Shown: positions 1 through 64,000 of the stretch, piece by piece
How the letters are laid out: every line of letters starts with the position of its first letter
Numbering within the stretch: position 1 is the first letter of the stretch
Assembly (NCBI GenBank): GCA_029253285.1
Contig: JAQWZU010000067.1
Coordinates: forward strand, 62,001 to 126,000
Length of the DNA stretch: 64,000 bases
Direction of reading: 5' to 3'
Source: Akkermansiaceae bacterium
Lineage (GTDB): Bacteria; Verrucomicrobiota; Verrucomicrobiia; Verrucomicrobiales; Akkermansiaceae
Position numbers and translations under genes: made by a program
The notes under the pieces: generated by a model
What the model saw: the letters and a program-made list of their open reading frames with translations, nothing else
What the model was told of the DNA's origin: nothing
Databases searched by the model: none

Positions 1-1
1 G

Positions 2-748
2 TTCATCCCTTTGAGTGTGGGGATGTTTCCCCACCTTTTTCAACACTGGCTTACCGCCAAAAGTGCCAAGAGCTTCAAGCTCACCGTGGTCGCCCATCCC
101 ATCTGTATCGCCATTGTTTGGGTCCCCTGTGTTCTCATTGGCATCTGGGCTACCGGCCAGCTGCCCGCAGGGACCAATCCCGCCATCGTTCTTTCAATCA
201 CGGTCAGCAAACTCATCTCCGACCCCATCATTGTCGGACTGGTAATGGCGGGTATTCTGGCAGCCATCATGTCTTCACTGGACTCCCAGTTCCTCTGTCT
301 GGGCACGATGTTTACCAACGATATCGTTTTGCATAATTCGAAAAAGAAATTCACCGATCGTCAAATCATCTTGATGGCTCGTGGTTTCATCGTTCTCATC
401 GTTCTCCTCATCTATCTCATCGCCCTCTACGAACTCTCGAAAGAAAAGCAGTATATTTTCTCTTTGGCAGTTTGGAGCTTCTCGGGATTTGCCGCACTCA
501 CACCACTAATCATCGCCGCGCTTTACTGGAAGCGCGCCACTCTGACTGGAGCATACGCTTGCGTCATCTCAGTCTTTGTGAGCTGGATCACCTTCTTTGC
601 CATGTCAGGATTCGGTGGAGAATACCTGCTGCCGGGGAAAATCGTCCCCGCAGCTGCGATGTGGTTTATCGGAGCCACCGCGATGATCGTTGGCTCACTG
701 CTTTCACCGCCGCCAAGCGAGAAAACCCTCAACAAGTTCTTCGGCTAG
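2..748 (+). CDS. Sodium:solute symporter family protein, C-terminal part (5' end outside window)
   Basis: The reading frame is open from the first bases of the window, so the gene starts upstream; about 248 codons are visible. The protein is hydrophobic, with roughly six membrane segments. A conserved-looking stretch AAIMSSLDSQFLCLGTM lies near residue 90 of the visible part and resembles the alanine/serine-rich helix with a D-S-Q core found in SSS-family symporters (PF00474). SSS proteins couple Na+ influx to uptake of sugars, amino acids, urea or organic acids across the inner membrane. The substrate cannot be told from this half. The tail after the last helix is short and charged (SEKTLNKFFG). 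No terminator was seen before the convergent gene 58 bases downstream. Confidence 0.85.
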   Translation, partial: FIPLSVGMFPHLFQHWLTAKSAKSFKLTVVAHPICIAIVWVPCVLIGIWATGQLPAGTNPAIVLSITVSKLISDPIIVGLVMAGILAAIMSSLDSQFLCLGTMFTNDIVLHNSKKKFTDRQIILMARGFIVLIVLLIYLIALYELSKEKQYIFSLAVWSFSGFAALTPLIIAALYWKRATLTGAYACVISVFVSWITFFAMSGFGGEYLLPGKIVPAAAMWFIGATAMIVGSLLSPPPSEKTLNKFFG

Positions 749-805
749 GCACCACGAATCACTCACAACTCCAAAGGCCGTCTTCCTCCGGGGAGCCGGT
801 CTTTC

Positions 806-2428
806 TTACTTTCGGGATTCGATGGCTGAGATCGCACGCGTCGCAAGGATCTTAATCTCGTCATCTTGATGATCCGTGTATTTTCCCAGGATCGGGAGAC
901 TCTTTCTAGTGCCAATTTTCCGCAGAATCCCCAAGGCTGCCTTTTTCAATTCATCCGGAGATGTCTCAAGGTGATTGGTCAGGCGACTTTCGATCACAGG
1001 GCCCAATTTCGCGTAGTATTCCGACCAACGCTCCGGGCTCTTCCCCCACAAGCTATCAATCACCAACGCACTATCTTCCGAGCCATTCTCAAGAAGAAAC
1101 TCTACCAAGGATGTCGGAATAAAACGACCGATCTTACTCCAGCTGACAACGATACGCCCGACCGTGGTCACTGTCTCCTTGTCATCCTTAGCCCAAATTT
1201 GCAGTGCATGGCCAACGTCACCAACTAACTCAACATCACTTTCCTCACGAAGCAGTCGGATCAACTCCTCAATCATCCGGGGCATCTTACGGATCTCAAC
1301 CCCTTCGGGGGGAGGGCTGGCGAAACGTCCTACCGCCAGCTTTACGCGCCTCAAATTGACGTGATTCAGTTGATCCAGATTCACCAGGAAATAGGACGGT
1401 TTGGTAGGATCGGTCATCTGGCGTTGAACCTCCCGACTGGGCTCTGCGAAGATGCTCTTGTCCAATTCCACCTCGATCACTCTAATTTCAGGATGTGTTT
1501 TCACCTTCCCGAGAACCTCGCAGTGTTTCACAAAAGACTCAAATCGCTGCACCAACCCCGAGAACACGATAAAGCGATCTTTCCCCCCGTTCCGCTGATA
1601 GGCGGCAGGGGCCTCGTTGCTCGGAAGGGATAATTTACGCTGAAGGTACTCCTGAACAACCTGCACATCGTTCTCTTTTATATCCCCAATATAGATGCCG
1701 GTCACCATGGCCAACCCATCTTCCCCCTCTTCCTCATTGGCATGTTTTTCGATTTCCCTTTGCATCGGACGATAATCGACCCGCCTCTTTACCACCGATA
1801 CCTCACCCTCTCCTTGCTCGGGCAAATCTTCGCCGTTTCCGGGAAGCTCATTCTGACTGCCATCGTCAGCCCATTCTCCGGTGGAGGGTATTTTGTGAAT
1901 GGGCATTACAAAGACGAGAGCAATCAGACAAGCGGTCAGAAATAACGAAAACAGAAAGGACCGAGCCCTCCAGCCCTTGGCTCCAAAAATAATGAGCACA
2001 GATGAGCAAAATGCCACAAAGCCCGCCAAAATAAGGCGCTTCGTCATGTCGACATCCTGAAAAACACTTCCCTTTCCAGATCCCAATACGAAAACCAAGG
2101 TATAGAGCAGAAAAAACACAATCCCAACCATGACCGCGATTTTTTGCCCCGCAGTTGCAGGCAATACGGCCTCAGCTTCGGTATCCGGAGAATATTCGGC
2201 TTGAGCAAAACTAACCTTCTGCACCTTGCGGTGGGGCTTTTTTCCCAAGCGGTCAAGCAGAGCATCGTGATACTCACCCGGATAAAATTTGTCCTTATTC
2301 TCGATCACCGTTTCCGGCGAAACCTTGAAGCGCTGATCGCAAGCACCACACTCGACGGTTTTGCCCGTTAAATCTTCATGAACGTGAAATCGGCGACTGC
2401 ATGCGGGGCACTGAATTTGAAGGTCCAT
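806..2428 (-). CDS. MJ0042-type zinc-ribbon membrane protein with HEAT-like C-terminus
   Basis: Predicted 540 aa when started at the ATG just before the zinc ribbon; an in-frame start 21 codons further up (2491) would only add a non-conserved leader. The first 35 residues hold a CPAC...CGAC four-cysteine pair, the layout of the MJ0042 family zinc finger common in planctomycetes, verrucomicrobia and myxobacteria. Two or three hydrophobic segments follow (about residues 110-185), then an acidic linker and a soluble region. The last 80 residues look like HEAT/armadillo helices (PELKKAALGILRKIG-type repeats). No catalytic motif is visible. It may be a membrane-anchored scaffold or sensor; function is unknown. 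It lies just downstream of plsC on the same strand. Confidence 0.7.
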   Translation of the reverse strand: MDLQIQCPACSRRFHVHEDLTGKTVECGACDQRFKVSPETVIENKDKFYPGEYHDALLDRLGKKPHRKVQKVSFAQAEYSPDTEAEAVLPATAGQKIAVMVGIVFFLLYTLVFVLGSGKGSVFQDVDMTKRLILAGFVAFCSSVLIIFGAKGWRARSFLFSLFLTACLIALVFVMPIHKIPSTGEWADDGSQNELPGNGEDLPEQGEGEVSVVKRRVDYRPMQREIEKHANEEEGEDGLAMVTGIYIGDIKENDVQVVQEYLQRKLSLPSNEAPAAYQRNGGKDRFIVFSGLVQRFESFVKHCEVLGKVKTHPEIRVIEVELDKSIFAEPSREVQRQMTDPTKPSYFLVNLDQLNHVNLRRVKLAVGRFASPPPEGVEIRKMPRMIEELIRLLREESDVELVGDVGHALQIWAKDDKETVTTVGRIVVSWSKIGRFIPTSLVEFLLENGSEDSALVIDSLWGKSPERWSEYYAKLGPVIESRLTNHLETSPDELKKAALGILRKIGTRKSLPILGKYTDHQDDEIKILATRAISAIESRK

Positions 2429-2500
2429 TGATGAATAGGTCGAAACGGCTCGAGACAAATGAATTATTTCCTTTTCAGAGTCACAAGACAACCATTCCGT

Positions 2501-3136
2501 TCAATTTTTCCTGATCTTATTTTCGGAGGGATGCTTGATCGCCGCGATCTCGTCCATGATGCGATCTGAAATCGCCTGATAACCATCGCGCCCCTTAGCC
2601 GCTAATTCTTCGGCAGTGAACTCAATCGGATCGCCAACCACGATGGTAATAGGATGAAACTTCAAGCGACCACTTCCCCTGGGAAGCGCCTCGCGGGCTC
2701 CAAAAATTCTCACCGGCTGCACTCTTGCTTTGCTCTTAACCGCAATCAATCCCACTCCGGCCTCGCCGGGCTGCAAGTTGCCATCGAGCGTCCTCGCCCC
2801 TTCCGGGAAGACCACCACTTGCTCGCCACTCCGAAGAATTTTAATAATGCGCTTCAAGCTGCTCATGTCCGGCTGATCCTGATCAATCGGCACGGCATTC
2901 CAGCGGGGATAAATCCAGGAACAAGGACCGCGAAAGAGAGTCTTGCGCGCCAAATAGAAAACGGCCTGATCATATGCGATACCCACCAACGGCGGGTCCA
3001 AAAAGCTTTCGTGATTCGAGGCAATGAGAACCGGCCCTTCGGTGATGAGCTTCTCCCGCCCCACCACCTGATAACGAAAGAATGCCTTCGCTGCAGCGCG
3101 AAAGATCGTATGGCCAATCCAATATGTCGTCTTCAT
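2501..3136 (-). CDS. plsC: 1-acyl-sn-glycerol-3-phosphate acyltransferase family protein (PlsC)
   Basis: Predicted 211 aa from the ATG at 3136; a TTG at 3157 that overlaps the end of cmk is an alternative start. The NHESFLD block is the acyltransferase HxxxxD catalytic motif, and VVFPEGAR is the conserved FPEGxR block that binds the glycerophosphate acceptor. Both are spaced as in PlsC proteins of 200-250 aa. The enzyme would transfer an acyl chain to lysophosphatidic acid to make phosphatidic acid at the inner membrane. It is the last gene of the tyrA-aroA-cmk-plsC run; a cmk-plsC neighbourhood is also common elsewhere in bacteria. The exact acceptor is inferred from the family. Confidence 0.88.
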   Translation of the reverse strand: MKTTYWIGHTIFRAAAKAFFRYQVVGREKLITEGPVLIASNHESFLDPPLVGIAYDQAVFYLARKTLFRGPCSWIYPRWNAVPIDQDQPDMSSLKRIIKILRSGEQVVVFPEGARTLDGNLQPGEAGVGLIAVKSKARVQPVRIFGAREALPRGSGRLKFHPITIVVGDPIEFTAEELAAKGRDGYQAISDRIMDEIAAIKHPSENKIRKN

Positions 3137-3147
3137 CAAATCTAATT

Positions 3148-3795
3148 CTACTCCCAACCCAGCGAAATCAAAGCCCGATGCGCGGCCTCGACCACTTCAT
3201 CGATTCCCATCTCGGAGGAATCAATGACGATCGCACCCTCGGAAATCTTCAATGGCGCGGTCTTTCGCTGGCTATCCTGGGCATCACGCGCCGCCACCGC
3301 ATCCGCTTCACCGTCTCCGGCACGACGAGCCCGGCGAACTTCCTCTGACGCATCGATGTAGAGCTTGAATGGGGTCTCGGGGAAAACCACCGAACCAATA
3401 TCCCGTCCTTCCATTACGACATCATTACTGGCGCGATACGCCCGCTGCATTGCCACCAGACGATCCCTTACTTCGGGAATCGCTGCGACCTTGGAAACAT
3501 TGTTATTCACCTCCTCCGATCGCAATTCCTCAGTCAGAAGCCTCCCGTTAATACGAATGTCTGAAAAACCCTCGTCGACTCCGCACACGATTTCCATTTT
3601 TTGTAACGCCGCAATGACAGCCTTAGAATCAGCTGGCTCAACACCCTCTTGCAGCACCTGCCAGGTCACCGCACGATACATCGCCCCGGAGTTCACCATG
3701 ACCACCCCAAGAGACTTGGACAGGCGTTTAGCGACGGTGCTTTTTCCGGAGGCAGCCGGCCCGTCGATCGCTACGGCACGATGTTGATCACTCAT
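3148..3795 (-). CDS. cmk: Cytidylate kinase
   Basis: Predicted 215 aa. The N-terminus has the P-loop IDGPAASGKST followed by VNSGAMYRAVTW, both hallmarks of CMP kinase; VMEGRDIGSVVFP and the RRARRAGD lid region also fit. It phosphorylates CMP/dCMP with ATP in the cytosol. The ATG at 3795 is preferred over an upstream in-frame start at 3849, because it overlaps the aroA stop as ATGA and puts the P-loop at the usual distance from the N-terminus. The length is normal for bacterial Cmk. Translational coupling to aroA suggests a single transcript from tyrA to plsC. Confidence 0.95.
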   Translation of the reverse strand: MSDQHRAVAIDGPAASGKSTVAKRLSKSLGVVMVNSGAMYRAVTWQVLQEGVEPADSKAVIAALQKMEIVCGVDEGFSDIRINGRLLTEELRSEEVNNNVSKVAAIPEVRDRLVAMQRAYRASNDVVMEGRDIGSVVFPETPFKLYIDASEEVRRARRAGDGEADAVAARDAQDSQRKTAPLKISEGAIVIDSSEMGIDEVVEAAHRALISLGWE

Positions 3796-5102
3796 GATGA
3801 AATTTTTGTAAGGTGTTGTGAAAAGGACGGATAGGAGGTGTTGACACACGCGGTGTTCACGATGGTTGTTTCTCCTGATTCAGCCAACAAACCGGCAATG
3901 GCAAAAGCCATCGCGATGCGATGATCTCCGTAGCTGTCGAGCTGCGCCCCTTGTAATTTCTGTGCGCCGGGAATGACCATCCCGTCGTCAAACTCTTCGA
4001 CCTCTCCACCCATCGCGCGAAGGTTCTTCACCACCGTATCAATCCGATCGGTTTCCTTCACCCGCAGTTCGTGAGCATTGCGAATCGTCATCGTTCCCTC
4101 GGACAAGGCTCCGGCCACCGCAAGAATGGGCACTTCGTCAATCAGGTTGGGTACTTCTTCAGGCAATATTTCCGTTCCGGTCAACGTCCCACCCTCAATC
4201 TCAATTAAGCCACGAGGCTCTCCCCCATCTTCATGCTCAATCGTATCGGTGATCCGTGCACCCATTCGTTTTAGCACCGTGATAATCGCGGTGCGAGTCG
4301 GATTCAGACCAACATTGGTGAGTGTTAATTTCGACCCCGGCGTCACGGCTGCCGCGACAATCCAGAATGCTGCGCTCGAGACATCGCCGGGCACAACCAA
4401 ATCACGCGCGGTCACTTTCTGGCCTCCCTCTATGGCAATCCGATTCCCCTCGGTCACCACTTCCACTCCAAAGTAATTCAACAAGCGCTCACTATGATCC
4501 CGGGTCGTCGCAGGTTGATCGACCACCGTGGTGTCCGGCGCAAAAAGACCCGCGAGCAAGACCGCGCTCTTCACCTGCGCACTGGCAACCGGCATGTCAT
4601 ACTCGATTGCCTTCAAGCTTCCTCCGCTGATGTGTAATGGTGCACATCCTTCCTTTTCTCCACGCGCATCAATCTGCGCTCCCATCTCACCGAGTGGAAT
4701 CATGACCCGTCCCATCGGACGACCCGAAAGCGACTCATCGCCAACCAAAACGCTATCAAATTTCTGCGACGCCAGCACTCCTGCCAACAATCGCATGCCC
4801 GTTCCCGAATTTCCACAATCCAGTTCCTGATCCGGCGCTTTTAACTCATTGCCACATCCATGAATGAGCAAATCCTCCGGCTGCTCTTCCGTTCCCTTGA
4901 GCACCTCATAACGCACTCCCAGTTGCACCATCGCCCGCAGCGTGTTCACACAATCTTCGCTGGAGAGGAAATTCTCCACGCGGCAGCTACCATCGGAAAG
5001 ACCGGCCAGAATGGCAGCTCGATGCGAAATACTCTTGTCCCCTGGCACTGCCAATTCGCCCGATATCGTCTTCTGCGGGCTAACTTGAATCGTATTACTC
5101 AT
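3792..5102 (-). CDS. aroA: 3-phosphoshikimate 1-carboxyvinyltransferase (EPSP synthase)
   Basis: Predicted 436 aa, the usual length. VPGDKSISHRAAILAGL near the start, GNSGTGMRLLAG in the middle, LRVKETDRI and YGDHRIAMAFAIAG near the end are the phosphoenolpyruvate and shikimate-3-phosphate binding blocks of AroA. It makes EPSP in the shikimate pathway. It overlaps tyrA (ATGA at 5099-5102) and cmk (ATGA at 3792-3795), so the three are very probably co-translated. The GTG motif of the loop (SGTGMR) reads like a class II-type loop, but glyphosate tolerance cannot be judged from this. Confidence 0.96.
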   Translation of the reverse strand: MSNTIQVSPQKTISGELAVPGDKSISHRAAILAGLSDGSCRVENFLSSEDCVNTLRAMVQLGVRYEVLKGTEEQPEDLLIHGCGNELKAPDQELDCGNSGTGMRLLAGVLASQKFDSVLVGDESLSGRPMGRVMIPLGEMGAQIDARGEKEGCAPLHISGGSLKAIEYDMPVASAQVKSAVLLAGLFAPDTTVVDQPATTRDHSERLLNYFGVEVVTEGNRIAIEGGQKVTARDLVVPGDVSSAAFWIVAAAVTPGSKLTLTNVGLNPTRTAIITVLKRMGARITDTIEHEDGGEPRGLIEIEGGTLTGTEILPEEVPNLIDEVPILAVAGALSEGTMTIRNAHELRVKETDRIDTVVKNLRAMGGEVEEFDDGMVIPGAQKLQGAQLDSYGDHRIAMAFAIAGLLAESGETTIVNTACVNTSYPSFSQHLTKISS

Positions 5103-5938
5103 GATAAATCGGTGAGATCTTTGCGGGCCTTCACCTCGGCAAGATAAGCCTCCAGGCCTTCTTGGTCCGAATTCGCAAGCTGATCAAGCATCTTGCCAAT
5201 CTGATCCCGAGCTTCCTCCAGGGAGTCCTGTAAGGCTTCCCGGTTTTCGATCATAATTTCCGCCCACATCGCCGGATCTCCCGCCGCCACGCGCGTGGTA
5301 TCGCGAAACCCTCCACCCGCCAATTCCGCATAACTCTGATCCTGCAAGGAAACGCCGGCTGTCAGCGACGACATCGCGTGCGGGAAATGACTGATCCGCG
5401 CCACCGCCTCATCATGACCGGCCGCCGTCATCGTTCTAAGATGGCCACAACCGAGCGCCTCCCAAAAATCAGAGAGGCCTTGCACTTCCTCGACCGGAAT
5501 CCCGCCATCGTTCGTCAGGACACAAGCCGCGCCATGAAAAAGATCAGCCCGCGCCGCTTCCACTCCTGTTTGCTCCGATCCCGCCATGGGATGACTTCCA
5601 ACAAATCTCAGGCGCCGGGCCGCCGCCACTTCATGCGGCAGCGATTTCACACTTCCCACATCCGTCACCAAAGCACGCGGCGACAGCAAATCCACAATCT
5701 TTTCCGCCAATAAATCCATCACGCCGACGGGCACCGCAAAGACCACCAAATCAGCCCCTTCCACCGCCTCTCCCAAATTCGTGGTGGCCTCCAAGCCCAG
5801 CGACGATGCCAAGGCAACCCGCTCGGGATTCCGCCCCCACAAACAGGGCAAAACCCCGATTTCACGGGACGCCAGCGCCACCGAGCCTCCCAGTAAACCC
5901 GGGCCCAAAATTGCGATTTTTTGAAAAGAATGTGGCAT
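5099..5938 (-). CDS. tyrA: Prephenate/arogenate dehydrogenase
   Basis: Predicted 279 aa. A Rossmann dinucleotide-binding motif (IAILGPGLLGGSVALA) begins at residue 8, and GSHPMAGSEQTGVEAA is the conserved substrate-pocket block of TyrA enzymes. There is no fused chorismate mutase or ACT domain, so this is the short monofunctional form. It oxidatively decarboxylates prephenate or arogenate towards tyrosine; which one cannot be decided by eye. It is the first gene of the minus-strand operon with aroA, cmk and plsC. A terminator of the upstream lipoprotein gene sits just ahead of it, so its promoter must lie very close to the start or be fed by read-through. Confidence 0.94.
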   Translation of the reverse strand: MPHSFQKIAILGPGLLGGSVALASREIGVLPCLWGRNPERVALASSLGLEATTNLGEAVEGADLVVFAVPVGVMDLLAEKIVDLLSPRALVTDVGSVKSLPHEVAAARRLRFVGSHPMAGSEQTGVEAARADLFHGAACVLTNDGGIPVEEVQGLSDFWEALGCGHLRTMTAAGHDEAVARISHFPHAMSSLTAGVSLQDQSYAELAGGGFRDTTRVAAGDPAMWAEIMIENREALQDSLEEARDQIGKMLDQLANSDQEGLEAYLAEVKARKDLTDLS

Positions 5939-5940
5939 GG

Positions 5941-5975
5941 AATAAAAGAGCCGGAATCCCTCATGGAAATCCGGC
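5941..5975 (-). terminator. Rho-independent terminator after the lipoprotein gene
   Basis: Read on the minus strand, GCCGGA (5975-5970) pairs with TCCGGC (5955-5950). An inner TCC/GGA pair surrounds an ATGA loop, and the hairpin is followed by TCTTTTATT. It lies downstream of the lipoprotein gene and immediately upstream of tyrA. Confidence 0.7.
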
Positions 5976-5999
5976 CCGAAGCTATCTCAATTCCTGTCT

Positions 6000-6485
6000 T
6001 CAGGGAACCCGGAATCGGTGAATTGATTTGTTAGGATCATTCGGGTCCTGCACCAATGACCCACTGGGAATTCCGCGGACATCCACCGGCTCCATGGTCC
6101 ATGGGTTAAAGACGTATCCCGACTTACCCGGAATCTTGCGCGCAGTTTGATAGGTTTTCTTACGATTCGTGTTGGTCTCCCCCAAAGGAGTCTGATCAGA
6201 AGTCGTCGCCGGATTAATTACCGGGGGAGTGTCCTGAGCAACAAGATCCCGTGCTGCCTCTTCGATCGAGCGCTCACGGGCTTCGATACGACGTTTTTCC
6301 TCGGCCTTCCGCTCGGCAAGCTCTATCTCAAGCTGGGCAATTGTCTTTTCATAAGGCTGATTTGGCCCCAATACAAGGTTCCCGGCTGGCATGTTTGGGT
6401 TGTGCCCCGGTGGGTAGGCAGGAGTACAACTGACAAGCAGTGCGCCACTCAAGAGCAGGCCGGCTAGATTTTTGAGAGAAATCAT
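6000..6485 (-). CDS. Hypothetical lipoprotein
   Basis: Predicted 161 aa from the ATG at 6485; a TTG at 6494 is less likely. A signal sequence with lipobox LLVSC (Cys about residue 20) marks it as a lipoprotein. After the cysteine come a Pro/Asn-rich stretch and then a charged, probably helical segment rich in Glu, Arg and Lys (about residues 50-85). The end contains PGKSGYVFNPWTMEPVDVRG, which looks like a short conserved tail seen in verrucomicrobial envelope lipoproteins (impression only). Function unknown. It diverges from the LuxE-like gene, with under 100 bases between the two starts, and is followed by its own terminator. Confidence 0.75.
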   Translation of the reverse strand: MISLKNLAGLLLSGALLVSCTPAYPPGHNPNMPAGNLVLGPNQPYEKTIAQLEIELAERKAEEKRRIEARERSIEEAARDLVAQDTPPVINPATTSDQTPLGETNTNRKKTYQTARKIPGKSGYVFNPWTMEPVDVRGIPSGSLVQDPNDPNKSIHRFRVP

Positions 6486-6583
6486 GACTTTCAATATCGG
6501 TAGGAGTTCGGAATATGGGTGGGCGCCAGCGAGCTGACGGAGTCTTCATCACGGGCGAAAGCCAATTTGTCAAGCCACCACCC

Positions 6584-7624
6584 ATGTCTGAGAGTTCTAA
6601 CAATTCCCGCGACCAAGAGGGTCTCCTGATTCAACAGGTGCGGAAATTTGTCATCTCCCCAGAAGGGGGAAACTTTGGGACCCTAGCACAAGACCTCTAC
6701 AAACACCAATTTTCGGTCAATTTACCCTTTCAGCGCTACTGTCAGACCATCGGACGAAGCCCGGATTCCATCGAAAGCTGGCGCGAAATCCCCGCCGTCC
6801 CCACCAGCGCCTTCAAACTTCCCGAATTCCCCCTCGTCGGCCTGCGTCCCACCATCAAGCGGTTTCTAACATCAGGAACCACCACCGAGATTCGGGGCGC
6901 CCACCATTTCCCCGACACCTCCCTCTACGAGTATTCCCTGATAGAAACCTGGAAAAAACAGAATTTCCCAACACTCACCCACCTCTACCTCACACCCTCA
7001 CCCGTCGAGCTCCCCGAATCGTCCCTCAGCCACATGTTCAGAACTCTGGGATCCAATCTTCCCGATCCGTTTCTTCTCAAAAACGACCGCTTCCACCTTC
7101 AGCCCTTATTTAATCAAATCAGAACCGAGGCCCCCCTCTTCCTGATGGGAACCGCCCTGGCCCTCCTTCATCTTATGAAAACTCTCGGGCCGCTCCCACT
7201 CCCCCCCGGATCGCAAATTCTCGAGACCGGGGGCTACAAGGGAACCCGCCGCCAACTCTCGAAAGCCGACTTCTATTCCCAGCTCGCAGAATTCTTCGCT
7301 GTCCCGGACCATGCCATTCATAACGAATACGGCATGACCGAGCTCTCAACCCAGGCCTACGCTACCGGATTAGGCGGAGCCCACCGCTTCCCCGCCTGGT
7401 GCCGTCACCAAATTCTCGACCCCGAAAGCGGATACGAACTTCCTCCCGGAGAAATCGGCTACCTCCAAATTCACGACCTCGCCAACGTCCATAGTGTCGC
7501 GGCCATCCGAACCCAGGATTTTGCCATCGGACACGAAGACGGCTCCTTCACCCTCATCGGACGCGACCCCGGAGCCCTTCCCCGCGGTTGCTCCCGCAGC
7601 ATCGACCACTCCCTTTCCTCATGA
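6584..7624 (+). CDS. LuxE-like acyl-protein synthetase (ANL adenylating fold)
   Basis: Predicted 346 aa from the ATG at 6584 (an earlier in-frame start at 6515 would add a low-quality leader). It has the AMP-binding loop FLTSGTTTEIRG (about residue 90), the ANL motif HNEYGMTELSTQAY (about residue 245), and a C-terminal GRDPGALPRGC ending with Cys336, ten residues from the end. LuxE proteins activate a fatty acid as acyl-AMP and pass it to a cysteine near their own C-terminus, so this cysteine is a good candidate for the acyl carrier. The stop overlaps the next gene's ATG, giving a LuxE-LuxC unit. The product is probably an activated acyl or aryl group for reduction; the substrate is unknown. 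Confidence 0.82.
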   Translation: MSESSNNSRDQEGLLIQQVRKFVISPEGGNFGTLAQDLYKHQFSVNLPFQRYCQTIGRSPDSIESWREIPAVPTSAFKLPEFPLVGLRPTIKRFLTSGTTTEIRGAHHFPDTSLYEYSLIETWKKQNFPTLTHLYLTPSPVELPESSLSHMFRTLGSNLPDPFLLKNDRFHLQPLFNQIRTEAPLFLMGTALALLHLMKTLGPLPLPPGSQILETGGYKGTRRQLSKADFYSQLAEFFAVPDHAIHNEYGMTELSTQAYATGLGGAHRFPAWCRHQILDPESGYELPPGEIGYLQIHDLANVHSVAAIRTQDFAIGHEDGSFTLIGRDPGALPRGCSRSIDHSLSS

Positions 7625-8598
7625 ACCACGCCGAACGACTCGACCTCATCGCCCGCTCGGCTTCCTTCTTCGAACCCTACACTGGGCCCTTCGACTGCGA
7701 CCTTCTCCAAGGCACCTGGGATCGCGAACTTTCCCCACCCACCGTTCGCCTGCCCAAATCCATCGTTCACATCATCAGCGGCAACACCCCACACGCCGCA
7801 TACCAATCACTCCTCAACGGACTCATCCTTGGAGCAAAAAATCGCCTCAAGCTTCCCTCGAATGCTCTCCCCGATTTTGAAATCCCTCCCGGCTTCGAAC
7901 AATTCGTGGAACTCTCCCGTGATCTCCCTGACCACTGGATCCCCGAAGCTGATGCACTCGTCGTCTTCGGTTCCGACGACACCTTGCGTCACTTCCAACA
8001 ACTCTGCCCCCTCGAAACACCCTTCATCGGTCACGGCCACCGCGTCGGTATCGCCATCATCAAAGACCCCACTCCTGAAGCTGCTCAACTCGCCGCCCGA
8101 GACATCGGCCAATTCGATCAACAAGGCTGCCTCTCCCTGCAAACAATCTATCTCAAAGACCCCCGCGCCTTTGCTCCTCTCCTGGCAGACGCCATGGCTG
8201 AATTTGAAAAAAGCCACCCGCGCGCTCCTCTGGGCCCCTCCGAAGCCGGAGCCATCACCAACTTCCGCGAAGAAATCCGCTACCTCACCGCCCAAACTCC
8301 CGACGACGTCGCCCTCTGGGAAAGCCCCGACTCCACCGCTTGGACCATCGTCTCTCAAAACTCCTCCGGACTTTCCCTCTCCCCCGGCAACCGCACCGTC
8401 TTCCTGCGCCCCATGCCCGAAGACTTCTCAAATCTCACCCACCTTTCCGGCATCGGACTCCATCCCTTCACCGAACGAGCCGATCTGGCCTCACCTCGAA
8501 TCTTCCCCCTCGGCCAGGCCCAATCTCCACCCGCCCTCTGGGCCCACGACGGAATCCTTCCCCTCGCCTCTTTGGTGAAACACCAAACGCTTCAGTAA
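7621..8598 (+). CDS. LuxC-like acyl-CoA/acyl-protein reductase
   Basis: Predicted 325 aa from the ATG at 7621, which overlaps the LuxE-like stop as ATGA; a start at 7588 inside the previous gene is unlikely. IHIISGN-type and NTPHAAYQSLLNGLILGAKN blocks (residues 45-75) match the LuxC/aldehyde-dehydrogenase-like nucleotide region. FDQQGCLSLQ around Cys170 is the active-site cysteine block of LuxC (PF05893). Classical LuxC is near 480 aa, so this is a short form that lacks most of the N-terminal part. The enzyme would reduce an acyl-enzyme from its LuxE partner to the aldehyde with NAD(P)H. No luxA, luxB or luxD gene is nearby. It runs 7 bases into the convergent DUF2141 gene. Confidence 0.82.
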   Translation: MNHAERLDLIARSASFFEPYTGPFDCDLLQGTWDRELSPPTVRLPKSIVHIISGNTPHAAYQSLLNGLILGAKNRLKLPSNALPDFEIPPGFEQFVELSRDLPDHWIPEADALVVFGSDDTLRHFQQLCPLETPFIGHGHRVGIAIIKDPTPEAAQLAARDIGQFDQQGCLSLQTIYLKDPRAFAPLLADAMAEFEKSHPRAPLGPSEAGAITNFREEIRYLTAQTPDDVALWESPDSTAWTIVSQNSSGLSLSPGNRTVFLRPMPEDFSNLTHLSGIGLHPFTERADLASPRIFPLGQAQSPPALWAHDGILPLASLVKHQTLQ

Positions 8599-9032
8599 GA
8601 GAGCGTCAACTGCAAAACCCCGTTCGGATTCCTCACCGCCGCCTTCTCAAAACTTGGCAATCGCAACTTGGGATAGTTCGACACCGCTACGCCTTCCTTG
8701 GGTATTCCGAGGAAATTTTTCTTCAACTTCCGGTTGCGGTCTTCGTCGTGCAAAGCCACGAAGGCAAAATTCCCTTTCTTCAAATCAGGCACTTTGATCC
8801 TCACCGCGCCACCCTTCGCCTTGCTCGCCGGAACAAAAAACTTCAGAAGAGCCTTCTCAGGGTCATCCGGAAAACCTGCCTTTCCGGAAAATACCATGAC
8901 GCAAATATCGCCCCGCTGATTGGAAATCCCGGTCACTTCAATTTCCACTCCGGCGAACGAAGTTGAAACTAAGAGAAAGAAGCCAAAAAATATTCTGAAC
9001 ACTCGGAGAATATTCCACAGTTCAGAAATCAT
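8592..9032 (-). CDS. DUF2141 domain secreted protein
   Basis: Predicted 146 aa. An N-terminal hydrophobic signal (about residues 10-27, ending SFAG) precedes a single domain that matches the DUF2141 pattern (PF09912): GDICVMVFSGKAGFP, then GNFAFVALHDEDRNRKLKKN, then LGIPKEGVAVSNYP. This is an extracytoplasmic beta-sandwich family of unknown function that is often next to lipid or porin genes. Its 3' end overlaps the LuxC-like gene tail to tail by 7 bases. Confidence 0.85.
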   Translation of the reverse strand: MISELWNILRVFRIFFGFFLLVSTSFAGVEIEVTGISNQRGDICVMVFSGKAGFPDDPEKALLKFFVPASKAKGGAVRIKVPDLKKGNFAFVALHDEDRNRKLKKNFLGIPKEGVAVSNYPKLRLPSFEKAAVRNPNGVLQLTLSY

Positions 9033-9214
9033 TCAAGACTCCTTTCCTTCCGTCCGAGCGCTTTAAAATCATCACCGTCCCCTTCGAGGCCACCCTCGAT
9101 CTTCCCAATCTAGAGCTCCTTCAAAAACGCCTTAACAACTTCCCCAGTGATGGAAATTCGCTCCTTGGGAAATGCTTCCCTCTTGATCTTTCCAGCGATT
9201 TCCCCTTCCCTTGA
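8999..9214 (+). other. Coding-like open frame without a start codon, possible gene remnant
   Basis: After a stop at 8996-8998 the frame stays open for 71 codons to a TGA at 9212-9214. The stretch SERFKIITVPFEATLDLPN reads like real protein rather than noise. No ATG, GTG, TTG or CTG occurs in the frame, and it overlaps the 5' end of the divergently read DUF2141 gene. It could be the tail of a lost gene, a frameshifted upstream part of the small gene that starts at 9218, or chance. Confidence 0.2.
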
Positions 9215-9217
9215 TCA

Positions 9218-9448
9218 GTGAAACTTTGCGCAACGCCTCTGCTCGCTCCCGTTTTATTGACTATGGCCGCCTCGCTTCTGATCGGGCGGGAAACCACGCC
9301 CAAAAAAAAAGAGGAAAGCGTCCGGCCGAGCATCAATGAAAAGCATCTCGATCCCGAACTCAAAGTCGACGACTGGCTCACCTTCATTGAAAAGGTGAAA
9401 GTCGAAGGCCTCAAAGAAAATTACTTCCTGCGCTTCCGCAAAGACTAA
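9218..9448 (+). CDS. Small membrane-anchored hypothetical protein upstream of APC permease
   Basis: Predicted 76 aa from a GTG; an internal ATG at 9263 is a second option. An N-terminal hydrophobic stretch (about residues 5-22) is followed by a lysine-rich linker and a charged tail with VDDWLTFIEKVKVEGLKENY. Its TAA stop overlaps the ATG of the downstream permease (TAATG at 9446-9450), which argues that it is translated and coupled to it. No family recognised. It may be an accessory peptide of the transporter; that is inference from position only. Confidence 0.5.
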   Translation: MKLCATPLLAPVLLTMAASLLIGRETTPKKKEESVRPSINEKHLDPELKVDDWLTFIEKVKVEGLKENYFLRFRKD

Positions 9449-10713
9449 TGACGAGCGCCAACGAAAAGGGACTCGGTTTTTGGACGCTCACCTTTCTGGT
9501 CGTCGCCAACATGATCGGAGCGGGAGTCTTCACCACCTCCGGATACACTCTGGAATCCCTGCGCGATCCGAAGCTAGTCCTTTTCGCCTGGTTTTCCGCC
9601 GGACTCCTCGCCCTCTGCGGCGCCCATAGCTACGGCTTACTCGTCCAACGCATGCCTGTGTCGGGTGGCGAGTATGCCTTCCTCTCCCGGGCCGCCCACC
9701 CCCTCGCCGGATTCATCGCGGGCTGGGTTTCTCTCCTCGCCGGATTCAGCGGAGCCATCGCCTTCGCTGCCATTGCCATGGAAAGCTATCTTCCCGGAAT
9801 CTTCCCCCCAAAAGTCCTCGCCGCCTCCGTCGTCATTCTCGGCGCTCTCATTCACGGGGCAAAACGCATCATCGGAATCAGCACCCAAAACATCGCCGTC
9901 ATTTTCAAACTCATCCTACTCGCCATCTTTCTTTCCTTTAGCACTTGGAGCGCTACCCAGGGAAAGTGGCAGGGCAACTCGCTTCCCTTCACGGGAGAGG
10001 GCATCGGTCTCCTCGCCTTTGCCCAAGCCATGGTCTGGATCTCGCTCAGCTACTCCGGATTCAACGCCGGAGTCTACGTCGCCGGGGAAGCCACCAGCCC
10101 ACGCGTCGTCAGCCGATCCCTCATCACAGGCACCGCCATTGTCACCCTTCTCTACCTCCTTCTCAATGCCGCCTTCGTTCTCGCACCCCCTCCGTCGAAA
10201 ATCTCCGGCCAAGCCGACATCGCCGCCCACGCTGCGATGTGGATCGGCGGCGAATCCTTCGCAAACTTCACCCGATTGGTGCTCTCGCTCGCGCTCTTCA
10301 CCTCCGTTCTCAGCATGATGATGGCCGGTCCGCGCGTTTACGGAAAAATGGCTGAAGACGGAATTCTCCCCAAAGTATTCATCCTCAAACCTGACTGCAC
10401 CTGGCCTGCGGTCACCTTACAAATGAGCCTCGCCCTTCTCCTCATTTTCATCACCAACCTACAAGACCTCCTCGCCTTTCTCGGCCTCACGCTCTCACTG
10501 AGCGCCTCGGCTTCCGTCCTCTGTCTCTTCCTCGGCGACCCCACAAAACGTCCCCGTGGTCTCACCGCTCTTCCCCCGCTCATCTTTATCATCGCTACCT
10601 TGATCACGGCCATCCTCCTCGTCATTCACGACCCCGGGCAAGCCCTCGGCACTATCCTCACCATCACCATCGCCGCTGCCGCTTATCAATTAATGAAACC
10701 ACGACCAAGCTGA
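9448..10713 (+). CDS. APC superfamily amino acid permease
   Basis: Predicted 421 aa with about twelve hydrophobic segments. NMIGAGVFTTSG near residue 22 is the TM1 unwound-helix motif of APC transporters (GxG(I/V)F), and SGGEYAFLSRA near residue 72 is the TM2-3 block. These carriers move amino acids or amines by proton symport or exchange. The length is a little short for the 430-480 aa that are usual, but all segments appear present. Start codon overlap with the small upstream gene suggests co-translation. The specific substrate cannot be assigned. Confidence 0.88.
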   Translation: MTSANEKGLGFWTLTFLVVANMIGAGVFTTSGYTLESLRDPKLVLFAWFSAGLLALCGAHSYGLLVQRMPVSGGEYAFLSRAAHPLAGFIAGWVSLLAGFSGAIAFAAIAMESYLPGIFPPKVLAASVVILGALIHGAKRIIGISTQNIAVIFKLILLAIFLSFSTWSATQGKWQGNSLPFTGEGIGLLAFAQAMVWISLSYSGFNAGVYVAGEATSPRVVSRSLITGTAIVTLLYLLLNAAFVLAPPPSKISGQADIAAHAAMWIGGESFANFTRLVLSLALFTSVLSMMMAGPRVYGKMAEDGILPKVFILKPDCTWPAVTLQMSLALLLIFITNLQDLLAFLGLTLSLSASASVLCLFLGDPTKRPRGLTALPPLIFIIATLITAILLVIHDPGQALGTILTITIAAAAYQLMKPRPS

Positions 10714-10811
10714 GAGCTATTCATCCCGGGGGGAGATGCTTGTTCTCACGAAACCCTTGGCGAATTCAAAAAAGGCATCGTGGAAGTTTGCCCGCCGCAG
10801 CCTTAGCGAAG

Positions 10812-10868
10812 GAGGACCCTCGCCACTTGGACGGTCGAGCCTACGAATCCAAACGGCGAGGGCGCCTC
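10812..10868. repeat. REP-like imperfect palindrome in intergenic DNA
   Basis: Left arm 10812-10831 and right arm 10848-10868 are imperfect inverted copies: the TCCAA-x2-GGCGAGGG core on one side pairs with CCCTCGCC-x2-TTGGA on the other, with a 16-base loop. A related half element sits at 24754-24779 in another intergenic gap. It resembles REP/MITE-type dispersed repeats; no coding potential is evident here. Confidence 0.5.
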
Positions 10869-10936
10869 AACCCCTCTCCCCAGAATTCAAGTTGATGAAG
10901 TTGAAAGGTCTTTTCCAAGCTGCGGTATTCATTTCC

Positions 10937-12190
10937 ATGCTCCATCTGCGGATAATTCTCACTTCCCTTTTCCTCATCCTCCCCGGATTTTCCGAATCCA
11001 TCACCGTTCCGGCTGCGACAGCCTACCTCGACCCCGATAGCCGTGGAGCCCGGGTCTGGCCCGAAGGGATCACTCATTGGAAGAGCCAGGAAAACAGTAT
11101 CAATTGGTTCGGAAAATTCGCGGCGACCGGCAAGTTCACCGCAAAGGTCGAACTAATTCTCACCAAGGGCGACACCATCACGATGACCCTCTCCAGCGGC
11201 AACAAGAAATCCAAGGCCACCGTCACGGGGAAAAAAGACACTCCGGTCATCGCTGATTTTGGGGTCTTTCATATCACGAAACCCGGCTTCCAACAACTCT
11301 CCCTTAACGCATCCAAGCCCCCCAAGACCATCAAATCGCTCATCCTCGATGGGCCGGCTACCAGGGACGTGCACTTCAACATGAAGCCCCGACGCAATGC
11401 CGCTTCGGTGCACCTTTCCTATCCCATCGAACGAGGCACCAAAGTCTCCGCCTTCTACTGCGAAATGACCGGGGTGGAAGATCCGCTCTGGACCTACTAC
11501 ATGGCCTGCGGCTGGCATCGTGGATATTTTGGAATGCAGGTCAACAGCCCCACCGAACGCCGCATCATCTTCAGCGTCTGGGACAGCGGCGGTGAAGCCA
11601 TCGATCGCAAGAAGGTTGGACAAGCAGACCGTGTCACTCTCGTCGCCAAAGGCGAAGGAGTTTACAGCGGAGATTTCGGCAATGAAGGCACCGGTGGGCA
11701 CAGCCACCTCAAGTATCTTTGGAAGACCGGCCAAAAACAACAGTTCCTCGTCACGGCGGAACCGGTCAGTGACACTCACACCATTTTCGCGGGCTACTAT
11801 TTTCATCCCGACAAGGAAGACTGGATGCTCATCTCAAGCTGGAAGGCTCCCAAGGAAGGCAAGCGTCTCCGCGGGCTTTACAGCTTCAGCGAAAACTTCG
11901 CCGGCCAAAATGGCCACGTCCTACGAAAAGCCCTCTACGGAAACCAATGGATCCGCACCGCCGACGGCAAGTGGCACGAGATCACCAAAACCACCTTCAG
12001 CCACGACGCCACCGGAAAGAAGGACCGCCTCGACCGCTCCATGGGACTGGGCAAGGACAACCAATTCTTCCTCTCCCATGGAGGTTTCCTCAACGACTAC
12101 ACCAAGTATGGCGAACCCTTCACCCGCAAACCCAGCGGAAATTCCCCGGAGAACATGAAGCTGCCTCCACTTCCACCAGTGGAAAAATAG
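10937..12190 (+). CDS. Secreted DUF5077/DUF3472 protein
   Basis: Predicted 417 aa from the ATG at 10937, which places a signal peptide (MLHLRIILTSLFLILPGFSES) at the N-terminus; a longer frame back to 10736 runs through the palindromic repeat and is unlikely to be translated. Residues about 22-135 resemble DUF5077, a beta-sandwich with ITVPAATAYLD and an NSINWFGKF block. Residues 140-400 match DUF3472 (RNAASVHLSYPI, YYMACGWHRGYFGMQVNS). Such proteins are exported and often sit in polysaccharide-degradation regions, but no activity is established. A paralogue-like gene lies at 33918-35717. Confidence 0.8.
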   Translation: MLHLRIILTSLFLILPGFSESITVPAATAYLDPDSRGARVWPEGITHWKSQENSINWFGKFAATGKFTAKVELILTKGDTITMTLSSGNKKSKATVTGKKDTPVIADFGVFHITKPGFQQLSLNASKPPKTIKSLILDGPATRDVHFNMKPRRNAASVHLSYPIERGTKVSAFYCEMTGVEDPLWTYYMACGWHRGYFGMQVNSPTERRIIFSVWDSGGEAIDRKKVGQADRVTLVAKGEGVYSGDFGNEGTGGHSHLKYLWKTGQKQQFLVTAEPVSDTHTIFAGYYFHPDKEDWMLISSWKAPKEGKRLRGLYSFSENFAGQNGHVLRKALYGNQWIRTADGKWHEITKTTFSHDATGKKDRLDRSMGLGKDNQFFLSHGGFLNDYTKYGEPFTRKPSGNSPENMKLPPLPPVEK

Positions 12191-12472
12191 GCTCAAACAC
12201 CTCCTTTCTCCTGCAACCAACCATCGTGAACCTTCCGCAAGAACCGTAATCCTTGGAGCGAATACAATAAAGCTTACGCAAATAATCCCAGGGGGATGGA
12301 TAGTATGGTGTGGCCTACAACCTGAATTCACCTGCGGACAATGGCCGTAAGCCCCCATATTTCATCTCCTGATAAGGCCTACCCCGCGATGGACATGCGG
12401 ATGTTTTCAATCTCTTCAAAACGGAAAGGTTAATCCAGAGTGGCTGAAACCCTGCCGTTTCCTTAAACGATT

Positions 12473-13513
12473 CTAAAGTGTCCCCTGCTCTTTCTTTAGC
12501 CTGAGCTGACCGCAGGCCGCATTAATATCGTGGCCTTTCTCAAGCCGCAAGGTCGCTGAGACGCCCGCGTTGGTCAGGACCTTTTTAAAATGCAGACAGG
12601 CCTGATCATCCGGACGCACCCACGGTAATCCCTCCACCGTATTATACGGAATGAGGTTCACCTTCGCCCGGATTGATCGTGCTCGCTTGGCGAGTATCCC
12701 AGCCTGTTCAGACGACGCGTTAATCCCATCGATGAGAATATACTCCAGAGTAATTTTCTGATTCTTCTTAGAATTCCAAATTCGCAGCGAATCAAAGAGC
12801 TCGGCAACAGGATACTTCTTGTTAACCGGCATGATCTTTTCACGCGTTACGTCGTCCGGTCCATGCAGGGAAATCGCCAAACGAATCTGCTGCGGTAATT
12901 CAGCCAGCTTTTTGATCTGCGGCACGAGGCCCGAAGTCGACACCGTGATCCGGCGCGCTCCGATATTCAGCCCCCAATCAGAAGTGATCATCTGAAGGGC
13001 ATTGCTCAGGTTAGTGAAGTTCGCCAACGGCTCCCCCATTCCCATGAAAACCAAGTTGTTAACCTTCTCTCCCGACAACTCCTCCGCCAAAATGATCTGC
13101 GAGACAATCTCAGCAGCGGTGAGATTTCGGGTAAAGCCATCGAGTCCCGAAGCACAAAACTTACAACCATACGCGCAACCCACCTGAGATGACACACAGA
13201 GCGTATGCCGATCCGACTTCTCCCCATAGAGTGCAGGTGAAGCCGGAATGAGAACCGTCTCGATGTATCGTTGATCTGGAAGCTGCAGGAGAAACTTCCG
13301 CGTGGTGTCTTCCGAGCCCTTGGTCAGCGTGTGCGTCAGCGGGCGCAGCGGATACTGCTCCGCCAGGGCCGATCTCAGCGCCGGAGGCAAATTGCTCATC
13401 TCTTCCCACGATCGGGCTCGCTTTTTATAAATCCAATCTAGGATTTGCGTTCCCCGGTAGGAGGGCTGGCCTTGTTCTTCAAGAAGTTCGGCGAGTTGTG
13501 ATTGAGTCAGCAT
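12473..13513 (-). CDS. rlmN: 23S rRNA (adenine(2503)-C(2))-methyltransferase
   Basis: Predicted 346 aa from the ATG at 13513; a start at 13537 adds eight residues. CAYGCKFCASGLDGFTRN carries the radical-SAM CxxxCxxC cluster motif of RlmN, FMGMGEPLANF is the SAM-binding GEP block, and the C-terminal ATLRLEKGHDINAACGQLR carries the second catalytic cysteine. It methylates C2 of A2503 in 23S rRNA and A37 of some tRNAs, using a methyl-cysteine intermediate. It stands alone between convergent or divergent neighbours. The length is typical. Confidence 0.95.
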   Translation of the reverse strand: MLTQSQLAELLEEQGQPSYRGTQILDWIYKKRARSWEEMSNLPPALRSALAEQYPLRPLTHTLTKGSEDTTRKFLLQLPDQRYIETVLIPASPALYGEKSDRHTLCVSSQVGCAYGCKFCASGLDGFTRNLTAAEIVSQIILAEELSGEKVNNLVFMGMGEPLANFTNLSNALQMITSDWGLNIGARRITVSTSGLVPQIKKLAELPQQIRLAISLHGPDDVTREKIMPVNKKYPVAELFDSLRIWNSKKNQKITLEYILIDGINASSEQAGILAKRARSIRAKVNLIPYNTVEGLPWVRPDDQACLHFKKVLTNAGVSATLRLEKGHDINAACGQLRLKKEQGTL

Positions 13514-13688
13514 CGAGCGGGGAAACCGTGCGCCCATCAGGGATCAGGGGCAAGCATTGAGATCACACAAAAAAGCGCACACCTCCTAAAAACCCGATCC
13601 TCCAATGTCATACAACCGAACGAATTCCCCGTTTCAAATCTTGTCCCCTTGTCCTAGGGCGATAGAACTCACCTAACAAGTAATCTCT

Positions 13689-14627
13689 GTGTCCCAACGC
13701 ATTCTCATCACCGGCGGAGCCGGATTCCTCGGCAGCCACCTCTGCGATCGCATGATCGACGCAGGCAACGAGGTCATCTGCCTCGATAACTATTTCACCG
13801 GCCGCCGCCAAAATATCACCCATCTTCTCGATCACCCTAACTTTGAGTTACTGCGTCACGACATCATCGACCCCATCAAACTCGAGGTCGACCAGATCTA
13901 CAATCTCGCCTGCCCCGCCTCACCCATCCACTACCAATACAATGCCATCAAGACGATGAAGACATCGGTCATGGGTGCCATCAACATGCTTGGCCTCGCC
14001 CGGCGCACCAAGGCACGCATTCTGCAAGCCTCCACCTCCGAAGTCTATGGGGACCCCTTGATGCACCCTCAAAAAGAAGGCTACTGGGGACATGTTAACC
14101 CCATCGGTATTCGCTCATGCTACGACGAAGGCAAACGCTGCGCCGAGACTCTCTTCATGGATTACAAGCGTCAGAACGGCGTCGACATCCGCATCATGCG
14201 CATCTTCAATACCTACGGCCCGCGCATGAATGCCGACGACGGCCGCGTCGTTTCCAACTTCATTGTGCAAGCTCTCCGGGGGGAGGAAATCACCATCTAC
14301 GGTGACGGCTCCCAGACCCGCTCCTTCTGCTACTGCGACGACAATATTGAAGGAATGATCCGCCTGATGGACGGCGAGCACCCCGGCCCCATCAACATTG
14401 GTAACCCCAACGAGTTCACCATGCTCGAGCTCGCCGAGCAGATCATCGACCTTACAGGTTCGTCCTCCAAGATTTCCCATCTCCCCCTCCCCCAGGACGA
14501 TCCAAAACAACGTCAACCTGATATTAGCCTTGCCAAAGCCGAACTCGACTGGGAGCCCAAAACCGAACTCCGCGAAGGACTCACCTCCACCATCGCCTAT
14601 TTTGAGAAGGAGCTTTCAGAGAAGTAG
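13689..14627 (+). CDS. UDP-glucuronic acid decarboxylase (UDP-xylose synthase type)
   Basis: Predicted 312 aa from a [17 protein letters not shown] is the short-chain dehydrogenase NAD-binding motif. [22 protein letters not shown] and [10 protein letters not shown] (YxxxK catalytic pair) are diagnostic of UXS enzymes, which oxidise and decarboxylate UDP-glucuronate to UDP-xylose. [14 protein letters not shown] also fits. This soluble NAD enzyme supplies a nucleotide sugar for surface polysaccharide. It ends 14 bases from the convergent prc gene. Confidence 0.93.
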
Positions 14628-14641
14628 AATTTTCCCACCTT

Positions 14642-16873
14642 CTAATCGTCCTTCGGCACAACCACCACGCGGTTTTTCTTCACCGTCTCGGTCAGGTCCC
14701 GAAGAATATGCAAACCCTCGCGCTTCACGGAATCAATCCCGCTCGGCCAGTCCAACGAGTCTTCGAGGTCATCGAACTTATCTTTTAACATGCGGAAGTG
14801 CCGTTCTTCGGCCTCCTTGCGATCGAGTAGAGGTAGCTTGTCAGCCTTCAAATCATCCAGCGTGAGACGATAGACCTTAAAGGTCTTCTTATCCGCCTCT
14901 TCAACTTTCGCAAAACGTTCACGACGTTCTTCATTGCGGGCCTTACGACGTTCCTCGCGCTCTTTTTCTTCAGCACGACGCGTTTCGATATTCACCGAGA
15001 CTTTGTTCTCTTCGTTGCGCTTCTTTGTCCGCGCAATGTCCTCGGCAAGGTATTTAAAATCCTGATCCTCGGCCCTACGGCCTTCACTCAGCTTGATCAG
15101 TTCAGCAAAATGGAGAAGATCACGATCCATTGGGACGAAGTCTTCCGCTTCGCGAATAATGTCATGCGGCAGGACATTACGCGCATAAGCTTCGCCACGT
15201 TCTTCCACGTCGCTATAACTCGGCAAAACAATATCAGGCACCACCCCGAGCTTCTGCACCGAGCTGCCAGATGGACGATAGTATTTCTGAATCGTGAGCT
15301 TGATGCGTCCGGCCCGTTCATGATTGGAGAAGACCGGCATATAGTTGGAAATTTCGACGAACTTCTGCACGCTTCCTTTTCCAAAAGTCGAGGACTCCCC
15401 CACGATAACCGCGCGGTTATAATCCTGCAGTGCGCCCGCCAGAATCTCGGTGGCCGAGGCGCTCCCCTTACTGGTGAGCACTACGAGTGGCCCGATATAA
15501 ATAGGACGACGGATCTTGGAAATCAGCGACTCGACCCGACCATTGGTCGACTTCACCTGCACCATTGGGCCCCGCCCGGTAAAGAATCCCGTCAAACGAC
15601 GAACCTCATCCAACGACCCTCCGCCATTGCCACGAACGTCAATAGCAATACCATCGACTTTTTCTTCCACCAATCGCTTGAGAATTTTTTCAAGGTCCAC
15701 CGAAACCCGGTTCCCGCGGTTTTCGAAATCAAAATAGAAGGACGGCATCTCAATGACGGCATACTTCTGCAGTTCACTACCTTTCCCAAACTCATACACC
15801 TCTGCTGAAAGTAAATCCTCCTTCAAGCTCACTCGTTCGCGATCGATCTTGATGATTGCCAACTCATCCTTTTTGCCATTCATCGGCTTCACTTTAAGTC
15901 CGACTGTGGTGCTGGTCTCCCCGAGGATCTGTTCGATCACCTTACTTAAAGGCATGAACATGACATCGACAAACTCTCCATTCCCCAGTGGGTCCACCGC
16001 CACCACGCGGTCCCCCGGTTGCAGCTGTCCCTGGCGATCCGCCGGACCGCCTGTCATGATGCCGGTGATCTTTGAGGTCCCGTCATCTTCGGAAATCAAT
16101 CGCGCTCCGATTCCAACCAGCTCGTTGCTGATGCCGATGCGGAATTGTTCGAACTCCCGCATACTGTAATAATCGCTGTGCGGATCGTGGGAACGGGCGA
16201 CCGCGCTGTAAAAGTAGTTCGCGATATCTTCCAAATCAGAATCCGTGATTTGCTTAAGCACGCGGTCATAATTCGACTTTACCTTAAAGATAGCTGAAGG
16301 CGCCTCGAGAAAGGGGCTTTCCTTGCCTTGCTCTTTGGCTCGCTGATCGATTCCCTCACGACGCATCAACTCCGAGAGAAGCGCCTGCTCAACGCGAAGT
16401 TCCCACAAAGCCCTGGCCCTTTCCTCATCTCCCGGCCAAGGCTCTTCCGAGCGATCACGAATCACGGTGCGATTACCATCGAATTTGAATTCGTTCTTCT
16501 CTAACAAGGCACGGGCTTCCCCGATGCGAGCTTTGACCCGGCTCCGGTAGACCTCGAAAATCTCCGCACCCGCCGAGAGAGCATCACTAGTCATGAGAAG
16601 CTCGTGAAGGCGGTGTGAGTATTGCTTCCGGAATTTCTTAATGTCACTCCGCAGGAAATAGACATGGCTGGGATCCAAGGTCTCCAGATACTCGTCCAAA
16701 AACTTTTGGCTCAACTCGACATCAAAAGCGGGACGCGAATAATGACCATTTTGTAGAATGCGCCCCATCGCGCGACCCACCAAATCGAAATCGGTTTGGG
16801 CGGCAGCCGGTGTGGAAAAACAAGTGAGGGAGAGCAGCAATGGAGCTGCGGCAAGACAAAGTCGTTGAAGCAT
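14642..16873 (-). CDS. prc: Carboxy-terminal processing protease (Prc/Tsp, S41)
   Basis: Predicted 743 aa from the ATG at 16873, which starts a signal peptide ending PAAAQ; an earlier in-frame ATG at 16966 lacks this sense. Order: N-terminal Tsp domain (about 30-230), PDZ domain (about 240-330, with GIGARLISED and GQLQPGDRVVAVDP), S41 catalytic domain with SKGSASATEIL (Ser near 470) and STFGKGSVQK (Lys near 495), and a C-terminal helical, charged DUF3340-like region. It degrades or trims envelope proteins from their C-termini in the periplasm. The Ser-Lys spacing of about 25 residues agrees with E. coli Prc. The 5' leader contains a perfect hairpin. Confidence 0.93.
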   Translation of the reverse strand: MLQRLCLAAAPLLLSLTCFSTPAAAQTDFDLVGRAMGRILQNGHYSRPAFDVELSQKFLDEYLETLDPSHVYFLRSDIKKFRKQYSHRLHELLMTSDALSAGAEIFEVYRSRVKARIGEARALLEKNEFKFDGNRTVIRDRSEEPWPGDEERARALWELRVEQALLSELMRREGIDQRAKEQGKESPFLEAPSAIFKVKSNYDRVLKQITDSDLEDIANYFYSAVARSHDPHSDYYSMREFEQFRIGISNELVGIGARLISEDDGTSKITGIMTGGPADRQGQLQPGDRVVAVDPLGNGEFVDVMFMPLSKVIEQILGETSTTVGLKVKPMNGKKDELAIIKIDRERVSLKEDLLSAEVYEFGKGSELQKYAVIEMPSFYFDFENRGNRVSVDLEKILKRLVEEKVDGIAIDVRGNGGGSLDEVRRLTGFFTGRGPMVQVKSTNGRVESLISKIRRPIYIGPLVVLTSKGSASATEILAGALQDYNRAVIVGESSTFGKGSVQKFVEISNYMPVFSNHERAGRIKLTIQKYYRPSGSSVQKLGVVPDIVLPSYSDVEERGEAYARNVLPHDIIREAEDFVPMDRDLLHFAELIKLSEGRRAEDQDFKYLAEDIARTKKRNEENKVSVNIETRRAEEKEREERRKARNEERRERFAKVEEADKKTFKVYRLTLDDLKADKLPLLDRKEAEERHFRMLKDKFDDLEDSLDWPSGIDSVKREGLHILRDLTETVKKNRVVVVPKDD

Positions 16874-16919
16874 AGGAAAGACGAGAAACGATTCGAGCCT
16901 TTGAAGGCGGTTCACACAA

Positions 16920-16935
16920 GCCCGGAAAACCGGGC
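16920..16935. repeat. Perfect hairpin in the prc leader
   Basis: GCCCGG and CCGGGC flank an AAAA loop (TTTT on the coding strand), 47 bases before the chosen prc start. There is no U-run after it, so it does not look like a simple terminator. It could shield the leader or attenuate; function unknown. Confidence 0.35.
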
Positions 16936-17077
16936 CGCGATATATAAACGCCACAAAAGAGGTCATTTATCCCTAAATCTCCCTGCTCCAGCGCAGGAAT
17001 CCCACTCGCGACGGGCTTGATCTCTTCCAGAAATCCGCTAAAAGCCACTCCCTCGCATCAATCGGCGGGATATAGAC

Positions 17078-18487
17078 ATGGGAAAGACACTTTATCAGAA
17101 GGTATGGGATGCACACACAGTAGGCACCCTCAGCGACGGACGCACCCAACTTTTCATCGGAACCCACCTCATCCATGAGGTGACCAGCCCGCAGGCCTTT
17201 GGAATGCTCCGCGAACTCGGCCTAAAAGTAAAATACCCCAAGCGCACCTTTGCCACCATCGATCACATCGTTCCCACCGAAAATCAGGACCAACCAGCCG
17301 ACCCGCTCGCCGCTGAGATGATCGACGCCATTCGCTCGAACTGCGACGACTTTGACGTGACCTACTTCGACCTCAAGTCGGGCAAGCAGGGCATCGTGCA
17401 CGTCGTCGGACCCGAGCAAGGTATCACCCAACCCGGATCGACCATCGCCTGTGGCGATTCCCACACCGCGACCCACGGAGCCTTCGGCGCTATCGCCTTC
17501 GGCATCGGTACAACCCAAGTCCGCGACGTTCTCGCGACCCAGACCATGGCCATGGAGAGTCTCAAAGTGCGCCGGATCGAGGTCACCGGCAAACTTCGTC
17601 CCGGCGTCTACGCCAAGGACCTCACGCTACACATCATCCGCCTCCTAGGCGCCAAAGGCGGCATCGGTTACGCCTATGAATACGCTGGCGATACCTTCGA
17701 CAACTTCACCATGGAAGAGCGCATGACGGTCTGCAACATGGCCATCGAAGGCGGTGCCCGCTGCGGATACGTAAACCCCGACGAGACCACTTTCGAATTC
17801 CTCAAGGGCCGCCCTTACTCTCCAACCGGAGCGGCATGGGACGAAGCCATCGCGCGCTGGAAATCCTTCGCCTCAGACGCCGACGCTGAATTCGACGACA
17901 TTATCAAAATCAACGCCGAAGACATCGAACCCACCGTGACCTGGGGCATCTCCCCCGACCACGGCATCTCCATTTCCGAAGACATTCCCGATTCCGCCAC
18001 CACCGAAGACGTCGAAGAAAAAGCCGTCATCGACGAAGCCCTCGCTTACATGGAGCTTCCCGCCGGCACTCCGATCAAAGGCATCCCCATCGATGTTGCC
18101 TTCATCGGATCCTGTACCAACGGACGCCTTTCCGACTTCCGCGAGACCGCGAAATTCCTCAAAGGCAAAAAAGTCGCCGCCGGGATCAAGGCCATTGCCG
18201 TTCCCGGATCACAGATCACCGCAATCCAGTGTGAGAAGGAAGGCATCGACAAAGTCTTCTCCGAAGCAGGCTTCGAGTGGCGCGCCGCCGGTTGCTCCAT
18301 GTGTCTCGCAATGAATCCCGACAAACTCATCGGCAATCAAATCTGCGCTTCTTCTTCCAACCGCAACTTCAAAGGCCGCCAGGGCTCACCCATCGGACGC
18401 ACCGTCCTGATGTCACCCGTCATGGTCGCCGCTGCCGCTGTCGAAGGAAAGATCGCCGACGCCCGCGAAGTCTTCGACGTCGCTTAA
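17078..18487 (+). CDS. leuC: 3-isopropylmalate dehydratase large subunit
   Basis: Predicted 469 aa, the usual LeuC length. [31 protein letters not shown] and [11 protein letters not shown] provide the three cysteines that ligate the 4Fe-4S cluster, and [12 protein letters not shown] is the substrate-binding block. With LeuD it isomerises 2- to 3-isopropylmalate in leucine synthesis. A TraB/GumN gene sits between it and leuD with short spacings, so all three are probably one transcript that ends at the terminator after leuD. Confidence 0.96.
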
Positions 18488-18496
18488 ATTCATCCG

Positions 18497-19435
18497 ATGA
18501 AATTTTTACTGACAGCCTTTCTCTTTGTCGCACCCTTTCTGGTCCTGGCCAAGGAACCGGTGGCAATTGATGCCACAAAGCTAAAGCATCCGGCCAAACC
18601 AGCGCTTTGGAAAATCGAAGGCAAGGACCTGACCAAGCCCTCCTATCTCTTTGGCACGATTCATCTCGGCGATCCCCGCATTACCACTCTTCACCCCAAG
18701 GCAGAAAAAGCATTTCAAACGTCCGATCGCTTCTACGCAGAAATCGATCTGGACCCTGCCAAGCAAGTAGCAATCGCACCCCTCCTCATGCGTACCGATG
18801 GCAAGATTCTGAGCGAATCCATCGGACCTAAATTGACAAAAAGGCTCAACAAAGCACTCAAGGTTATCAATCCCGATCTCGACAGCAAAGCTTTTGAACC
18901 CATGAAAACCTGGGTTGTCACAATGGCGCTCCCCACACTCAAGTTAGACCTCTCCGGAGAAAAAGCCCTTGATGCCGTGCTCTACGAGCGGGCGATAAGC
19001 GATGAGAAAAAAGTAGGTGGGATCGAAACCGTCGAAAGCCAGCTGAAGATCTTCGACGACCTCACTGAGAAAGAGCAAATCAGCCTGCTCTCGGACTCCC
19101 TCAAAGCCATGAAAAAGGAACAGGCCGAGGGCAAAGACTCGGTGAAGGAACTTCTCGACCTCTACCTGACAAGCGACGTCAACAAAATTGGCGGAATGAT
19201 CAAAGAGCACATGGAAAACGACATGGGCAAGAATGAAGAGCTTGGCCGTCGCCTCATGAAAACTCTTGTCGACGATCGGAACATCACCATGACCGATACC
19301 ATCACCAAGAAGCTCTCCGAACACCCGGGCAGCTCCCAGTTTTTTGCCGTTGGCGCAGCCCACTACACTGGTAAATCCGCCATCCAGGACCTACTCACCA
19401 AAAAGGGCTACACCATCACGCCCGCTTTCAAATAA
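18497..19435 (+). CDS. TraB/GumN family protein
   Basis: Predicted 312 aa with an N-terminal signal (first 18 residues, FLFVAPFLVLA). The family blocks are LFGTIHLGDPRI near residue 52 and VGAAHYTGKSAIQDLLTKKG near the C-terminus, the GTIH and GAxH motifs of TraB/GumN (PF01963). Members include plasmid TraB (pheromone shutdown) and Xanthomonas GumN; the fold has been proposed to be a metalloprotease-like Tiki domain. It lies 9 bases after leuC and 20 before leuD, an unusual position inside a leucine operon. No functional link to leucine synthesis is evident. Confidence 0.85.
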   Translation: MKFLLTAFLFVAPFLVLAKEPVAIDATKLKHPAKPALWKIEGKDLTKPSYLFGTIHLGDPRITTLHPKAEKAFQTSDRFYAEIDLDPAKQVAIAPLLMRTDGKILSESIGPKLTKRLNKALKVINPDLDSKAFEPMKTWVVTMALPTLKLDLSGEKALDAVLYERAISDEKKVGGIETVESQLKIFDDLTEKEQISLLSDSLKAMKKEQAEGKDSVKELLDLYLTSDVNKIGGMIKEHMENDMGKNEELGRRLMKTLVDDRNITMTDTITKKLSEHPGSSQFFAVGAAHYTGKSAIQDLLTKKGYTITPAFK

Positions 19436-19455
19436 TCATTTTCAAATCCAATACC

Positions 19456-20058
19456 ATGGCCATTGCACCCATCACTCACGTTTCCGGACCAGCCGTCCCT
19501 ATTCCCGGCGCCGACATCGATACCGATCGTATCATCCCGGCTCGCTTCATGAAGTGCGTCACCTTCGACGGACTCGGCGAATACGCCTTCTACGACGTCC
19601 GCTTCGACCCCGTCTCCGGCGAGAAGACTGATCACCCGCTCAATGACGAACGCTTCAAGGATGCCACCATCCTTGTGGCAGGCATCAACTTCGGCTGCGG
19701 CTCCTCCCGCGAGCACGCCCCGCAGTCTCTCGCCAAGTATGGCTTCAAGGGAATCGTCGCCGAATCCTTCGCCGAGATCTTCTATGGCAATTCCACCACC
19801 CTCGGCCTCCCTTGCGTTACCTCGTCAAAGGCGAACATCGATGCTCTCAAGGAAGCCACCGCTGCCGATCCCACCCTCGAAGTGAAGATCGACCTCGAAG
19901 CGATGACCGTCACTGCCGGCAACCTCAGCTTCGCGGTGGAAATGCCTGCACCGGCACGCCACGCTCTCCTCTCCGGGAAGTATGACCCCATCAAGGAACT
20001 CCTCGACAACAAAGACCAAATCGAAGCTACCGCAGCCTCGCTGGCCTACGTCGACTGA
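19456..20058 (+). CDS. leuD: 3-isopropylmalate dehydratase small subunit
   Basis: Predicted 200 aa, normal for LeuD. DIDTDRIIPARFMK near residue 22 and NFGCGSSREHAPQSL near residue 77 are the swivel-domain motifs that form the active site with LeuC. It is the last gene of the leuC-gumN-leuD unit and is followed by a strong intrinsic terminator 25 bases later. Confidence 0.96.
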   Translation: MAIAPITHVSGPAVPIPGADIDTDRIIPARFMKCVTFDGLGEYAFYDVRFDPVSGEKTDHPLNDERFKDATILVAGINFGCGSSREHAPQSLAKYGFKGIVAESFAEIFYGNSTTLGLPCVTSSKANIDALKEATAADPTLEVKIDLEAMTVTAGNLSFAVEMPAPARHALLSGKYDPIKELLDNKDQIEATAASLAYVD

Positions 20059-20082
20059 GCCAACTCGTCCCTCTTTACAAAT

Positions 20083-20116
20083 TCCGCATCCTCACACGGA
20101 TCGCGGAGTTTTTTTT
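20083..20116 (+). terminator. Rho-independent terminator of the leuC-leuD operon
   Basis: TCCGCATCC (20083-20091) pairs with GGAT-c-GCGGA (20098-20107, one bulged base) around a TCACAC loop, followed by eight T residues at 20109-20116. Confidence 0.88.
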
Positions 20117-20121
20117 GCCCT

Positions 20122-20814
20122 CTACCGCCGGCGTCGCATTAGCCCGGTGCATCCCATTAGGATCAAGGCTACACCGGACGGCTCCGGAATCGCCGCACCA
20201 GCTTTAATATTGTCCAGCCCCAAGCTGGCCGCTATCGAGTCGCCCCTCAGGCCAGCATTCCCGCCAAAATCAAAGGTGTCCTCTTCCAAAGAAATAATCT
20301 GTAATCGAGTCACCGCTGACATTGTCGAATCATAAACGGCATTTCCCTGTCCGGCATGAACAAGTCCTGTCAGCGATAGATCGAAGATCAAAGACTGCCA
20401 ACCGGCCTCCGGAAGCAAAACCTGTGGCTCGGTCACAAACCAACCGCCCAGGCCATTCAATGCCACCCTCAGATTGATCGTCTGGCCTCCCGGTCCACTC
20501 AAATTATTGGCGTCCAGAGAAAGCGTGGAAATCGATTGCCCTAGATAATTACCGGTCCATTGAGCCGTATTCCAAAGCTGCATTCTCTTACCTGGAGAAA
20601 TCCCCGAGGACGAATCAGTCAAAAATCCACTCCCGTCTAGACCGCCGGTGAGCTGTCGAGAAGGCTGCGACGGAGATCCATTTCCCTCACGCCAACCCTC
20701 CTCGGGATTCGGAGCGCCGTTCGGCGCATTAAAATCATCCAGCTCGGTAATACTCACCGCATAAATCACTTGAGCAGACAACACAGAAGAGACCAGAATT
20801 CCTAAAGACTTCAT
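20122..20814 (-). CDS. PEP-CTERM sorting domain protein
   Basis: Predicted 230 aa from the ATG at 20814, which starts a signal peptide (SLGILVSSVLSAQVIYA); a longer start at 20838 is possible. The last 25 residues are IPEPSGVALILMGCTGLMRRRR: a PEP motif, a hydrophobic helix and an arginine cluster, the tripartite PEP-CTERM tag recognised by exosortase. The middle is a beta-rich region with SFDF-type strands and no catalytic motif, like many cell-surface or extracellular-matrix PEP-CTERM proteins. No exosortase gene is in the window. Confidence 0.85.
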   Translation of the reverse strand: MKSLGILVSSVLSAQVIYAVSITELDDFNAPNGAPNPEEGWREGNGSPSQPSRQLTGGLDGSGFLTDSSSGISPGKRMQLWNTAQWTGNYLGQSISTLSLDANNLSGPGGQTINLRVALNGLGGWFVTEPQVLLPEAGWQSLIFDLSLTGLVHAGQGNAVYDSTMSAVTRLQIISLEEDTFDFGGNAGLRGDSIAASLGLDNIKAGAAIPEPSGVALILMGCTGLMRRRR

Positions 20815-20867
20815 AATGGAAGCAAGCTTTCCCCACACCAGATGATTCTCAAGCTATTTCGACGAAC

Positions 20868-20895
20868 AAAAAAACGGAGCGGTCACCCACTCCGT
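20868..20895 (-). terminator. Rho-independent terminator after the coiled-coil protein gene
   Basis: On the minus strand ACGGAG and CTCCGT pair, with an inner GG/CC around GTGA, followed by seven T residues (20874-20868). It lies 27 bases after the stop of the gene at 20923-21465. Confidence 0.85.
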
Positions 20896-20922
20896 CGATA
20901 ATTCACCGTTTACGTAAATCGC

Positions 20923-21465
20923 TTACTTCCCGGATTTAGCCTCTTTTAAAAGCTTCTCGAGATTTTTGATCAATTGCTCTTCTTGCACACTAGCATCATC
21001 AGCAGCCTTGCCTGTGTTCGCTCCCGAAGTCCCTTTTTCCACACTGGCCAACTTGGCCTTCAGCTTGGCCAGTTCCGCATCCTTGGCCTCCAAAGCCACT
21101 TTTGCCTTCTTCAATGCCTGCACATTGGGATCACCGGACTCTTTGTCCTTCTTCATCTCAAGAGCAATCTCATTCTTCCGTAACTGGGCTTCCAAGGTCG
21201 CATTGGCTAGTCGCGTCCTCTTCAATTCGGCCTGAATTGCCGCCACTTTCTCATTCACACCGGGTTTTCCCTCTTTCAGGTCGGCCGGAGCCTTTCGGTC
21301 CTCCTCTTTTTCAATACTTTGATTCCCCGCAACCTCCTCATTATCAAAGGATGGCTTGTCTTCTCCACGGGGTCCCAATGCCATCATTCCAATCGCCAGA
21401 ACTCCTGCGGTTCCCAACAAGGCTTTATCAAAAATCGAGTTCTTCTTCGAAGACGTTTCACTCAT
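20923..21465 (-). CDS. Membrane-anchored coiled-coil hypothetical protein
   Basis: Predicted 180 aa. A short basic N-terminus is followed by one hydrophobic segment (ALLGTAGVLAIGMMALG, about residues 15-31) and then a Lys/Glu/Ala-rich region (70-180) with heptad-like spacing, typical of a long coiled coil. It may be an inner-membrane protein with a periplasmic coiled coil. No domain family recognised. Its terminator is just downstream. Confidence 0.7.
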   Translation of the reverse strand: MSETSSKKNSIFDKALLGTAGVLAIGMMALGPRGEDKPSFDNEEVAGNQSIEKEEDRKAPADLKEGKPGVNEKVAAIQAELKRTRLANATLEAQLRKNEIALEMKKDKESGDPNVQALKKAKVALEAKDAELAKLKAKLASVEKGTSGANTGKAADDASVQEEQLIKNLEKLLKEAKSGK

Positions 21466-21561
21466 GCGCTTGTAACAACGATTTTACGGACAGAAGTCAC
21501 GCGTATTTTTTTCAAAAAGACATTTCCTTCCATTGAAACTACTTTCCCTGCACGGTCATAA

Positions 21562-21597
21562 TTAGTAGTCAAATTTAATATCTTGACTAGTCAAAAT
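21562..21597 (+). promoter_or_regulatory. Palindromic operator candidate upstream of the metal ABC operon
   Basis: TTGACTAGTCAA (21583-21594) is a perfect 12-base palindrome with partial extension to 18 bases, and a half-site AGTCAAA occurs again at 21567-21573. It lies 24 bases before the ATG of the substrate-binding protein. Size and position suit a DtxR/MntR or Fur/Zur-type repressor site. TTGACT here could also act as a -35 element (a TTAGAT -10 lies at 21605-21610), in which case repressor binding would block the promoter. Confidence 0.5.
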
Positions 21598-21617
21598 GGT
21601 GCGCTTAGATCATCTTC

Positions 21618-22562
21618 ATGACTCGACACTTCCTTTTGCTTCTCGCCTTCTTCGCTGTGAGCTGCACCAGAAAGAAAGATTCCGCCTCTGGTCCCGAGGG
21701 ATACCCTTATCCCATCGCCACCACCGTTGGCATGATTGGCGATGTCACCCGTGAAATCGTGGGCGACAAAGCCGAAGTCACCAATATCATCGGCGAAGGC
21801 ATCGACCCCCACGTTTACAAGCCCACCAAAGGCGATATCGACACCCTTCAATCCGCCTCCCTAATTCTCTATAATGGCGTTCACCTCGAAGGGAAAATGG
21901 GCGAAGTTCTCGAAAACAGAACCAAAGCCGGAACTCCCGTCACCGCCGTCGCCGAGGAGCTTTCAAATTATCAGTATCTCGAAAACGACCCCCACCTCTG
22001 GATGGACGTCTCCGCTTGGTCACTTGTCGCAAAAAATATCCAAACCAGCCTCGCCGACTTCGACCCAAATAACAAAGCGCACTATGAAGAACGACTCACG
22101 ATCTACCAGGCCACTCTTGTCGAGCTCGACGCCTACGCTCAGAAATCCCTCGCCTCTATCCCCGAGTCACAACGCGTTTTAGTCACCGCGCACGATGCCT
22201 TCTCATACCTAGGTCGCGCCTACGATCTCGAAGTCCGTGGCATCCAGGGAATTTCCACCGAATCCGAAGCCGGCATTCAAGAAATCAACAAACTTGTCAG
22301 CTACCTCGTCGACAAAAAAATTCCCGCCGTCTTCGTCGAAAGCTCGGTCTCCGAAAAAAGTGTCAAAGCCCTCATCGAAGGCGCCGCCGCCCGCGGCCAC
22401 AAAGTCGTCATTGGCGGAGAACTCTTCTCCGATGCCATGGGCGAAGCCGGCACCTACGAGGGAACTTACCTCGGCATGATCGACCACAACGTCACCCTCA
22501 TCACCCGCGCCCTCGGCGGCAACGCTCCCGAGGAAGGATTTCAAGGAAAGTTGAGCCACTAA
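21618..22562 (+). CDS. Zinc/manganese ABC transporter substrate-binding lipoprotein
   Basis: Predicted 314 aa. A signal with lipobox FAVSC anchors it. Metal-site residues fit TroA/ZnuA/PsaA (PF01297): His in GIDPHVYKP, His in NDPHLWMD, His in TAHDAFSYLG, and Asp in ELFSDAMG, i.e. the His-His-His-Asp set of the zinc/TroA subgroup, without the His-rich loop of ZnuA. This favours Zn2+ or Mn2+ rather than iron. It is the first gene of a five-gene metal uptake operon and lies right behind a palindromic operator candidate. Confidence 0.92.
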   Translation: MTRHFLLLLAFFAVSCTRKKDSASGPEGYPYPIATTVGMIGDVTREIVGDKAEVTNIIGEGIDPHVYKPTKGDIDTLQSASLILYNGVHLEGKMGEVLENRTKAGTPVTAVAEELSNYQYLENDPHLWMDVSAWSLVAKNIQTSLADFDPNNKAHYEERLTIYQATLVELDAYAQKSLASIPESQRVLVTAHDAFSYLGRAYDLEVRGIQGISTESEAGIQEINKLVSYLVDKKIPAVFVESSVSEKSVKALIEGAAARGHKVVIGGELFSDAMGEAGTYEGTYLGMIDHNVTLITRALGGNAPEEGFQGKLSH

Positions 22563-22566
22563 GCCC

Positions 22567-23343
22567 ATGCGTCCCGAACACCCACCGGAATTTCCCCTCG
22601 CGATCCACGACCTCACCGTGGCATATCACCGCAAGCCGGTATTGTGGGATATTGAACTCAACGTCCCACAAGGAACACTCGCAGGGATTGTCGGCCCCAA
22701 CGGCGCAGGAAAATCCACCCTCCTCAAAGCCTGCCTCGATCTCATTCCAAAGACTTCGGGCGAGGTCCTCATCTACGGGAAGCCTTACGAAGACCAACGC
22801 GACCTCATCGCATACGTCCCGCAACGCGAAAGCGTCGACTGGGATTTTCCGGTAAGCGCCCTCGATGTCGTCGTCATGGGCACCTACCGCAAACTCGGTT
22901 GGTTCAAGCGTGTCGGCAAAGCACAACGCCAACAAGCGCGCGAAGCCCTCGAGCAAGTCGGCATCGGCCACCTCGCCGACCGCCAAATTTCGCAACTCTC
23001 CGGCGGCCAACAACAACGTGTTTTCCTTGCCCGTGCCCTCGTGCAAGACGCCGAGATCTATTTCATGGACGAACCCTTCGCCGCAGTCGATGCCGCGACC
23101 GAGCAAGCGGTCATCGAACTTTTGCAAAACCTCAACGCCAAGGGAAAAACCGTCCTCTGCGTCCACCACGACCTCGCCACGGTCTCCCGCTACTTCGATC
23201 ACCTTGTCCTCCTGAACATGCGCATCGTCGCCAGCGGACCGACTTCGGAAACCTTCACCCGAGAAAACCTCCACAAAACCTACGGCGGAAAACTCAACCT
23301 CCTCGACGACGTCGCCGAGGCTCTCAAGAATGTCGGACGTTAG
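22567..23343 (+). CDS. Zinc/manganese ABC transporter ATPase
   Basis: Predicted 258 aa. Walker A GPNGAGKST, signature LSGGQQQR, Walker B IYFMDEPFA and an H-loop VHHDLATV are all present. VPQRESVDWDFPVSALDVV is typical of Mn/Zn ABC ATPases (MntB/ZnuC/TroB). It powers uptake by the permeases encoded downstream. It starts 4 bases after the binding protein and overlaps the next gene by 14 bases. Confidence 0.93.
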   Translation: MRPEHPPEFPLAIHDLTVAYHRKPVLWDIELNVPQGTLAGIVGPNGAGKSTLLKACLDLIPKTSGEVLIYGKPYEDQRDLIAYVPQRESVDWDFPVSALDVVVMGTYRKLGWFKRVGKAQRQQAREALEQVGIGHLADRQISQLSGGQQQRVFLARALVQDAEIYFMDEPFAAVDAATEQAVIELLQNLNAKGKTVLCVHHDLATVSRYFDHLVLLNMRIVASGPTSETFTRENLHKTYGGKLNLLDDVAEALKNVGR

Positions 23344-24712
23344 TGTCATCGCCTCCTTCGATTTCGAGTTGCTTTGGGAAACGCTCTTTCTCAAGACCTA
23401 CAACACGCGTCTCGTCGTCGTCAGCGTCACACTTCTCGGAGCTGCCGCCGGACTGATCGGGAGTTTCATGCTCCTCCGCAAGCAATCACTCCTTGGCGAC
23501 GCCCTCTCGCATGCCACCCTCCCCGGAATCGGCATTGCCTTTGCTCTCATGTCCGCTCTCGGCATGAATGCCAAAAGCCTCCCCGGCCTCCTTACTGGAG
23601 CCACCATCACCGGACTCCTCGGTGTCCTCCTCGTCCTCGCGATCAAACGTACCACCCGCCTCAAGGAAGACGCCGCGATGGGGATCGTCCTCTCGGTCTT
23701 CTTCGGACTCGGCGTGGCCATTCTCCGCATGGTCCAAAAAATTCCCGGCCAAAGTTCCGCCGGACTCGAGTCCTTCATCTACGGCAAACCTGCTTCCATG
23801 ATCGCCAGCGACCGACTCTTCATTATCGTCGTCCTCGCTATCACCACCTTCGCCTGCCTTCTCCTTTTAAAGGAATTCACCCTCCTCTGTTTCGATACCA
23901 ATTTCGCCTCCACCGAAGGCTGGCCCACCCTCACCCTCGACATCCTCCTCATGGCTCTCGTCACGGCAGTGACGGTCATCGGACTGCAAGCCGTGGGACT
24001 GATCCTCATCATCGCCTTCCTCATCACCCCGGCCACTGCCGCCCGCTTTTGGACCAACAATCTCCGGCACATGCTCTGGCTCGCTGCAATCATCGGAGCC
24101 GTTTCCGGATGGCTCGGAGCCTCGGTCTCGGCCCTCCTTCCCAGGCTTCCCGCTGGCGCCATTATCGTGATCGCCGCCGCCGTTATCTTCCTCATCAGCA
24201 TGATCTTCGGCCGCGCCCGCGGCGTCCTGCCCCGCTTCCTCCGTCACCTCGATCTCCAGCGCAAAGTCGGACGCCAGCACATCCTCCGCTCAACCTACGA
24301 AATTCTCGAAAACACTCAGGAAGCCCACCCCATTCAAAACCTCCCCATCTCCATGAATCTCCTTCGCAAGCACCGCTACTGGTCCAAGGGCGAACTTGCC
24401 AAAGTCATCCGCCAGGCCCGCTCCGAAGACCACATCGAGCGCCGTCCCACTGGAGAAATCTGCCTTTCCGAATCCGGCTTTGGCGAAGCCTCCCGCATCA
24501 CCCGTAACCACCGCCTCTGGGAACTCTACCTCATCAAGCACGCCGACATCGCCCCCTCTCACGTCGACCGCGACGCCGATATGGTTGAGCACCTCCTAGG
24601 TGCCGAAATCGTCCGTCAACTCGAAGCCGAACTCGACCTCGAAAAACCCATCGTCGAATCACCACACATTATCAATACGGAGCTTGGACTTCAATCCGAG
24701 CCCACAGCCTAA
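23330..24712 (+). CDS. Metal ABC permease fused to a DtxR-like C-terminal domain
   Basis: Predicted 460 aa. Residues 20-300 are the permease of the TroC/ZnuB (ABC-3) family with about eight helices and GDALSHATLPGIGIAF as conserved loop. Residues about 320-460 are soluble and match the iron-dependent repressor family: an N-terminal HTH-like part with a wing (RRPTGEICLSESGFGEASRI) and a C-terminal part RNHRLWELYLIKH...VDRDADMVEHLLG that resembles the dimerisation/metal-binding helices of DtxR/MntR. Usual ABC-3 permeases are about 280 aa, so the extra 140 residues are a fusion. The domain might sense metal, inhibit transport, or bind DNA at the membrane. Confidence 0.9.
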   Translation: MSDVSVIASFDFELLWETLFLKTYNTRLVVVSVTLLGAAAGLIGSFMLLRKQSLLGDALSHATLPGIGIAFALMSALGMNAKSLPGLLTGATITGLLGVLLVLAIKRTTRLKEDAAMGIVLSVFFGLGVAILRMVQKIPGQSSAGLESFIYGKPASMIASDRLFIIVVLAITTFACLLLLKEFTLLCFDTNFASTEGWPTLTLDILLMALVTAVTVIGLQAVGLILIIAFLITPATAARFWTNNLRHMLWLAAIIGAVSGWLGASVSALLPRLPAGAIIVIAAAVIFLISMIFGRARGVLPRFLRHLDLQRKVGRQHILRSTYEILENTQEAHPIQNLPISMNLLRKHRYWSKGELAKVIRQARSEDHIERRPTGEICLSESGFGEASRITRNHRLWELYLIKHADIAPSHVDRDADMVEHLLGAEIVRQLEAELDLEKPIVESPHIINTELGLQSEPTA

Positions 24713-24753
24713 GGCCCTCAACCCAATTATCCTAATCTTCGGATAAAGCCCCA

Positions 24754-24779
24754 ACCGTCCAAGCGGCGTGGGCGCCGCC
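24754..24779. repeat. Half copy of the intergenic repeat seen at 10812-10868
   Basis: ACCGTCCAAGCGGCGTGGG at 24754-24772 matches the reverse complement of 10817-10835 except for two positions. It sits in the short gap between the fusion permease and the outer-membrane-type gene. A small TTATCC/GGATAA hairpin lies just before it, at 24727-24746. Confidence 0.35.
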
Positions 24780-24793
24780 ACTCCTTTCAAAAC

Positions 24794-25579
24794 ATGAAAA
24801 ACACAATAATCCTCCTCCTCAGTGCAAGCACTTCCATCATCCTCGCCGAAAGCCCAGAAAAACGCAGCTTCAATTTTTTCAACCCCACCCCAAACCGCCT
24901 CCTCCGCGATCTTTCTCCCGACCGACCCGACGCTACGGAATCGCCCCTCACCGTCGATGCCGGACGCTTCGCTCTTGAAGCCTCCCTTTTCGACTACCGC
25001 CGCGACAACGGCGCGGAAACCTACACCTATGGCCAGCTTAATTTCAAAGCCGGTCTAACCCACGACATCGACCTCCAAACAATCGTCGATTTCTCCTCCG
25101 ACACCCCCGACGGTGACGGCTTCGGCGATGTCACCTTGCGTCTTAAATACAACGTTTACGGCAACGACGGCGGCGATTCCGCACTCGCCCTCATGCCCTT
25201 CGTGAAAGCCCCCACTAACACCGAACTCAGCAATGAGGAATGGGAGGGCGGACTCATCATCCCATGGGGTATTAGTCTCACCGACACCATCGGGCTCGGA
25301 CTCATGGGGGAGTTCGACTACCTCTTCAACGAAGACACCGGCGACCACGAATTCGAATTCCTCCACACCGCGGTTCTCGGTTTTGATCTCACCGAAAATA
25401 CCGGTACTTATGTTGAATACATCGGCATCGCCGGAGAACACGACTACCAGGCCTACCTCGCCGGCGGCATGAACTACGCCGTCAACGACGACCTCATCCT
25501 CGACTTCGGCGTGCAATCCGGCCTCAACTCAGCTGCCGAAGACTTCGGCTTCTTCACCGGCTTCACCAAGCGATTCTAG
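24794..25579 (+). CDS. Putative outer-membrane channel-like protein (MetA-pathway phenol-degradation family)
   Basis: Predicted 261 aa with a signal peptide (first 18 residues, ending ILAE). LSPDRPDATESPLTVDAGRFALE and the later alternating strands, ending in a C-terminal Phe (GFFTGFTKRF), match PF13557 proteins, which are small beta-barrel outer-membrane proteins. Position between two metal permease genes suggests that it could let the metal or a metal complex cross the outer membrane. That role is inferred from context only. Confidence 0.75.
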   Translation: MKNTIILLLSASTSIILAESPEKRSFNFFNPTPNRLLRDLSPDRPDATESPLTVDAGRFALEASLFDYRRDNGAETYTYGQLNFKAGLTHDIDLQTIVDFSSDTPDGDGFGDVTLRLKYNVYGNDGGDSALALMPFVKAPTNTELSNEEWEGGLIIPWGISLTDTIGLGLMGEFDYLFNEDTGDHEFEFLHTAVLGFDLTENTGTYVEYIGIAGEHDYQAYLAGGMNYAVNDDLILDFGVQSGLNSAAEDFGFFTGFTKRF

Positions 25580-25588
25580 CACCTCTCC

Positions 25589-26512
25589 ATGAACTGGACC
25601 GTCAACGACCTTCACATCATTCTCGTCGGAGTTCTCTGTGCGATGGCTTGCGCCTTGCCCGGAGTCTTTCTCCTGCTGCGACGGATGAGCATGATGGGAG
25701 ACGCGATCAGTCATGCGGTTCTCCCCGGCCTAGCCGTGGCCTTCCTCGTTTCAGGAAGCCGCGCCAGTTGGTGGATGTTCTTCGGGGCCGCTCTCGCCGG
25801 AGTCCTCACCGCGCTCTTCACCCAGTGGATCACTAAGTTCGGTAAAGTCGAACGTGGAGCCGCCATGGGCATCGTTTTCACCACCCTCTTTGCGGTCGGA
25901 CTCCTCCTGATCGAGCAAGGTGCCGGCAATGTCGATCTCGATGCCGGTTGCGTCCTCTATGGTGCTCTGGAATACACTCCTCTCAATCTCGTCACGCTCT
26001 TCGAGACGGAAGAATTCCTCATTCAAATCCCCCACGCCGCACTCGTTATCGGAAGCGCCCTCCTCCTCAACATCCTCATCATTGGGATCTTCTACAAGGA
26101 ACTCACCCTCGCCTCCTTCGACCCAGGCCTCGCCGAGACCCAGGGCTTCCGACCGAAAGTCATCCACTACCTCCTGATGACCATGGTCGCGGTCACCACC
26201 GTTGCCGCCTTCGAATCCGTCGGCTCCATCATCGTCATTGCGATGCTCATCGTTCCTCCCGCGACGGCCTTCCTCATCACTCGACGCCTCCCCCTCCTCA
26301 TCGGCCTCTCTCTCGCTCTCGCCGCCGCCTCGGCCATTCTCGGTCACCTTTCCTCCCAAGCCCTCCCAGCCCTCCTCGGACTCCCTGAAACAATGAGTTC
26401 CGGCATGATGGCCACCACGTCGGGATTCCTCTTCCTCCTTGTCTGGCTCCTCGGCCCGCAGGGACTCCTCAAAAAGCAATCACGTGAGCTTGTCGCTCCT
26501 CCCACGCCATAA
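25589..26512 (+). CDS. Second metal ABC transporter permease (TroD-like)
   Basis: Predicted 307 aa with about eight to nine helices. RRMSMMGDAISHAVLPGLAVAF and GAAMGIVFTTLFAVGLLL match the ABC-3 permease family. It has no C-terminal extra domain, unlike the first permease. The two permeases probably form a heterodimer with the ATPase. It is the last gene of the operon; no strong terminator was found after it. Confidence 0.92.
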   Translation: MNWTVNDLHIILVGVLCAMACALPGVFLLLRRMSMMGDAISHAVLPGLAVAFLVSGSRASWWMFFGAALAGVLTALFTQWITKFGKVERGAAMGIVFTTLFAVGLLLIEQGAGNVDLDAGCVLYGALEYTPLNLVTLFETEEFLIQIPHAALVIGSALLLNILIIGIFYKELTLASFDPGLAETQGFRPKVIHYLLMTMVAVTTVAAFESVGSIIVIAMLIVPPATAFLITRRLPLLIGLSLALAAASAILGHLSSQALPALLGLPETMSSGMMATTSGFLFLLVWLLGPQGLLKKQSRELVAPPTP

Positions 26513-26699
26513 GCCCGTTGGTTTTTACTGAGGAAAAAGCGACAGCTTCTTTGTCAATTCCACTCCAAACTCCGACGGCACCCCTTCCGAAGTGTGGCGC
26601 AGCTTGCAGCCTCAGTCAGTTCGGGATGACAACTACGTTCGCTTAAAAATAAGCCAATTCCCCTAGTCAGCCGCTCAGTCCTCGCTAGTCTCTGAAGCA

Positions 26700-28076
26700 G
26701 TGTCCGACTTCGAGTTTCAATCTCTCAACCTACGCGCCGAAATTGGCGGGAATTCCTACGTTCTGAATCTCAAGGGAGAGACCCTCCTCCTCGATGCAGG
26801 AATGCATCCCAAGGAAGAGGGAGCCGACGCCCTGCCGCGCTACCAGAACATTGCCTTTGATAGCGTGGATGGCATCGTCGTCTCACACTCCCACCTCGAT
26901 CACATCGGCACTCTCCCCGTCGCCCAGCGCGACCAACCCTCCGCCCCGGTCTATCTCACTCCCGGCACCGCGGCTCTTGGTGAAAACCTTCTCCACAATT
27001 CGGTCAACGTCATGTCCAGCCAGGCCACCGAACTGGGCATCAAGGAATACCCGCTCTTTCATCATCGCGAAATCGAATACCTCCAGGAGCGCTGGATGCC
27101 CCGCGAATACGAGCGCCCCTTCCACCTCAACTTGGGAGACATCGATAGCGCCTCGATCACCTTCTTTGACGCCGGCCATATCATGGGCTCCGCCGGAGTT
27201 CTCATTGAGAAGGAAGACAAAACCGTCTTCTACACCGGCGATGTTCACTTCAAGGATCACACCTTGATCAAAGGCGCTCGCTTTCCCGATCTCGACGAGC
27301 CCGATCTTCTCATCATGGAAACCACCCGTGGTGCCGACGAACGCCCCACCGACTACACCCGAGCCGACGAGGAAGAACGCCTCGCCCAATGCATCAATAA
27401 CGCCCTCGATGCCGGAGGCTCCGCGCTCATTCCCGTCTTCGCCATCGGCAAAACCCAGGAGATCCTCACCATGCTCGACAACTTCAAAAACGAAGGACGC
27501 ATCCCTGAGCACACGCCGATCTACATCGGTGGCCTGAGCACCAAGATGACGGTGGCCTACGATAAATTCTCCCGCTCGACCCGCCGCTCGCGCCCCGGCT
27601 TCGAAATCCTCCGCGACATGGATGTCGTCACCGGAAAACGCAGCCGCAAACGCACTCCCATCGAATACAAACCCGGTGCCATCTTCTGTCTCTCCAGCGG
27701 CATGATGAGCGAGAAGACCGTCTCCAATGTTTTCGCCCGCGGCTTTCTCCCCAACGAGAAAAACTCCCTTCTCTTCGTCGGCTACTCCGCATCCGACACT
27801 CCCGGTGGCGTGATCCGCACCTCAAATAGCGGCGACCTGGTCCGTCTCGACGGAACCCACAAAGTCCCCCTCAACTGCGAGGTCCACGAATTCGATTTCT
27901 CCGGCCATGCCCGTCGCGAAGAGCTCCTCGACTTCGCGATAAAAGCCCGTCCAAAAAAAATCCTCCTCGTCCACGGCGACCCACCCGCCGCTGCCTGGTT
28001 TGAAACCCGCCTCAAAGAACAACTCCCCGACACTGAAGTCATCATCCCCCAACCCGGCATCAAGATTTCCTTCTAA
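26700..28076 (+). CDS. MBL-fold beta-CASP hydrolase (RNA-processing exonuclease family)
   Basis: Predicted 458 aa from a GTG. SHSHLDHIGTLPV is the metallo-beta-lactamase HxHxDH motif, FDAGHIMGSAGV and YTGDVHFKD provide further metal ligands, and the C-terminal half contains the beta-CASP features TPIYIGGLSTKM, SSGMMSE and FSGHARREELLDF, ending with LVHGDPPAAAWFETRL. The family (Ysh1/CPSF-like, YbcI) includes RNases that act on mRNA or rRNA. Cytosolic, no signal peptide. It stands alone between intergenic gaps. Confidence 0.88.
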   Translation: MSDFEFQSLNLRAEIGGNSYVLNLKGETLLLDAGMHPKEEGADALPRYQNIAFDSVDGIVVSHSHLDHIGTLPVAQRDQPSAPVYLTPGTAALGENLLHNSVNVMSSQATELGIKEYPLFHHREIEYLQERWMPREYERPFHLNLGDIDSASITFFDAGHIMGSAGVLIEKEDKTVFYTGDVHFKDHTLIKGARFPDLDEPDLLIMETTRGADERPTDYTRADEEERLAQCINNALDAGGSALIPVFAIGKTQEILTMLDNFKNEGRIPEHTPIYIGGLSTKMTVAYDKFSRSTRRSRPGFEILRDMDVVTGKRSRKRTPIEYKPGAIFCLSSGMMSEKTVSNVFARGFLPNEKNSLLFVGYSASDTPGGVIRTSNSGDLVRLDGTHKVPLNCEVHEFDFSGHARREELLDFAIKARPKKILLVHGDPPAAAWFETRLKEQLPDTEVIIPQPGIKISF

Positions 28077-28243
28077 GCCGTGGCGAAGGCCAGAGAGCCC
28101 AATGTCCTGCCGGATAAAATCGCCACGCAAGAGGGACTCCGCAAGATAGCCTGAGAAATAGCCCTTTTGTCCTCAAATGATCACCAAGATCTCAATGGAT
28201 GTTACGAAAGGACCGATAGCCTCTTCTGCTTCGGGCGCAGCCC

Positions 28244-29491
28244 CTACACCAAGCCCTTCATCGTCGAAGTCGAGGTCGCGAAGCGCCCCTCTTCCAAGCC
28301 GAGGTTTTGCAACATCGAGAGGTAAAGATTCGGCAGCGGATAGTTGTTGGTCTGACTGAAGGCCAGATGCTGGCCGTGCTGGTATCCGCCTCCACCGAAG
28401 AGAACCGGCATGTTCCGGTTGTCGTGCGAGGAAGCGTTTCCAAGATTTGAGGTCAGCAGGACCATGGTGTCATCAAGCAACTCCGCCCCTTGCAGTTGAC
28501 GGAGGAAATTCGCCCAGTGATCAATGACCGCTTGTTCGACTATCGCAAGCTGATCGAGCTTCTCCTCGCTTCGTCCGTGGTGGGACAGCGAGTGATAGGA
28601 TTCGTCCACTCCGTCGAGTCCCCGCACCGCATTGTGAGAGCAATGCAGCGTCACAAATCGCGTCGAGTCAGTTTGCAGCGCCAAAAGAACAGTATCGAGA
28701 AAAGCCCGCGTGATGTCCGGAGCACTGTTTCGGTCTGGTGATTGCGGTGCTTTTTTAACCTTGGGTTTGGGTTTGTTAATCCACGCCTCGTTGGCCTCCA
28801 GTCGCTTCTCAAGTTCCCGCACCGAGGTATACCACTCGTCGAGTTTCTCGCGATCTCCGGGGCCCACCTGACGTTCGAGCGCCTTCGCTTCGGAGCGAAC
28901 AATATCCATGATCGATTGTCCGCCTTGCGCGATTTCGGCCTGACGCGTTTTAGCCTGAGGGCTGTCGTCGACGAAAAGCGAAGCGAAGAGCTTCCGCGAA
29001 TCACTGACAGCAGGAATCATTGAACCATTTTCGGTATAGGAAGGAGAACGCTCACCACTATTATTAAGAACCAGCGAGGGGAATCGTGTCTCGTGCCCGA
29101 GATGCTTCGCCATCAACTGGTCCAGGGAAATCGTATTCTTGCTCACCTTGCCCCGCCCCATTGGACAAGCCGAATAAATCGATCCTTCCGCGGTATGCCC
29201 ACCCGTTACCCCGGGGTGCGAGGTGCCGGAAATAACGGTGAATTTGTCGCGAATATCCTGCAGCGACTTGAGGTAAGGAGAGGGAGTGTAGCTGGCACCT
29301 TTATCTTTCGGGACCAAAAAGGGATTGTGCAATCCCAGTGCCAGCGAGACGCCCACGAAACGTTTTGGCTTCACCGGACTCGAGGCCCCGAAGGCCGGAC
29401 ACATTGCGTCAAGAAACGGCAGGCTCAACGCGACTCCCGCTTGCTTCAAAACGGTGCGGCGCGGGAGAGATTTTTGAGTAGAGATATACAT
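28244..29491 (-). CDS. DUF1552 secreted protein (copy 1)
   Basis: Predicted 415 aa. The N-terminus SLPRRTVLKQAGVALSLPF is a twin-arginine signal. The body matches DUF1552 (PF07586): GVTGGHTAEGSIYSACPM, then KNTISLDQLMAKHLG, a family fixed in planctomycetes and verrucomicrobia and usually placed next to DUF1592-type proteins. Function is unknown; the fold may be related to the alkaline-phosphatase-like DUF1501 family. The upstream gene at 29504 is its cytochrome-like partner, 12 bases away. Confidence 0.88.
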   Translation of the reverse strand: MYISTQKSLPRRTVLKQAGVALSLPFLDAMCPAFGASSPVKPKRFVGVSLALGLHNPFLVPKDKGASYTPSPYLKSLQDIRDKFTVISGTSHPGVTGGHTAEGSIYSACPMGRGKVSKNTISLDQLMAKHLGHETRFPSLVLNNSGERSPSYTENGSMIPAVSDSRKLFASLFVDDSPQAKTRQAEIAQGGQSIMDIVRSEAKALERQVGPGDREKLDEWYTSVRELEKRLEANEAWINKPKPKVKKAPQSPDRNSAPDITRAFLDTVLLALQTDSTRFVTLHCSHNAVRGLDGVDESYHSLSHHGRSEEKLDQLAIVEQAVIDHWANFLRQLQGAELLDDTMVLLTSNLGNASSHDNRNMPVLFGGGGYQHGQHLAFSQTNNYPLPNLYLSMLQNLGLEEGRFATSTSTMKGLV

Positions 29492-29503
29492 GGGAGCGAA
29501 CGA

Positions 29504-31855
29504 TTACTTTTTGAGGAAAATTGGACTATTCAGCGAGGCGTGAATGAGTGTTTTCATTCCATAGCCCCTGACGCCTGACTTTTCAACAATCTCATCCAAA
29601 TACCCTCGGTCGCTGAAATAAATTTCACCACCGGTGGCATATTGCAAGAACTGAGAAGCGAAGGAACGGGCCAGCATCTTGGGCTTCTTTAAATAAATCC
29701 CGCGCCAGGCCTGAAAGCCCGGAAAGGGAAGTCCATCAGGAGTGACGCCCGAGGGATCCACTTTGGCGGATGTCTTCTTTGTTCCATATTTCGTGCGGAA
29801 CTGCCCGATGGGATCAAAGCTTTCCAGAGCAAATCCCGCCGGATCGATCTTAGCGTGACAGCCGATACAGGAAGCCTCCTTGCTGTGCTTGGCGAGCTGG
29901 TCCCGGATGGAGACCGCGCCACGAATATCAGGTTCCACCGCTGGAACATTCGGTGGAGGTGGCGGAATGTGACGACCAAGAATCCGCTCATTAACCCAAA
30001 TCCCCCGCACGATAGGCGAGGTCACCGAGCCATCTGCCGTAATCTTCAAGATGGCCCCTTGGGTGAGCAAACCCGATCGGCCAAAGGGGTCGACTTTCAC
30101 CTTCTGCAAACCCTTGCCGGCTTTCACCGGCGTGTTCTTGAACTGATATTGTTTCTTAAGCCGGGAGTTCAAAAAAGCAAAGTCCGAGCGCAGCAGCTTT
30201 TGCACCGAGTGATTACCATAAATCAACTCCTGGACGTAGGCCCGTGTCTCCGCCAGCATCGACTGCTGAAGAGGGTAATCAAAAAAGCGAAACCTCCTCG
30301 GATCCGGCTGGGTAAAATCAATCTTCCGTAAATCGAGCCATTGGTCAGTGAAGGAATTGATAAAGCGCTCGGATTTCTTATGCGCCAACATCCGCTCAAT
30401 CTGGGCCGAGAGCACCTTGGGGTCGCGCAATTTCTTTCCCGCTGCCAGCTTGAGTAATTGATCATCCGGCATGGACTTCCACAATAAATAGCTCAGACGA
30501 GAGGCCAAAGCCTGACCGCTTAAATCCCCCGGCTTCTCGACAAAGGTCAGGAAATACGGTGAACATAGAATTGCATGATATGCGGACCGCAAGCCCTGAA
30601 CGAAATCCTTCTTTTCCGCGAATGTCCGCTTGGCAAGCGCCAGATAGGGTTTGACCCTTTCTTCATTGCTTTGCCCACGAAAAGCTCGCCAGGCGAAGTT
30701 CGATATCAAGCGTTTGAACGCCGCTTCGTGATCGAACCCAGGATCCTTAAGCTCCTTATAGTTCAGCCCCGGAAAGAGCTTATTCCGAAGCTCCCATCGG
30801 GTCGCATGAGGATAAATTCGCTCAACCGTGATCTCGCCAAAACGAATTCCCTGAAATCCCTTCCTCTCCAAATCCTGCCCATTGTAGACCAGATTTCCGC
30901 TCCTGGAAATTCGAGCATTTTTCGCTCCGCCGATATCCGGTTTTAAAATAAGGCAATGCCCTTTTCGGATCCATGCCTCGTATGTCCTGGTGGTTGGATT
31001 CTTGGTTGCCTCAATCAATCCCACCGGATAAAGCAAGGGTTCCGCGGATGAGCCCGAGCTCGACTGCAAGACACCCCAGACCGTCCCATCCCCCCCCGGA
31101 TTCACCGCATCAACATCCGCAATCGTCACCCGATACCAACCATCAGCCGGCACACGGGTGGGATACATCCTCCCCACAAACTGCAAAGTCATCGTCCAGG
31201 ATATTGCCTTGCCATCACGGAATTCCGGACCGCGATAATTCCCGTCTCCCCTTTTTTGGGTCGTCAGTATCTTCGGTGTATAAACCTTCTTGTAAGTCGC
31301 ATCTCCGTTCACGGCCCTTTTGAAGGCTTCACCCAGAGCCACATCAGCCGCACGCAAATAACTGTCCAAATGGAAATGCGACATCTGCTGATGAGATGAG
31401 GTGTTTTCAAATCCCTCTTCTTGATCCGCGGTCAAATGATCCTTCAGGGGCACGTCGATCCCCAATAGGTCATGCAGCGAGTTTTCATACTCCTCCCGGG
31501 TCAGTCGACGCCCATGCACCCGTCCCTGCTCGTCCAGATCACGTCGCGCCGCGTCAGTCAGCGGTTTTTCCAGCGAATGGAGAAACCTCTTCATCTCCCC
31601 TGCCTCAGGACGATCCTTCTTCTTGGGCGGCATTTCACCCCATTCAACCCGATGAAAGACCTCCTCCCAGGTCTTGAGATTTTGAGGACTTGATGGATCA
31701 AATTTCAGATCTAGGAGATTCAGATCACCCTCGGCATCGATGTCATCGTGACAATCGTAACAATGACTTTCCAAAAACGGCTCAAGATCACTCCGCAGAT
31801 CTCCGAAGGCAGAACTGAAAAGCAGCGGGATAAAAATCAACGATCTTTGGGACAT
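29504..31855 (-). CDS. DUF1592-type multidomain secreted cytochrome-like protein (copy 1)
   Basis: Predicted 783 aa from the ATG at 31855, which starts a signal peptide ending SSAFG. ESHCYDCHDDID near residue 30 gives a CxxCH haem-c motif (PSCyt1-like). DUF1587 (RRLTREEYENSLHDLLGID, about 115), DUF1595/DUF1592 (middle), DUF1588 (LLTQGAILKIT, PPPPPNVPAVEPD) with a second pair CIGCHAKIDPAG near 680, and DUF1585 at the end follow in the usual order. It would be exported and could carry one or two haems. It heads a two-gene unit with the DUF1552 gene. The biological role of the family is unknown. Confidence 0.88.
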   Translation of the reverse strand: MSQRSLIFIPLLFSSAFGDLRSDLEPFLESHCYDCHDDIDAEGDLNLLDLKFDPSSPQNLKTWEEVFHRVEWGEMPPKKKDRPEAGEMKRFLHSLEKPLTDAARRDLDEQGRVHGRRLTREEYENSLHDLLGIDVPLKDHLTADQEEGFENTSSHQQMSHFHLDSYLRAADVALGEAFKRAVNGDATYKKVYTPKILTTQKRGDGNYRGPEFRDGKAISWTMTLQFVGRMYPTRVPADGWYRVTIADVDAVNPGGDGTVWGVLQSSSGSSAEPLLYPVGLIEATKNPTTRTYEAWIRKGHCLILKPDIGGAKNARISRSGNLVYNGQDLERKGFQGIRFGEITVERIYPHATRWELRNKLFPGLNYKELKDPGFDHEAAFKRLISNFAWRAFRGQSNEERVKPYLALAKRTFAEKKDFVQGLRSAYHAILCSPYFLTFVEKPGDLSGQALASRLSYLLWKSMPDDQLLKLAAGKKLRDPKVLSAQIERMLAHKKSERFINSFTDQWLDLRKIDFTQPDPRRFRFFDYPLQQSMLAETRAYVQELIYGNHSVQKLLRSDFAFLNSRLKKQYQFKNTPVKAGKGLQKVKVDPFGRSGLLTQGAILKITADGSVTSPIVRGIWVNERILGRHIPPPPPNVPAVEPDIRGAVSIRDQLAKHSKEASCIGCHAKIDPAGFALESFDPIGQFRTKYGTKKTSAKVDPSGVTPDGLPFPGFQAWRGIYLKKPKMLARSFASQFLQYATGGEIYFSDRGYLDEIVEKSGVRGYGMKTLIHASLNSPIFLKK

Positions 31856-32044
31856 AAACGCGGCAGCGATACGCCCAATCTTACCCTGAGATTTCATCTA
31901 TTCCACTCTCATTAATCCCGTCTTCTTTACCCGCCGCCTCTCGGCAGGCTGGCAAATTTACCGGAATTCACAATTTACCGCCCTAATTATTCCGGAAAAC
32001 CCGCAGATACTCCAGTTAGTGAAAAACGCATAGGCGGCCCCGCC

Positions 32045-32293
32045 TTACTCCCCGCACGGCCGCCGCGTCCCAGTCTCAAGATAGAGAAGGGCCTTTTGAT
32101 AACTGGCTCCGGTGAGGAAGTGATCCAGGTTCCCATCGATCTCGCTCCGGTGTCCTTCGTGCCAGGACACGATCGCTTCGCTCACCCTCTTGAGGGCTTC
32201 GAGGTGGGCCCCGGGATCCCGGTCACGGAATTCATGATCGGCAATCACGGTAATTCGGGCTTCAAGGAGCTTGGCTAAGTCAGGGAAGTTCAT
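32045..32293 (-). CDS. Small hypothetical protein
   Basis: Predicted 82 aa from the ATG at 32293. Acidic to neutral, helical-looking sequence (FPDLAKLLEARITVIADHEF, then HLEALKRVSEAIVSW), with no signal peptide or membrane segment. A G/C palindrome followed by a T-run on the minus strand (32044-32022) adjoins its stop and may terminate it. No family recognised. Confidence 0.55.
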   Translation of the reverse strand: MNFPDLAKLLEARITVIADHEFRDRDPGAHLEALKRVSEAIVSWHEGHRSEIDGNLDHFLTGASYQKALLYLETGTRRPCGE

Positions 32294-32423
32294 CAAAAAA
32301 CAGGCTTAAGGTTTCTTCTAAAAATAATCATCCGACAATTGAATTCAAAACGAGCTAAAATCCTGTCAAGGTCTGCCCCCTGCTTTGAATCCGCTCATCC
32401 CCGATGAAGAGCCGCGAGTCCCG

Positions 32424-32777
32424 CTATTTCTGCACAGCGGCGACGACTGAAATCTCTACCAGGAGTTCAGCACGTGCCATTCGTGCCTCCACACAGGCTC
32501 GTGCTGGAGCATGCCCTTCGGGCACCCAGGCATCCCATACTTCATTCATCGCTGCGAAATCCTTGATATCCCGCACGTAGACGGTTGCCGACAGCATGTT
32601 CTCCCGGTCTGAACCAGACTGAAGCAGAAGCGCATCCACTTTCTCAAGCATGGTCTCGGTCTGTTCGGCGATTCCTTTTGTGGAGTCCTTGCCAACCTGA
32701 CCGCATAAATAGACGGTGTCATTGTGAATGACGATACGGCTCATGCGTTGCGTTGTTTCTTCCCGCTGAATGCTCAT
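32424..32777 (-). CDS. RidA family (YjgF/UK114) protein
   Basis: Predicted 117 aa, the normal length. [25 protein letters not shown] and [10 protein letters not shown] place it in RidA (PF01042), where the Arg of the last block binds the carboxylate of the imine substrate. The canonical family deaminates reactive enamines/imines such as 2-aminoacrylate. This is a variant-like subgroup member, so activity may differ. Cytosolic. Confidence 0.92.
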
Positions 32778-32909
32778 GCCATGGTGTTAGCTCTATTTGG
32801 AAAAGTAAAAAAGACCAATCCGGCAATGCCTCATTCTAAATGAGGAAAGACCGCCGTTAAAAAATCTTGGCAAGGAGGACCCGCGAATCAACAGCACCGG
32901 TCTACCCGG

Positions 32910-33764
32910 TCAGAGGGCCAGCTCTTCATCCCAGATCTTTTGGATGTCCTTACCCAAGGCGACCGTGTCCTCCCAGATATTCGGGAAGCAGCTCAATTTG
33001 TATTCATGAGAGGTGCCAATCTCCGGCATGACCCAAAGCTCGTTCGTTGGGCGGGGACCCTGCAACCAATACCTGAGCGCTTGCCTGACGAAGGGGCGGC
33101 ACGCCAGATACTCAGGAGAAAAATCGCCCTGCCCATCGGTGATCGGCACCTGACAGTGTTGAGCGTTGAAAGGACGGATATGCCAAAGTGTGGCTTTCTG
33201 AAAAACGGGCACAATCTCAGGTGTGAGAAGCCGCGGGATGTAATCTTTAGCCATCAGGTGTTTCACCACGGCGGGGTGGGAGAAGTCGAAATTCATCAAA
33301 GGATCTTCTCCGGTATTGGCTTTGAAGCCTTCGATGATCGCGGCAGTTTTTTCAGGCGTCTCGGTGCAGGTGTCACGGTGGACCTCCAGATGCACCGGGG
33401 CATTTTGTTTCGCAGCTTCCGCCATCAGCTTGAGGGAGAGCTCAATGGCCTCCTCGACCGGCGTGTCGTCGTCGCCCAACTGACAATTAATCGGACCATG
33501 ATCAATGGCCATAATCGCGGCAATTGCCGGGGAAAATTGCTCCGCCCTGGCTGCGTCAAAAGCACCGCCGAAACGCAACTTATACTCTTGGAGTAATTCT
33601 TTCAGCTTCGGGTTGTCGGGACTCCAGCAATAGCTCTGGAACCCGGCTTCCTTGATAGCCGAGAGCTGCGTGCGCAGGCCCGACTCAGTCGCGGGATCGG
33701 CTTCATCGAGAAGCGACCAACCATTGATGTGTATTTTTAACGAAGGAGGAGATGTTTGAGCCAT
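32910..33764 (-). CDS. Xylose isomerase-like TIM-barrel protein
   Basis: Predicted 284 aa from the ATG at 33764; an earlier start at 33812 is possible. LKIHINGWSLLDEA, IKEAGFQSYCW, APVHLEVHRDTCTET and DPLMNFDFSHPAVVKH read like successive barrel strands of the AP-endonuclease-2/sugar isomerase superfamily (PF01261), with His, Glu and Asp residues at strand ends that could bind a divalent metal. No signal peptide. The substrate is unknown; a sugar or sugar-like compound is likely. Confidence 0.7.
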   Translation of the reverse strand: MAQTSPPSLKIHINGWSLLDEADPATESGLRTQLSAIKEAGFQSYCWSPDNPKLKELLQEYKLRFGGAFDAARAEQFSPAIAAIMAIDHGPINCQLGDDDTPVEEAIELSLKLMAEAAKQNAPVHLEVHRDTCTETPEKTAAIIEGFKANTGEDPLMNFDFSHPAVVKHLMAKDYIPRLLTPEIVPVFQKATLWHIRPFNAQHCQVPITDGQGDFSPEYLACRPFVRQALRYWLQGPRPTNELWVMPEIGTSHEYKLSCFPNIWEDTVALGKDIQKIWDEELAL

Positions 33765-33917
33765 GGGTTTTGAATTGAATTTTGGCAACTCCGATTTACT
33801 CGGGAAAGACACCGGGTTTGGCGGATCTATTGGTGAAGGCTTTAGTCTTCATTGGCGGGCCCGCAAAGGTAAAATTCCGGGGATTTGAAGTTGGGGTGCT
33901 CTGCAGCCGAAATTGGT

Positions 33918-35717
33918 CTACTTCAGCGTCTCAAAAGTCAGCGTCTGATCATTCCAAATCCGACTGCCGCCATTTTCCATCAGGACGCGATAGTAGTAAA
34001 CCGTTCCAGATTTAAGTTTCGTGATCTCGACCCGATTGATCCCTGACCGGGGCTTTGGAATTTTCGCGACTTCTTTCCAAACCAAGCTGTTTAGAGCCTT
34101 ACTAAGATCTGAGTTCTTCTCGGTTCCATGAAGCTTCCGGGGAGCAAAGGTCAAGGCATCAGAAGTCCCGTAATAAACCGCGCCCGCTTTCAGATCTCCG
34201 CCCTTTGGAATATTAATTTCAATCACGGCACTCTTCGAGGTCTCCTTGCTTGCCTGGATCTTGCCGTATTGAATGGGCATCTTGAAGATATTGTCAATCG
34301 AGGCACTTGCCAAAAAATAGGGTAATTCTCGCGCGCCTCCTCCCGCGAAAACTTGTGAGGCCCTATGCCGGTAAAGTCGAATTCCTCCGCACCCCATGGC
34401 ATACTCCCCCTCCTTGGTCGTATACCAACTTTTGTTCGCCGATATCTTTCCGGAACTTCCTTTCCCCCCCGGTTGATAGCGCTCCAGAAACACCCACTTC
34501 CCCTCATCAAACGCCCACAGCCGACGCCTCACCTCGCGATAAACATCTCCGGTCCGCTCAACCTGCGGAGGACCGGGAACCTCGCAAAACGAACCAAGCT
34601 TCAAATGTTGTTTGGGCTTTCCTCCATGCCATTTATTTCCTGCTCCAAAGAACTTCCACGCCTTCGTCGGATGATCGAAATAGTATCCGTAGTAGCTATC
34701 GTAATTTTTGCCCGGAACGACTCTCAGCGCCTGAACGACCAACTCCGGCCGGTCCGGCATCGGAACCCAACCCCGCGGCTTCACGCCGGATCCCTCGTGC
34801 CCAAATCCACTGAACTCACCTTCCGGCGACCCCACACCCAAAAGGTGAGGCATCAATTTCAAATCCGTTGACGCTCCTTTCTTCCCCCACATCGAGAAGT
34901 TAAAACTCCCACCACTTCTTCGGTCATTTCCAAAGGTCGTTCCGTAGTAACCGAAGGGAGTGGTAATCGGAGAGTAACTGGAAACATCCGCGATGCTTCG
35001 GGTGGTAAAGACGAGAAGCTTTGCATCGCGCACCTTTCCGGTATCGTATGAGCCGTGAGCGGCGGCCGGACGCCAACGCACCCGAAGAAGATTGGCACCC
35101 TCAATGGCCGGACCAAAGGCATCCACACGATGGAGATGACCCACCCCCTTTGCCTGTCCCAAATTGGTCGCCTTCAGCGAAAAAAGATACTCGCCCGGCT
35201 TCTTCACATCGAAAGTCAAATTCCAGGGTTGCGCTTGAGCCGAATCCAACCGGGAAGTTTTCACCTTCTTCGTTTGACCTGCAAAATTCACTTCTAGGTC
35301 CGCCCCTTCTGCTACGACCTGCAAGTGCACATTGAAATGCACCTTCCCCGGATTCCGCACCAAAATATGCCAACGCAACGACCCTTCGGTTCGCTTCCAA
35401 TCCAAATAGTCGTAGTTAGGTTTAATCAACTGCTCGTCCCCAACTTTCGGAAGGTCCGACTCTCCTTTGGCGACACACACGCCCTTGGAAAAGAAGCCAT
35501 TACTCGCGGTCAGAATCAATTTTCGATCGCTTGCCACTTGCCCAAAATAGGAATACTCCCGGCCCATCTCATCGATCCCTCCGGCAATAAGCTTAGGCTC
35601 ATTCTTTAATTGCCCAAACCCTTCCGGCACTTCCAGAGCTTGAAGTCCAATGCTTCCTGCCACCAACACACCACAGGTTCTGAGCGCAACTTTCAGTTGA
35701 GATAAATAGGAAGTCAT
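33918..35717 (-). CDS. Secreted DUF3472-like protein with C-terminal fibronectin-like module
   Basis: Predicted 599 aa. The N-terminus has a hydrophobic signal (LKVALRTCGVLVAGSIGLQA). Residues about 90-200 are a beta-sandwich with WHILVRNPGKVHFNVHLQV, similar in style to the DUF5077 part of the gene at 10937. Residues 230-420 contain SYYGYYFDHPTKAWKFFG, resembling DUF3472. The last 90 residues (INRVEITKLKSGTVYYYRVL) look like a fibronectin type III or phosphatase-N domain. No catalytic motif is evident. Related proteins are surface or periplasmic and of unknown function. Confidence 0.7.
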   Translation of the reverse strand: MTSYLSQLKVALRTCGVLVAGSIGLQALEVPEGFGQLKNEPKLIAGGIDEMGREYSYFGQVASDRKLILTASNGFFSKGVCVAKGESDLPKVGDEQLIKPNYDYLDWKRTEGSLRWHILVRNPGKVHFNVHLQVVAEGADLEVNFAGQTKKVKTSRLDSAQAQPWNLTFDVKKPGEYLFSLKATNLGQAKGVGHLHRVDAFGPAIEGANLLRVRWRPAAAHGSYDTGKVRDAKLLVFTTRSIADVSSYSPITTPFGYYGTTFGNDRRSGGSFNFSMWGKKGASTDLKLMPHLLGVGSPEGEFSGFGHEGSGVKPRGWVPMPDRPELVVQALRVVPGKNYDSYYGYYFDHPTKAWKFFGAGNKWHGGKPKQHLKLGSFCEVPGPPQVERTGDVYREVRRRLWAFDEGKWVFLERYQPGGKGSSGKISANKSWYTTKEGEYAMGCGGIRLYRHRASQVFAGGGARELPYFLASASIDNIFKMPIQYGKIQASKETSKSAVIEINIPKGGDLKAGAVYYGTSDALTFAPRKLHGTEKNSDLSKALNSLVWKEVAKIPKPRSGINRVEITKLKSGTVYYYRVLMENGGSRIWNDQTLTFETLK

Positions 35718-35954
35718 TTCTTCTTTCGTTGATCTGTTCCAGTAATGACACTACTCCAACTCACGTCAACACTGGGAAACTATCCGGGTATTCGTCAAAG
35801 GATGAAGGCCATCCCTCGATGTCTTTGGAGCATTGAGGTGAACCCGATGACATTCGAGGAATCCACCTAAAAAGAAAATTCCCGCAATAAGCTCGGGCAC
35901 ATCCGGGTTCGATGAAACCACTTCGGCAGCCGGAGGATTTCATCAACGATCCTC

Positions 35955-36647
35955 TTACGACGGCGGATTCAGACGGGCCACGTAAATCCGGTGTGGCATC
36001 TCTTCATCATCCTTGTGAGATGGCATCGGATACTCTTTCAAATTGAAGCCGGCTTTCTTCAGCGCCATTTCAAGTCTCGGCGATGGGATCGCCATCCAAT
36101 AAGCCAGACAGCCGCCCGGATTCAGCGATTCCCGCAGCAGCACCATAAAAGCTGGCGTATAGAGGTTAACATTATCCTCGGTAATCACCGCATCGGGCGT
36201 GTCGTCGATATCGATCAGGATCGCATCGTAGGTGTCACCATCTCCGAGACAGTCGAAGAGATCGGCCAGAATGACATTCGTTCGTGGGTCATCGAGCAAG
36301 GCACCATTGTGCTCAACCAAGTAAGTGCGGTTCCATTCGATGACCCGATTCATCAATTCCGCAACATCGACGGTGGCCGGCGAGCCCACCAACTCCAGTA
36401 CCCGCTTGAGGGTGAATCCCATCCCCAAGCCGCCGATCAGAACCCGCGGATGCTCAGGCCGGGTCGCCGCCCCTTCCACCAGATCGATACAGCCCAAATC
36501 TGCGAGCATCTGTTCGGACCATGTCAGGCTCGTGCTCATCAACACCAAGTCGTTGTATTCCAGAATTAAATCCCCGCCCTGCTGATACAGGGCAAGCAAG
36601 TTTCCATCGGGGAGACTGGTTTGGTCCAGTTGGATATAGTCCTTCAC
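35955..36647 (-). CDS. Spermidine synthase-like protein
   Basis: Predicted 230 aa. The central part matches the class I methyltransferase-like fold of aminopropyltransferases: RVLIGGLGMGFTLKRVLEL (SAM/dcSAM-binding glycines), VDVAELMNRVIEWN (acidic ribose-binding block), NVILADLFDCLGDG and YDAILIDIDDTPDA. The N-terminal beta domain of true spermidine synthase is short here. Such proteins may be real polyamine synthases or repurposed methyltransferases; polyamine activity is not shown. It is cytosolic, with no operon partner. Confidence 0.75.
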   Translation of the reverse strand: MKDYIQLDQTSLPDGNLLALYQQGGDLILEYNDLVLMSTSLTWSEQMLADLGCIDLVEGAATRPEHPRVLIGGLGMGFTLKRVLELVGSPATVDVAELMNRVIEWNRTYLVEHNGALLDDPRTNVILADLFDCLGDGDTYDAILIDIDDTPDAVITEDNVNLYTPAFMVLLRESLNPGGCLAYWMAIPSPRLEMALKKAGFNLKEYPMPSHKDDEEMPHRIYVARLNPPS

Positions 36648-37041
36648 GGGGCAAAGTATTGTCAGATCCGCCTCCCCGACAAGGGCATTGCCTCTCCCCT
36701 CCTACTCCGGACCAAGGCGCCCCTTGTTAGCAGCTATCCCCGGCTCCAGCACCTGCCACTGACTCTCGTCCCAAATCCCCACCTCGGACGGTCCTCAATA
36801 TTTCAAGGATTCCACACCAAAATTACAAATTTCGGCTACCATCTCACCTGACGGCTTTTTGCCGGATCAGGGAGTCGGTGGCAGGTGGTGATGGTGGAGT
36901 TGCTGCTTTTCAAAGAGGGTTTCTCTTCCTCCGGGAGAGTCGTCGGACTTCCAACCAACCCGTCTATTACCGATGGGGCATCGTATTTTTGACTGTCACC
37001 CGACCGGCGATCCCTGATCTAATCGGAAGTCACCCCCTCAA
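36648..37041. other. Intergenic region with an inverted repeat
   Basis: No convincing gene is seen in this 394-base stretch; short open frames lack family features. An imperfect inverted repeat CCATCTCACCTG (36839-36850) and CAGGTGGTGATGG (36882-36894) encloses a small CGGC-T5-GCCG hairpin, so the RNA could form a branched stem upstream of the large gene at 37042. No known riboswitch motif was recognised. Confidence 0.4.
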
Positions 37042-40000
37042 ATGGAACGCTTTCCTATCAAACTCCTCATTTCCGGTTTGCTCTACCCGTGGATGATCCA
37101 GCCTTCGCTTGCGGGTGTCGTGTCGGCGACCCTAAACTTGGTCGACGAGCCAAACGTGAACACACTGGCGATCTCGCTGGCGATTCCGGAGTTCGAGACC
37201 GGTAATGACACGACTGATCTTAGCGGCACGGTGGAGGCGACGCTGCAGATCGATCCTGTGGACGGAGTGGTCTCGCAATTGACCTTCACCGGCGGTGCCA
37301 TATCGGGCACCCCGATCACTCTCGCTGGCAACAGCACCCTCTTAATTAATCCCGGTGGCTACACTTTTAATTCGAATATTCTCTCGGGGAGAGTCAATAC
37401 AATCGCGCCTCCGGGGTCAGTCGACAATGTCCCGGGCGCCGGGGATTTCTCCGCCGCGCGCCACGAACTCGCCATCAATGGCGGCGTCCTCAGCGGCCTT
37501 TTGAGCAGCACCTTCGTCAACGAGAATGTGAACCAGGATTTCGCGGCAAACCCGGTCTACGCAAAAGGATCAGGAATCGGTAACGTGGCTTCCAACTATC
37601 GCGCCGATCTCTCCAACGAACAAAATTCGGTCTACGACATTGTGGTGTTCCTCGGCGTGGGATCCACGACAGAGGTGCAGGCCGGAGCTGCGACCGTCAC
37701 CTTTGGGGCCTCGGGAACAATCAAACTAGCAGGTCAGGTCAGCGTCCCCTACCTGCCACTCATTTTCAATTTCTCACCCAATCCGCAGATTGTGGTCAAT
37801 GGCGACACGACCGGACTCGATTACAGTGTGCAGAATGCCGATTCGTCCTCAATCGATCAGGGAGTTGGAGGCTTGAACCCGACAAATCTTGGCGCCAGAA
37901 CCATCTCGCCGCCAGCCGGCAGCGACACGACCTACACCTTCATTGCGGGCAACGAGAACGGCACGGTAAAGCGGTCCACCACCGTGCGTTCGGTCGCGCA
38001 AGGATCGGCGACCTTCCGCTACGTGCGCTTCACGCCGGTGCGCCTGAAGGGAGACCTTCCTGGCATCGCATCCGCCGATAGCATCCAGATCGCTGACTTC
38101 CAATTTTTCGAAGGTTCGACCGAGCGGGTTCCCATTGAAGCGAGTAATCCCGGCGGCGCCAATCCTGGCGGAGAGGGACCGGAAAAACTAATCGACGGTG
38201 ACTCCGCCACCAAGTGGCTTGACTTCAACAAGGGCTGCGTGATCTTCGACTTCGGATCAGCAGTCACCATCGACCGTTATCGCTTCAGGACGGCGAATGA
38301 TTTTCTGGAACGCGATCCGGTGGCCTGGATTTTAGAGGGCAGCGACGGCCAAACGGCCTGGTCGATCATTGAGGCCATCACGGTGCGGCAGGATGACTAC
38401 CGGGAAGACTTCAACCATTTCACCCCCTCTGCACGCAAGGCTTACACCCAGCTCATCCCGATCCCGGCAATGCCGGCGATCCCGCCGCCGGTCATTACCC
38501 AATTCTCTCCCTCTCCCCAGATTCTCGTGAATGGAGAAACGACAACCCTTGGCTGGGACACCACTGCGGCGACCTCCCTCGAGATCGCCAACTTCGGTTC
38601 TATTTCCGGTGACAGCGGCAGCATCACGGTCTCTCCCGCGGCCGACACCGATTCGAAATATACCCTGACCGCCGCCAATGGCGCGGGACGGGAAGTCAAT
38701 GTGACTCTGCTTGTGCGCACCGTGGCCCAGGGCTCGGCGAATTTCCGTTTCCTGCGCTTCACGCCTGCGCGGCTCGCCGAGGAGCTCCCCGGATTTGATG
38801 CTACCAATAGCGTCCAACTCGCGGAGTTTGAATTTTTCAACGGCGTGATCCAGATCGCACCAGTCACCGTGAGCAATCCGGGCGGGAACAGCCCGGCCGG
38901 CGAGGGTGTCAGTAAGGTCATCGACGGCGATCCCGGAACAAAGTGGCTCGACTTCAACAAGGAGGGGCTGGTGTTCGATTTTGGCAGTCAAACCAACATC
39001 ACCGCCTATCGCTGGACGACGGCGAACGACGAACCGTCGCGCGACCCGGTCTCCTGGTCGTTGGAGGGCAGCAACGATGGCACGAACTGGAGCCTGGTCG
39101 ACAACGTCACTAGGAACCGCGCCAAGCCCAGCGAAGATGTCGCTATCTATGCGGGTCTGCCCCGAGGCGCGACAACGCCCCCGATCCCGGTGCCGGATGC
39201 CAGCTCGCTGCTGCCGGTGATTTCGCAGTTTATTGGCGACGCCCCGTTTCTCGTCTCCGGCGAACCACTCGTCCTGACTTGGGCAACCAGTGGGGCGGCA
39301 AGCGTCTCCATTGATCAGGAGATCGGGGCGGTAACGGCAACCGGATCGACAAGCGTAATACCGGCCTTCGATACGACCTACACCATCACCGCCACCAGCC
39401 CGGCGGGTAGTGTCACCGAGCAATTCACCACCACTGTCGTGACATCGACCATCGGGCGAATTTGCTACGAGGACTTTGACCTCGCGGGGTATGAGCTCGG
39501 TCTGCTTGGCGATGCTGGGATCGTGAATGATTTTGCGGATATTCCCCTGCCCGGCGACGTCAACCGCCTGCGTCTCACGCCGGATTCGGACGGCAAGTGT
39601 GGCTCAGCCTGGTTTCGCAAACGGGTCGATCTCTCGCAGGGATTTCAAACCTGGTTCGACCTGCAATTTATGGCCGCCAACAATAGCGGTGCGGACAAGC
39701 TCACCTTCACCATCCAGAACAGACCGGAAGGGACCGGCGCGGAGGGGAACCTGCGCTCCGAGGCTTTCAAAATCAGCTTCGATTCCTACCTCAATAGCGG
39801 TGACCCGAGCGCTGGATTCATCGAGCTGGTTGACGGAAATCTGGTGTTGGCTACGATCGATCTCACCGTCATTGACGGAATCGACCTGCCGGGGAGCGTT
39901 CCCAATGACCTCTCCAGCGACGACTTCGAGGTCGCACCTTACCCGGTGCGAGTCGCCTATGTCCCTGGCGACCTCGACCTTTTCTTCCAGGGGGTACAGG

Positions 40001-40389
40001 TAATCGACAGCCTCGATGTCGATCTGGGGGCGACCGACGCACTCGACGAGAACGGTAAAGCCTACGTAGGATTTTCAGCCTGCACCGGAGTATTCTCCGA
40101 GTATCATGACATCACACGCTGGATCCTGGTCGAAGGCCCGCCCGCGCCGCCACTAAAGATCACGGAGTTCGCGGTAGATCTAGATACCGACACTGCAATC
40201 TTCACCTTCACCTCAACCCAGTTCCGCACCTACACTATCGAGGAATCCGACGACGGGCTCGTCTTCACGAAATTGACCACCGGTATACCCGGCGCCGCTG
40301 GCACCAGCGAAACAACCACCGCCCCGATCAGCTTCACCAAGACAAGCCAAAAGATGTTCCGCGTCGTCGATGAGAAACCTTCGCCTTAA
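37042..40389 (+). CDS. Large modular secreted protein with discoidin-like and lectin-like domains
   Basis: Predicted 1115 aa with a signal peptide (first 25 residues, ending PSLAG). After an N-terminal beta region (to about 235) come three Ig/IPT-like modules (about 240-320, 485-560, 723-805), all opening with a PxITQF-type strand. Two F5/8-type C (discoidin) domains lie between them (about 323-470 and 567-715); they are clear repeats, sharing KLIDGD/KVIDGD and the KWLDFNK block. Residues about 805-1030 look like an L-type lectin domain. A short C-terminal module follows. It probably binds carbohydrate outside the cell; no hydrolase motif seen. Its stop overlaps the convergent gene's stop by a few bases. 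Confidence 0.8.
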   Translation: MERFPIKLLISGLLYPWMIQPSLAGVVSATLNLVDEPNVNTLAISLAIPEFETGNDTTDLSGTVEATLQIDPVDGVVSQLTFTGGAISGTPITLAGNSTLLINPGGYTFNSNILSGRVNTIAPPGSVDNVPGAGDFSAARHELAINGGVLSGLLSSTFVNENVNQDFAANPVYAKGSGIGNVASNYRADLSNEQNSVYDIVVFLGVGSTTEVQAGAATVTFGASGTIKLAGQVSVPYLPLIFNFSPNPQIVVNGDTTGLDYSVQNADSSSIDQGVGGLNPTNLGARTISPPAGSDTTYTFIAGNENGTVKRSTTVRSVAQGSATFRYVRFTPVRLKGDLPGIASADSIQIADFQFFEGSTERVPIEASNPGGANPGGEGPEKLIDGDSATKWLDFNKGCVIFDFGSAVTIDRYRFRTANDFLERDPVAWILEGSDGQTAWSIIEAITVRQDDYREDFNHFTPSARKAYTQLIPIPAMPAIPPPVITQFSPSPQILVNGETTTLGWDTTAATSLEIANFGSISGDSGSITVSPAADTDSKYTLTAANGAGREVNVTLLVRTVAQGSANFRFLRFTPARLAEELPGFDATNSVQLAEFEFFNGVIQIAPVTVSNPGGNSPAGEGVSKVIDGDPGTKWLDFNKEGLVFDFGSQTNITAYRWTTANDEPSRDPVSWSLEGSNDGTNWSLVDNVTRNRAKPSEDVAIYAGLPRGATTPPIPVPDASSLLPVISQFIGDAPFLVSGEPLVLTWATSGAASVSIDQEIGAVTATGSTSVIPAFDTTYTITATSPAGSVTEQFTTTVVTSTIGRICYEDFDLAGYELGLLGDAGIVNDFADIPLPGDVNRLRLTPDSDGKCGSAWFRKRVDLSQGFQTWFDLQFMAANNSGADKLTFTIQNRPEGTGAEGNLRSEAFKISFDSYLNSGDPSAGFIELVDGNLVLATIDLTVIDGIDLPGSVPNDLSSDDFEVAPYPVRVAYVPGDLDLFFQGVQVIDSLDVDLGATDALDENGKAYVGFSACTGVFSEYHDITRWILVEGPPAPPLKITEFAVDLDTDTAIFTFTSTQFRTYTIEESDDGLVFTKLTTGIPGAAGTSETTTAPISFTKTSQKMFRVVDEKPSP

Positions 40390-42287
40390 GGTCGGCGGCT
40401 GATGCGATAAAAGCCATTGGGTTCGCCACGGGGATCGTGGGTCAGACTTGAACTCCCGCCAGTCGCGGTCAGCGTCGCGACTGTTACAAATGGATTCGTC
40501 TCCACGTCGGCAGTGAATTGCAAATCGTAGGTGCTTCCGACATCGCTGTTCCAGGTGATGGTGTATCCACCCGCAACCTGCGAAATCCCAGTGATGAAAA
40601 ATTCTCCGGTATTCGGACCTGCCGCAGTGATTTTCAAATCAGAGATCGTCAGCGTCTCGGTCGAAGAACCGGCAGCACCGACGATGACAATCTGCGCCGT
40701 CACCGCGTCCGCAGGGAGCTGCGCGGAGAGCGGTATATTGATGTCGAGCAACTCCGTATCCTCTGCGCCTGGCGCGAACTCTTCGTTCGTCAGCCAGCGA
40801 TTTCCATCAGTGTCCAAGCCGCCGTTAACCAAATCGATCCGCCAGCCCTTCTCGGCACTGTCGATCACTTCGACCCAAGCGGAGAAGGTGGCCGGGGCGT
40901 CGAAGTTGCTGCGCTCGCTTGTCTCCGAAGCGTTAAGCATCAGGCTGACCTGGGCCGGAGGAAAGACGGCAAGGTCGATCGGCTGCGAAAGTATAGCAGC
41001 CCGCTCGTCGGAGTCGTTGATGACAAACTCCCCGGCAGTCCCCGTCCCGATCCATTCATCCGGCGAGTAGTATACGTTGAAGTCCGTCCCCGCACCAAAG
41101 TCGATCTGCCCCATCACGGTCAGTGGCGGCTGGGCTGCCGGAATAAATCGCACGTTGCTAATGGCGAAGGTCTCGCTGTTCGAGTCATTGAGCGCATCGA
41201 TATTTACCACCGCGCCTGTCATCCCCTCTGGGAACGGGACTACCAAAGGGCGGAAGAAATCCACGCGCTGACTATCTGCAAGACCAACCCCGAACTCGTC
41301 GCCGTTCAACGAACCGCTTCCATCTGTATCGAGCGCCACCGGAATCAGGGACAGGAGGGTCGGTCCGTCGGCGCCGTTGTCGACCTCCACCGTCGCCGAA
41401 AAACGATCATCGGCTTCGAAGTTTGAACCATTGCTGGTATCTCTTGCCGTGAAGTCCACCACCACCAGCCATGGAATCGTATTATCACCCAATGCCGCCC
41501 GCTTCGAGGACATGACTGCCGGGTTTCCATTGTTCAGTTCAAAGGAAAAGTCGGCCGGATTTGTCCAAACTGAAAGCTGCTCAGCCAAAGAGAAAACAGT
41601 CGCCGGCTCACCATCTTTTATTACTCCGAAAGGCAGTGATCCGATTCCCTCGTCGCTCAACCGCAGGTCGAAACCCAGATCACTGCTTGTAGCTGAACTT
41701 TGGTGGAGCGAGACCGCTATGGTGTGGTCGCCGGCAGTGAGCCCTCCGATGCCAGTAATGATCGAAACCGGATCGTTTTCGTCGCCGGTTCGGCTCGCCA
41801 GGGACAGATAGGTGTCGTCATCGTCGAAGTTCACGCTCTGCCAGCGCACCCCGTCGATGTAGATCACTGCTCCATCATCGACGATCATTTCGAGCGCGAG
41901 ATATTCGACACCCACACCGAGCGTGAAGTCATGACGGAAGTAGGCGGTATAGCGGGCGTCTTCAACTGGCGGAGTGAGCGTGGTGGCGAGGCCGCCATTA
42001 TTCCGAAAATAGGTAACCGTGCCGTAGCCGATCGGCGCCGGGCCGTTCCCAGCGTCGAATCCCCCCGCCGGGGTCACGAAGCTAGGTCCGTTATATGCGC
42101 CAAAGGCGTCGGTCTTGAGAAACCAGGTAGTATTAAAATCGTCGTCGGCTACTGCCGGGTCGATCGCGTCACTCGGATGCATATAATCCCAGTTTGATCC
42201 GAAAGGGATCAGATCGAGAGCGGACGCAAGAGAGGTCGCAACGGAAAAGGTAAGAGCTGCAAGGGAGTTGGGGGGCATACCTGCCAT
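40386..42287 (-). CDS. Large secreted protein with jelly-roll-like N-terminus
   Basis: Predicted 633 aa from the ATG at 42287; a TTG at 42302 extends the frame. The start is a signal peptide (SLAALTFSVATSLASA). The first 200 residues, IPFGSNWDYMHPSDAIDP onward, carry TYFRHDFTLG and VYIDGVRWQ, typical of a beta-sandwich appended to sugar-active proteins. The rest consists of two similar beta-rich blocks with NSETFAISNVRF / SSTETLTISDLKI and a C-terminal GGYTITWNSDVGSTYDLQF module ending in FYRISRRP. It may be an extracellular adhesin or enzyme accessory. No catalytic motif. Convergent with the 1115-aa protein gene. Confidence 0.7.
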   Translation of the reverse strand: MAGMPPNSLAALTFSVATSLASALDLIPFGSNWDYMHPSDAIDPAVADDDFNTTWFLKTDAFGAYNGPSFVTPAGGFDAGNGPAPIGYGTVTYFRNNGGLATTLTPPVEDARYTAYFRHDFTLGVGVEYLALEMIVDDGAVIYIDGVRWQSVNFDDDDTYLSLASRTGDENDPVSIITGIGGLTAGDHTIAVSLHQSSATSSDLGFDLRLSDEGIGSLPFGVIKDGEPATVFSLAEQLSVWTNPADFSFELNNGNPAVMSSKRAALGDNTIPWLVVVDFTARDTSNGSNFEADDRFSATVEVDNGADGPTLLSLIPVALDTDGSGSLNGDEFGVGLADSQRVDFFRPLVVPFPEGMTGAVVNIDALNDSNSETFAISNVRFIPAAQPPLTVMGQIDFGAGTDFNVYYSPDEWIGTGTAGEFVINDSDERAAILSQPIDLAVFPPAQVSLMLNASETSERSNFDAPATFSAWVEVIDSAEKGWRIDLVNGGLDTDGNRWLTNEEFAPGAEDTELLDINIPLSAQLPADAVTAQIVIVGAAGSSTETLTISDLKITAAGPNTGEFFITGISQVAGGYTITWNSDVGSTYDLQFTADVETNPFVTVATLTATGGSSSLTHDPRGEPNGFYRISRRP

Positions 42288-42461
42288 ATTGAAGGCAAAC
42301 AAAGGCCGAGTCTATTTAAAATCTCAAAAGCACTCGTTCACAATTGGCCTAGTCTTCTAACAGGGTCCATGAATGCTTCAACCAACCAATCGTCCGCAAC
42401 TGGCAGTCCGAATAACTCGCCTGTAAGAATTCCTCCGGCCCTCGCGTTCAATTCTCCCTCA

Positions 42462-43142
42462 ATGAAAACCATTTTTCTCCTCGCCACCAGCCTCACCCTC
42501 GGCTTCGCCAAGGCCCAGAACACCAGCCCAGTCGATCCCACCAAATTCGATCACCCCGTCAAGGTGGCCTGTGTTGGCGACAGCATCACCCAGGGCGTCG
42601 GCGCCAAGCGCGGAAAGTCATGGCCCGCGCAACTGCAACAAATGCTTGGCGAAAAATGGAAGGTGGAAAACTTCGGCCTCAGCGGCACCACCCTCATGAA
42701 CAGTGGCAACAAGCCTTACCAGAAGTCACCCCACTTCAAGCGCGCCAAGGCCTCCGCTGCCGATGTCGTCGTCATCATGCTCGGAACCAATGACACCAAG
42801 CCCAACAACTGGAAGCACTTCGAGAAAGACTACGAAAAAGACTACCGCGACCTCATCTCACACTTCTCCTCCCAAGCCGGCAAACCTCGCATCTTCCTCT
42901 GCCTCCCACCCTACATCGCCAAGGATGGTAACTGGGGCATCAACGACCCTAATACCGTCGCCCAAAAACCAGTCGTCATGAAAATCGCCAAAGGCCTTGG
43001 CCTCGGCCTCATTGATGTCCACAGCGCCCTCAAGGGAAAGGACGACCTCATCCCCGACAAAGTCCACCCCAATACCGGGGGTGCCACCGTCATTGCCAAA
43101 GCGGTCCACCTCGGACTCACGGGCAAGAAAGCGACCGACTAA
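42462..43142 (+). CDS. SGNH/GDSL hydrolase
   Basis: Predicted 226 aa from the ATG at 42462 that starts a signal peptide (IFLLATSLTLGFAKAQ); an earlier ATG at 42369 gives a long odd leader. VGDSITQGVGA (block I, Ser), FGLSGTTLMNSG (block II), MLGTNDTKPNNW (block III, Asn) and DKVHPNTGG (block V, His) give the complete SGNH set. Likely an exported esterase, for example a carbohydrate or lipid acetylesterase. It is preceded by a 160-base intergenic gap and is single. Confidence 0.88.
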   Translation: MKTIFLLATSLTLGFAKAQNTSPVDPTKFDHPVKVACVGDSITQGVGAKRGKSWPAQLQQMLGEKWKVENFGLSGTTLMNSGNKPYQKSPHFKRAKASAADVVVIMLGTNDTKPNNWKHFEKDYEKDYRDLISHFSSQAGKPRIFLCLPPYIAKDGNWGINDPNTVAQKPVVMKIAKGLGLGLIDVHSALKGKDDLIPDKVHPNTGGATVIAKAVHLGLTGKKATD

Positions 43143-43398
43143 ACACGGCCCCTTCCACATGCCCTCCCTCGCAATTCCAGGATCTCCCAAAAGACGGGCT
43201 CATCCCGCCTCCTCGCCGACTCCTAACAGGCCGATAGCTCGCAATCTACGATGAACCGCCTGCCAAAAAAGACCTTGGCAATGCGTGCCGGATATCCATG
43301 CTCTCAGCCAGCAAGAATCGTGACGAAGCTGCGCAACACCAGCCCTCCTGTCCTTTTCGTCAAAAGAAACCTCCCAGAAGAAATTTAGCACTGAAAAT

Positions 43399-44343
43399 AT
43401 GAGAAATAAAAAAATCGTCATTATTGGAACCCGGACCTGGGAGCTCACTTCTATTCACCTTGATTACTTTATTAAGAATGACGCGAACATTGTCGGCATC
43501 CTGGAATCACCTACCGAGGGGATTACCACAACGACCTCGGGTGGCAGCTCAAGCAAGCCCATCAATGTTGTTGCCGAAGAGCTGGGCATTCCAATCATCT
43601 GCGGCAAACCGAAAGATGAAGGTGTCATGGATCAATTACGCGAATGGGCACCTGACATGGTTGTTGTCATTGGGTATCAGTTCTTCCTACCTGATGACTT
43701 TCTCAATATCCCCCCAATGGGTGTTGTAAACTTCCATACATCTCTGCTGCCTCGACATTGTGGAAGACATCCGGGCTTTTGGACAATCTGGTACGGGGAT
43801 GAGCAGTCAGGGATGGCGGTTCACTTTATGGATTCTGGTTTGGATACCGGTGAGATTGCCTACAAGTCGTATGTGCCCGTTGAGGATGGTGATACTGTCG
43901 ATTCCCTTTATGACCGAATCTGGAAGAACGATGAGAGCATCGTAAAACAACTTCTTGACGATATTGACAACGATTGTGTGCCTAGAACGCCTCAAGACAG
44001 AACTGAATATACCTACAACTATGTTCCACATGAAAAGGACTTTGAGTTCGATTTCAGGCAGCCGGCTCAACTACTCGTGAACAGACACTTGGTGAAGCCC
44101 AACAAATCTTATATTGTCCTCAATGGCGAAAAGTATCCCGTCTCCAAATGCTCCGCGATTGACGAACCGACAACCTCACGAAATTTCAAGTTGAATACAC
44201 CCTATGAGTGCAATGGAAATCTGGTGTATATGACCCCTAATAAGTGGCTTCAAATTGACCAACTCATCCAGAATGACGAACCTTGTTCCGGCTTAAAAGT
44301 TGCAGGAAAAGCACTCGACCAGATCACTAAGATCGGCAAATAG
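43399..44343 (+). CDS. Formyltransferase family protein (N10-formyl-THF dependent)
   Basis: Predicted 314 aa. The central GVVNFHTSLLPRHCGRHP contains the N-x-H of the formyltransferase active site and FMDSGLDTGEIAYK supplies the Asp, as in PF00551 (methionyl-tRNA, sugar and GAR formyltransferases). The C-terminal 100 residues resemble an FMT-C-like domain. It differs from Fmt in length and detail, and probably formylates an amino-sugar nucleotide for surface polysaccharide. The base composition looks lower in G+C and codon use differs from its neighbours, suggesting horizontal transfer. A strong terminator follows. Confidence 0.82.
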   Translation: MRNKKIVIIGTRTWELTSIHLDYFIKNDANIVGILESPTEGITTTTSGGSSSKPINVVAEELGIPIICGKPKDEGVMDQLREWAPDMVVVIGYQFFLPDDFLNIPPMGVVNFHTSLLPRHCGRHPGFWTIWYGDEQSGMAVHFMDSGLDTGEIAYKSYVPVEDGDTVDSLYDRIWKNDESIVKQLLDDIDNDCVPRTPQDRTEYTYNYVPHEKDFEFDFRQPAQLLVNRHLVKPNKSYIVLNGEKYPVSKCSAIDEPTTSRNFKLNTPYECNGNLVYMTPNKWLQIDQLIQNDEPCSGLKVAGKALDQITKIGK

Positions 44344-44385
44344 GAAAGCGCCTTGGGACTGAATTCCTAAAAACAATCCATTTAC

Positions 44386-44426
44386 AAGCCCCGCCTGCGA
44401 AAATCGCAGCGCGGGGCTTCTTTATT
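44386..44426 (+). terminator. Rho-independent terminator after the formyltransferase gene
   Basis: AAGCCCCGC (44386-44394) pairs with GCGGGGCTT (44411-44419); an inner TGCGA/TCGCA stem caps it with a short AA loop, and CTTTATT follows. It lies 42 bases after the stop. Confidence 0.88.
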
Positions 44427-44530
44427 GCCGAACCAGACCTTGCTTGATGACCTACCTTTTGTTGGCGCACCAACCATCACCCCAACCGCGATCAGTGGAA
44501 TGGTCATGGAGGCCGACACTGCCCTCGCAA

Positions 44531-45709
44531 TCACCCAAAGGGATTCTCATACCAGAAGACCCCCAACTGATCCCGCTCTTCACAGCATAGAATATCCAAA
44601 TCTCCATCGCCATCGACATCACAGGGCACCACGCGGTCATACTTCAGGCCCGGCTCTCCGGCGATTTCATGACTCTGCCATTCCTTATCAAAAGGTGTGC
44701 CTTTCCATGACAACCAACGCGTGCCCGAGAGTGGACCGGCAGCCCCTTCACAACTGAAGACGATATCGTTCTTCCCGTCTTGATCCACATCAAAAACCGC
44801 CGTGCTTTTTCCTCCGCCGACACCCTTGGGAAGAGGAATGACATGCTCACTCCAGCCGGTCTTTCCCCTCCGGTACCAAACGACGGATCCCTTATCAATG
44901 GCCACCACATCATCGCGACCATCCTGATCGAGATCACCGTGGGAGATGAATTTAATTTCACGGTCATTTCCACCAAGGTTGTGGCGTTTCCAAACCTGCC
45001 CTTCCGCCACCGCATCACTTCCCGGATACTCCAACCAATAGACTCCCCGCTTCGCTCCTCTGCGGTCACTAATCAAGACATCGTCATCACCATCCTGATC
45101 CATATCGACCTTGATGAGAGACATGATCCATCCGGCGTCTTGCAGTTTATGAAATTTCCAGTTCGCCAGGTCCCGCGCGTTATCGGGAACCTCCAGCCAT
45201 CCCACACTTCCATTCTTCCCCTTCGAACTCACGATCAAGTCCATTCTGTTCTTCCCGTCGATCTGCATCGGCAGGGCATACATCCAGGATTGCTCTCCCG
45301 CAGTCGCAGGGATGACCTCTGTTTCCCATTTGTCCTCCTTGAGATAATCTTCCGCTTTCGTTGGCGCCCAATGAACAAACATCGATTTGGTTCCCCCTTC
45401 ACACGAACTCACCACATCCATGGCGCCATCGCCATCGAGGTCCACAAAGAGGGCATCTTCCGCCGACTTCACCTTTCCCACCGTCACCATCGGCCAGAGT
45501 GACTTTGCCTTCTCCCGCCCCGGGTGCACATACGCCCGCACCACACCCCCTTCTTCCCATCCGGTCGCAATATCCAGCAATCCGTCGCCATTGACATCCT
45601 CCAAACGAACTCCGTCGGCCCCCTTGGACGTATTATCAATGGTATGCAGAGCCCAGGGCTCGTCGGCCAGAGCGAGACAACTGAAAAGGAAGAAGACTGA
45701 CTTTGTCAT
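44531..45709 (-). CDS. FG-GAP/VCBS repeat secreted protein
   Basis: Predicted 392 aa from the ATG at 45709 (a GTG at 45718 is possible). After a short signal (FFLFSCLALA) there are repeated FG-GAP-like units: VNGDGLLDIATG, LDGDGAMDVVSS, MDQDGDDDVLIS, LDQDGRDDVVAI, VDQDGKNDIVFS and VDGDGDLDILCC. These DxDxDG calcium-loop repeats build a beta-propeller used in extracellular proteins. It is followed in the same direction by no partner, but the peptidase gene sits 16 bases upstream, so the two are probably one transcript. Ligand unknown. Confidence 0.85.
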   Translation of the reverse strand: MTKSVFFLFSCLALADEPWALHTIDNTSKGADGVRLEDVNGDGLLDIATGWEEGGVVRAYVHPGREKAKSLWPMVTVGKVKSAEDALFVDLDGDGAMDVVSSCEGGTKSMFVHWAPTKAEDYLKEDKWETEVIPATAGEQSWMYALPMQIDGKNRMDLIVSSKGKNGSVGWLEVPDNARDLANWKFHKLQDAGWIMSLIKVDMDQDGDDDVLISDRRGAKRGVYWLEYPGSDAVAEGQVWKRHNLGGNDREIKFISHGDLDQDGRDDVVAIDKGSVVWYRRGKTGWSEHVIPLPKGVGGGKSTAVFDVDQDGKNDIVFSCEGAAGPLSGTRWLSWKGTPFDKEWQSHEIAGEPGLKYDRVVPCDVDGDGDLDILCCEERDQLGVFWYENPFG

Positions 45710-45725
45710 GAATCTCACGCCCCCA

Positions 45726-46472
45726 TTATTTCACCGCCGCCGGACCCCAAACCTTCTGCATGAGCTTGAATCCCTTTGGGTCGTGGTCCCGGAGTTCGGC
45801 CGCCACGAAGGGATAGAAATCATTTCGATAAAGATAGGCTTCGGTGGCTTCGGCGAAATACTCCTTATGATTCGTAGCCGCGTAATGGCGCACGGTGCTT
45901 CCGGTGAAGAGCTGCACTTTCTCTAAAATCCCTTTTTCCATTGCGCCATTGTATGCCGCGAGAACATCGGGATCATTGAAGCCGAGAACCTGATCGTGAT
46001 AAGCGTGTGCCAGTTCATGGAGAATCACGGCAGGGTGCTTCAGCAATTGGTCTCTGGAAAATAAAGCCGCTGCTCTGGTAACGTGGACCTTCTTGTTGAG
46101 GCGGGGATCGTAACCGTGATCGATCAACCACTTGGCGCCGGGATGATACTGCATCGCGCTCAACTCAGGATGCTTGCGCTCTAGCCAAATCTCCATCGTC
46201 TTCATCTTTTTCAAAGGCTCTTCCGGCAGGAGAATGGCAATGCGTTGCAAATGATTGGCTAACATTTTGAGGGCCTGCTTCCCTTCTTCCCCATGTTTCC
46301 CGCCCTTCAACAGAGCTGGATCAACATGCACCGTCCATCCCTCGATATTCCTCTGCACGGGTTCGATCCAACCAATCTTTTGGGGTGCCGCGGTTTGCCC
46401 CAAGGTCATCCAAGCAAATGACAGGATAAGAAACAGCGGGGCCGTCAGACGAAAGGAACAAAAAGTGCGCAT
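45726..46472 (-). CDS. Putative secreted zinc metallopeptidase (HExxH)
   Basis: Predicted 248 aa with a signal peptide (LTAPLFLILSFAWMTLG). VILHELAHAYHDQVLG contains HExxH (HELAH), and KEYFAEATEAYLYR about 55 residues later supplies a candidate third ligand Glu, which is the gluzincin arrangement, seen also in anthrax-lethal-factor-like (ATLF-type) domains. PAVILHE preceded by a well-formed helix supports a real peptidase. It lies directly upstream of the FG-GAP gene. Substrate unknown; extracytoplasmic. Confidence 0.8.
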   Translation of the reverse strand: MRTFCSFRLTAPLFLILSFAWMTLGQTAAPQKIGWIEPVQRNIEGWTVHVDPALLKGGKHGEEGKQALKMLANHLQRIAILLPEEPLKKMKTMEIWLERKHPELSAMQYHPGAKWLIDHGYDPRLNKKVHVTRAAALFSRDQLLKHPAVILHELAHAYHDQVLGFNDPDVLAAYNGAMEKGILEKVQLFTGSTVRHYAATNHKEYFAEATEAYLYRNDFYPFVAAELRDHDPKGFKLMQKVWGPAAVK

Positions 46473-46532
46473 GGTGCATTTACTGGGACAAACAGCCGAA
46501 CCTTTCTAAATCCGAATCAGCAAGCGAAGGAA

Positions 46533-46779
46533 TCACCTTCCAAACAGCGATGGTGATACCGCCTTCAATTGCGGATCAACCTTGCGGTGGTCCTCAGCAG
46601 TTTTATCGTCCCCCCGGGACTGCAAGTAGATCCCCGCGCGCGCCCAGCTTCTGTGCAGTGTCCCGGTCATGGTGCCCGTACAATTTGAGCTTTCAGGGCC
46701 AATCTCCTTTTCCCATCACCGCCTACGACAACTACTAACTTGAGAGAGCGAGCAATGCCGCTACTAAAACTCTCTTCAT
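46533..46779 (-). pseudogene. Possible decayed small secreted-protein gene
   Basis: Starting with ATG at 46779, MKRVLVAALLALSS reads like a signal peptide and is then cut by stops. In another frame of the same strand a coding-like tail follows (TGTMTGTLHRSWARAG onward, ending SPSLFGR at 46535). A two-frameshift pseudogene would explain both pieces. An intact 45-aa frame from 46670 is an alternative. The region 46473-46786 (314 bases) otherwise shows no gene. Evidence is weak: no family match. Confidence 0.25.
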
Positions 46780-46786
46780 AAAAATG

Positions 46787-49495
46787 CTATTTGAGCCCCG
46801 TGACTTTCAAGGTCCCGGCTCCCCCGATATATTTCGGGTGGGTCTTGGACGAGAATGTTCCCACTCCCTGATCCTTCCCGTCGATGAAAAACGCTCCCAC
46901 GGTTTCTCCCGCATCCAGCACCAGCTTCTGCGGCGATGAGCCATTGGCTCCTTCCAGCGACAAAGTCACATCATTTGGAATCACTCCCCCTGAATCTTTC
47001 GCGAGCACGAGCGAGCAATTGCCCCCAATGACCACGTCACCTTTCCCAAGAGATCCCTTCTTGCCTCTCACCAAGACCCGGAAGGCTTGTTTCATGGAAG
47101 AGAAAGCTTCAAACCCTCCGGTAAAAGAATTGGCAGCTTCAAAAATGATGGTGTTCTTATTCACCCCGTTGATGGTCAACTTTCCGGGACCGGTGATCGC
47201 TTTGGCAAACAAACGGGTTTTCGAATGCCCACTGGTCGAAGCACCACCCCATATTTCGGCATCGCCAACCAATTCCACCGGCCCCAAATCGCAATTATGG
47301 GTTCGAAAAATGAGCCGGGCGTCATGATGGAGGACTAGCTTCGCCGGATCTTTTGGTAGGAGAGCGAGACCTTTATCGCCCCACAAAACCAACGACGCTT
47401 TTTCTCGAAGAAGCAAGGATCCGGAGAACGATGGGATCTCAGCCTCCTCCAATTGTACTGCGACTCCTCGCCCGATAATCGCATTATCATCCCCTTGAGG
47501 AAGCGTGTCATTTTGCCAATTTTCGGGCACCGCCCAGCTATTTCGATTGTTTTTGTCGCTCCGGGTCATGACCACGCCTGAGACTGTCGGCCGTAGAAGA
47601 AACTCATGCGGGGCCAAAGCCCGGGCGGTAAAACGTAATTCATCGAGAGCAAGTCGGTCCGGGTTTCCTTTCGCGCCAACTCGGAGAGGATTTACTTGAT
47701 TGATCGATAAGCCGGCATGGGAAAGTTCCTTGGCGGCCACTTGTTGACCATCCAGAAAAAGCCGCATTTCGCCAGCTCCTCCGCTGTAATCATGGTCCCA
47801 CACCACCCCAAAGTGATGCGCCTTCGAATCAGCCACCCTTACTTCTTCAGCAAGCGCCTGGGTGATTTTGCTACCTGAATCGTAAAAGAAACTCATCTGA
47901 CCCTGGGTCATCCCCCGTCCCGGGGGGCGGAGATCCAAATGCCATCCTTGTCTCCTTTTTTCCCCCGAGCGGGTTCCCAAAAGAAAGACCGGACGTTTCA
48001 AATTTCCTGCCAGAAACCAACCCTCAAAGGTAAATGACTTCTTAGCGCTTAAGACAAACTCACCACTGGGTTCGGCCTCCTGCCATACACCGATCTTGAG
48101 CGCCGAGGTGTTCTCTTTCAGATTGAGCGGAATTGGATCAGGAGCAATGGGACCAATCTTTTTTCCTTTTGCCACTAACTCTAATTCAAAAAATTTGCCG
48201 CCATCGATAAGCGGACCGTTCTCAGATTTCCCATCCATCCGCCACCAGGCTCTCAACACGGTGTCTACCGGTTTCGGTTTTGGAGGCACGGGTTTCGGAT
48301 TTGGCGTATCCACTTTAGCCGCAACGACTTTTCCCTCATTCGGATCAGGAACATCCGCTTTCATCGGAGCTTCTGGAATCCTACTGACCGGATCACTCTC
48401 CACTTCGGGAGCCATCGGTTCCGGGAGATCTCCCCTAGGCGTTTCCTCAACCCTAGCGACCTTTTTCGCTCTTCCTTTCTTAGGATTTTTCCCCTCCTCC
48501 GCTTTGTCATTTTGCACGACTGGAGCCTCCTTGGCCTCGTTCATTTTGAGATAAAGCCCAAAGCAAATCACCAAGACCGCTGCCACTGCCAGGATGATCT
48601 TGGGAGCTTTGGATGGCTTGGCACTGGCCAGCACCGGATGCGTCCCGGTCAACTGCCCCATACTGGCCACCTGCCCGGAACTAATCAAAGAAACCGAGCC
48701 CTGGCCAACCCTCATGTCCATCAGGCTACCGCCCTGGGACACCACCACTTCCTGACCCTCAACTACAAATTCGTATGTGCGTAGGAAAAACGGCCGCATT
48801 GACAGCGCGGTCGCCTCGAGATCTTTTCGGTAGGCGGGAATGTCAAATTCGACTCTTCGAAATTCCAACTCCTGCGTTTCGGTATCGTAGATCACATAGC
48901 GCGCCCGGAGATCCTCCGGATTGCGCGGCTCACCCACCGAACCCACATTGACAATATAGCGACTATCGGAATCCAGCGTGAGATCGCCGTCGGTGAATTC
49001 ATTGACCTCACCGAAAATGTCCATCTCAAAGACCTTGGGCAAATGGGTATGCCCGATGAAGGTCACAAAGTGTTTCCCGGCCTCAAAATTTCTCTGTGCA
49101 ACTTCGAGATCACTGATGTAACCGAACCTCCCTGGTTCTTCGATTTCAGCATGAACAAAAAGAACATCACCGGCTTCAATCGCCAATGGCACGGAAGACA
49201 GGAACTCTTTCCCCGCTTCGTCCAACTGACCCATCGTCCATTCGATGGCTTCCCGGGCGTGGTCATTGAAAATGGAATAATCCATCATCCCCACCGCCGC
49301 GGCATCGTGATTTCCCATCACGAAGTTTCCCGTCACCGCCCGAACAGCCTCAAGAACTTCGGCCGGCTTTGGCCCATATCCCACCACATCACCCAGACAA
49401 ACAACCTCCTCGATCTTGCACTCGCGGAAATCCGCCAGAACCGCTTCCCAGGCGGGAAAGTTGGCGTGAATGTCTGATACTATCGCGTAACGCAT
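46787..49495 (-). CDS. Metallophosphoesterase / TM / LamG-like / autotransporter-strand fusion protein
   Basis: Predicted 902 aa. Residues 1-240 are a calcineurin-like phosphoesterase with all metal motifs: SDIHANFPAW, LGDVVGYGP, GNHDAAA, HAEIEEP and GHTHLPKVF. There is no signal peptide. A single hydrophobic helix (IILAVAAVLVICFGLYL, about residues 300-318) follows, then a Pro/Lys-rich linker, a LamG/concanavalin-like domain (about 410-630) and a C-terminal beta-repeat region (about 640-902) with TGGFEAF and LVLDAGETVGAF blocks like autotransporter-associated beta strands (PF12951). The topology would be phosphoesterase in the cytosol and sugar-binding region outside. It may signal or cut nucleotides in response to surface binding. 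Confidence 0.8.
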   Translation of the reverse strand: MRYAIVSDIHANFPAWEAVLADFRECKIEEVVCLGDVVGYGPKPAEVLEAVRAVTGNFVMGNHDAAAVGMMDYSIFNDHAREAIEWTMGQLDEAGKEFLSSVPLAIEAGDVLFVHAEIEEPGRFGYISDLEVAQRNFEAGKHFVTFIGHTHLPKVFEMDIFGEVNEFTDGDLTLDSDSRYIVNVGSVGEPRNPEDLRARYVIYDTETQELEFRRVEFDIPAYRKDLEATALSMRPFFLRTYEFVVEGQEVVVSQGGSLMDMRVGQGSVSLISSGQVASMGQLTGTHPVLASAKPSKAPKIILAVAAVLVICFGLYLKMNEAKEAPVVQNDKAEEGKNPKKGRAKKVARVEETPRGDLPEPMAPEVESDPVSRIPEAPMKADVPDPNEGKVVAAKVDTPNPKPVPPKPKPVDTVLRAWWRMDGKSENGPLIDGGKFFELELVAKGKKIGPIAPDPIPLNLKENTSALKIGVWQEAEPSGEFVLSAKKSFTFEGWFLAGNLKRPVFLLGTRSGEKRRQGWHLDLRPPGRGMTQGQMSFFYDSGSKITQALAEEVRVADSKAHHFGVVWDHDYSGGAGEMRLFLDGQQVAAKELSHAGLSINQVNPLRVGAKGNPDRLALDELRFTARALAPHEFLLRPTVSGVVMTRSDKNNRNSWAVPENWQNDTLPQGDDNAIIGRGVAVQLEEAEIPSFSGSLLLREKASLVLWGDKGLALLPKDPAKLVLHHDARLIFRTHNCDLGPVELVGDAEIWGGASTSGHSKTRLFAKAITGPGKLTINGVNKNTIIFEAANSFTGGFEAFSSMKQAFRVLVRGKKGSLGKGDVVIGGNCSLVLAKDSGGVIPNDVTLSLEGANGSSPQKLVLDAGETVGAFFIDGKDQGVGTFSSKTHPKYIGGAGTLKVTGLK

Positions 49496-49567
49496 GGCGT
49501 TCTGGTGGAAATCGGGTTCAGACTATAAAACCGATTGGCCATTTGGGAATCATAACCCCATAAAATT

Positions 49568-50908
49568 TCATCCCGTCAATTCCGTCATTTCTCCACTACT
49601 ATCGGCAAATTTGTCTACCGGAGCATCCACCGCGTTAAGCACTGAGACAAAGAGATTCGCAAGCGGCACCTTATTCTCACCCTCGTAAGAGTGCAGGTTT
49701 CCATGCTTGAAACCGAGCGCCTTTCCGCCGGCCACCTGAATCGGGTAATTCTTGGTGCTGTGGGAAGCGTGCGGGTGGGCCGAGCCCCAAACCACGACCG
49801 TTTGGTCGAGCATATTGCTTTCGCCTTCCGGAGTATTTCGCAAGCGCTCCAGAAAATAGGCATGCTGCTTGGCCCGCCAATTATCCCATTTTCCTGATTC
49901 AGTCGGGCGCTTGTGGGCGATGTCGTGGGTCGCTCCTTTGTAACCGAGCACGTAGTTGGCGTAATTCCACATCTCACTCCCACTGGATTGCTCGCTTTCG
50001 AGCATGAGGGTGGCGAAGCGGGTAGAATCGGTCTGGAAAGCCAGATAAAGCAAGTCATACATGCATCGGGTGTACTCCTCGGGATCCTTGTGGGAGACTT
50101 CAAGGTTTAGCCCTTTGGTATCGACATCTGGAAGTGACTCATGAGTCCACTGGCTGGTGCGTTCGACACGCTTTTCCAACGCGCGAATGGAGTCGAGATA
50201 CTCTTCCAGTTTCACCTGATCTTCTTTGCCAAGCCGACCCTGAAGCTTCTTGGAGTCGCCCATCATCAAATCGAGCACACTTGCCTCGCGCTTGAGGTCG
50301 GCGCGAACTTGTTCGATTCCTTTTCCAGCGTAGGGATTGAAGAGGCGGTTAAAAATTTCCTGCGGGCGATGCATCGACGGGATTGGACGACCGGGACCGT
50401 AATGAGAAAGCGTCTTGGCGCTGCCGTATGAACCAGTGCCACCTTCAGTGCCAAGAACAAGAGAAGCATAACGTGTCTTGTGTCCGCTCATCTTTGCCGC
50501 GAGTTGATCCACCGAGATGTTATTTGTCTTCTCCGTTCCCGACATGTCGGCACCGGTTGCAAAAACATCACCGCTGCTGTGACCACCCATTCCGACTCCG
50601 CCCGCGTGTTCGAGACCACGAAGATAACTCACCGAATTCTTCAGCGACTTAAAAGGTGATGCGGATTGATTAAACGAGAGCGGTCCAGCCTCCTTGCAGG
50701 GCCACCAGTTCCAATCGTGGTGCGAACCATCTTTGTTTTTGGGCTCGTATACTCCGTAAGCAATGTAGCTCACCACCATCCGCTTGGGCAATGCTTTGCC
50801 AGGGGTCGTCTTTCCCCACGACATTCCCTGAAGAAATGGCAGGGCCAAGGCGGCACCGCCACCCCGGATAAATTCACGTCGATCAAGATGCCAGGATTTT
50901 TGCTTCAT
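49568..50908 (-). CDS. DUF1552 secreted protein (copy 2)
   Basis: Predicted 446 aa. HLDRREFIRGGGAALALPFL is a twin-arginine signal. GMGGHSSGDVFATGADM and NNISVDQLAAKMSGH match DUF1552. Its start overlaps the stop of the upstream cytochrome-like gene by four bases (ATGA). It is the last gene of a four-gene chain. No catalytic residues can be named; the family function is unknown. Confidence 0.88.
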   Translation of the reverse strand: MKQKSWHLDRREFIRGGGAALALPFLQGMSWGKTTPGKALPKRMVVSYIAYGVYEPKNKDGSHHDWNWWPCKEAGPLSFNQSASPFKSLKNSVSYLRGLEHAGGVGMGGHSSGDVFATGADMSGTEKTNNISVDQLAAKMSGHKTRYASLVLGTEGGTGSYGSAKTLSHYGPGRPIPSMHRPQEIFNRLFNPYAGKGIEQVRADLKREASVLDLMMGDSKKLQGRLGKEDQVKLEEYLDSIRALEKRVERTSQWTHESLPDVDTKGLNLEVSHKDPEEYTRCMYDLLYLAFQTDSTRFATLMLESEQSSGSEMWNYANYVLGYKGATHDIAHKRPTESGKWDNWRAKQHAYFLERLRNTPEGESNMLDQTVVVWGSAHPHASHSTKNYPIQVAGGKALGFKHGNLHSYEGENKVPLANLFVSVLNAVDAPVDKFADSSGEMTELTG

Positions 50909-53424
50909 GGATTATTGGTAAATGTTGGGCTTTGGCAGACGGATACAATGATGTCCTGAAGTTTGTAGCCGTTTCCTTTCGCCAGTTTGAGTAATCTCTC
51001 GACTTCAAATCGATCACGATAAGTGAGCTTCCTTCCAATACTGTAGGTCAGCAACCTCCGAATGACGTTTTCAACAATCTCATCCTGACGTTCCTTAAGA
51101 AGGTATCGTTTGAGCTTCGGCATCCCGTCGACCTCAGGTCCATGAGGCACTCGCGATGAGGCATCAACTTCCTCCGTGTAGATTGACTTCAAATACTCTT
51201 GATAGCCCGCGAAGGTCTTGTCACTTTTGAGATGAAAGCCACGCACACGGACTTTCTCTTTCGGCACGAGGGGCTGGTATTTTCCGATCGCGCTGTAGCG
51301 TTCAAATGGAATCCCCCATGGATCGAGTCGCACGTGGCAATCGGCGCAGCTTTCCTGCTGCCGGTGAAGCGCGAGGAGATCTTTAATCAACACCGCTTCA
51401 TCCGCGGAATCTCCGGCCGAATCGGACAACGCCGGGACTTCCGCTGGCGGAGGTTTCACCTCGTGACCCAAAATAGCCTCACGCAACCAGACCGCCCGAT
51501 AGATCGGATGAGGAGCAGAGCCCGTGGAGTTTCCGATTAACATTGCCCCCTGGGTCAACAATCCGCCAAGGCGATGCTCTGGTTTGACTGGAATGGCACG
51601 GAGCGTTAATCCGCTCACTCCATCAACACCATAATGCGCCGCAAGCGGTTCATTGAGATAGGCAAAGTCAGAGTCGATGACATTCATTACGCTCGCGTTG
51701 GTTTTAATCAGCTCACCAACGAAGCCCACTGTCTCCTCAAGCATGTAATCACGAATGGTCGGGCGAAAGAGCTGTTCCTGACCACGTCGTTCGCCAAGGT
51801 GCACCGTATAAAGAAAGCGAGGAAAAAGATCGCGGTTGATGTTTACCGTTTTCATCTTGGCGATGCTCAACCACTGGGTGGAGAAATTCTCCACAAAACC
51901 TTCCGCGCGTTTATCCAAGAGGAGTCGTCGCGTTTGCGCTTCGATGACCGCTGAATCAGTCAGCTTCCCCGAAGCAGCGAGATCAAACAACTCTTTATCA
52001 GGCATACTCCCCCAGAGGAAATAGGAGAGCCGTGAAGCGAGTTCATACGGCTTGGTTGCGGCAGCCTGATCAATCACCGTGTGAAAAAGAAACTGCGGCG
52101 AGACGAGCACCATCGCCAAAGTTTCCCGCATGGCCTCTTCGAGAGTCTCAAATTCGGCATCGTAAATCTTGAAGACACGGTAGTAGTGGTCGACCTCATC
52201 CCTGGCCACCGGTCGCCGAAAGGCTCTCGTCATGAAACGCTTGATTACCTCGTAGGCATACTCGGCAGGTTTACTCTCGCGCAGGGATGATTCGAAAAGA
52301 ATACGCGTATGATGATCCGGCGGCCAAATCTCGCTCACGGGCGCTTCGAACTCGATCGATTCGAGGACCACCCGCGGCGCCTCCAAACTCCACGACGCAT
52401 CAAAACCACTCTTGCGATGATCGTTAAGTTCGCCGTTGTCGAAAATATTCTGAGCCGTAATGGTGATACTCGGAGGACGAACTTTATTTCGGTGCGTGCT
52501 GGATGGTTGGACCGGCACATTCTCGATCCGCCCGCGAAACTCATACTCTCCGGGATTGTCAGGAGTATTTGTCAAATGAACAACTCCCACTTCGTGGCAG
52601 ATCCCCGATCCCGAATCATGTCGGAGGTTGGTTCCCATCACCACACGAAGCGGCACCTCCTGAAAGCCGGGAGGAAGATTCCCTGACGCCTTGACGCGAA
52701 GTTTAAACTCACCGGTTTTGGGCCAACTTTTCAAGCCCATCGTTTTGTTACCCAGACCAGGTCCCTGATAGACCCCGATTTCAGCTTGGGTCAATCCTCC
52801 CTTACCGGGCTTGCCATGGTCCCATTTCGCGCTGCTCTGATGAAGCTCCGGCTTACCGGGATCGACAATGGCACTCGCCATCGCCTTGCGGGCGGCCTCC
52901 TTGTAACGAATCAATTGATCCGGCCCGATCATCATCATCTGCGCGGTATTGTTGAAATGATACGGCTTGTCCGGATCGGCGGGAAGATCCTTGGAGAGCG
53001 CGAGTTCAAAGCCCAACAGGTCTCGCATGGTATTCTGATACTCGAAGTTCGTGAGCCGCCGAGTCGTGGTCGCAACCGCAACCTTGCTCTCCTTTTCAAC
53101 GTAATGACGAAGACCCGAATCGATCCATTTCGCGACCGCTTCGCGAGATTTCGCATCCGGCTGAGGTTCGTCTTCGGGAGGCATCTCTCCGCCTTCCAAC
53201 ATCTCCAGAACCAACTCCCAGTGTTCAAGATCCCCTTCCACCATCTCACCCCGCAGAGTATGGACAGTAATATCGCCCTTGCTCTTTTGAGGGCCGTGGC
53301 AGGAAACACAATGCTCTTCAAAAAACGGCTTCACCGTCTCCTCAAACACCACCCCGTCCGCCCAGACCAACTGCGGGAAAACCAATCCCGCGGAAATCAC
53401 CAAACCCCGAATCAACCTTTCCAT
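50905..53424 (-). CDS. DUF1592-type multidomain secreted cytochrome-like protein (copy 2)
   Basis: Predicted 839 aa with a signal peptide (VISAGLVFPQLVWA). EEHCVSCHGPQKSKGD near residue 37 is a CxxCH haem motif. DUF1587 (RRLTNFEYQNTMRDLLGFEL, about 125), DUF1595, DUF1592, DUF1588 (LGGLLTQGAMLIGNSTG, PPPAEVPALSDSA, then ESCADCHVRLDPWG) and DUF1585 follow. It starts at the base where the previous gene stops (overlap of one base with the DUF1552 copy 3) and overlaps the next DUF1552 gene by four, so it is firmly coupled on both sides. Confidence 0.88.
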   Translation of the reverse strand: MERLIRGLVISAGLVFPQLVWADGVVFEETVKPFFEEHCVSCHGPQKSKGDITVHTLRGEMVEGDLEHWELVLEMLEGGEMPPEDEPQPDAKSREAVAKWIDSGLRHYVEKESKVAVATTTRRLTNFEYQNTMRDLLGFELALSKDLPADPDKPYHFNNTAQMMMIGPDQLIRYKEAARKAMASAIVDPGKPELHQSSAKWDHGKPGKGGLTQAEIGVYQGPGLGNKTMGLKSWPKTGEFKLRVKASGNLPPGFQEVPLRVVMGTNLRHDSGSGICHEVGVVHLTNTPDNPGEYEFRGRIENVPVQPSSTHRNKVRPPSITITAQNIFDNGELNDHRKSGFDASWSLEAPRVVLESIEFEAPVSEIWPPDHHTRILFESSLRESKPAEYAYEVIKRFMTRAFRRPVARDEVDHYYRVFKIYDAEFETLEEAMRETLAMVLVSPQFLFHTVIDQAAATKPYELASRLSYFLWGSMPDKELFDLAASGKLTDSAVIEAQTRRLLLDKRAEGFVENFSTQWLSIAKMKTVNINRDLFPRFLYTVHLGERRGQEQLFRPTIRDYMLEETVGFVGELIKTNASVMNVIDSDFAYLNEPLAAHYGVDGVSGLTLRAIPVKPEHRLGGLLTQGAMLIGNSTGSAPHPIYRAVWLREAILGHEVKPPPAEVPALSDSAGDSADEAVLIKDLLALHRQQESCADCHVRLDPWGIPFERYSAIGKYQPLVPKEKVRVRGFHLKSDKTFAGYQEYLKSIYTEEVDASSRVPHGPEVDGMPKLKRYLLKERQDEIVENVIRRLLTYSIGRKLTYRDRFEVERLLKLAKGNGYKLQDIIVSVCQSPTFTNNP

Positions 53425-54818
53425 TACCCGAAGAACTCCTTAATTGGACCTTTCTGGTCCAGGTCAGTCAGCCCGGTATCAATCGCTCCATAATGCTCAA
53501 CGGGATTTCCGTAGGCATTCAAAATCGTGGTATACCAATTCCCCAAAGTCTTGTGCCCTTCCTTACCGTAGTGAGGAAGGCGGAGATATTTCCCGGCGAT
53601 ATCAAGCTTCACCTTGTTACCCGCCAGCACCACGAAGGGCCACTCGGTTCCCTTGCTGTGATGAGTCTCCCCATTGTCCGGAAAGTAGAGAAGCATGGTG
53701 TTATCAAACATCGTGCCACCATCTTCGGGAGTCTCTTTCAGACGAGTCACAACACGATCAACCAAAGCCATGTGATGGCGGCGAACCTTCTCGCGAACTT
53801 CCACCGCTTCAAATTTTCCTACGGACTTATTGTGGCCCACGTCGTGGAGATTCACGTTCTCGTTTTCGATATCTTTGATCCCGGTATATCTCGTGCCCAA
53901 CTCATCAATCGTCAAAGTCACCACATTGGTCATCCCGGAAATAAGCGACGAAAGAAGAATCTCTCCATGACCAATCTGACGGTCAATCGTGGAAAGATCG
54001 TCCGCAAAATATTTTTGATCCAACTTGGGAACATGACGCCGAATCACATCAGCCATCGCATCCATCTTCCGGTTCCGCTCGCGGATGTCATCAATCGAAT
54101 CCGCGTAGTTCTTCACCTTCGCCTTCTCCAGTCCACGCAACTCTTCGGAGAGCCCTCCTTCATTCTTCGCCGCAAATTCCAAGAGACGACGCTCAAGCTG
54201 GTATTGGACCTGCGAATCTTTATCGCTCAGCACTGACTTAAACAATTCCTGCATCGCGACTTTCGGCGAGCCAAAGGCATAGTTCGGCTGCTGGGGACCA
54301 CGGGCCGAAAAGCCTTTCTCGATCCCGTTGATATTTCCTCGTGAATTGCCACCACCACTGGGAAAGCAAGCCAGCTCAATATGCTCCAGCGGAGAGGGAT
54401 TCAACTTAGCCAACTCAAAATCCACCGTCGCCCACTTGATCGAACTCAGCCGCTCATTGGCTTTGTAAACTCCCAGCGATGACTGCCAGGTGTGGTGGCC
54501 CGTCGTGCACATCTTGCCGGAGAGTCCCTGCAGGATTGTCATGTTCTCCTTGTGCTCGTTGAGCGCCCCCATCCAATCAGGCAGGTCGTGATTTTTCAGC
54601 TCCACCTGAAAAGCATCCTTTCTCTTCTCCATCGCCAACTCCTCTTCGCTCAGCGTAGGCGGCACCAAGGCATCGGGAAACAATCCGTTTCCTTTATGAA
54701 TGAAGATAAATCGCTTCGGAGAATTTCCTTGTGTCGACTTGGCAAACAAGCCGGAGCCCAGGGCCATCGACCCGGCACCCAGCATCGATTGTTTCAAGAA
54801 TTTTCTTCGGCTATTCAT
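53424..54818 (-). CDS. DUF1552 secreted protein (copy 3)
   Basis: Predicted 464 aa. SRRKFLKQSMLGAGSMALG is a twin-arginine signal. GKMCTTGHHTWQSSLGV and VVTLTIDELGTRYTGIKD fit the DUF1552 family, though the sequence is less similar to copies 1 and 2 than these are to each other. Start overlaps the upstream gene's stop by eight bases (ATGAATAG). The next gene begins at the last base of its stop codon. TAT export fits a folded, possibly cofactor-bound periplasmic protein. Confidence 0.85.
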   Translation of the reverse strand: MNSRRKFLKQSMLGAGSMALGSGLFAKSTQGNSPKRFIFIHKGNGLFPDALVPPTLSEEELAMEKRKDAFQVELKNHDLPDWMGALNEHKENMTILQGLSGKMCTTGHHTWQSSLGVYKANERLSSIKWATVDFELAKLNPSPLEHIELACFPSGGGNSRGNINGIEKGFSARGPQQPNYAFGSPKVAMQELFKSVLSDKDSQVQYQLERRLLEFAAKNEGGLSEELRGLEKAKVKNYADSIDDIRERNRKMDAMADVIRRHVPKLDQKYFADDLSTIDRQIGHGEILLSSLISGMTNVVTLTIDELGTRYTGIKDIENENVNLHDVGHNKSVGKFEAVEVREKVRRHHMALVDRVVTRLKETPEDGGTMFDNTMLLYFPDNGETHHSKGTEWPFVVLAGNKVKLDIAGKYLRLPHYGKEGHKTLGNWYTTILNAYGNPVEHYGAIDTGLTDLDQKGPIKEFFG

Positions 54819-57294
54819 TGCGTTGGATTGGTTTTTTTCGGTAGATGAAGGAATCCGAGGTCAACAAAGACAGGACGACCATTTTAAAACTGCCACCGTT
54901 TTTCACGTAAGCGGTTTCAGCATCGATTAAAGTTTGTGAATCGGAAAGCATTTCATTTCGCCCCATAAAGTAGCGGAAGGCATGCCTAATGATCGACTGC
55001 TGGACTCTACGGGACTTGGCGAGCCGATCAATCAACTCAAAGGCATCTTTGACCTCTCCGTCCAATGCCATATCACCTGTCCCTTCGAGGAATCCGACCG
55101 AATTCAAGGGCTTGGTCTTGTAAGTATGCTCACCAAACTTCCCCTGCCCCTTTTTAAGGACATTTTCAGGATGCTCCAGGGATTCGCTCAAACGATAGCG
55201 GCCAAAGTCATCGAAGACCTCAAAAGTCAACCCGAGCGGATTCATTTGCACGTGACACTTCCAGCACTCTTCCTTCGAAGTCACGCCCTCCAACCTTTCA
55301 CGCAAGGTGCGATGGTGATCCTCCGGAATTTGCGCATCCACCGTAATGGGGACATCCGGCACATAGCCCGCGAGCAGTTTTTCACGAACCCACCTTCCGC
55401 GCCGCACCGGATCAGTCTCAGTATTTTGGGAATGCGCCACCAACCAAGCCGGATGAGTCAGGATTCCTTTCCGATTGGGGATCTGAAACGGCTGTGTCGT
55501 TGGAAAGTCCCAGTAATCCTGATCGGTGTATTTCCCATTTCCTCCAATCGGCCCACTGCCAGCTGATTTCGGCAAGCTATAAACCTCGGCATAACTGAAC
55601 TTCTGTCCGCCGTGATAAAACCACGGAGATGTCGCCGGAGTAATTCCACGACCAAAGGTCACTTTGAAATACTGCATGAACCTCTGAAAGTCTCTCCCGG
55701 TTCGCCTATCGTCGACCTTGGTAATCTTAATCGCCTTCAGTACCTCACGATACTTTTCAAAATTCTCCGCAACAAATTTCTTGGGGTCGTCCTCCCATCC
55801 GGTGTCCTTCAGCCCTTCCCAAACCGCTTTCCAACTCGCGATGATTTTCGCCCCTTCTTCATTATTGTGACGATGAAGCACAAAAAACTCATCCGTCGTA
55901 AGGAGCTTCTCAAAGACATCTTGATCCTCCTTCAGAACCCAATCAACCACCTTGTCGGCCTCATTGGTCACCCAACCCGCCGTTCCGGAATAGCCTCTCG
56001 CAGAATTCATAAACGCACCGCCACTTCGGGCGGTATCCTTAAAAACCTTGGTGCTATTTGGATAACCGAAGAACTCGCGGAAGAAGCGATTGATCTTCGG
56101 GTGGGACACTTTGTGTGAGCGCAGATGCAGGCCATTCACCGTCGGGTCTGCCTCCCCGAAAAATGCTTTCTCATCCTTAAGCAAACGCAGCACTTCCCGT
56201 CGATAATCCTCCTTTGTATTCAACCGACCTTCCTCCGCCGCCCTGACCAGAGCTTCGTCAGGGTTGCGGTCGCTGAGTGCATAGGCAATAGCGTAGCTCG
56301 CTTCCCGGGGAGACAACTTCCGGCGCCCTTCTTGATCCAATTCGCCATCCCCAAACTCAAGGCGATACATAAACTCCGACTTCAGCAGCACACTCACCAA
56401 CATCTGGCGCAAGCCTTCGGTATTCCCACCCAGCGCAATACTCTCCTTCAAAAGCGCGAGGTGATTCTTCAACTCCTCCTCGCTGGCCCGGCGCTGGAGC
56501 ACACATTGATACTGCGCGTGGATCGCCGAAGCCATTTCTGTCTCAGTCGGAGCTGATTTCTGAGTAACAATCACCGAGAATGCTTCCGGAGTATTCCCCG
56601 GGCGCCACTTGTCTTTGGGGTTCTCGAATTCGTTTGCCTTCAGCTCCCCATTTTTAACCCGCGCCTCCCTGAGCTGCTTTCGCGAAATCCAATCGGCGTT
56701 CGTCAACATCGTCAACAAATGTCCACCATCCAGAGTCGTAGTGTCGTAATAACGAACACCGGCATGGTCCGGAAGAATGATCGGAACGGTCACCCCATAA
56801 AAAGTCCGCTGACGCCCTTTCGCTTCAAGCCCGAAAACGGCATTGACTCGCTCAATAAAAATCTGGGGACTCACCAACCATCTCCGGGAAGGTGTGAAGG
56901 GCTTCCCTTTAATCTCACCACTGAAGAGTTTCTCATGATCCACATAGTTCCCGTAATTTGGATAGCGCAACTTATCTTCCAAAGTCGACGCATTATGCTT
57001 CTTCAACTCACCCGCTACCCAAACGAGCATTTCCTTGCGCTCCGAGACACCCGGTTGCTTCTTTTTCTTCTTTGGAGGCATCTGCTCGAAATAAAGCTGC
57101 TCCTGAATCTTGTTGAAGACATCGAGCCGCACCTCCAGCGGAAGCGTGTCCAATTGATCCAGCCGGAGACCGCCCTTCTGCTCCCATTCGTCATGACAGG
57201 AATGACAGTAATTCTCGAGAAACTTCTCCGGTTCGATGGCCATCGCGGGCAGGAACGACAAAGCAGTAAAAATAATGCCCCATCGTTTTCTCAT
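54811..57294 (-). CDS. DUF1592/DUF1588-type secreted cytochrome-like protein (copy 3, divergent)
   Basis: Predicted 827 aa from the ATG at 57294, which starts a signal peptide (RWGIIFTALSFLPAMA); a longer frame runs to 57372. ENYCHSCHDEWEQKGG near residue 25 is a CxxCH motif. The middle (ALSDRNPDEALVRAAEEGRL) and the end (HPAWLVAHSQNTETDPVRRG, then EECWKCHVQMNPLG with a second CxxCH) fit DUF1592/1588, and DUF1585 follows. The typical DUF1587 block is not obvious, so this is a divergent form. It heads the four-gene chain down to 49568. Confidence 0.82.
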   Translation of the reverse strand: MRKRWGIIFTALSFLPAMAIEPEKFLENYCHSCHDEWEQKGGLRLDQLDTLPLEVRLDVFNKIQEQLYFEQMPPKKKKKQPGVSERKEMLVWVAGELKKHNASTLEDKLRYPNYGNYVDHEKLFSGEIKGKPFTPSRRWLVSPQIFIERVNAVFGLEAKGRQRTFYGVTVPIILPDHAGVRYYDTTTLDGGHLLTMLTNADWISRKQLREARVKNGELKANEFENPKDKWRPGNTPEAFSVIVTQKSAPTETEMASAIHAQYQCVLQRRASEEELKNHLALLKESIALGGNTEGLRQMLVSVLLKSEFMYRLEFGDGELDQEGRRKLSPREASYAIAYALSDRNPDEALVRAAEEGRLNTKEDYRREVLRLLKDEKAFFGEADPTVNGLHLRSHKVSHPKINRFFREFFGYPNSTKVFKDTARSGGAFMNSARGYSGTAGWVTNEADKVVDWVLKEDQDVFEKLLTTDEFFVLHRHNNEEGAKIIASWKAVWEGLKDTGWEDDPKKFVAENFEKYREVLKAIKITKVDDRRTGRDFQRFMQYFKVTFGRGITPATSPWFYHGGQKFSYAEVYSLPKSAGSGPIGGNGKYTDQDYWDFPTTQPFQIPNRKGILTHPAWLVAHSQNTETDPVRRGRWVREKLLAGYVPDVPITVDAQIPEDHHRTLRERLEGVTSKEECWKCHVQMNPLGLTFEVFDDFGRYRLSESLEHPENVLKKGQGKFGEHTYKTKPLNSVGFLEGTGDMALDGEVKDAFELIDRLAKSRRVQQSIIRHAFRYFMGRNEMLSDSQTLIDAETAYVKNGGSFKMVVLSLLTSDSFIYRKKPIQRNE

Positions 57295-57456
57295 GCCAGT
57301 GAGACGGATTGGAAAAGATCGAAAAGCCATAGCAAACGACAAGAACGGCACCCCGTCCCCATCCCCCGCCAATCAACGAGAGCAAACAGAATTCTGCAAC
57401 TAAAATCAGCCCACTAACCCTGATTAAAAACGATCAGGATTATCCACTTCGCCCAA

Positions 57457-58893
57457 TTACCCGAAGACATCCATCACCGCTTTTCCGTGACCGTCCTTGG
57501 TCGCAAAGAAAGGACGCTTTTCGACATCGAAAGCTGTCTTGGGGCTGATACCCATCGCCGTGAAAATCGTGGCGTGGAGATCTTCCACAGGAACCGGGTT
57601 CTCCACTGCGAGCAAGGGCCGTTCATCCGCAGTCTTCCCGTAGAGTCCGCCCTTTTTCACTCCCCCGCCAAACATCGCCACACTCGTTCCACCAGTGAAG
57701 TGCCGGTGAAGGCCATATTGCTTCATCTCCGTGAGCTTGTCAGTCCGAGCACGGGATTGATCCTTGGCATTCGACCCGGGCCTTCCTTCGATCATCATGT
57801 CCCGGCTGAATTCACTCGCGATCACTACGAGCGTCCGGTCCAGCAATCCCCGCTCCTCCAAATCCAGAATCAACTGCGCAATCGGCGCGTCGATTTCCTT
57901 CTTTAAGCGATCCACCGTAGAGTGCCCGTTTTCGTGAGTATCAAAGTGGACAAAAGGAATATATTCAGTCGTCACTTCGACAAAGCGCGCGCCCTCCTCA
58001 ACCAGACGACGCGCCAAAAGACATCCCTGTCCAAAACGACCGGTGTCATATTTCTCAACCGATTCCTTGGGTTCGAGTGTCAGGTCAAAAGCGCCTTTCT
58101 CTTTCGATTGTAACAAGCGATGCGCCGACTCCATCGAACGCAACATCGACTCCTGCTGAAAGTCGCTCATGTATTCCCGGTTGGGATTCTGATCGATGAG
58201 CTTTTTAAAATACTTGTAGCGATTCGCAAAGCGCCCCGGCTCCATCCCTTTCGGCGGCTGTACCGAGAGCACGGCATCCTTAGGATAAGGAAGATTCATT
58301 GGCCCAAATTCCGATCCAAAAAAACCACCCGTGGTGAACGCTTTGAGTTCTTCTTTTTCGCCAACTCCTTCGAGTCGTTGCCCGATGTTAATGAAAGGCG
58401 GGATGACAGGATTCTTTGGACCCAACACCTTGCCCATCCAGGCCCCAATATGCGGAGCAGCCACCGTGAGCGGCGGAACATATCCGGTATGCCAATGATA
58501 CTGATGACGGGAGTGCAAAATGTGCCCGAGGTCGGGCTGCACTGCAGACCGAATCAAAGTGCCCCGGTCCATCACCTGGGCGATCTTCTCCATCCCCTTG
58601 GTGATCTTGATGTTGTCCACCGCAGTATCGATAGCCGGGAAAGTGCTCAGGATCTTATCAACCTCCAGACCCTTCTCATAGGGAAAGTAGCGTTTCGGAT
58701 CAAAGGTATCCGGCGCGGCCATTCCACCGGCAAGCCAAATCAAAATACAGGAATCGGCCTTCGCTTCCGGATGCTTCACCTCGGCAGAATCCGCCAGGGC
58801 TCTCGCTCCGCTACCACCCAATGCGGCCAGCGAAGCAGCGCTCAACTTTTTGACGAAATCTCGTCGCGTTCTTTGTTCTTCCGGAGTCATCAT
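57457..58893 (-). CDS. DUF1501 secreted protein
   Basis: Predicted 478 aa from the ATG at 58893; the open frame runs further upstream, but the region beyond overlaps the neighbouring gene. QRTRRDFVKKLSAASLAALG is a twin-arginine signal. IWLAGGMAAPDTFDPK, HSRHQYHWHTGYVP and LVVIASEFSRDMMIEG match DUF1501 (PF07394), a family related to alkaline phosphatase/sulfatase folds. It starts one base after the stop of its DUF1549/DUF1553 partner. Function unknown. Confidence 0.9.
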   Translation of the reverse strand: MMTPEEQRTRRDFVKKLSAASLAALGGSGARALADSAEVKHPEAKADSCILIWLAGGMAAPDTFDPKRYFPYEKGLEVDKILSTFPAIDTAVDNIKITKGMEKIAQVMDRGTLIRSAVQPDLGHILHSRHQYHWHTGYVPPLTVAAPHIGAWMGKVLGPKNPVIPPFINIGQRLEGVGEKEELKAFTTGGFFGSEFGPMNLPYPKDAVLSVQPPKGMEPGRFANRYKYFKKLIDQNPNREYMSDFQQESMLRSMESAHRLLQSKEKGAFDLTLEPKESVEKYDTGRFGQGCLLARRLVEEGARFVEVTTEYIPFVHFDTHENGHSTVDRLKKEIDAPIAQLILDLEERGLLDRTLVVIASEFSRDMMIEGRPGSNAKDQSRARTDKLTEMKQYGLHRHFTGGTSVAMFGGGVKKGGLYGKTADERPLLAVENPVPVEDLHATIFTAMGISPKTAFDVEKRPFFATKDGHGKAVMDVFG

Positions 58894-58894
58894 C

Positions 58895-61258
58895 TTAACG
58901 AACGATTTGGTATTCAGGTTGCATGAAGACGAGCCAGAGCAGGTCTTCGATCGATTGCGCATCACGACCATCGCCAATGACACTCGATAAAACCTTACGC
59001 TCTCCCGCCAAAGGAGCACGCGAAAAGGCATGACGAAAAACCCAATCGACCATCTCGCCACTCTCCTCACCCTTTCTCGCGAATGCCTGCGCGCCCCTCT
59101 GCATGTGATTCGCCATCAAGTCTCCATTCGCCAAGTCAATCGCCTGCAAAGTCGTCAAATCACGAGGCCGCGAGGTCACCACCTGATCCCGATGCGGCCG
59201 TCCGAGCGAGCGCATGAGAAAATCATTCTTCACCAAGGCCGCTCTCACCGGCGGGATATTACCGCCTCCACTCACCGCAAGAATCTGTTTCGGATCTAGA
59301 ATCTTCCCCCAGGGCCCCGTCGAGTGATCGTGCAATTCCGCAGCCGACTTCCATTGTCCTCCCGGCGGCCGGGCCTGCCACGAGCCATCAGAAATCACCG
59401 CGACCTGCTTTCCTCGCCGAGTCATGGCAATCTCGCCAATAAAACCCGCCGAGCCACCAAACATCTCGGCGTCCACTTCGATCAAATTATCACCCTTCCT
59501 CAAAGCCTTGGTCAAATCCGCCACCACCGGCTTCTGCCAGTCCTGCGAAGACACCACCTTTACCCCATTTACCTTCATCACGAAGGCATTGTCGCAAGTC
59601 GCGATCAGCCTCGCTGCTGCGGGAACCTCAGTGAGCTTGAGGGTCTTTCGAAGCTGCGATTTTTTTCCGGTCTTCCCCTGATGCCAAATCCACTTGGCCG
59701 AAATCGGCTGAGGCTTGATACTCGTCTTCGTCGATTTCTTCTCATCCGGAATCGTCCGATCAACCTTTCCCGCCGCTTTACCCGCAGAAACTCCGCTCAC
59801 TTGCCAGATCGTATCGAGCAGTTGCTCGGCCGTCATCCGCTTCGCGATCGGACCGCGATATTGATAATCCTCCCCAGGTTCTTTTTCCAGTATCACACTC
59901 CGCGACTGATAAGCCTTCGAGTTCATGATAAAGCGCACGAGCTTTTTCAAATCGTATCCATCCTCGGCAAATCGCACCGCCAGATAATCGAGCAAGTCCT
60001 CGTTCCACGGCCTGGAATCAAGAGCGTCGACCGGATGAGCAATCCCCCGCCCCATCAATCGCTCCCAGTATCGATTCACCAAAGTCCGCGTGAATCTGCC
60101 ATTCCCCTCATGCGTCATGAGCCCGGCCAATTGCTTCAGCCGCTCGTTCTTCGGAGCCTTTGGATCAACATTTCCCAATTCGGGGAAAATCCACTTCGCG
60201 GTCGCCATTTGCCCCGTCGGTTTGTCGCAACGATGCAGCTCCAATTTCTGATCCGAAAAAATGGCCGCCAAATTATAGGCTTCCTCTAATTTCCATCGAT
60301 CAATGAAGCTGTCATGACAGCTTGCGCACTTCATGTTGATCCCGAGAAAGACCTGCGAGATATTCTGCGAAAACTGAATCTCACGCGTCTGGCTCGAATT
60401 CACATCGCCCCGCCATTTGATCCCATTGATGAATCCCTCCGAGGCTGCCGTCGGCGAAATCAATTCTCTCACAAACTGATCATACGCTTTGTTCTCCCGC
60501 AGCGATTGATAAAGCCACCCCGTGATCTGCTTCCGCCCCCCGGTGATAAAGCCCGTCCCGGTATAATCATTTCGCAACAAGTCATTCCACATCGTCAGCC
60601 AGTGATCGGCATAGGCAATGTCCCGTGCCAGCAAGCGATCAATCGCCTTGGCCTTCTTATCCAAATCCGAGTCCTTCAGGAATGACTCCAACTCCGCCGG
60701 GGTCGGCAGTAATCCCACAATATCCAGAGTAGCCCGACGCAGGAAAACCGCATCTGGAGCCAAGCCCCTAATCGTCACTTTCTGCTTCGCCATCCCGGCA
60801 TCCAAAATCCGGTCGATCGGATGATCCCGCCCCTGATGCGCCAAAGGCAATTTTACCTTCCGCGGTTTTAAGGGCGGCTCCCACGACGACTCACCCAGAG
60901 TAATCCCGTCCTCCCAGGGAAGGCCTTCATTGATCCACCTCTCCAAAATCTCAATTTCCTGCACCTCCAGCCTCGGCCCTTTGGGAGGCATCCACTCATC
61001 ATCATCCTTTGAGTGAATCAACTTGATCATCAAGCTCTCCTTCGCCTTCCCCGAAATCGCGACCTCTCCAAATTCCGATCCCGCCAAAAGCTCCGCGCGC
61101 GTGTTGATCGACAGCCCGCCCTTCTTCTTGGTGCCCGTATGACATTCCGTGCAATGCTTCCGAAGCACCGGCATCACTTCGTGCACAAAGTCCACTTCTC
61201 CCTTCGCCAGCGACGACAACCCAAGCAGGAAAACCCCTCTGACAAAAAAACCTCTCAC
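58895..61258 (-). CDS. PSCyt1/DUF1549/DUF1553 secreted cytochrome-like protein with inserted beta-sandwich
   Basis: Predicted 787 aa, signal peptide in the first 20 residues. HCTECHTGTKKKGG near residue 36 is the first CxxCH (PSCyt1); DUF1549 spans about 150-360 with a second motif MKCASCHDSFIDRWKLE near 312; DUF1553 starts near 375 with GRFTRTLVNRYWERLMGRG. Between about 515 and 615 an extra module, SAKWIWHQGKTGKKSQLRK to KGDNLIEVDAEM, resembles the N-terminal beta-sandwich of alpha-L-rhamnosidases and splits DUF1553. It is one base from its DUF1501 partner. The family is thought to be exported and haem-binding; role unknown. Confidence 0.88.
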   Translation of the reverse strand: MRGFFVRGVFLLGLSSLAKGEVDFVHEVMPVLRKHCTECHTGTKKKGGLSINTRAELLAGSEFGEVAISGKAKESLMIKLIHSKDDDEWMPPKGPRLEVQEIEILERWINEGLPWEDGITLGESSWEPPLKPRKVKLPLAHQGRDHPIDRILDAGMAKQKVTIRGLAPDAVFLRRATLDIVGLLPTPAELESFLKDSDLDKKAKAIDRLLARDIAYADHWLTMWNDLLRNDYTGTGFITGGRKQITGWLYQSLRENKAYDQFVRELISPTAASEGFINGIKWRGDVNSSQTREIQFSQNISQVFLGINMKCASCHDSFIDRWKLEEAYNLAAIFSDQKLELHRCDKPTGQMATAKWIFPELGNVDPKAPKNERLKQLAGLMTHEGNGRFTRTLVNRYWERLMGRGIAHPVDALDSRPWNEDLLDYLAVRFAEDGYDLKKLVRFIMNSKAYQSRSVILEKEPGEDYQYRGPIAKRMTAEQLLDTIWQVSGVSAGKAAGKVDRTIPDEKKSTKTSIKPQPISAKWIWHQGKTGKKSQLRKTLKLTEVPAAARLIATCDNAFVMKVNGVKVVSSQDWQKPVVADLTKALRKGDNLIEVDAEMFGGSAGFIGEIAMTRRGKQVAVISDGSWQARPPGGQWKSAAELHDHSTGPWGKILDPKQILAVSGGGNIPPVRAALVKNDFLMRSLGRPHRDQVVTSRPRDLTTLQAIDLANGDLMANHMQRGAQAFARKGEESGEMVDWVFRHAFSRAPLAGERKVLSSVIGDGRDAQSIEDLLWLVFMQPEYQIVR

Positions 61259-61287
61259 TCTCTGAAACCTACGGGTGAATTCGGATT

Positions 61288-63552
61288 CTATTTCACTTCG
61301 CGAAACGGTATTTCACGAGCGGTCAACCAGACGACAGGTTTGAGATCATTTCCACCGCCTTTCATCCCCAAAAGAAACACTTCCAAATCCTGTCCGAGGT
61401 GAGACCTATCAAGCGGGAAGTAGTAGGTGTAACCCGACTTCTGACGTCTGGCGGGATACTCCCAGGCATTGGCGGGATATGATGCCGCGCGGTCGGCAGC
61501 TCCGATCAAACGATCGCCCATCTTAATCGCAGCATACGCGCCCTCTTCACCGTGGGCACCTTCCACAGCAACACACAGGTAGGAAGTTGGCGTAATCTCG
61601 TCTACGGAAACCTTCGTTGACCAAGCCTTGTCCGCCGGAAGCTCACTCGGATGAGAGAAGAGATTATTGGCGCTCCATCCTTCACGAGAAAGCATCGTCT
61701 TCCCCTTCCATGCTTCGATTTCCGAAATTCGTTCAGGCGATCCCTTCATCCGAAAATAGCGCCACTGTCCTCCGAATGGGGGGTAAATATTCATGCGCGC
61801 TCCGTCCTGGATCATCTCCTCCGCAGAGGTCCACGACTTGAGATCCCGGCTGAATTCAGATCCTTTAATCTCATTATTGATGAGAGTGCGATTGTTGCCC
61901 TGGGTTTTAATCGTCAGATAATCGAAATCCTTCACTCCTCCAAAATCGACCCGAAGGCATCCCCCCTGTAAACGTCGATCCCGACCAACCGCGTAGGTAT
62001 CAAATACCGTCGTGAGATCACCATCAAACATGAACTGATCCCACAAGGCCCGCGACTTGATCAGAGCCTGCCCGACAAACGCATCTCGCGCATTTTTCAC
62101 CGCCGGAACCTTGCTCGGCCCCGAACGGTCGAGACTGCGAATCTCCAGCGCGTTGTTATCAGCGGTAAACATCGTGCTTTCATAAAGCGACTCCCAATCT
62201 CCGGGAACATCACAAGAAGCCAGCTCACCGAGTTTACGGTGCCAGGGTTTCTTAAGATTTAATCGTTCCAGTTTTTGAATCACCGGTTTCTGTCCATCAA
62301 CATTCTTGATGACGCGATAAGGCCCACTCGCCAGCGACGGCTCCGAACACTCTTCCGTCGTCACGAGTAGAAGCAAGCTCCGGAATGGGTGCACCGTCAC
62401 CTTGATTGAATCGGAACTCTTCAAGCCCTTCCCGAGAATCTCTTCATAAGGATGGAACAAGCGTGCCTCGCGTCCCCTGCCACCTTTCAGACCGATACTT
62501 TCATCAAGAGCCACCTCATAGGTGATCGACTCCCAGGTTAAATTACGCAGCGTGATCAAGCGCGTCTTGTCATCACCCCGCGAAACGGCATGCCTGCCAT
62601 ACTTCTCTTCCGGCAAAACCATTCCCTTGATCAAAATATCCCGGTAGCGCTTATGGAGATTAAAAATCCGCGCGAGCTTGGGATACTCATCGTCACGAAG
62701 AAACCAAGGACTCCCATACAACTCCGGAGCCAAAATCATGGAACGATTGAAAGCCTGCAAAATAAGATCGTCTTCCCAGAAATCGAGACAGGAGGAAAGA
62801 CATACGCCGTGGTCTTCCGCAAGACGCTTCAACTCCGGTGGCAAGCCACGACCCAGCGCCTTCGCCCGGTTGTGAGGGGCCGTCATATTGTTCGACATGT
62901 GCACGTCGATGTAAGTCTCCGCTCCCTGCCACAGAAAAGTCGTCGCGTGGGGCTCGGCTGGCCCAAGATTTAAGCGATGATTTAGCAGGATTAGATCAGG
63001 GCTATGCTTCCGGCATTCCTTCATCAATTCGATAAAGTCCGGCTGCTTCTCTGTCCGCAGCTGCCCGCACACCGCATCCATTTTAAAGAGCGCAAATTCG
63101 TGATCGCGGCAAAGCGATGAGAGAAAATCGATCCGCGCCTTCTTCTCGGCATCGGTATCTCCAAAGCCATCCGGCCCCAACCAAACCCCAAGCCTTCCGC
63201 CAAATTTCTTCGCCTGATCCGCCAAGGGACCAAAGCCATTGGGGAACTGTCCCTTAAACTTCCGCGTCGTCGGCTTGCCGTAGTATCGCGGCGCGTCAAT
63301 CGCGCCGGCATCAAAGGCATAAATATCGAGCACCATACCATACTCGTCTTTCATCCACTGGAAGAACGCCAGGTTGGCCTCGGTCTGTCCCGGTGCCGGG
63401 CCTTCATTGGTATTATTGATCCACGAGAAATAGTGCGACCGCGACGGAGAACTCTCATCAGCCCCCGGATAAACTTCCTGAGCCGGCAAAGGCGTCATCA
63501 ACGACGCCAGCCCAAAGATCAAACCAACAGATCGATTCCAATATTGTCTCAT
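61288..63552 (-). CDS. Putative alpha-galactosidase-like glycoside hydrolase (clan GH-D type)
   Basis: Predicted 754 aa from the ATG at 63552, starting a signal peptide (NRSVGLIFGLASLMTPLPAQ). The barrel contains HYFSWINNTNEGP, FGGRLGVWLGPDGFGD and FALFKMDAVCG; the last has the KxD of clan GH-D, where the Asp is the usual nucleophile. A catalytic acid was not pinned down. The C-terminal third (residues about 450-754) is beta-rich and contains a discoidin-like block (FDYLTIKTQGNNRTLINNE) and a final carbohydrate-binding-like module. It lies 29 bases upstream of the DUF1549 gene, in the same direction. Secreted; galactoside or related substrate likely, family to be confirmed. Confidence 0.72.
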   Translation of the reverse strand: MRQYWNRSVGLIFGLASLMTPLPAQEVYPGADESSPSRSHYFSWINNTNEGPAPGQTEANLAFFQWMKDEYGMVLDIYAFDAGAIDAPRYYGKPTTRKFKGQFPNGFGPLADQAKKFGGRLGVWLGPDGFGDTDAEKKARIDFLSSLCRDHEFALFKMDAVCGQLRTEKQPDFIELMKECRKHSPDLILLNHRLNLGPAEPHATTFLWQGAETYIDVHMSNNMTAPHNRAKALGRGLPPELKRLAEDHGVCLSSCLDFWEDDLILQAFNRSMILAPELYGSPWFLRDDEYPKLARIFNLHKRYRDILIKGMVLPEEKYGRHAVSRGDDKTRLITLRNLTWESITYEVALDESIGLKGGRGREARLFHPYEEILGKGLKSSDSIKVTVHPFRSLLLLVTTEECSEPSLASGPYRVIKNVDGQKPVIQKLERLNLKKPWHRKLGELASCDVPGDWESLYESTMFTADNNALEIRSLDRSGPSKVPAVKNARDAFVGQALIKSRALWDQFMFDGDLTTVFDTYAVGRDRRLQGGCLRVDFGGVKDFDYLTIKTQGNNRTLINNEIKGSEFSRDLKSWTSAEEMIQDGARMNIYPPFGGQWRYFRMKGSPERISEIEAWKGKTMLSREGWSANNLFSHPSELPADKAWSTKVSVDEITPTSYLCVAVEGAHGEEGAYAAIKMGDRLIGAADRAASYPANAWEYPARRQKSGYTYYFPLDRSHLGQDLEVFLLGMKGGGNDLKPVVWLTAREIPFREVK

Positions 63553-63626
63553 AAATAAATTGATAGAGAACTCCGTTGGCTCCGAACAGCAGGAACTCAG
63601 CATCCGCTCATCCAGCACCGATAATC

Positions 63627-64000
63627 CTATGGAGCTTCCACTCTCACGAAGTCAACCGGATCCCCCGCCAGCGTCAGCTGAACCTTACCCAATCCATCCT
63701 CATTGGTCGTGAGCAAACTACCATCGGCAACCGTTCCAGCGTCATTCTCTTCGTCCCCCTGGGAAAGACTATTGATCTCGGTTCCAGCTCCAAAATCGAG
63801 CGTCGACGATGACACAAACCGGTATCCGGTATCCGCCCTCCCCTCGATCACCAGCTCCCAAACCCCATCGCCAACTGAAACAAAAGAAATGATTTCAGGA
63901 ACATCAACGGGCCCGGACCCGGTTCCGATATCGAGGTGAAACACAAAATCCCGCCTCGCGTCATCATTGATTTCGGCAGGATCACCATCCGCCCTGTTAT
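63627..64000 (-). CDS. Secreted beta-rich protein, C-terminal end (5' end outside window)
   Basis: The frame is open to the window edge, giving about 123 visible codons. ADGDPAEINDDARRDFVFHL is followed by WELVIEGRADTGYRFVSS and a final DPVDFVRVEAP. The style is that of C-terminal modules of verrucomicrobial extracellular proteins with LVIEGxADTxYxF blocks. No family was recognised. It lies upstream of the glycoside hydrolase on the same strand. Confidence 0.6.
   Translation of the reverse strand, partial: NRADGDPAEINDDARRDFVFHLDIGTGSGPVDVPEIISFVSVGDGVWELVIEGRADTGYRFVSSSTLDFGAGTEINSLSQGDEENDAGTVADGSLLTTNEDGLGKVQLTLAGDPVDFVRVEAP

Follow-up and report, generated by a model that had tools for sequence, protein, structure and literature searches.

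Overlapping LuxE-like and LuxC-like genes in an Akkermansiaceae genome without luciferase-family genes: a probable compact carboxylic acid reductase

What would a LuxE-like acyl-protein ligase and a LuxC-like reductase be doing in a bacterium that is not expected to emit light? Two adjoining genes in a 64,000-nt stretch of DNA from a marine Akkermansiaceae bacterium (the window) raise this question. The window comes from an assembly of 4.3 Mb in 224 contigs, 96.7% complete, whose close named relatives are Verrucomicrobiales/Akkermansiaceae metagenome genomes. A preliminary description of the window had stated that the pair occurs with no luxA, luxB or luxD. For the luciferase genes luxA and luxB this held across the whole assembly, in which PF00296 found no match although 10 of the 14 control genomes gave one; light production is therefore very unlikely, considering that an assembly of this completeness shows no luciferase-family gene. 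The luxD part of the statement is less secure, as PF02273 gave no match in the assembly but likewise none in the control genomes.

The luxE-like gene lies on the plus strand at 6584..7624 and encodes a 346-aa putative acyl-protein ligase (ANL/PaaK-LuxE fold) with the N-terminus MSESSNN. The reading frame is open further upstream (6515-7624, 369 aa), and 6584 is the likely start because the ORF of a relative, at locus L023, begins there. On the same strand, the luxC-like gene at 7621..8598 encodes a short putative acyl reductase of 325 aa with an ALDH fold; here too a longer ORF exists (7588-8598), and the ATG at 7621 is conserved in the alignment of relatives. The stop of the first gene and the start of the second overlap by 4 bases (ATGA), and of the 24 genus members in which the two genes are adjacent, 22 have an ATG at the corresponding offset. 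The intergenic region 6486..6583, between the luxE-like start and a divergent gene, is the presumed operon promoter. That divergent gene (6000..6494, minus strand, probable start 6485), named lipoprotein-like from its sequence, is a conserved neighbour, with members of its cluster in 31 of 43 loci (some of them further stretches of the same genome), and we do not count it as part of the pair's function. Also divergent and upstream are tyrA, aroA, a gene that its sequence likewise marks as cytidylate-kinase-like, and an acyltransferase gene, while luxC-like is followed on its 3' side by an oppositely oriented DUF2141 gene and then by an amino acid permease. Both genes flanking the pair are thus on the opposite strand, and no operonic SDR, importer or dedicated downstream enzyme was found beside it in the window. 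Of the 20 genus genomes checked, 16 have the ORF 3' of luxC-like on the opposite strand, which suggests that the unit usually consists of two genes. Names of neighbours come from Pfam or similarity checks, or from reading of the sequence where so stated, and the simple ORF calling used includes some antisense ORFs.

Taken alone, the first protein of the pair is not readily recognised as LuxE. PF04443 did not match it at 0.01, so that the curated cut-off was not reached; the NCBIfam LuxE model found it at 3.4e-9, but with 36 bits against a cut-off of 550; and comparison of the single sequence with PDB LuxE gave 1.4e-6. Its relatives make the connection more clearly. PF04443 was matched at E<=0.01 by 28 of the 29 members of the LuxE-like alignment, the window protein being the sole exception (the member from genome G207, for example, scored 50.6 bits, cut-off 24.9), and a profile of the 29 relatives found the LuxE chain (7xc6_E) of the Photobacterium phosphoreum LuxC-LuxE fatty acid reductase complex at E=1.2e-37, with the C-terminal cysteine aligned on GCS. 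Because these matches come from the relatives and the family profile, and not from the window protein, we call it LuxE-like and regard it, on sequence comparison, as a divergent homologue of LuxE. Its candidate acyl-transfer cysteine, in the motif RGCS, is encoded at 7589..7591 (plus strand; Cys359 of the 369-aa ORF, Cys336 of the 346-aa form) and is kept in all 50 aligned rows. The motif TSGTTTE at 6869..6889 (plus strand), which we take to be the ATP-binding loop, is nearly as constant, with Ser120 and Thr122 in 50/50 rows and Gly121 in 48/50. An AlphaFold model (pLDDT 85.3) has a PaaK-type adenylating fold, matching 2y27_B with Z 23.3 and rmsd 3.2 over 291 aligned residues. The LuxE chain 7xc6_E was absent among the structural matches listed for the model, which we do not count as evidence of difference. 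PaaK shares the fold; the PaaK chains listed have 427-433 aa against 346, and the domain matches of the 29 members were to PF04443 and PF00501, with one stray PepQ_N match.

The second protein is identified more directly. It matches PF05893 at E=1.1e-27 (97 bits, over the cut-off of 21), as do all 27 members of the LuxC-like alignment at E<=0.01, and the family profile found LuxC of 7xc6 at E=2.3e-42, with DQxGCLS aligned on DQQACFS. On the other hand, it scores only 38 bits against the 750 of NF052251, the equivalog model for LuxC of lux operons, and has 325 aa against about 477. The candidate catalytic cysteine, in DQQGCLS, is encoded at 8128..8130 (plus strand; Cys181, numbered from 7588), aligns with YDQQACFS of 7xc6 LuxC, and is kept in 50/50 rows of an alignment that takes in six plasmid records and distant fused forms. 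In lux systems it is the LuxE and LuxC cysteines that carry the acyl group. Asn66 of the SGNTP motif (7783..7785, plus strand, same numbering), presumably the oxyanion-hole Asn expected of an ALDH fold, is present in 47/50 rows, with Thr in three; Lys88 of KLPS (7849..7851, plus strand), which we assume to occupy the position of the ALDH cofactor-binding Lys, is present in 42/50, the eight remaining rows, all of them distant, having Q (5) or R (3). The AlphaFold model (pLDDT 86.7) aligns with 7xc6_A over 322 residues (Z 29.1, rmsd 3.5), ahead of the next ALDH at Z 23.6, and the modelled core is complete, with the nucleotide-binding core included. The preliminary description of a coupled acyl-protein synthetase and acyl reductase, each with its key cysteine, is therefore supported by homology, both cysteines, the ATP loop and the folds; loss of a cysteine in close homologues, which would have spoken against it, was looked for and not seen in any of the 50 rows.

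We consider that the pair is probably a compact two-component ATP- and NAD(P)H-dependent carboxylic acid reductase that gives an aldehyde. The observations behind this reading are the homology to both Lux proteins, the two cysteines, the ATP loop, the ALDH-type core of the model, the gene overlap, and the housekeeping-like inheritance and purifying selection given below; from them we infer both enzymatic activity and a physical complex. In such a reductase, the LuxE-like protein would use ATP to turn an acid into an acyl-adenylate. It would then take the acyl group onto its C-terminal cysteine, from which the group would pass to the active-site cysteine of the LuxC-like protein, and the latter would reduce the thioester with NAD(P)H to the aldehyde. 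The aldehyde would then probably be converted to an alcohol or a lipid by enzymes encoded elsewhere in the genome. As for the acid, our guesses are a medium- or long-chain fatty acid, to which we give slightly less than even weight, then a small aromatic or heteroaromatic acid, at about one third, and then another acid, at about one fifth; the fatty acid thus has a small lead over the aromatic one. Weak hints towards lipid come from the neighbourhoods: the gene ahead of luxE-like in G306 encodes a protein in which lipid A acyltransferase and heptosyltransferase domains are combined, an AMP-binding enzyme is encoded two genes past luxC-like in G361, and the fifth gene upstream of luxE-like in the window is an acyltransferase gene. 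Wax ester synthase (PF03007) was matched in 0 of 59 genomes, the control genomes being equally without a match. The earlier suggestion of a fatty or aryl aldehyde made for a lipid or pigment rather than for light thus stands as far as light is concerned, is faintly favoured by the neighbourhoods for lipid, and finds no support for pigment.

How does the pair compare with known systems? Both subunits of the P. phosphoreum complex are homologous to it by profile, with both cysteines aligned and the LuxC fold matched, but the P. phosphoreum LuxC is longer, the window proteins score far under the equivalogs for both subunits, and the window genome is without a luciferase-family match. Among the named relatives found, those nearest to the LuxE-like protein (29-38% identity) are in plasmid operons of Pantoea, Azospirillum, Priestia and Lactiplantibacillus (five regions), in which luxE and luxC stand in the same order and the GC(S) cysteine is kept. 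These operons differ from the window in that their LuxC is full-length (482-493 aa), that they include an SDR gene and that four of the five also have an importer; the presence of E, C and SDR together is as expected for a path from acid to aldehyde to alcohol. These plasmid loci (L082-L086) look like a candidate acid uptake and reduction system in their own right; for the ABC importer of Priestia, the binding protein was tested and is of the NMT1/SsuA type.

The plasmid operons also bring up the alternative that survives best, namely that the substrate is not a fatty acid but a small aromatic or heteroaromatic carboxylic acid, which is taken up from outside and which the pair serves to salvage or detoxify. 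Besides the company of E, C and SDR in these nearest named relatives, the two Azospirillum operons and that of Priestia have an annotated ABC importer, the Lactiplantibacillus pair comes after an NCS2 permease, and the LuxE-like model is nearest to PaaK, 2-hydroxyisobutyrate, salicylate and phenazine-type enzymes. However, LuxE itself is also an ANL-type enzyme. Moreover, the opposite-strand genes that flank the pair in the window are neither importer nor SDR, the ORF after luxC-like changes strand in most genus genomes as well (the 16 of 20 above, a count of strand only), and retention by nearly the whole genus (see below) fits an endogenous substrate better. We hold salvage or detoxification to be rather unlikely.

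The LuxC-like protein was said to be much shorter than classical LuxC, and it is: 325 aa, against 477 in 7xc6_A and the still greater length of the plasmid relatives. The shortening affects the N-terminus, the interior and the C-terminus, the structure alignment spanning residues 58-458 of 7xc6_A with 322 residues. At the N-terminus, 57 LuxC residues are missing by structure alignment and 105 by profile alignment (7xc6_A start at 58 and 106, respectively); LuxC of the plasmid relatives has a longer N-terminal region and tail. At the same time, most verrucomicrobial LuxC relatives have 321-373 aa as called ORFs, and the short size is therefore a trait of the clade. The N-terminal and internal losses could mean that cofactor binding or assembly of the LuxC-like protein differs. 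A step further, the LuxE-like protein might acylate while the short LuxC-like protein serves acyl transfer, or mere acyl binding, and reduces nothing; the shortened N-terminus would suit this, as would the variation of the expected cofactor Lys and oxyanion Asn across the wider family. Yet Asn66, Lys88 and Cys181 are all kept in the window protein and in every genus row of the alignment, and the nucleotide-binding core is present in the model, which makes a non-reducing LuxC-like protein improbable.

The pair is normal for its lineage and patchy in the phylum. Among sampled genomes of the genus, the LuxE-like protein was found in 27/27 and the LuxC-like protein in 26/27; among the window's own genome and its relatives (n=58), in 34 and 33, respectively, with all 33 carrying both; and in a sample of the phylum (n=387), in 18 and 20, with all 18 carrying both. 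The two additional LuxC-like matches in the phylum are weak; for the one in G283 there is a LuxE-like partner, which is weak as well. The oddity implied earlier, of a pair without luciferase and with a short reductase, is thus real in its features but ordinary for this clade, and has published precedents (see below). The genus member with only the first gene, G008, is 88% complete; its luxE-like gene (L045:6479-7516) keeps the cysteine and is directly followed by a different gene, and no luxC-like match was found anywhere in that assembly. The same genome is also without a match to a divergent IF-1-like gene that is described below. The two genes are separated yet both kept in G041, G030 and G361, and also in G027, where luxE-like is cut by the contig end. 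In G030, a genome of 1.5 Mb with its two lux-like genes at separate places, luxC-like adjoins a ubiE-type methyltransferase gene (L034:7662-9465).

Between close relatives, dN/dS values of 0.20-0.32 point to purifying selection. In trees of both proteins, the genus and nine relatives form one 31-row clade, with supports of 99/95 for E and 100/97 for C; the plasmid group has 100/100 in the E tree but only 96/75 in the C tree. The two trees conflict on the deep placements of G133, G061 and the fused type (see below), and long branches and uneven composition were flagged by the tree program. Trees and distance matrices were built without G008, G015, G020, G022, G024, G027, G029 and G361, which were represented by fragments or by one of the two genes only. 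Over 41 genomes (G218, G283, G384 and six plasmid records were also left aside here), E and C distances correlate with r=0.956. In a 22-genome control the correlation was 0.96 for E-tyrA, 0.94 for E-C and 0.80 for E-aroA, and that of E-C fell to 0.60 after removing tyrA and aroA. As E-C was no higher than E-tyrA, we dropped the mirror-tree evidence for specific coevolution of the two proteins; distances that track tyrA suit vertical inheritance. Phages searched by tblastn with the LuxE-like protein gave no match, and viral contigs held no relative of the LuxE-like alignment.

Outside the genus, the pair often has a third neighbour. Of 12 clade genomes, 8 (at L029, L030, L031, L033, L087, L088, L090 and L091) have an IF-1-like gene after luxC-like and in the same orientation, a count in which nine genomes were placed by the trees (6/9) and three, G027, G029 and G361, by score (2/3); selB comes next in three of the eight. 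No IF-1-like match was seen after luxC-like in G306. These IF-1-like genes are divergent matches to PF01176, with about 30-37 bits where scanned and 89 bits at L088, the Pfam check having been made on four of the neighbouring genes or on the counterpart in the genus. Within the genus, the IF-1-like gene stands directly before selB, away from E-C, in 8/8 loci examined (in the window's own genome it is at G000:C133:4103-4285, L113). The divergent IF-1 was found in 25/27 genus genomes, 20 of which have a canonical IF-1 as well, and five of the 25 matches are below the Pfam cut-off. Could the pair then work with the IF-1-like and SelB genes, in translation or selenoprotein synthesis? The adjacency in both groups of genomes would speak for such a link, but E-C of the genus stands outside the cluster, and SelA, found in 29/34 genomes with E (27 of the 34 from one genus), is missing from the other five and present in 8/24 without E. 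Counted by genus, SelA occurs in 5/8 with E and 6/18 without, an association that we judged not convincing; a tRNA-Sec search was positive in all 14 controls, with only 5 over the cut-off, so that only over-cut-off matches are informative. Nor is any chemistry known that would join an acid reductase to SelB. Considering the separate place of E-C in the genus and that SelA does not closely follow E/C, we read the adjacency of E, C, IF-1-like gene and selB as an old gene order, and a working link as very improbable. The fuller version, in which a minimal LuxE/LuxC-type reductase belongs to the core biology of Verrucomicrobiota, E-C-IF1-like-SelB being the ancestral order and its aldehyde product or acyl-enzyme serving translation or selenoprotein synthesis with a dedicated IF-1 paralogue, unrelated to light or O-antigen, is speculative to the same high degree.

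One of the non-luminous hosts of LuxE homologues, Riemerella, belongs to the Bacteroidota. As described in PMC4772473, AS87_03730 of Riemerella anatipestifer is a LuxE homologue of a non-luminous bacterium whose deletion mutant had a phenotype, and RfbN of the Vibrio cholerae O-antigen tetronate pathway carries a LuxE domain. Aeromonas flagellar glycosylation islands (PMC7874193) hold luxE and luxC together without light, with fatty aldehyde supply proposed from homology; they differ from the window in that the two genes belong to a glycan island, in the company of genes for an ACP, an ACP reductase and an AMP-dependent synthetase. Our pair is accordingly a divergent, compact variant of LuxE/LuxC genes already published from non-luminous bacteria. 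Open-access literature (titles and abstract openings) gave no description of this pair in Verrucomicrobia. In V. cholerae RfbN, the LuxE domain is reportedly fused with LuxC, the single polypeptide defining the type. The window pair shares with that type the use of a LuxE-type domain without luciferase, but consists of two overlapping genes where RfbN-type proteins are fused with a fuller LuxC; among the genomes examined, fused ORFs (829-840 aa) occur only in G218 (L102:3966-9033) and G384 (L103:3740-6229). The fused gene of G218 adjoins an AMP-binding ligase and an iron alcohol dehydrogenase, a set which, we presume, resembles the RfbL-M-N O-antigen genes of V. cholerae. That the window pair is a functionless leftover from a former lux or O-antigen cluster, as its patchy spread in the phylum might suggest, is hardly credible in the face of purifying selection, invariant active-site cysteines and retention of E and C across the genus, and of the fused type forming a distant branch in the LuxE tree, though in the tree of LuxC it falls with the plasmid group.

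If the pair does work as a two-protein acid reductase, it would offer a compact alternative to the large single carboxylic acid reductases of biocatalysis, would suggest that the chemistry at work in light organs is part of a larger family, most of it uncharacterised, and would be an overlooked aldehyde-producing step in marine Verrucomicrobia. Elsewhere in the window (49568-61258), series of large proteins that look secreted and contain CxxCH motifs stand beside proteins with Tat-type starts (judged from ORF starts only), a pattern known from Planctomycetes and Verrucomicrobia.

Follow-up and report, generated by a model that had tools for sequence, protein, structure and literature searches.

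Many bacteria possess receptor-like kinases, whereas bacterial receptor-like phosphatases are, to our knowledge, few, PstP being the standard example. PstP of Mycobacterium tuberculosis, a receptor-like Ser/Thr phosphatase, comprises a cytosolic phosphatase of ~237 aa, a juxtamembrane region, one transmembrane (TM) helix and a 191-aa ectodomain (PMC3052367), and the PASTA-type receptor Ser/Thr kinases (PknB/PrkC) comprise a cytosolic signalling enzyme, one TM helix and an envelope- or glycan-binding ectodomain (PMC6213207). The window analysed here, a stretch of 64,000 nucleotides from a marine Akkermansiaceae bacterium, encodes a protein that follows the receptor-type phosphatase plan of a cytosolic enzyme, one TM helix and an ectodomain, with an N-in topology predicted from sequence. 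This overall plan is held in common with PstP, yet PstP has a PP2C/PPM fold, which neither Pfam nor Foldseek finds in the window protein, whereas the latter is of the calcineurin type, has exchangeable lectin-like ectodomains and belongs to PVC bacteria. The combination of enzyme, one TM helix and binding ectodomain is also common to PknB/PrkC and to the kinase-TM-C-type lectin proteins of the same genome, but there the chemistry is opposite and the catalytic domain unrelated. The preliminary description of the locus knew of no named protein of this exact layout; no curated equivalog or paper for it was found among the curated families and the open-access literature searched, although the layout is not unique, since it recurs in a large family and its plan is known from PstP.

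We interpret the window protein, with a probability of roughly 0.55, as a single-pass, N-inside receptor-type phosphoesterase that is ligand-gated and built as a modular sensor. The N-terminal dinuclear metallophosphoesterase would act in the cytosol, while the TM helix and a Pro-rich spacer would hold an ectodomain of LamG and beta-rich parts within the periplasm or extending across it, there to bind an envelope or environmental glycan or a surface ligand. Ligand occupancy would set the activity of the enzyme, probably by clustering or by dimer geometry via the juxtamembrane helix, and the cytosolic substrate may be either a nucleotide messenger or phosphoproteins produced by the receptor kinases of the lineage. 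As a modular sensor, the protein would have kept its enzyme while its ectodomain was exchanged in evolution. If this is true, a calcineurin-type clade with interchangeable binding domains would represent a second, independent solution to the receptor-phosphatase problem.

Table 1. Features of the phosphoesterase gene and protein, in window coordinates.
Feature	Position	Strand	Basis or remark
Complete gene, 902 aa	46787..49495	minus	ORF call from ATG to stop, Pfam, full-length homologues
Metallophosphoesterase domain, predicted cytosolic, residues 1-222	48830..49495	minus	Metallophos_2, PDB matches, AlphaFold2, Foldseek, residue check
Juxtamembrane region, residues 223-297	48605..48829	minus	Predicted helix ~236-245; RP(F/Y)FL motif conserved in close relatives
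Single transmembrane helix, residues 297-318	48542..48607	minus	Positive charges on N-terminal side
Low-complexity Pro-rich spacer, residues 319-412	48260..48541	minus	~17% Pro, pLDDT <50
Breakpoint, approximate, residues ~400-415	48251..48298	minus	Comparison with G005 (L032)
LamG / ConA-like lectin-fold ectodomain, residues 413-633 (Pfam core 482-631)	47597..48259	minus	Pfam, Foldseek
C-terminal beta-rich (probable solenoid) domain, residues 640-902	46787..47578	minus	AlphaFold2, ectodomain-only model

From N- to C-terminus, the 902-aa protein is ordered as metallophosphoesterase, juxtamembrane region, TM helix, Pro-rich spacer, LamG domain and beta-rich C-terminus (Table 1). The start, MRYAIVSD, is conserved, and an in-frame stop lies 9 codons before the ATG (open frame of 911), too short a distance to conceal a signal peptide, in agreement with the earlier statement that none is present. 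One hydrophobic TM segment is predicted at residues 300-318, matching the single membrane helix that had been described as joining the enzyme to LamG. In a full-length AlphaFold2 model built with 43 sequences, the enzyme has a pLDDT above 90, helices span residues 236-245 (juxtamembrane) and 297-318 (TM), the spacer is disordered, the LamG region is poorly modelled and the beta-rich C-terminus is well modelled. Homologues with the same layout and 45-94% identity are encoded by most same-genus genomes and by G043, from another family of the order; an ectodomain-bearing protein is carried by 18 of the 27 same-genus genomes (the window's own counted), with some copies cut by contig ends. That two genes might have been joined by a sequencing frameshift, a danger named in the preliminary description, or by a mis-assembled chimera would accord with the draft and mostly metagenomic nature of the genomes; such an artefact is nevertheless exceedingly improbable and, for the fusion itself, refuted, as the same full-length ORF recurs both within the genus and in the out-of-family G043.

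The N-terminal domain belongs to Metallophos_2, which it matches at residues 1-207 (E 1.2e-20; 74.5 bits against a curated cut-off of 27), with every ligand of the dinuclear site present. All eight active-site residues (D8, H10, D36, N62, H63, H115, H149 and H151) are kept in 63 of the 63 TM-anchored rows examined, representing 62 distinct genes. A complete calcineurin-like phosphoesterase is thus present, as first described, and the loss of metal ligands that had been considered damaging to that description occurs in none of the rows. The closest PDB chain is 3rqz from Sphaerobacter thermophilus (E 5e-40; Foldseek TMt 0.85), followed by SapH/Spr1479 (3qfm; E 9e-10; TMt 0.73), which its PDB entry describes as an asymmetric Ap4A hydrolase and phosphodiesterase. 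The catalytic domain is common to these Metallophos_2/YfcE-like proteins, yet both are soluble enzymes of ~250 aa, devoid of TM helix or ectodomain, whereas the TM-anchored members form a clade of their own. Assignment to the YfcE subfamily (TIGR00040) fails at 33.2 bits, below the curated cut-off of 56.25, and assignment to the PPP-family Ser/Thr protein phosphatases fails on the signature GDxVDRG, which appears in 0 of the 63 TM-anchored rows; GNHE is found in 4 and GNHD in 59, including the window protein. The sequence does not favour a phosphoprotein as substrate, because SapH is an Ap4A hydrolase/phosphodiesterase and GDxVDRG is missing.

The N-terminal side of the TM helix is more positively charged than the C-terminal side in 56 of 62 members and less so in 2 (means of +2.6 and -0.4), a bias which does not amount to 62 independent tests, since the members share ancestry. 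By the charge rule and the absent signal peptide, N-in/C-out is the straightforward reading of the topology, and the N-inside orientation that had been proposed from the positive charges of the window protein is supported across the family. The phylum is diderm, and the "out" of an inner-membrane protein is the periplasm. Of the proposed joining of a cytosolic enzyme to an outside region, the N-in part therefore stands, but "outside" most likely means the periplasm; given the spacer of ~94 residues, the ectodomain may lie in or across it.

The LamG domain that had been reported is clearly recognised, as Pfam Laminin_G_3 matches residues 482-631 (E 1.8e-9; 38.3 bits against a curated cut-off of 27.6). 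In a separate ectodomain-only model, built from six sequences, confidence in the LamG part rises to moderate, and this part displays a jelly-roll fold, with pentraxins, CBM40, trans-sialidase lectin domains and neurexin LNS among the ConA-like fold matches returned by Foldseek. The C-terminal domain, mostly at pLDDT 85-97 beyond residue ~690 in the AlphaFold2 model, has no significant match among PDB profiles (best E 0.07). It forms no beta-barrel, and Pfam detects no barrel domain, so that the label "autotransporter" cannot be literal. The PATR-like repeats of the preliminary description were not recovered: a profile search of the window's own genome gives no PATR match in the gene even at E<=10, and of 11 homologues 4 match at a best E of 0.41, which is not significant, none of these being the window member.

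Relatives of the enzyme domain were sought in order-wide and phylum-wide samples, in both of which the TM-anchored members score apart from the standalone enzymes of ~250 aa. In a tree of 83 enzyme domains, with standalone enzymes from 13 phyla as comparison, the 54 fused members and the short, nested L059 occupy one side of a branch (support 100/99; 200 of 200 bootstrap trees), and by this phylogeny the TM-anchored phosphoesterases are a single-origin clade. Within the samples searched here the clade is seen only in Verrucomicrobiota, Lentisphaerota and Kiritimatiellota, its named members coming from Verrucomicrobiales, Roseibacillus, Lentisphaerae and Kiritimatiellae assemblies. The ORF of L059 stops after 308 aa and lacks a TM helix, which may reflect secondary loss or a broken frame.

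The related enzymes carry very different ectodomains, namely LamG in one to three copies, PA14, LamG together with PA14, F5/8 type C, CBM35-like (below cut-off), HpiC1-like, others, or almost none, and the annotated classes alone require four changes on the tree. An ectodomain of ~200 aa is common to Lentisphaerota and Kiritimatiellota members (L058, L060-L065, L068, L071, L072 and L075), and its alignment led to no domain assignment; the window's genome also has a PA14-bearing paralogue (L021). From these sequences, the clade is one that keeps its enzyme half and exchanges its ectodomain, a pattern to be expected of receptors. The large ectodomain might instead serve only to anchor or position a constitutively active Ap4A/nucleotide phosphodiesterase at the envelope, conveying no signal. 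SapH, the closest characterised relative, has just such an activity, and two members (L025 and L126) have the TM helix and almost no ectodomain, so anchoring alone can suffice; but a standalone relative, 37% identical, is found in the window's genome and most of its relatives, providing a soluble enzyme already, and big, fast-changing, exchanged ectodomains of binding type would be costly for a mere anchor. We consider such tethering possible, if rather doubtful.

The exchange can be followed between sibling genomes. The entire region of the window locus is ~95% identical to G002, and the flanks of the syntenic locus in G005 are 95.3% and 94.5% identical to those of the window. Over residues 1-330, the window and G005 genes have a DNA identity of 92-100% and a dS of 0.06-0.14 (0.06 for the enzyme), while beyond residue ~410 identity is ~50-70%, with third positions at 23-50% and silent sites saturated (pS 0.74). 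This jump of silent sites from near-identical to saturated indicates replacement of a segment and not faster protein evolution. The G005 ectodomain thus appears as if exchanged by recombination; a chimeric assembly is less likely, and for it a single contig would have to contain two misjoins, one of which preserves the reading frame. A donor was not found in the 27 same-genus genomes, where the closest ectodomain is 56% identical. In 17 of 17 further pairs, protein conservation of the ectodomain is below that of the cytosolic half, by 7-37 points. Such a restriction of recombinational replacement to the exposed part could also arise if phages or predators bind the ectodomain and its diversity serves to evade them, the enzyme being incidental and no ligand being sensed. 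This is improbable, as the domain classes are binding folds set over signalling-type enzymes, and phages would have no access to an ectodomain within the periplasm. For the receptor reading, natural ectodomain-swapped alleles over a near-identical enzyme would offer a ready-made experiment on ligand-to-enzyme signalling. Two genes upstream (window positions 50043-53376), by appearance of DUF1552 and DUF1587/1592 type, are missing from the otherwise syntenic G005 locus (L032).

A link to kinases is provided by L024 (G053:C95, 2563-6666), a 1367-aa ORF in which a phosphoesterase, a Ser/Thr kinase (E 1.4e-43), a TM helix and LamG domains are combined, the kinase lying between enzyme and TM helix and being of PknB type by NCBIfam (2.8e-75). 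This fusion speaks for the receptor reading, although it is a single case. The window's genome yields ten kinase matches, and three of the five kinase ORFs scanned (L153, L154 and L155) have a kinase-TM-C-type lectin arrangement, a mirror image of the window protein. Both the window's genome and G101 encode receptor-like Ser/Thr kinases with C-type-lectin ectodomains (L153, L154, L155 and L159). A narrower version of the receptor reading would make the window protein a phosphatase specialised in phosphoproteins, undoing the action of the lectin-receptor kinases in its own cell. The union of kinase and phosphoesterase in the single chain of L024 and the kinase-TM-lectin proteins of the same genome speak for it, but the fusion stands alone, the PPP signature is missing and no kinase gene adjoins the phosphoesterase gene in the window; we judge it unlikely.

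Returning to the ligand-gated receptor phosphoesterase, a wider and tentative proposal is that Verrucomicrobiota, Lentisphaerota and Kiritimatiellota possess an undescribed receptor phosphoesterase class which, with the lectin receptor kinases, would make up a two-sided glycan-sensing phosphorylation network, with ectodomain cassettes that homologous recombination would swap at the Pro-rich spacer.

Gene context differs among the members. In seven same-genus genomes (L033, L036-L039, L041 and L042) the start of the next gene overlaps the phosphoesterase stop by 11 nt, the overlapping gene encoding an Amidohydro_2 / alpha-beta hydrolase that begins with a hydrophobic leader, and in some of them sulfatase or carbohydrate-esterase genes lie nearby; this context speaks for the receptor reading. 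The 11-nt coupling to this hydrolase was not found at the window locus. Across the wider clade no conserved operon partner was found and the neighbours vary, which counts against the receptor reading, and the substrate is not readable from context. The neighbourhood of the window gene is common to G002 and partly to G005; the genes upstream are presumably of DUF1552 type and cytochrome/DUF1587-1592 type, judged by characteristic family features. Downstream, at 45726-46472 on the minus strand, lies a small putative metallopeptidase gene (best zinc-metallopeptidase-like match E 1e-4, below cut-off), which is conserved in G002 and G005.
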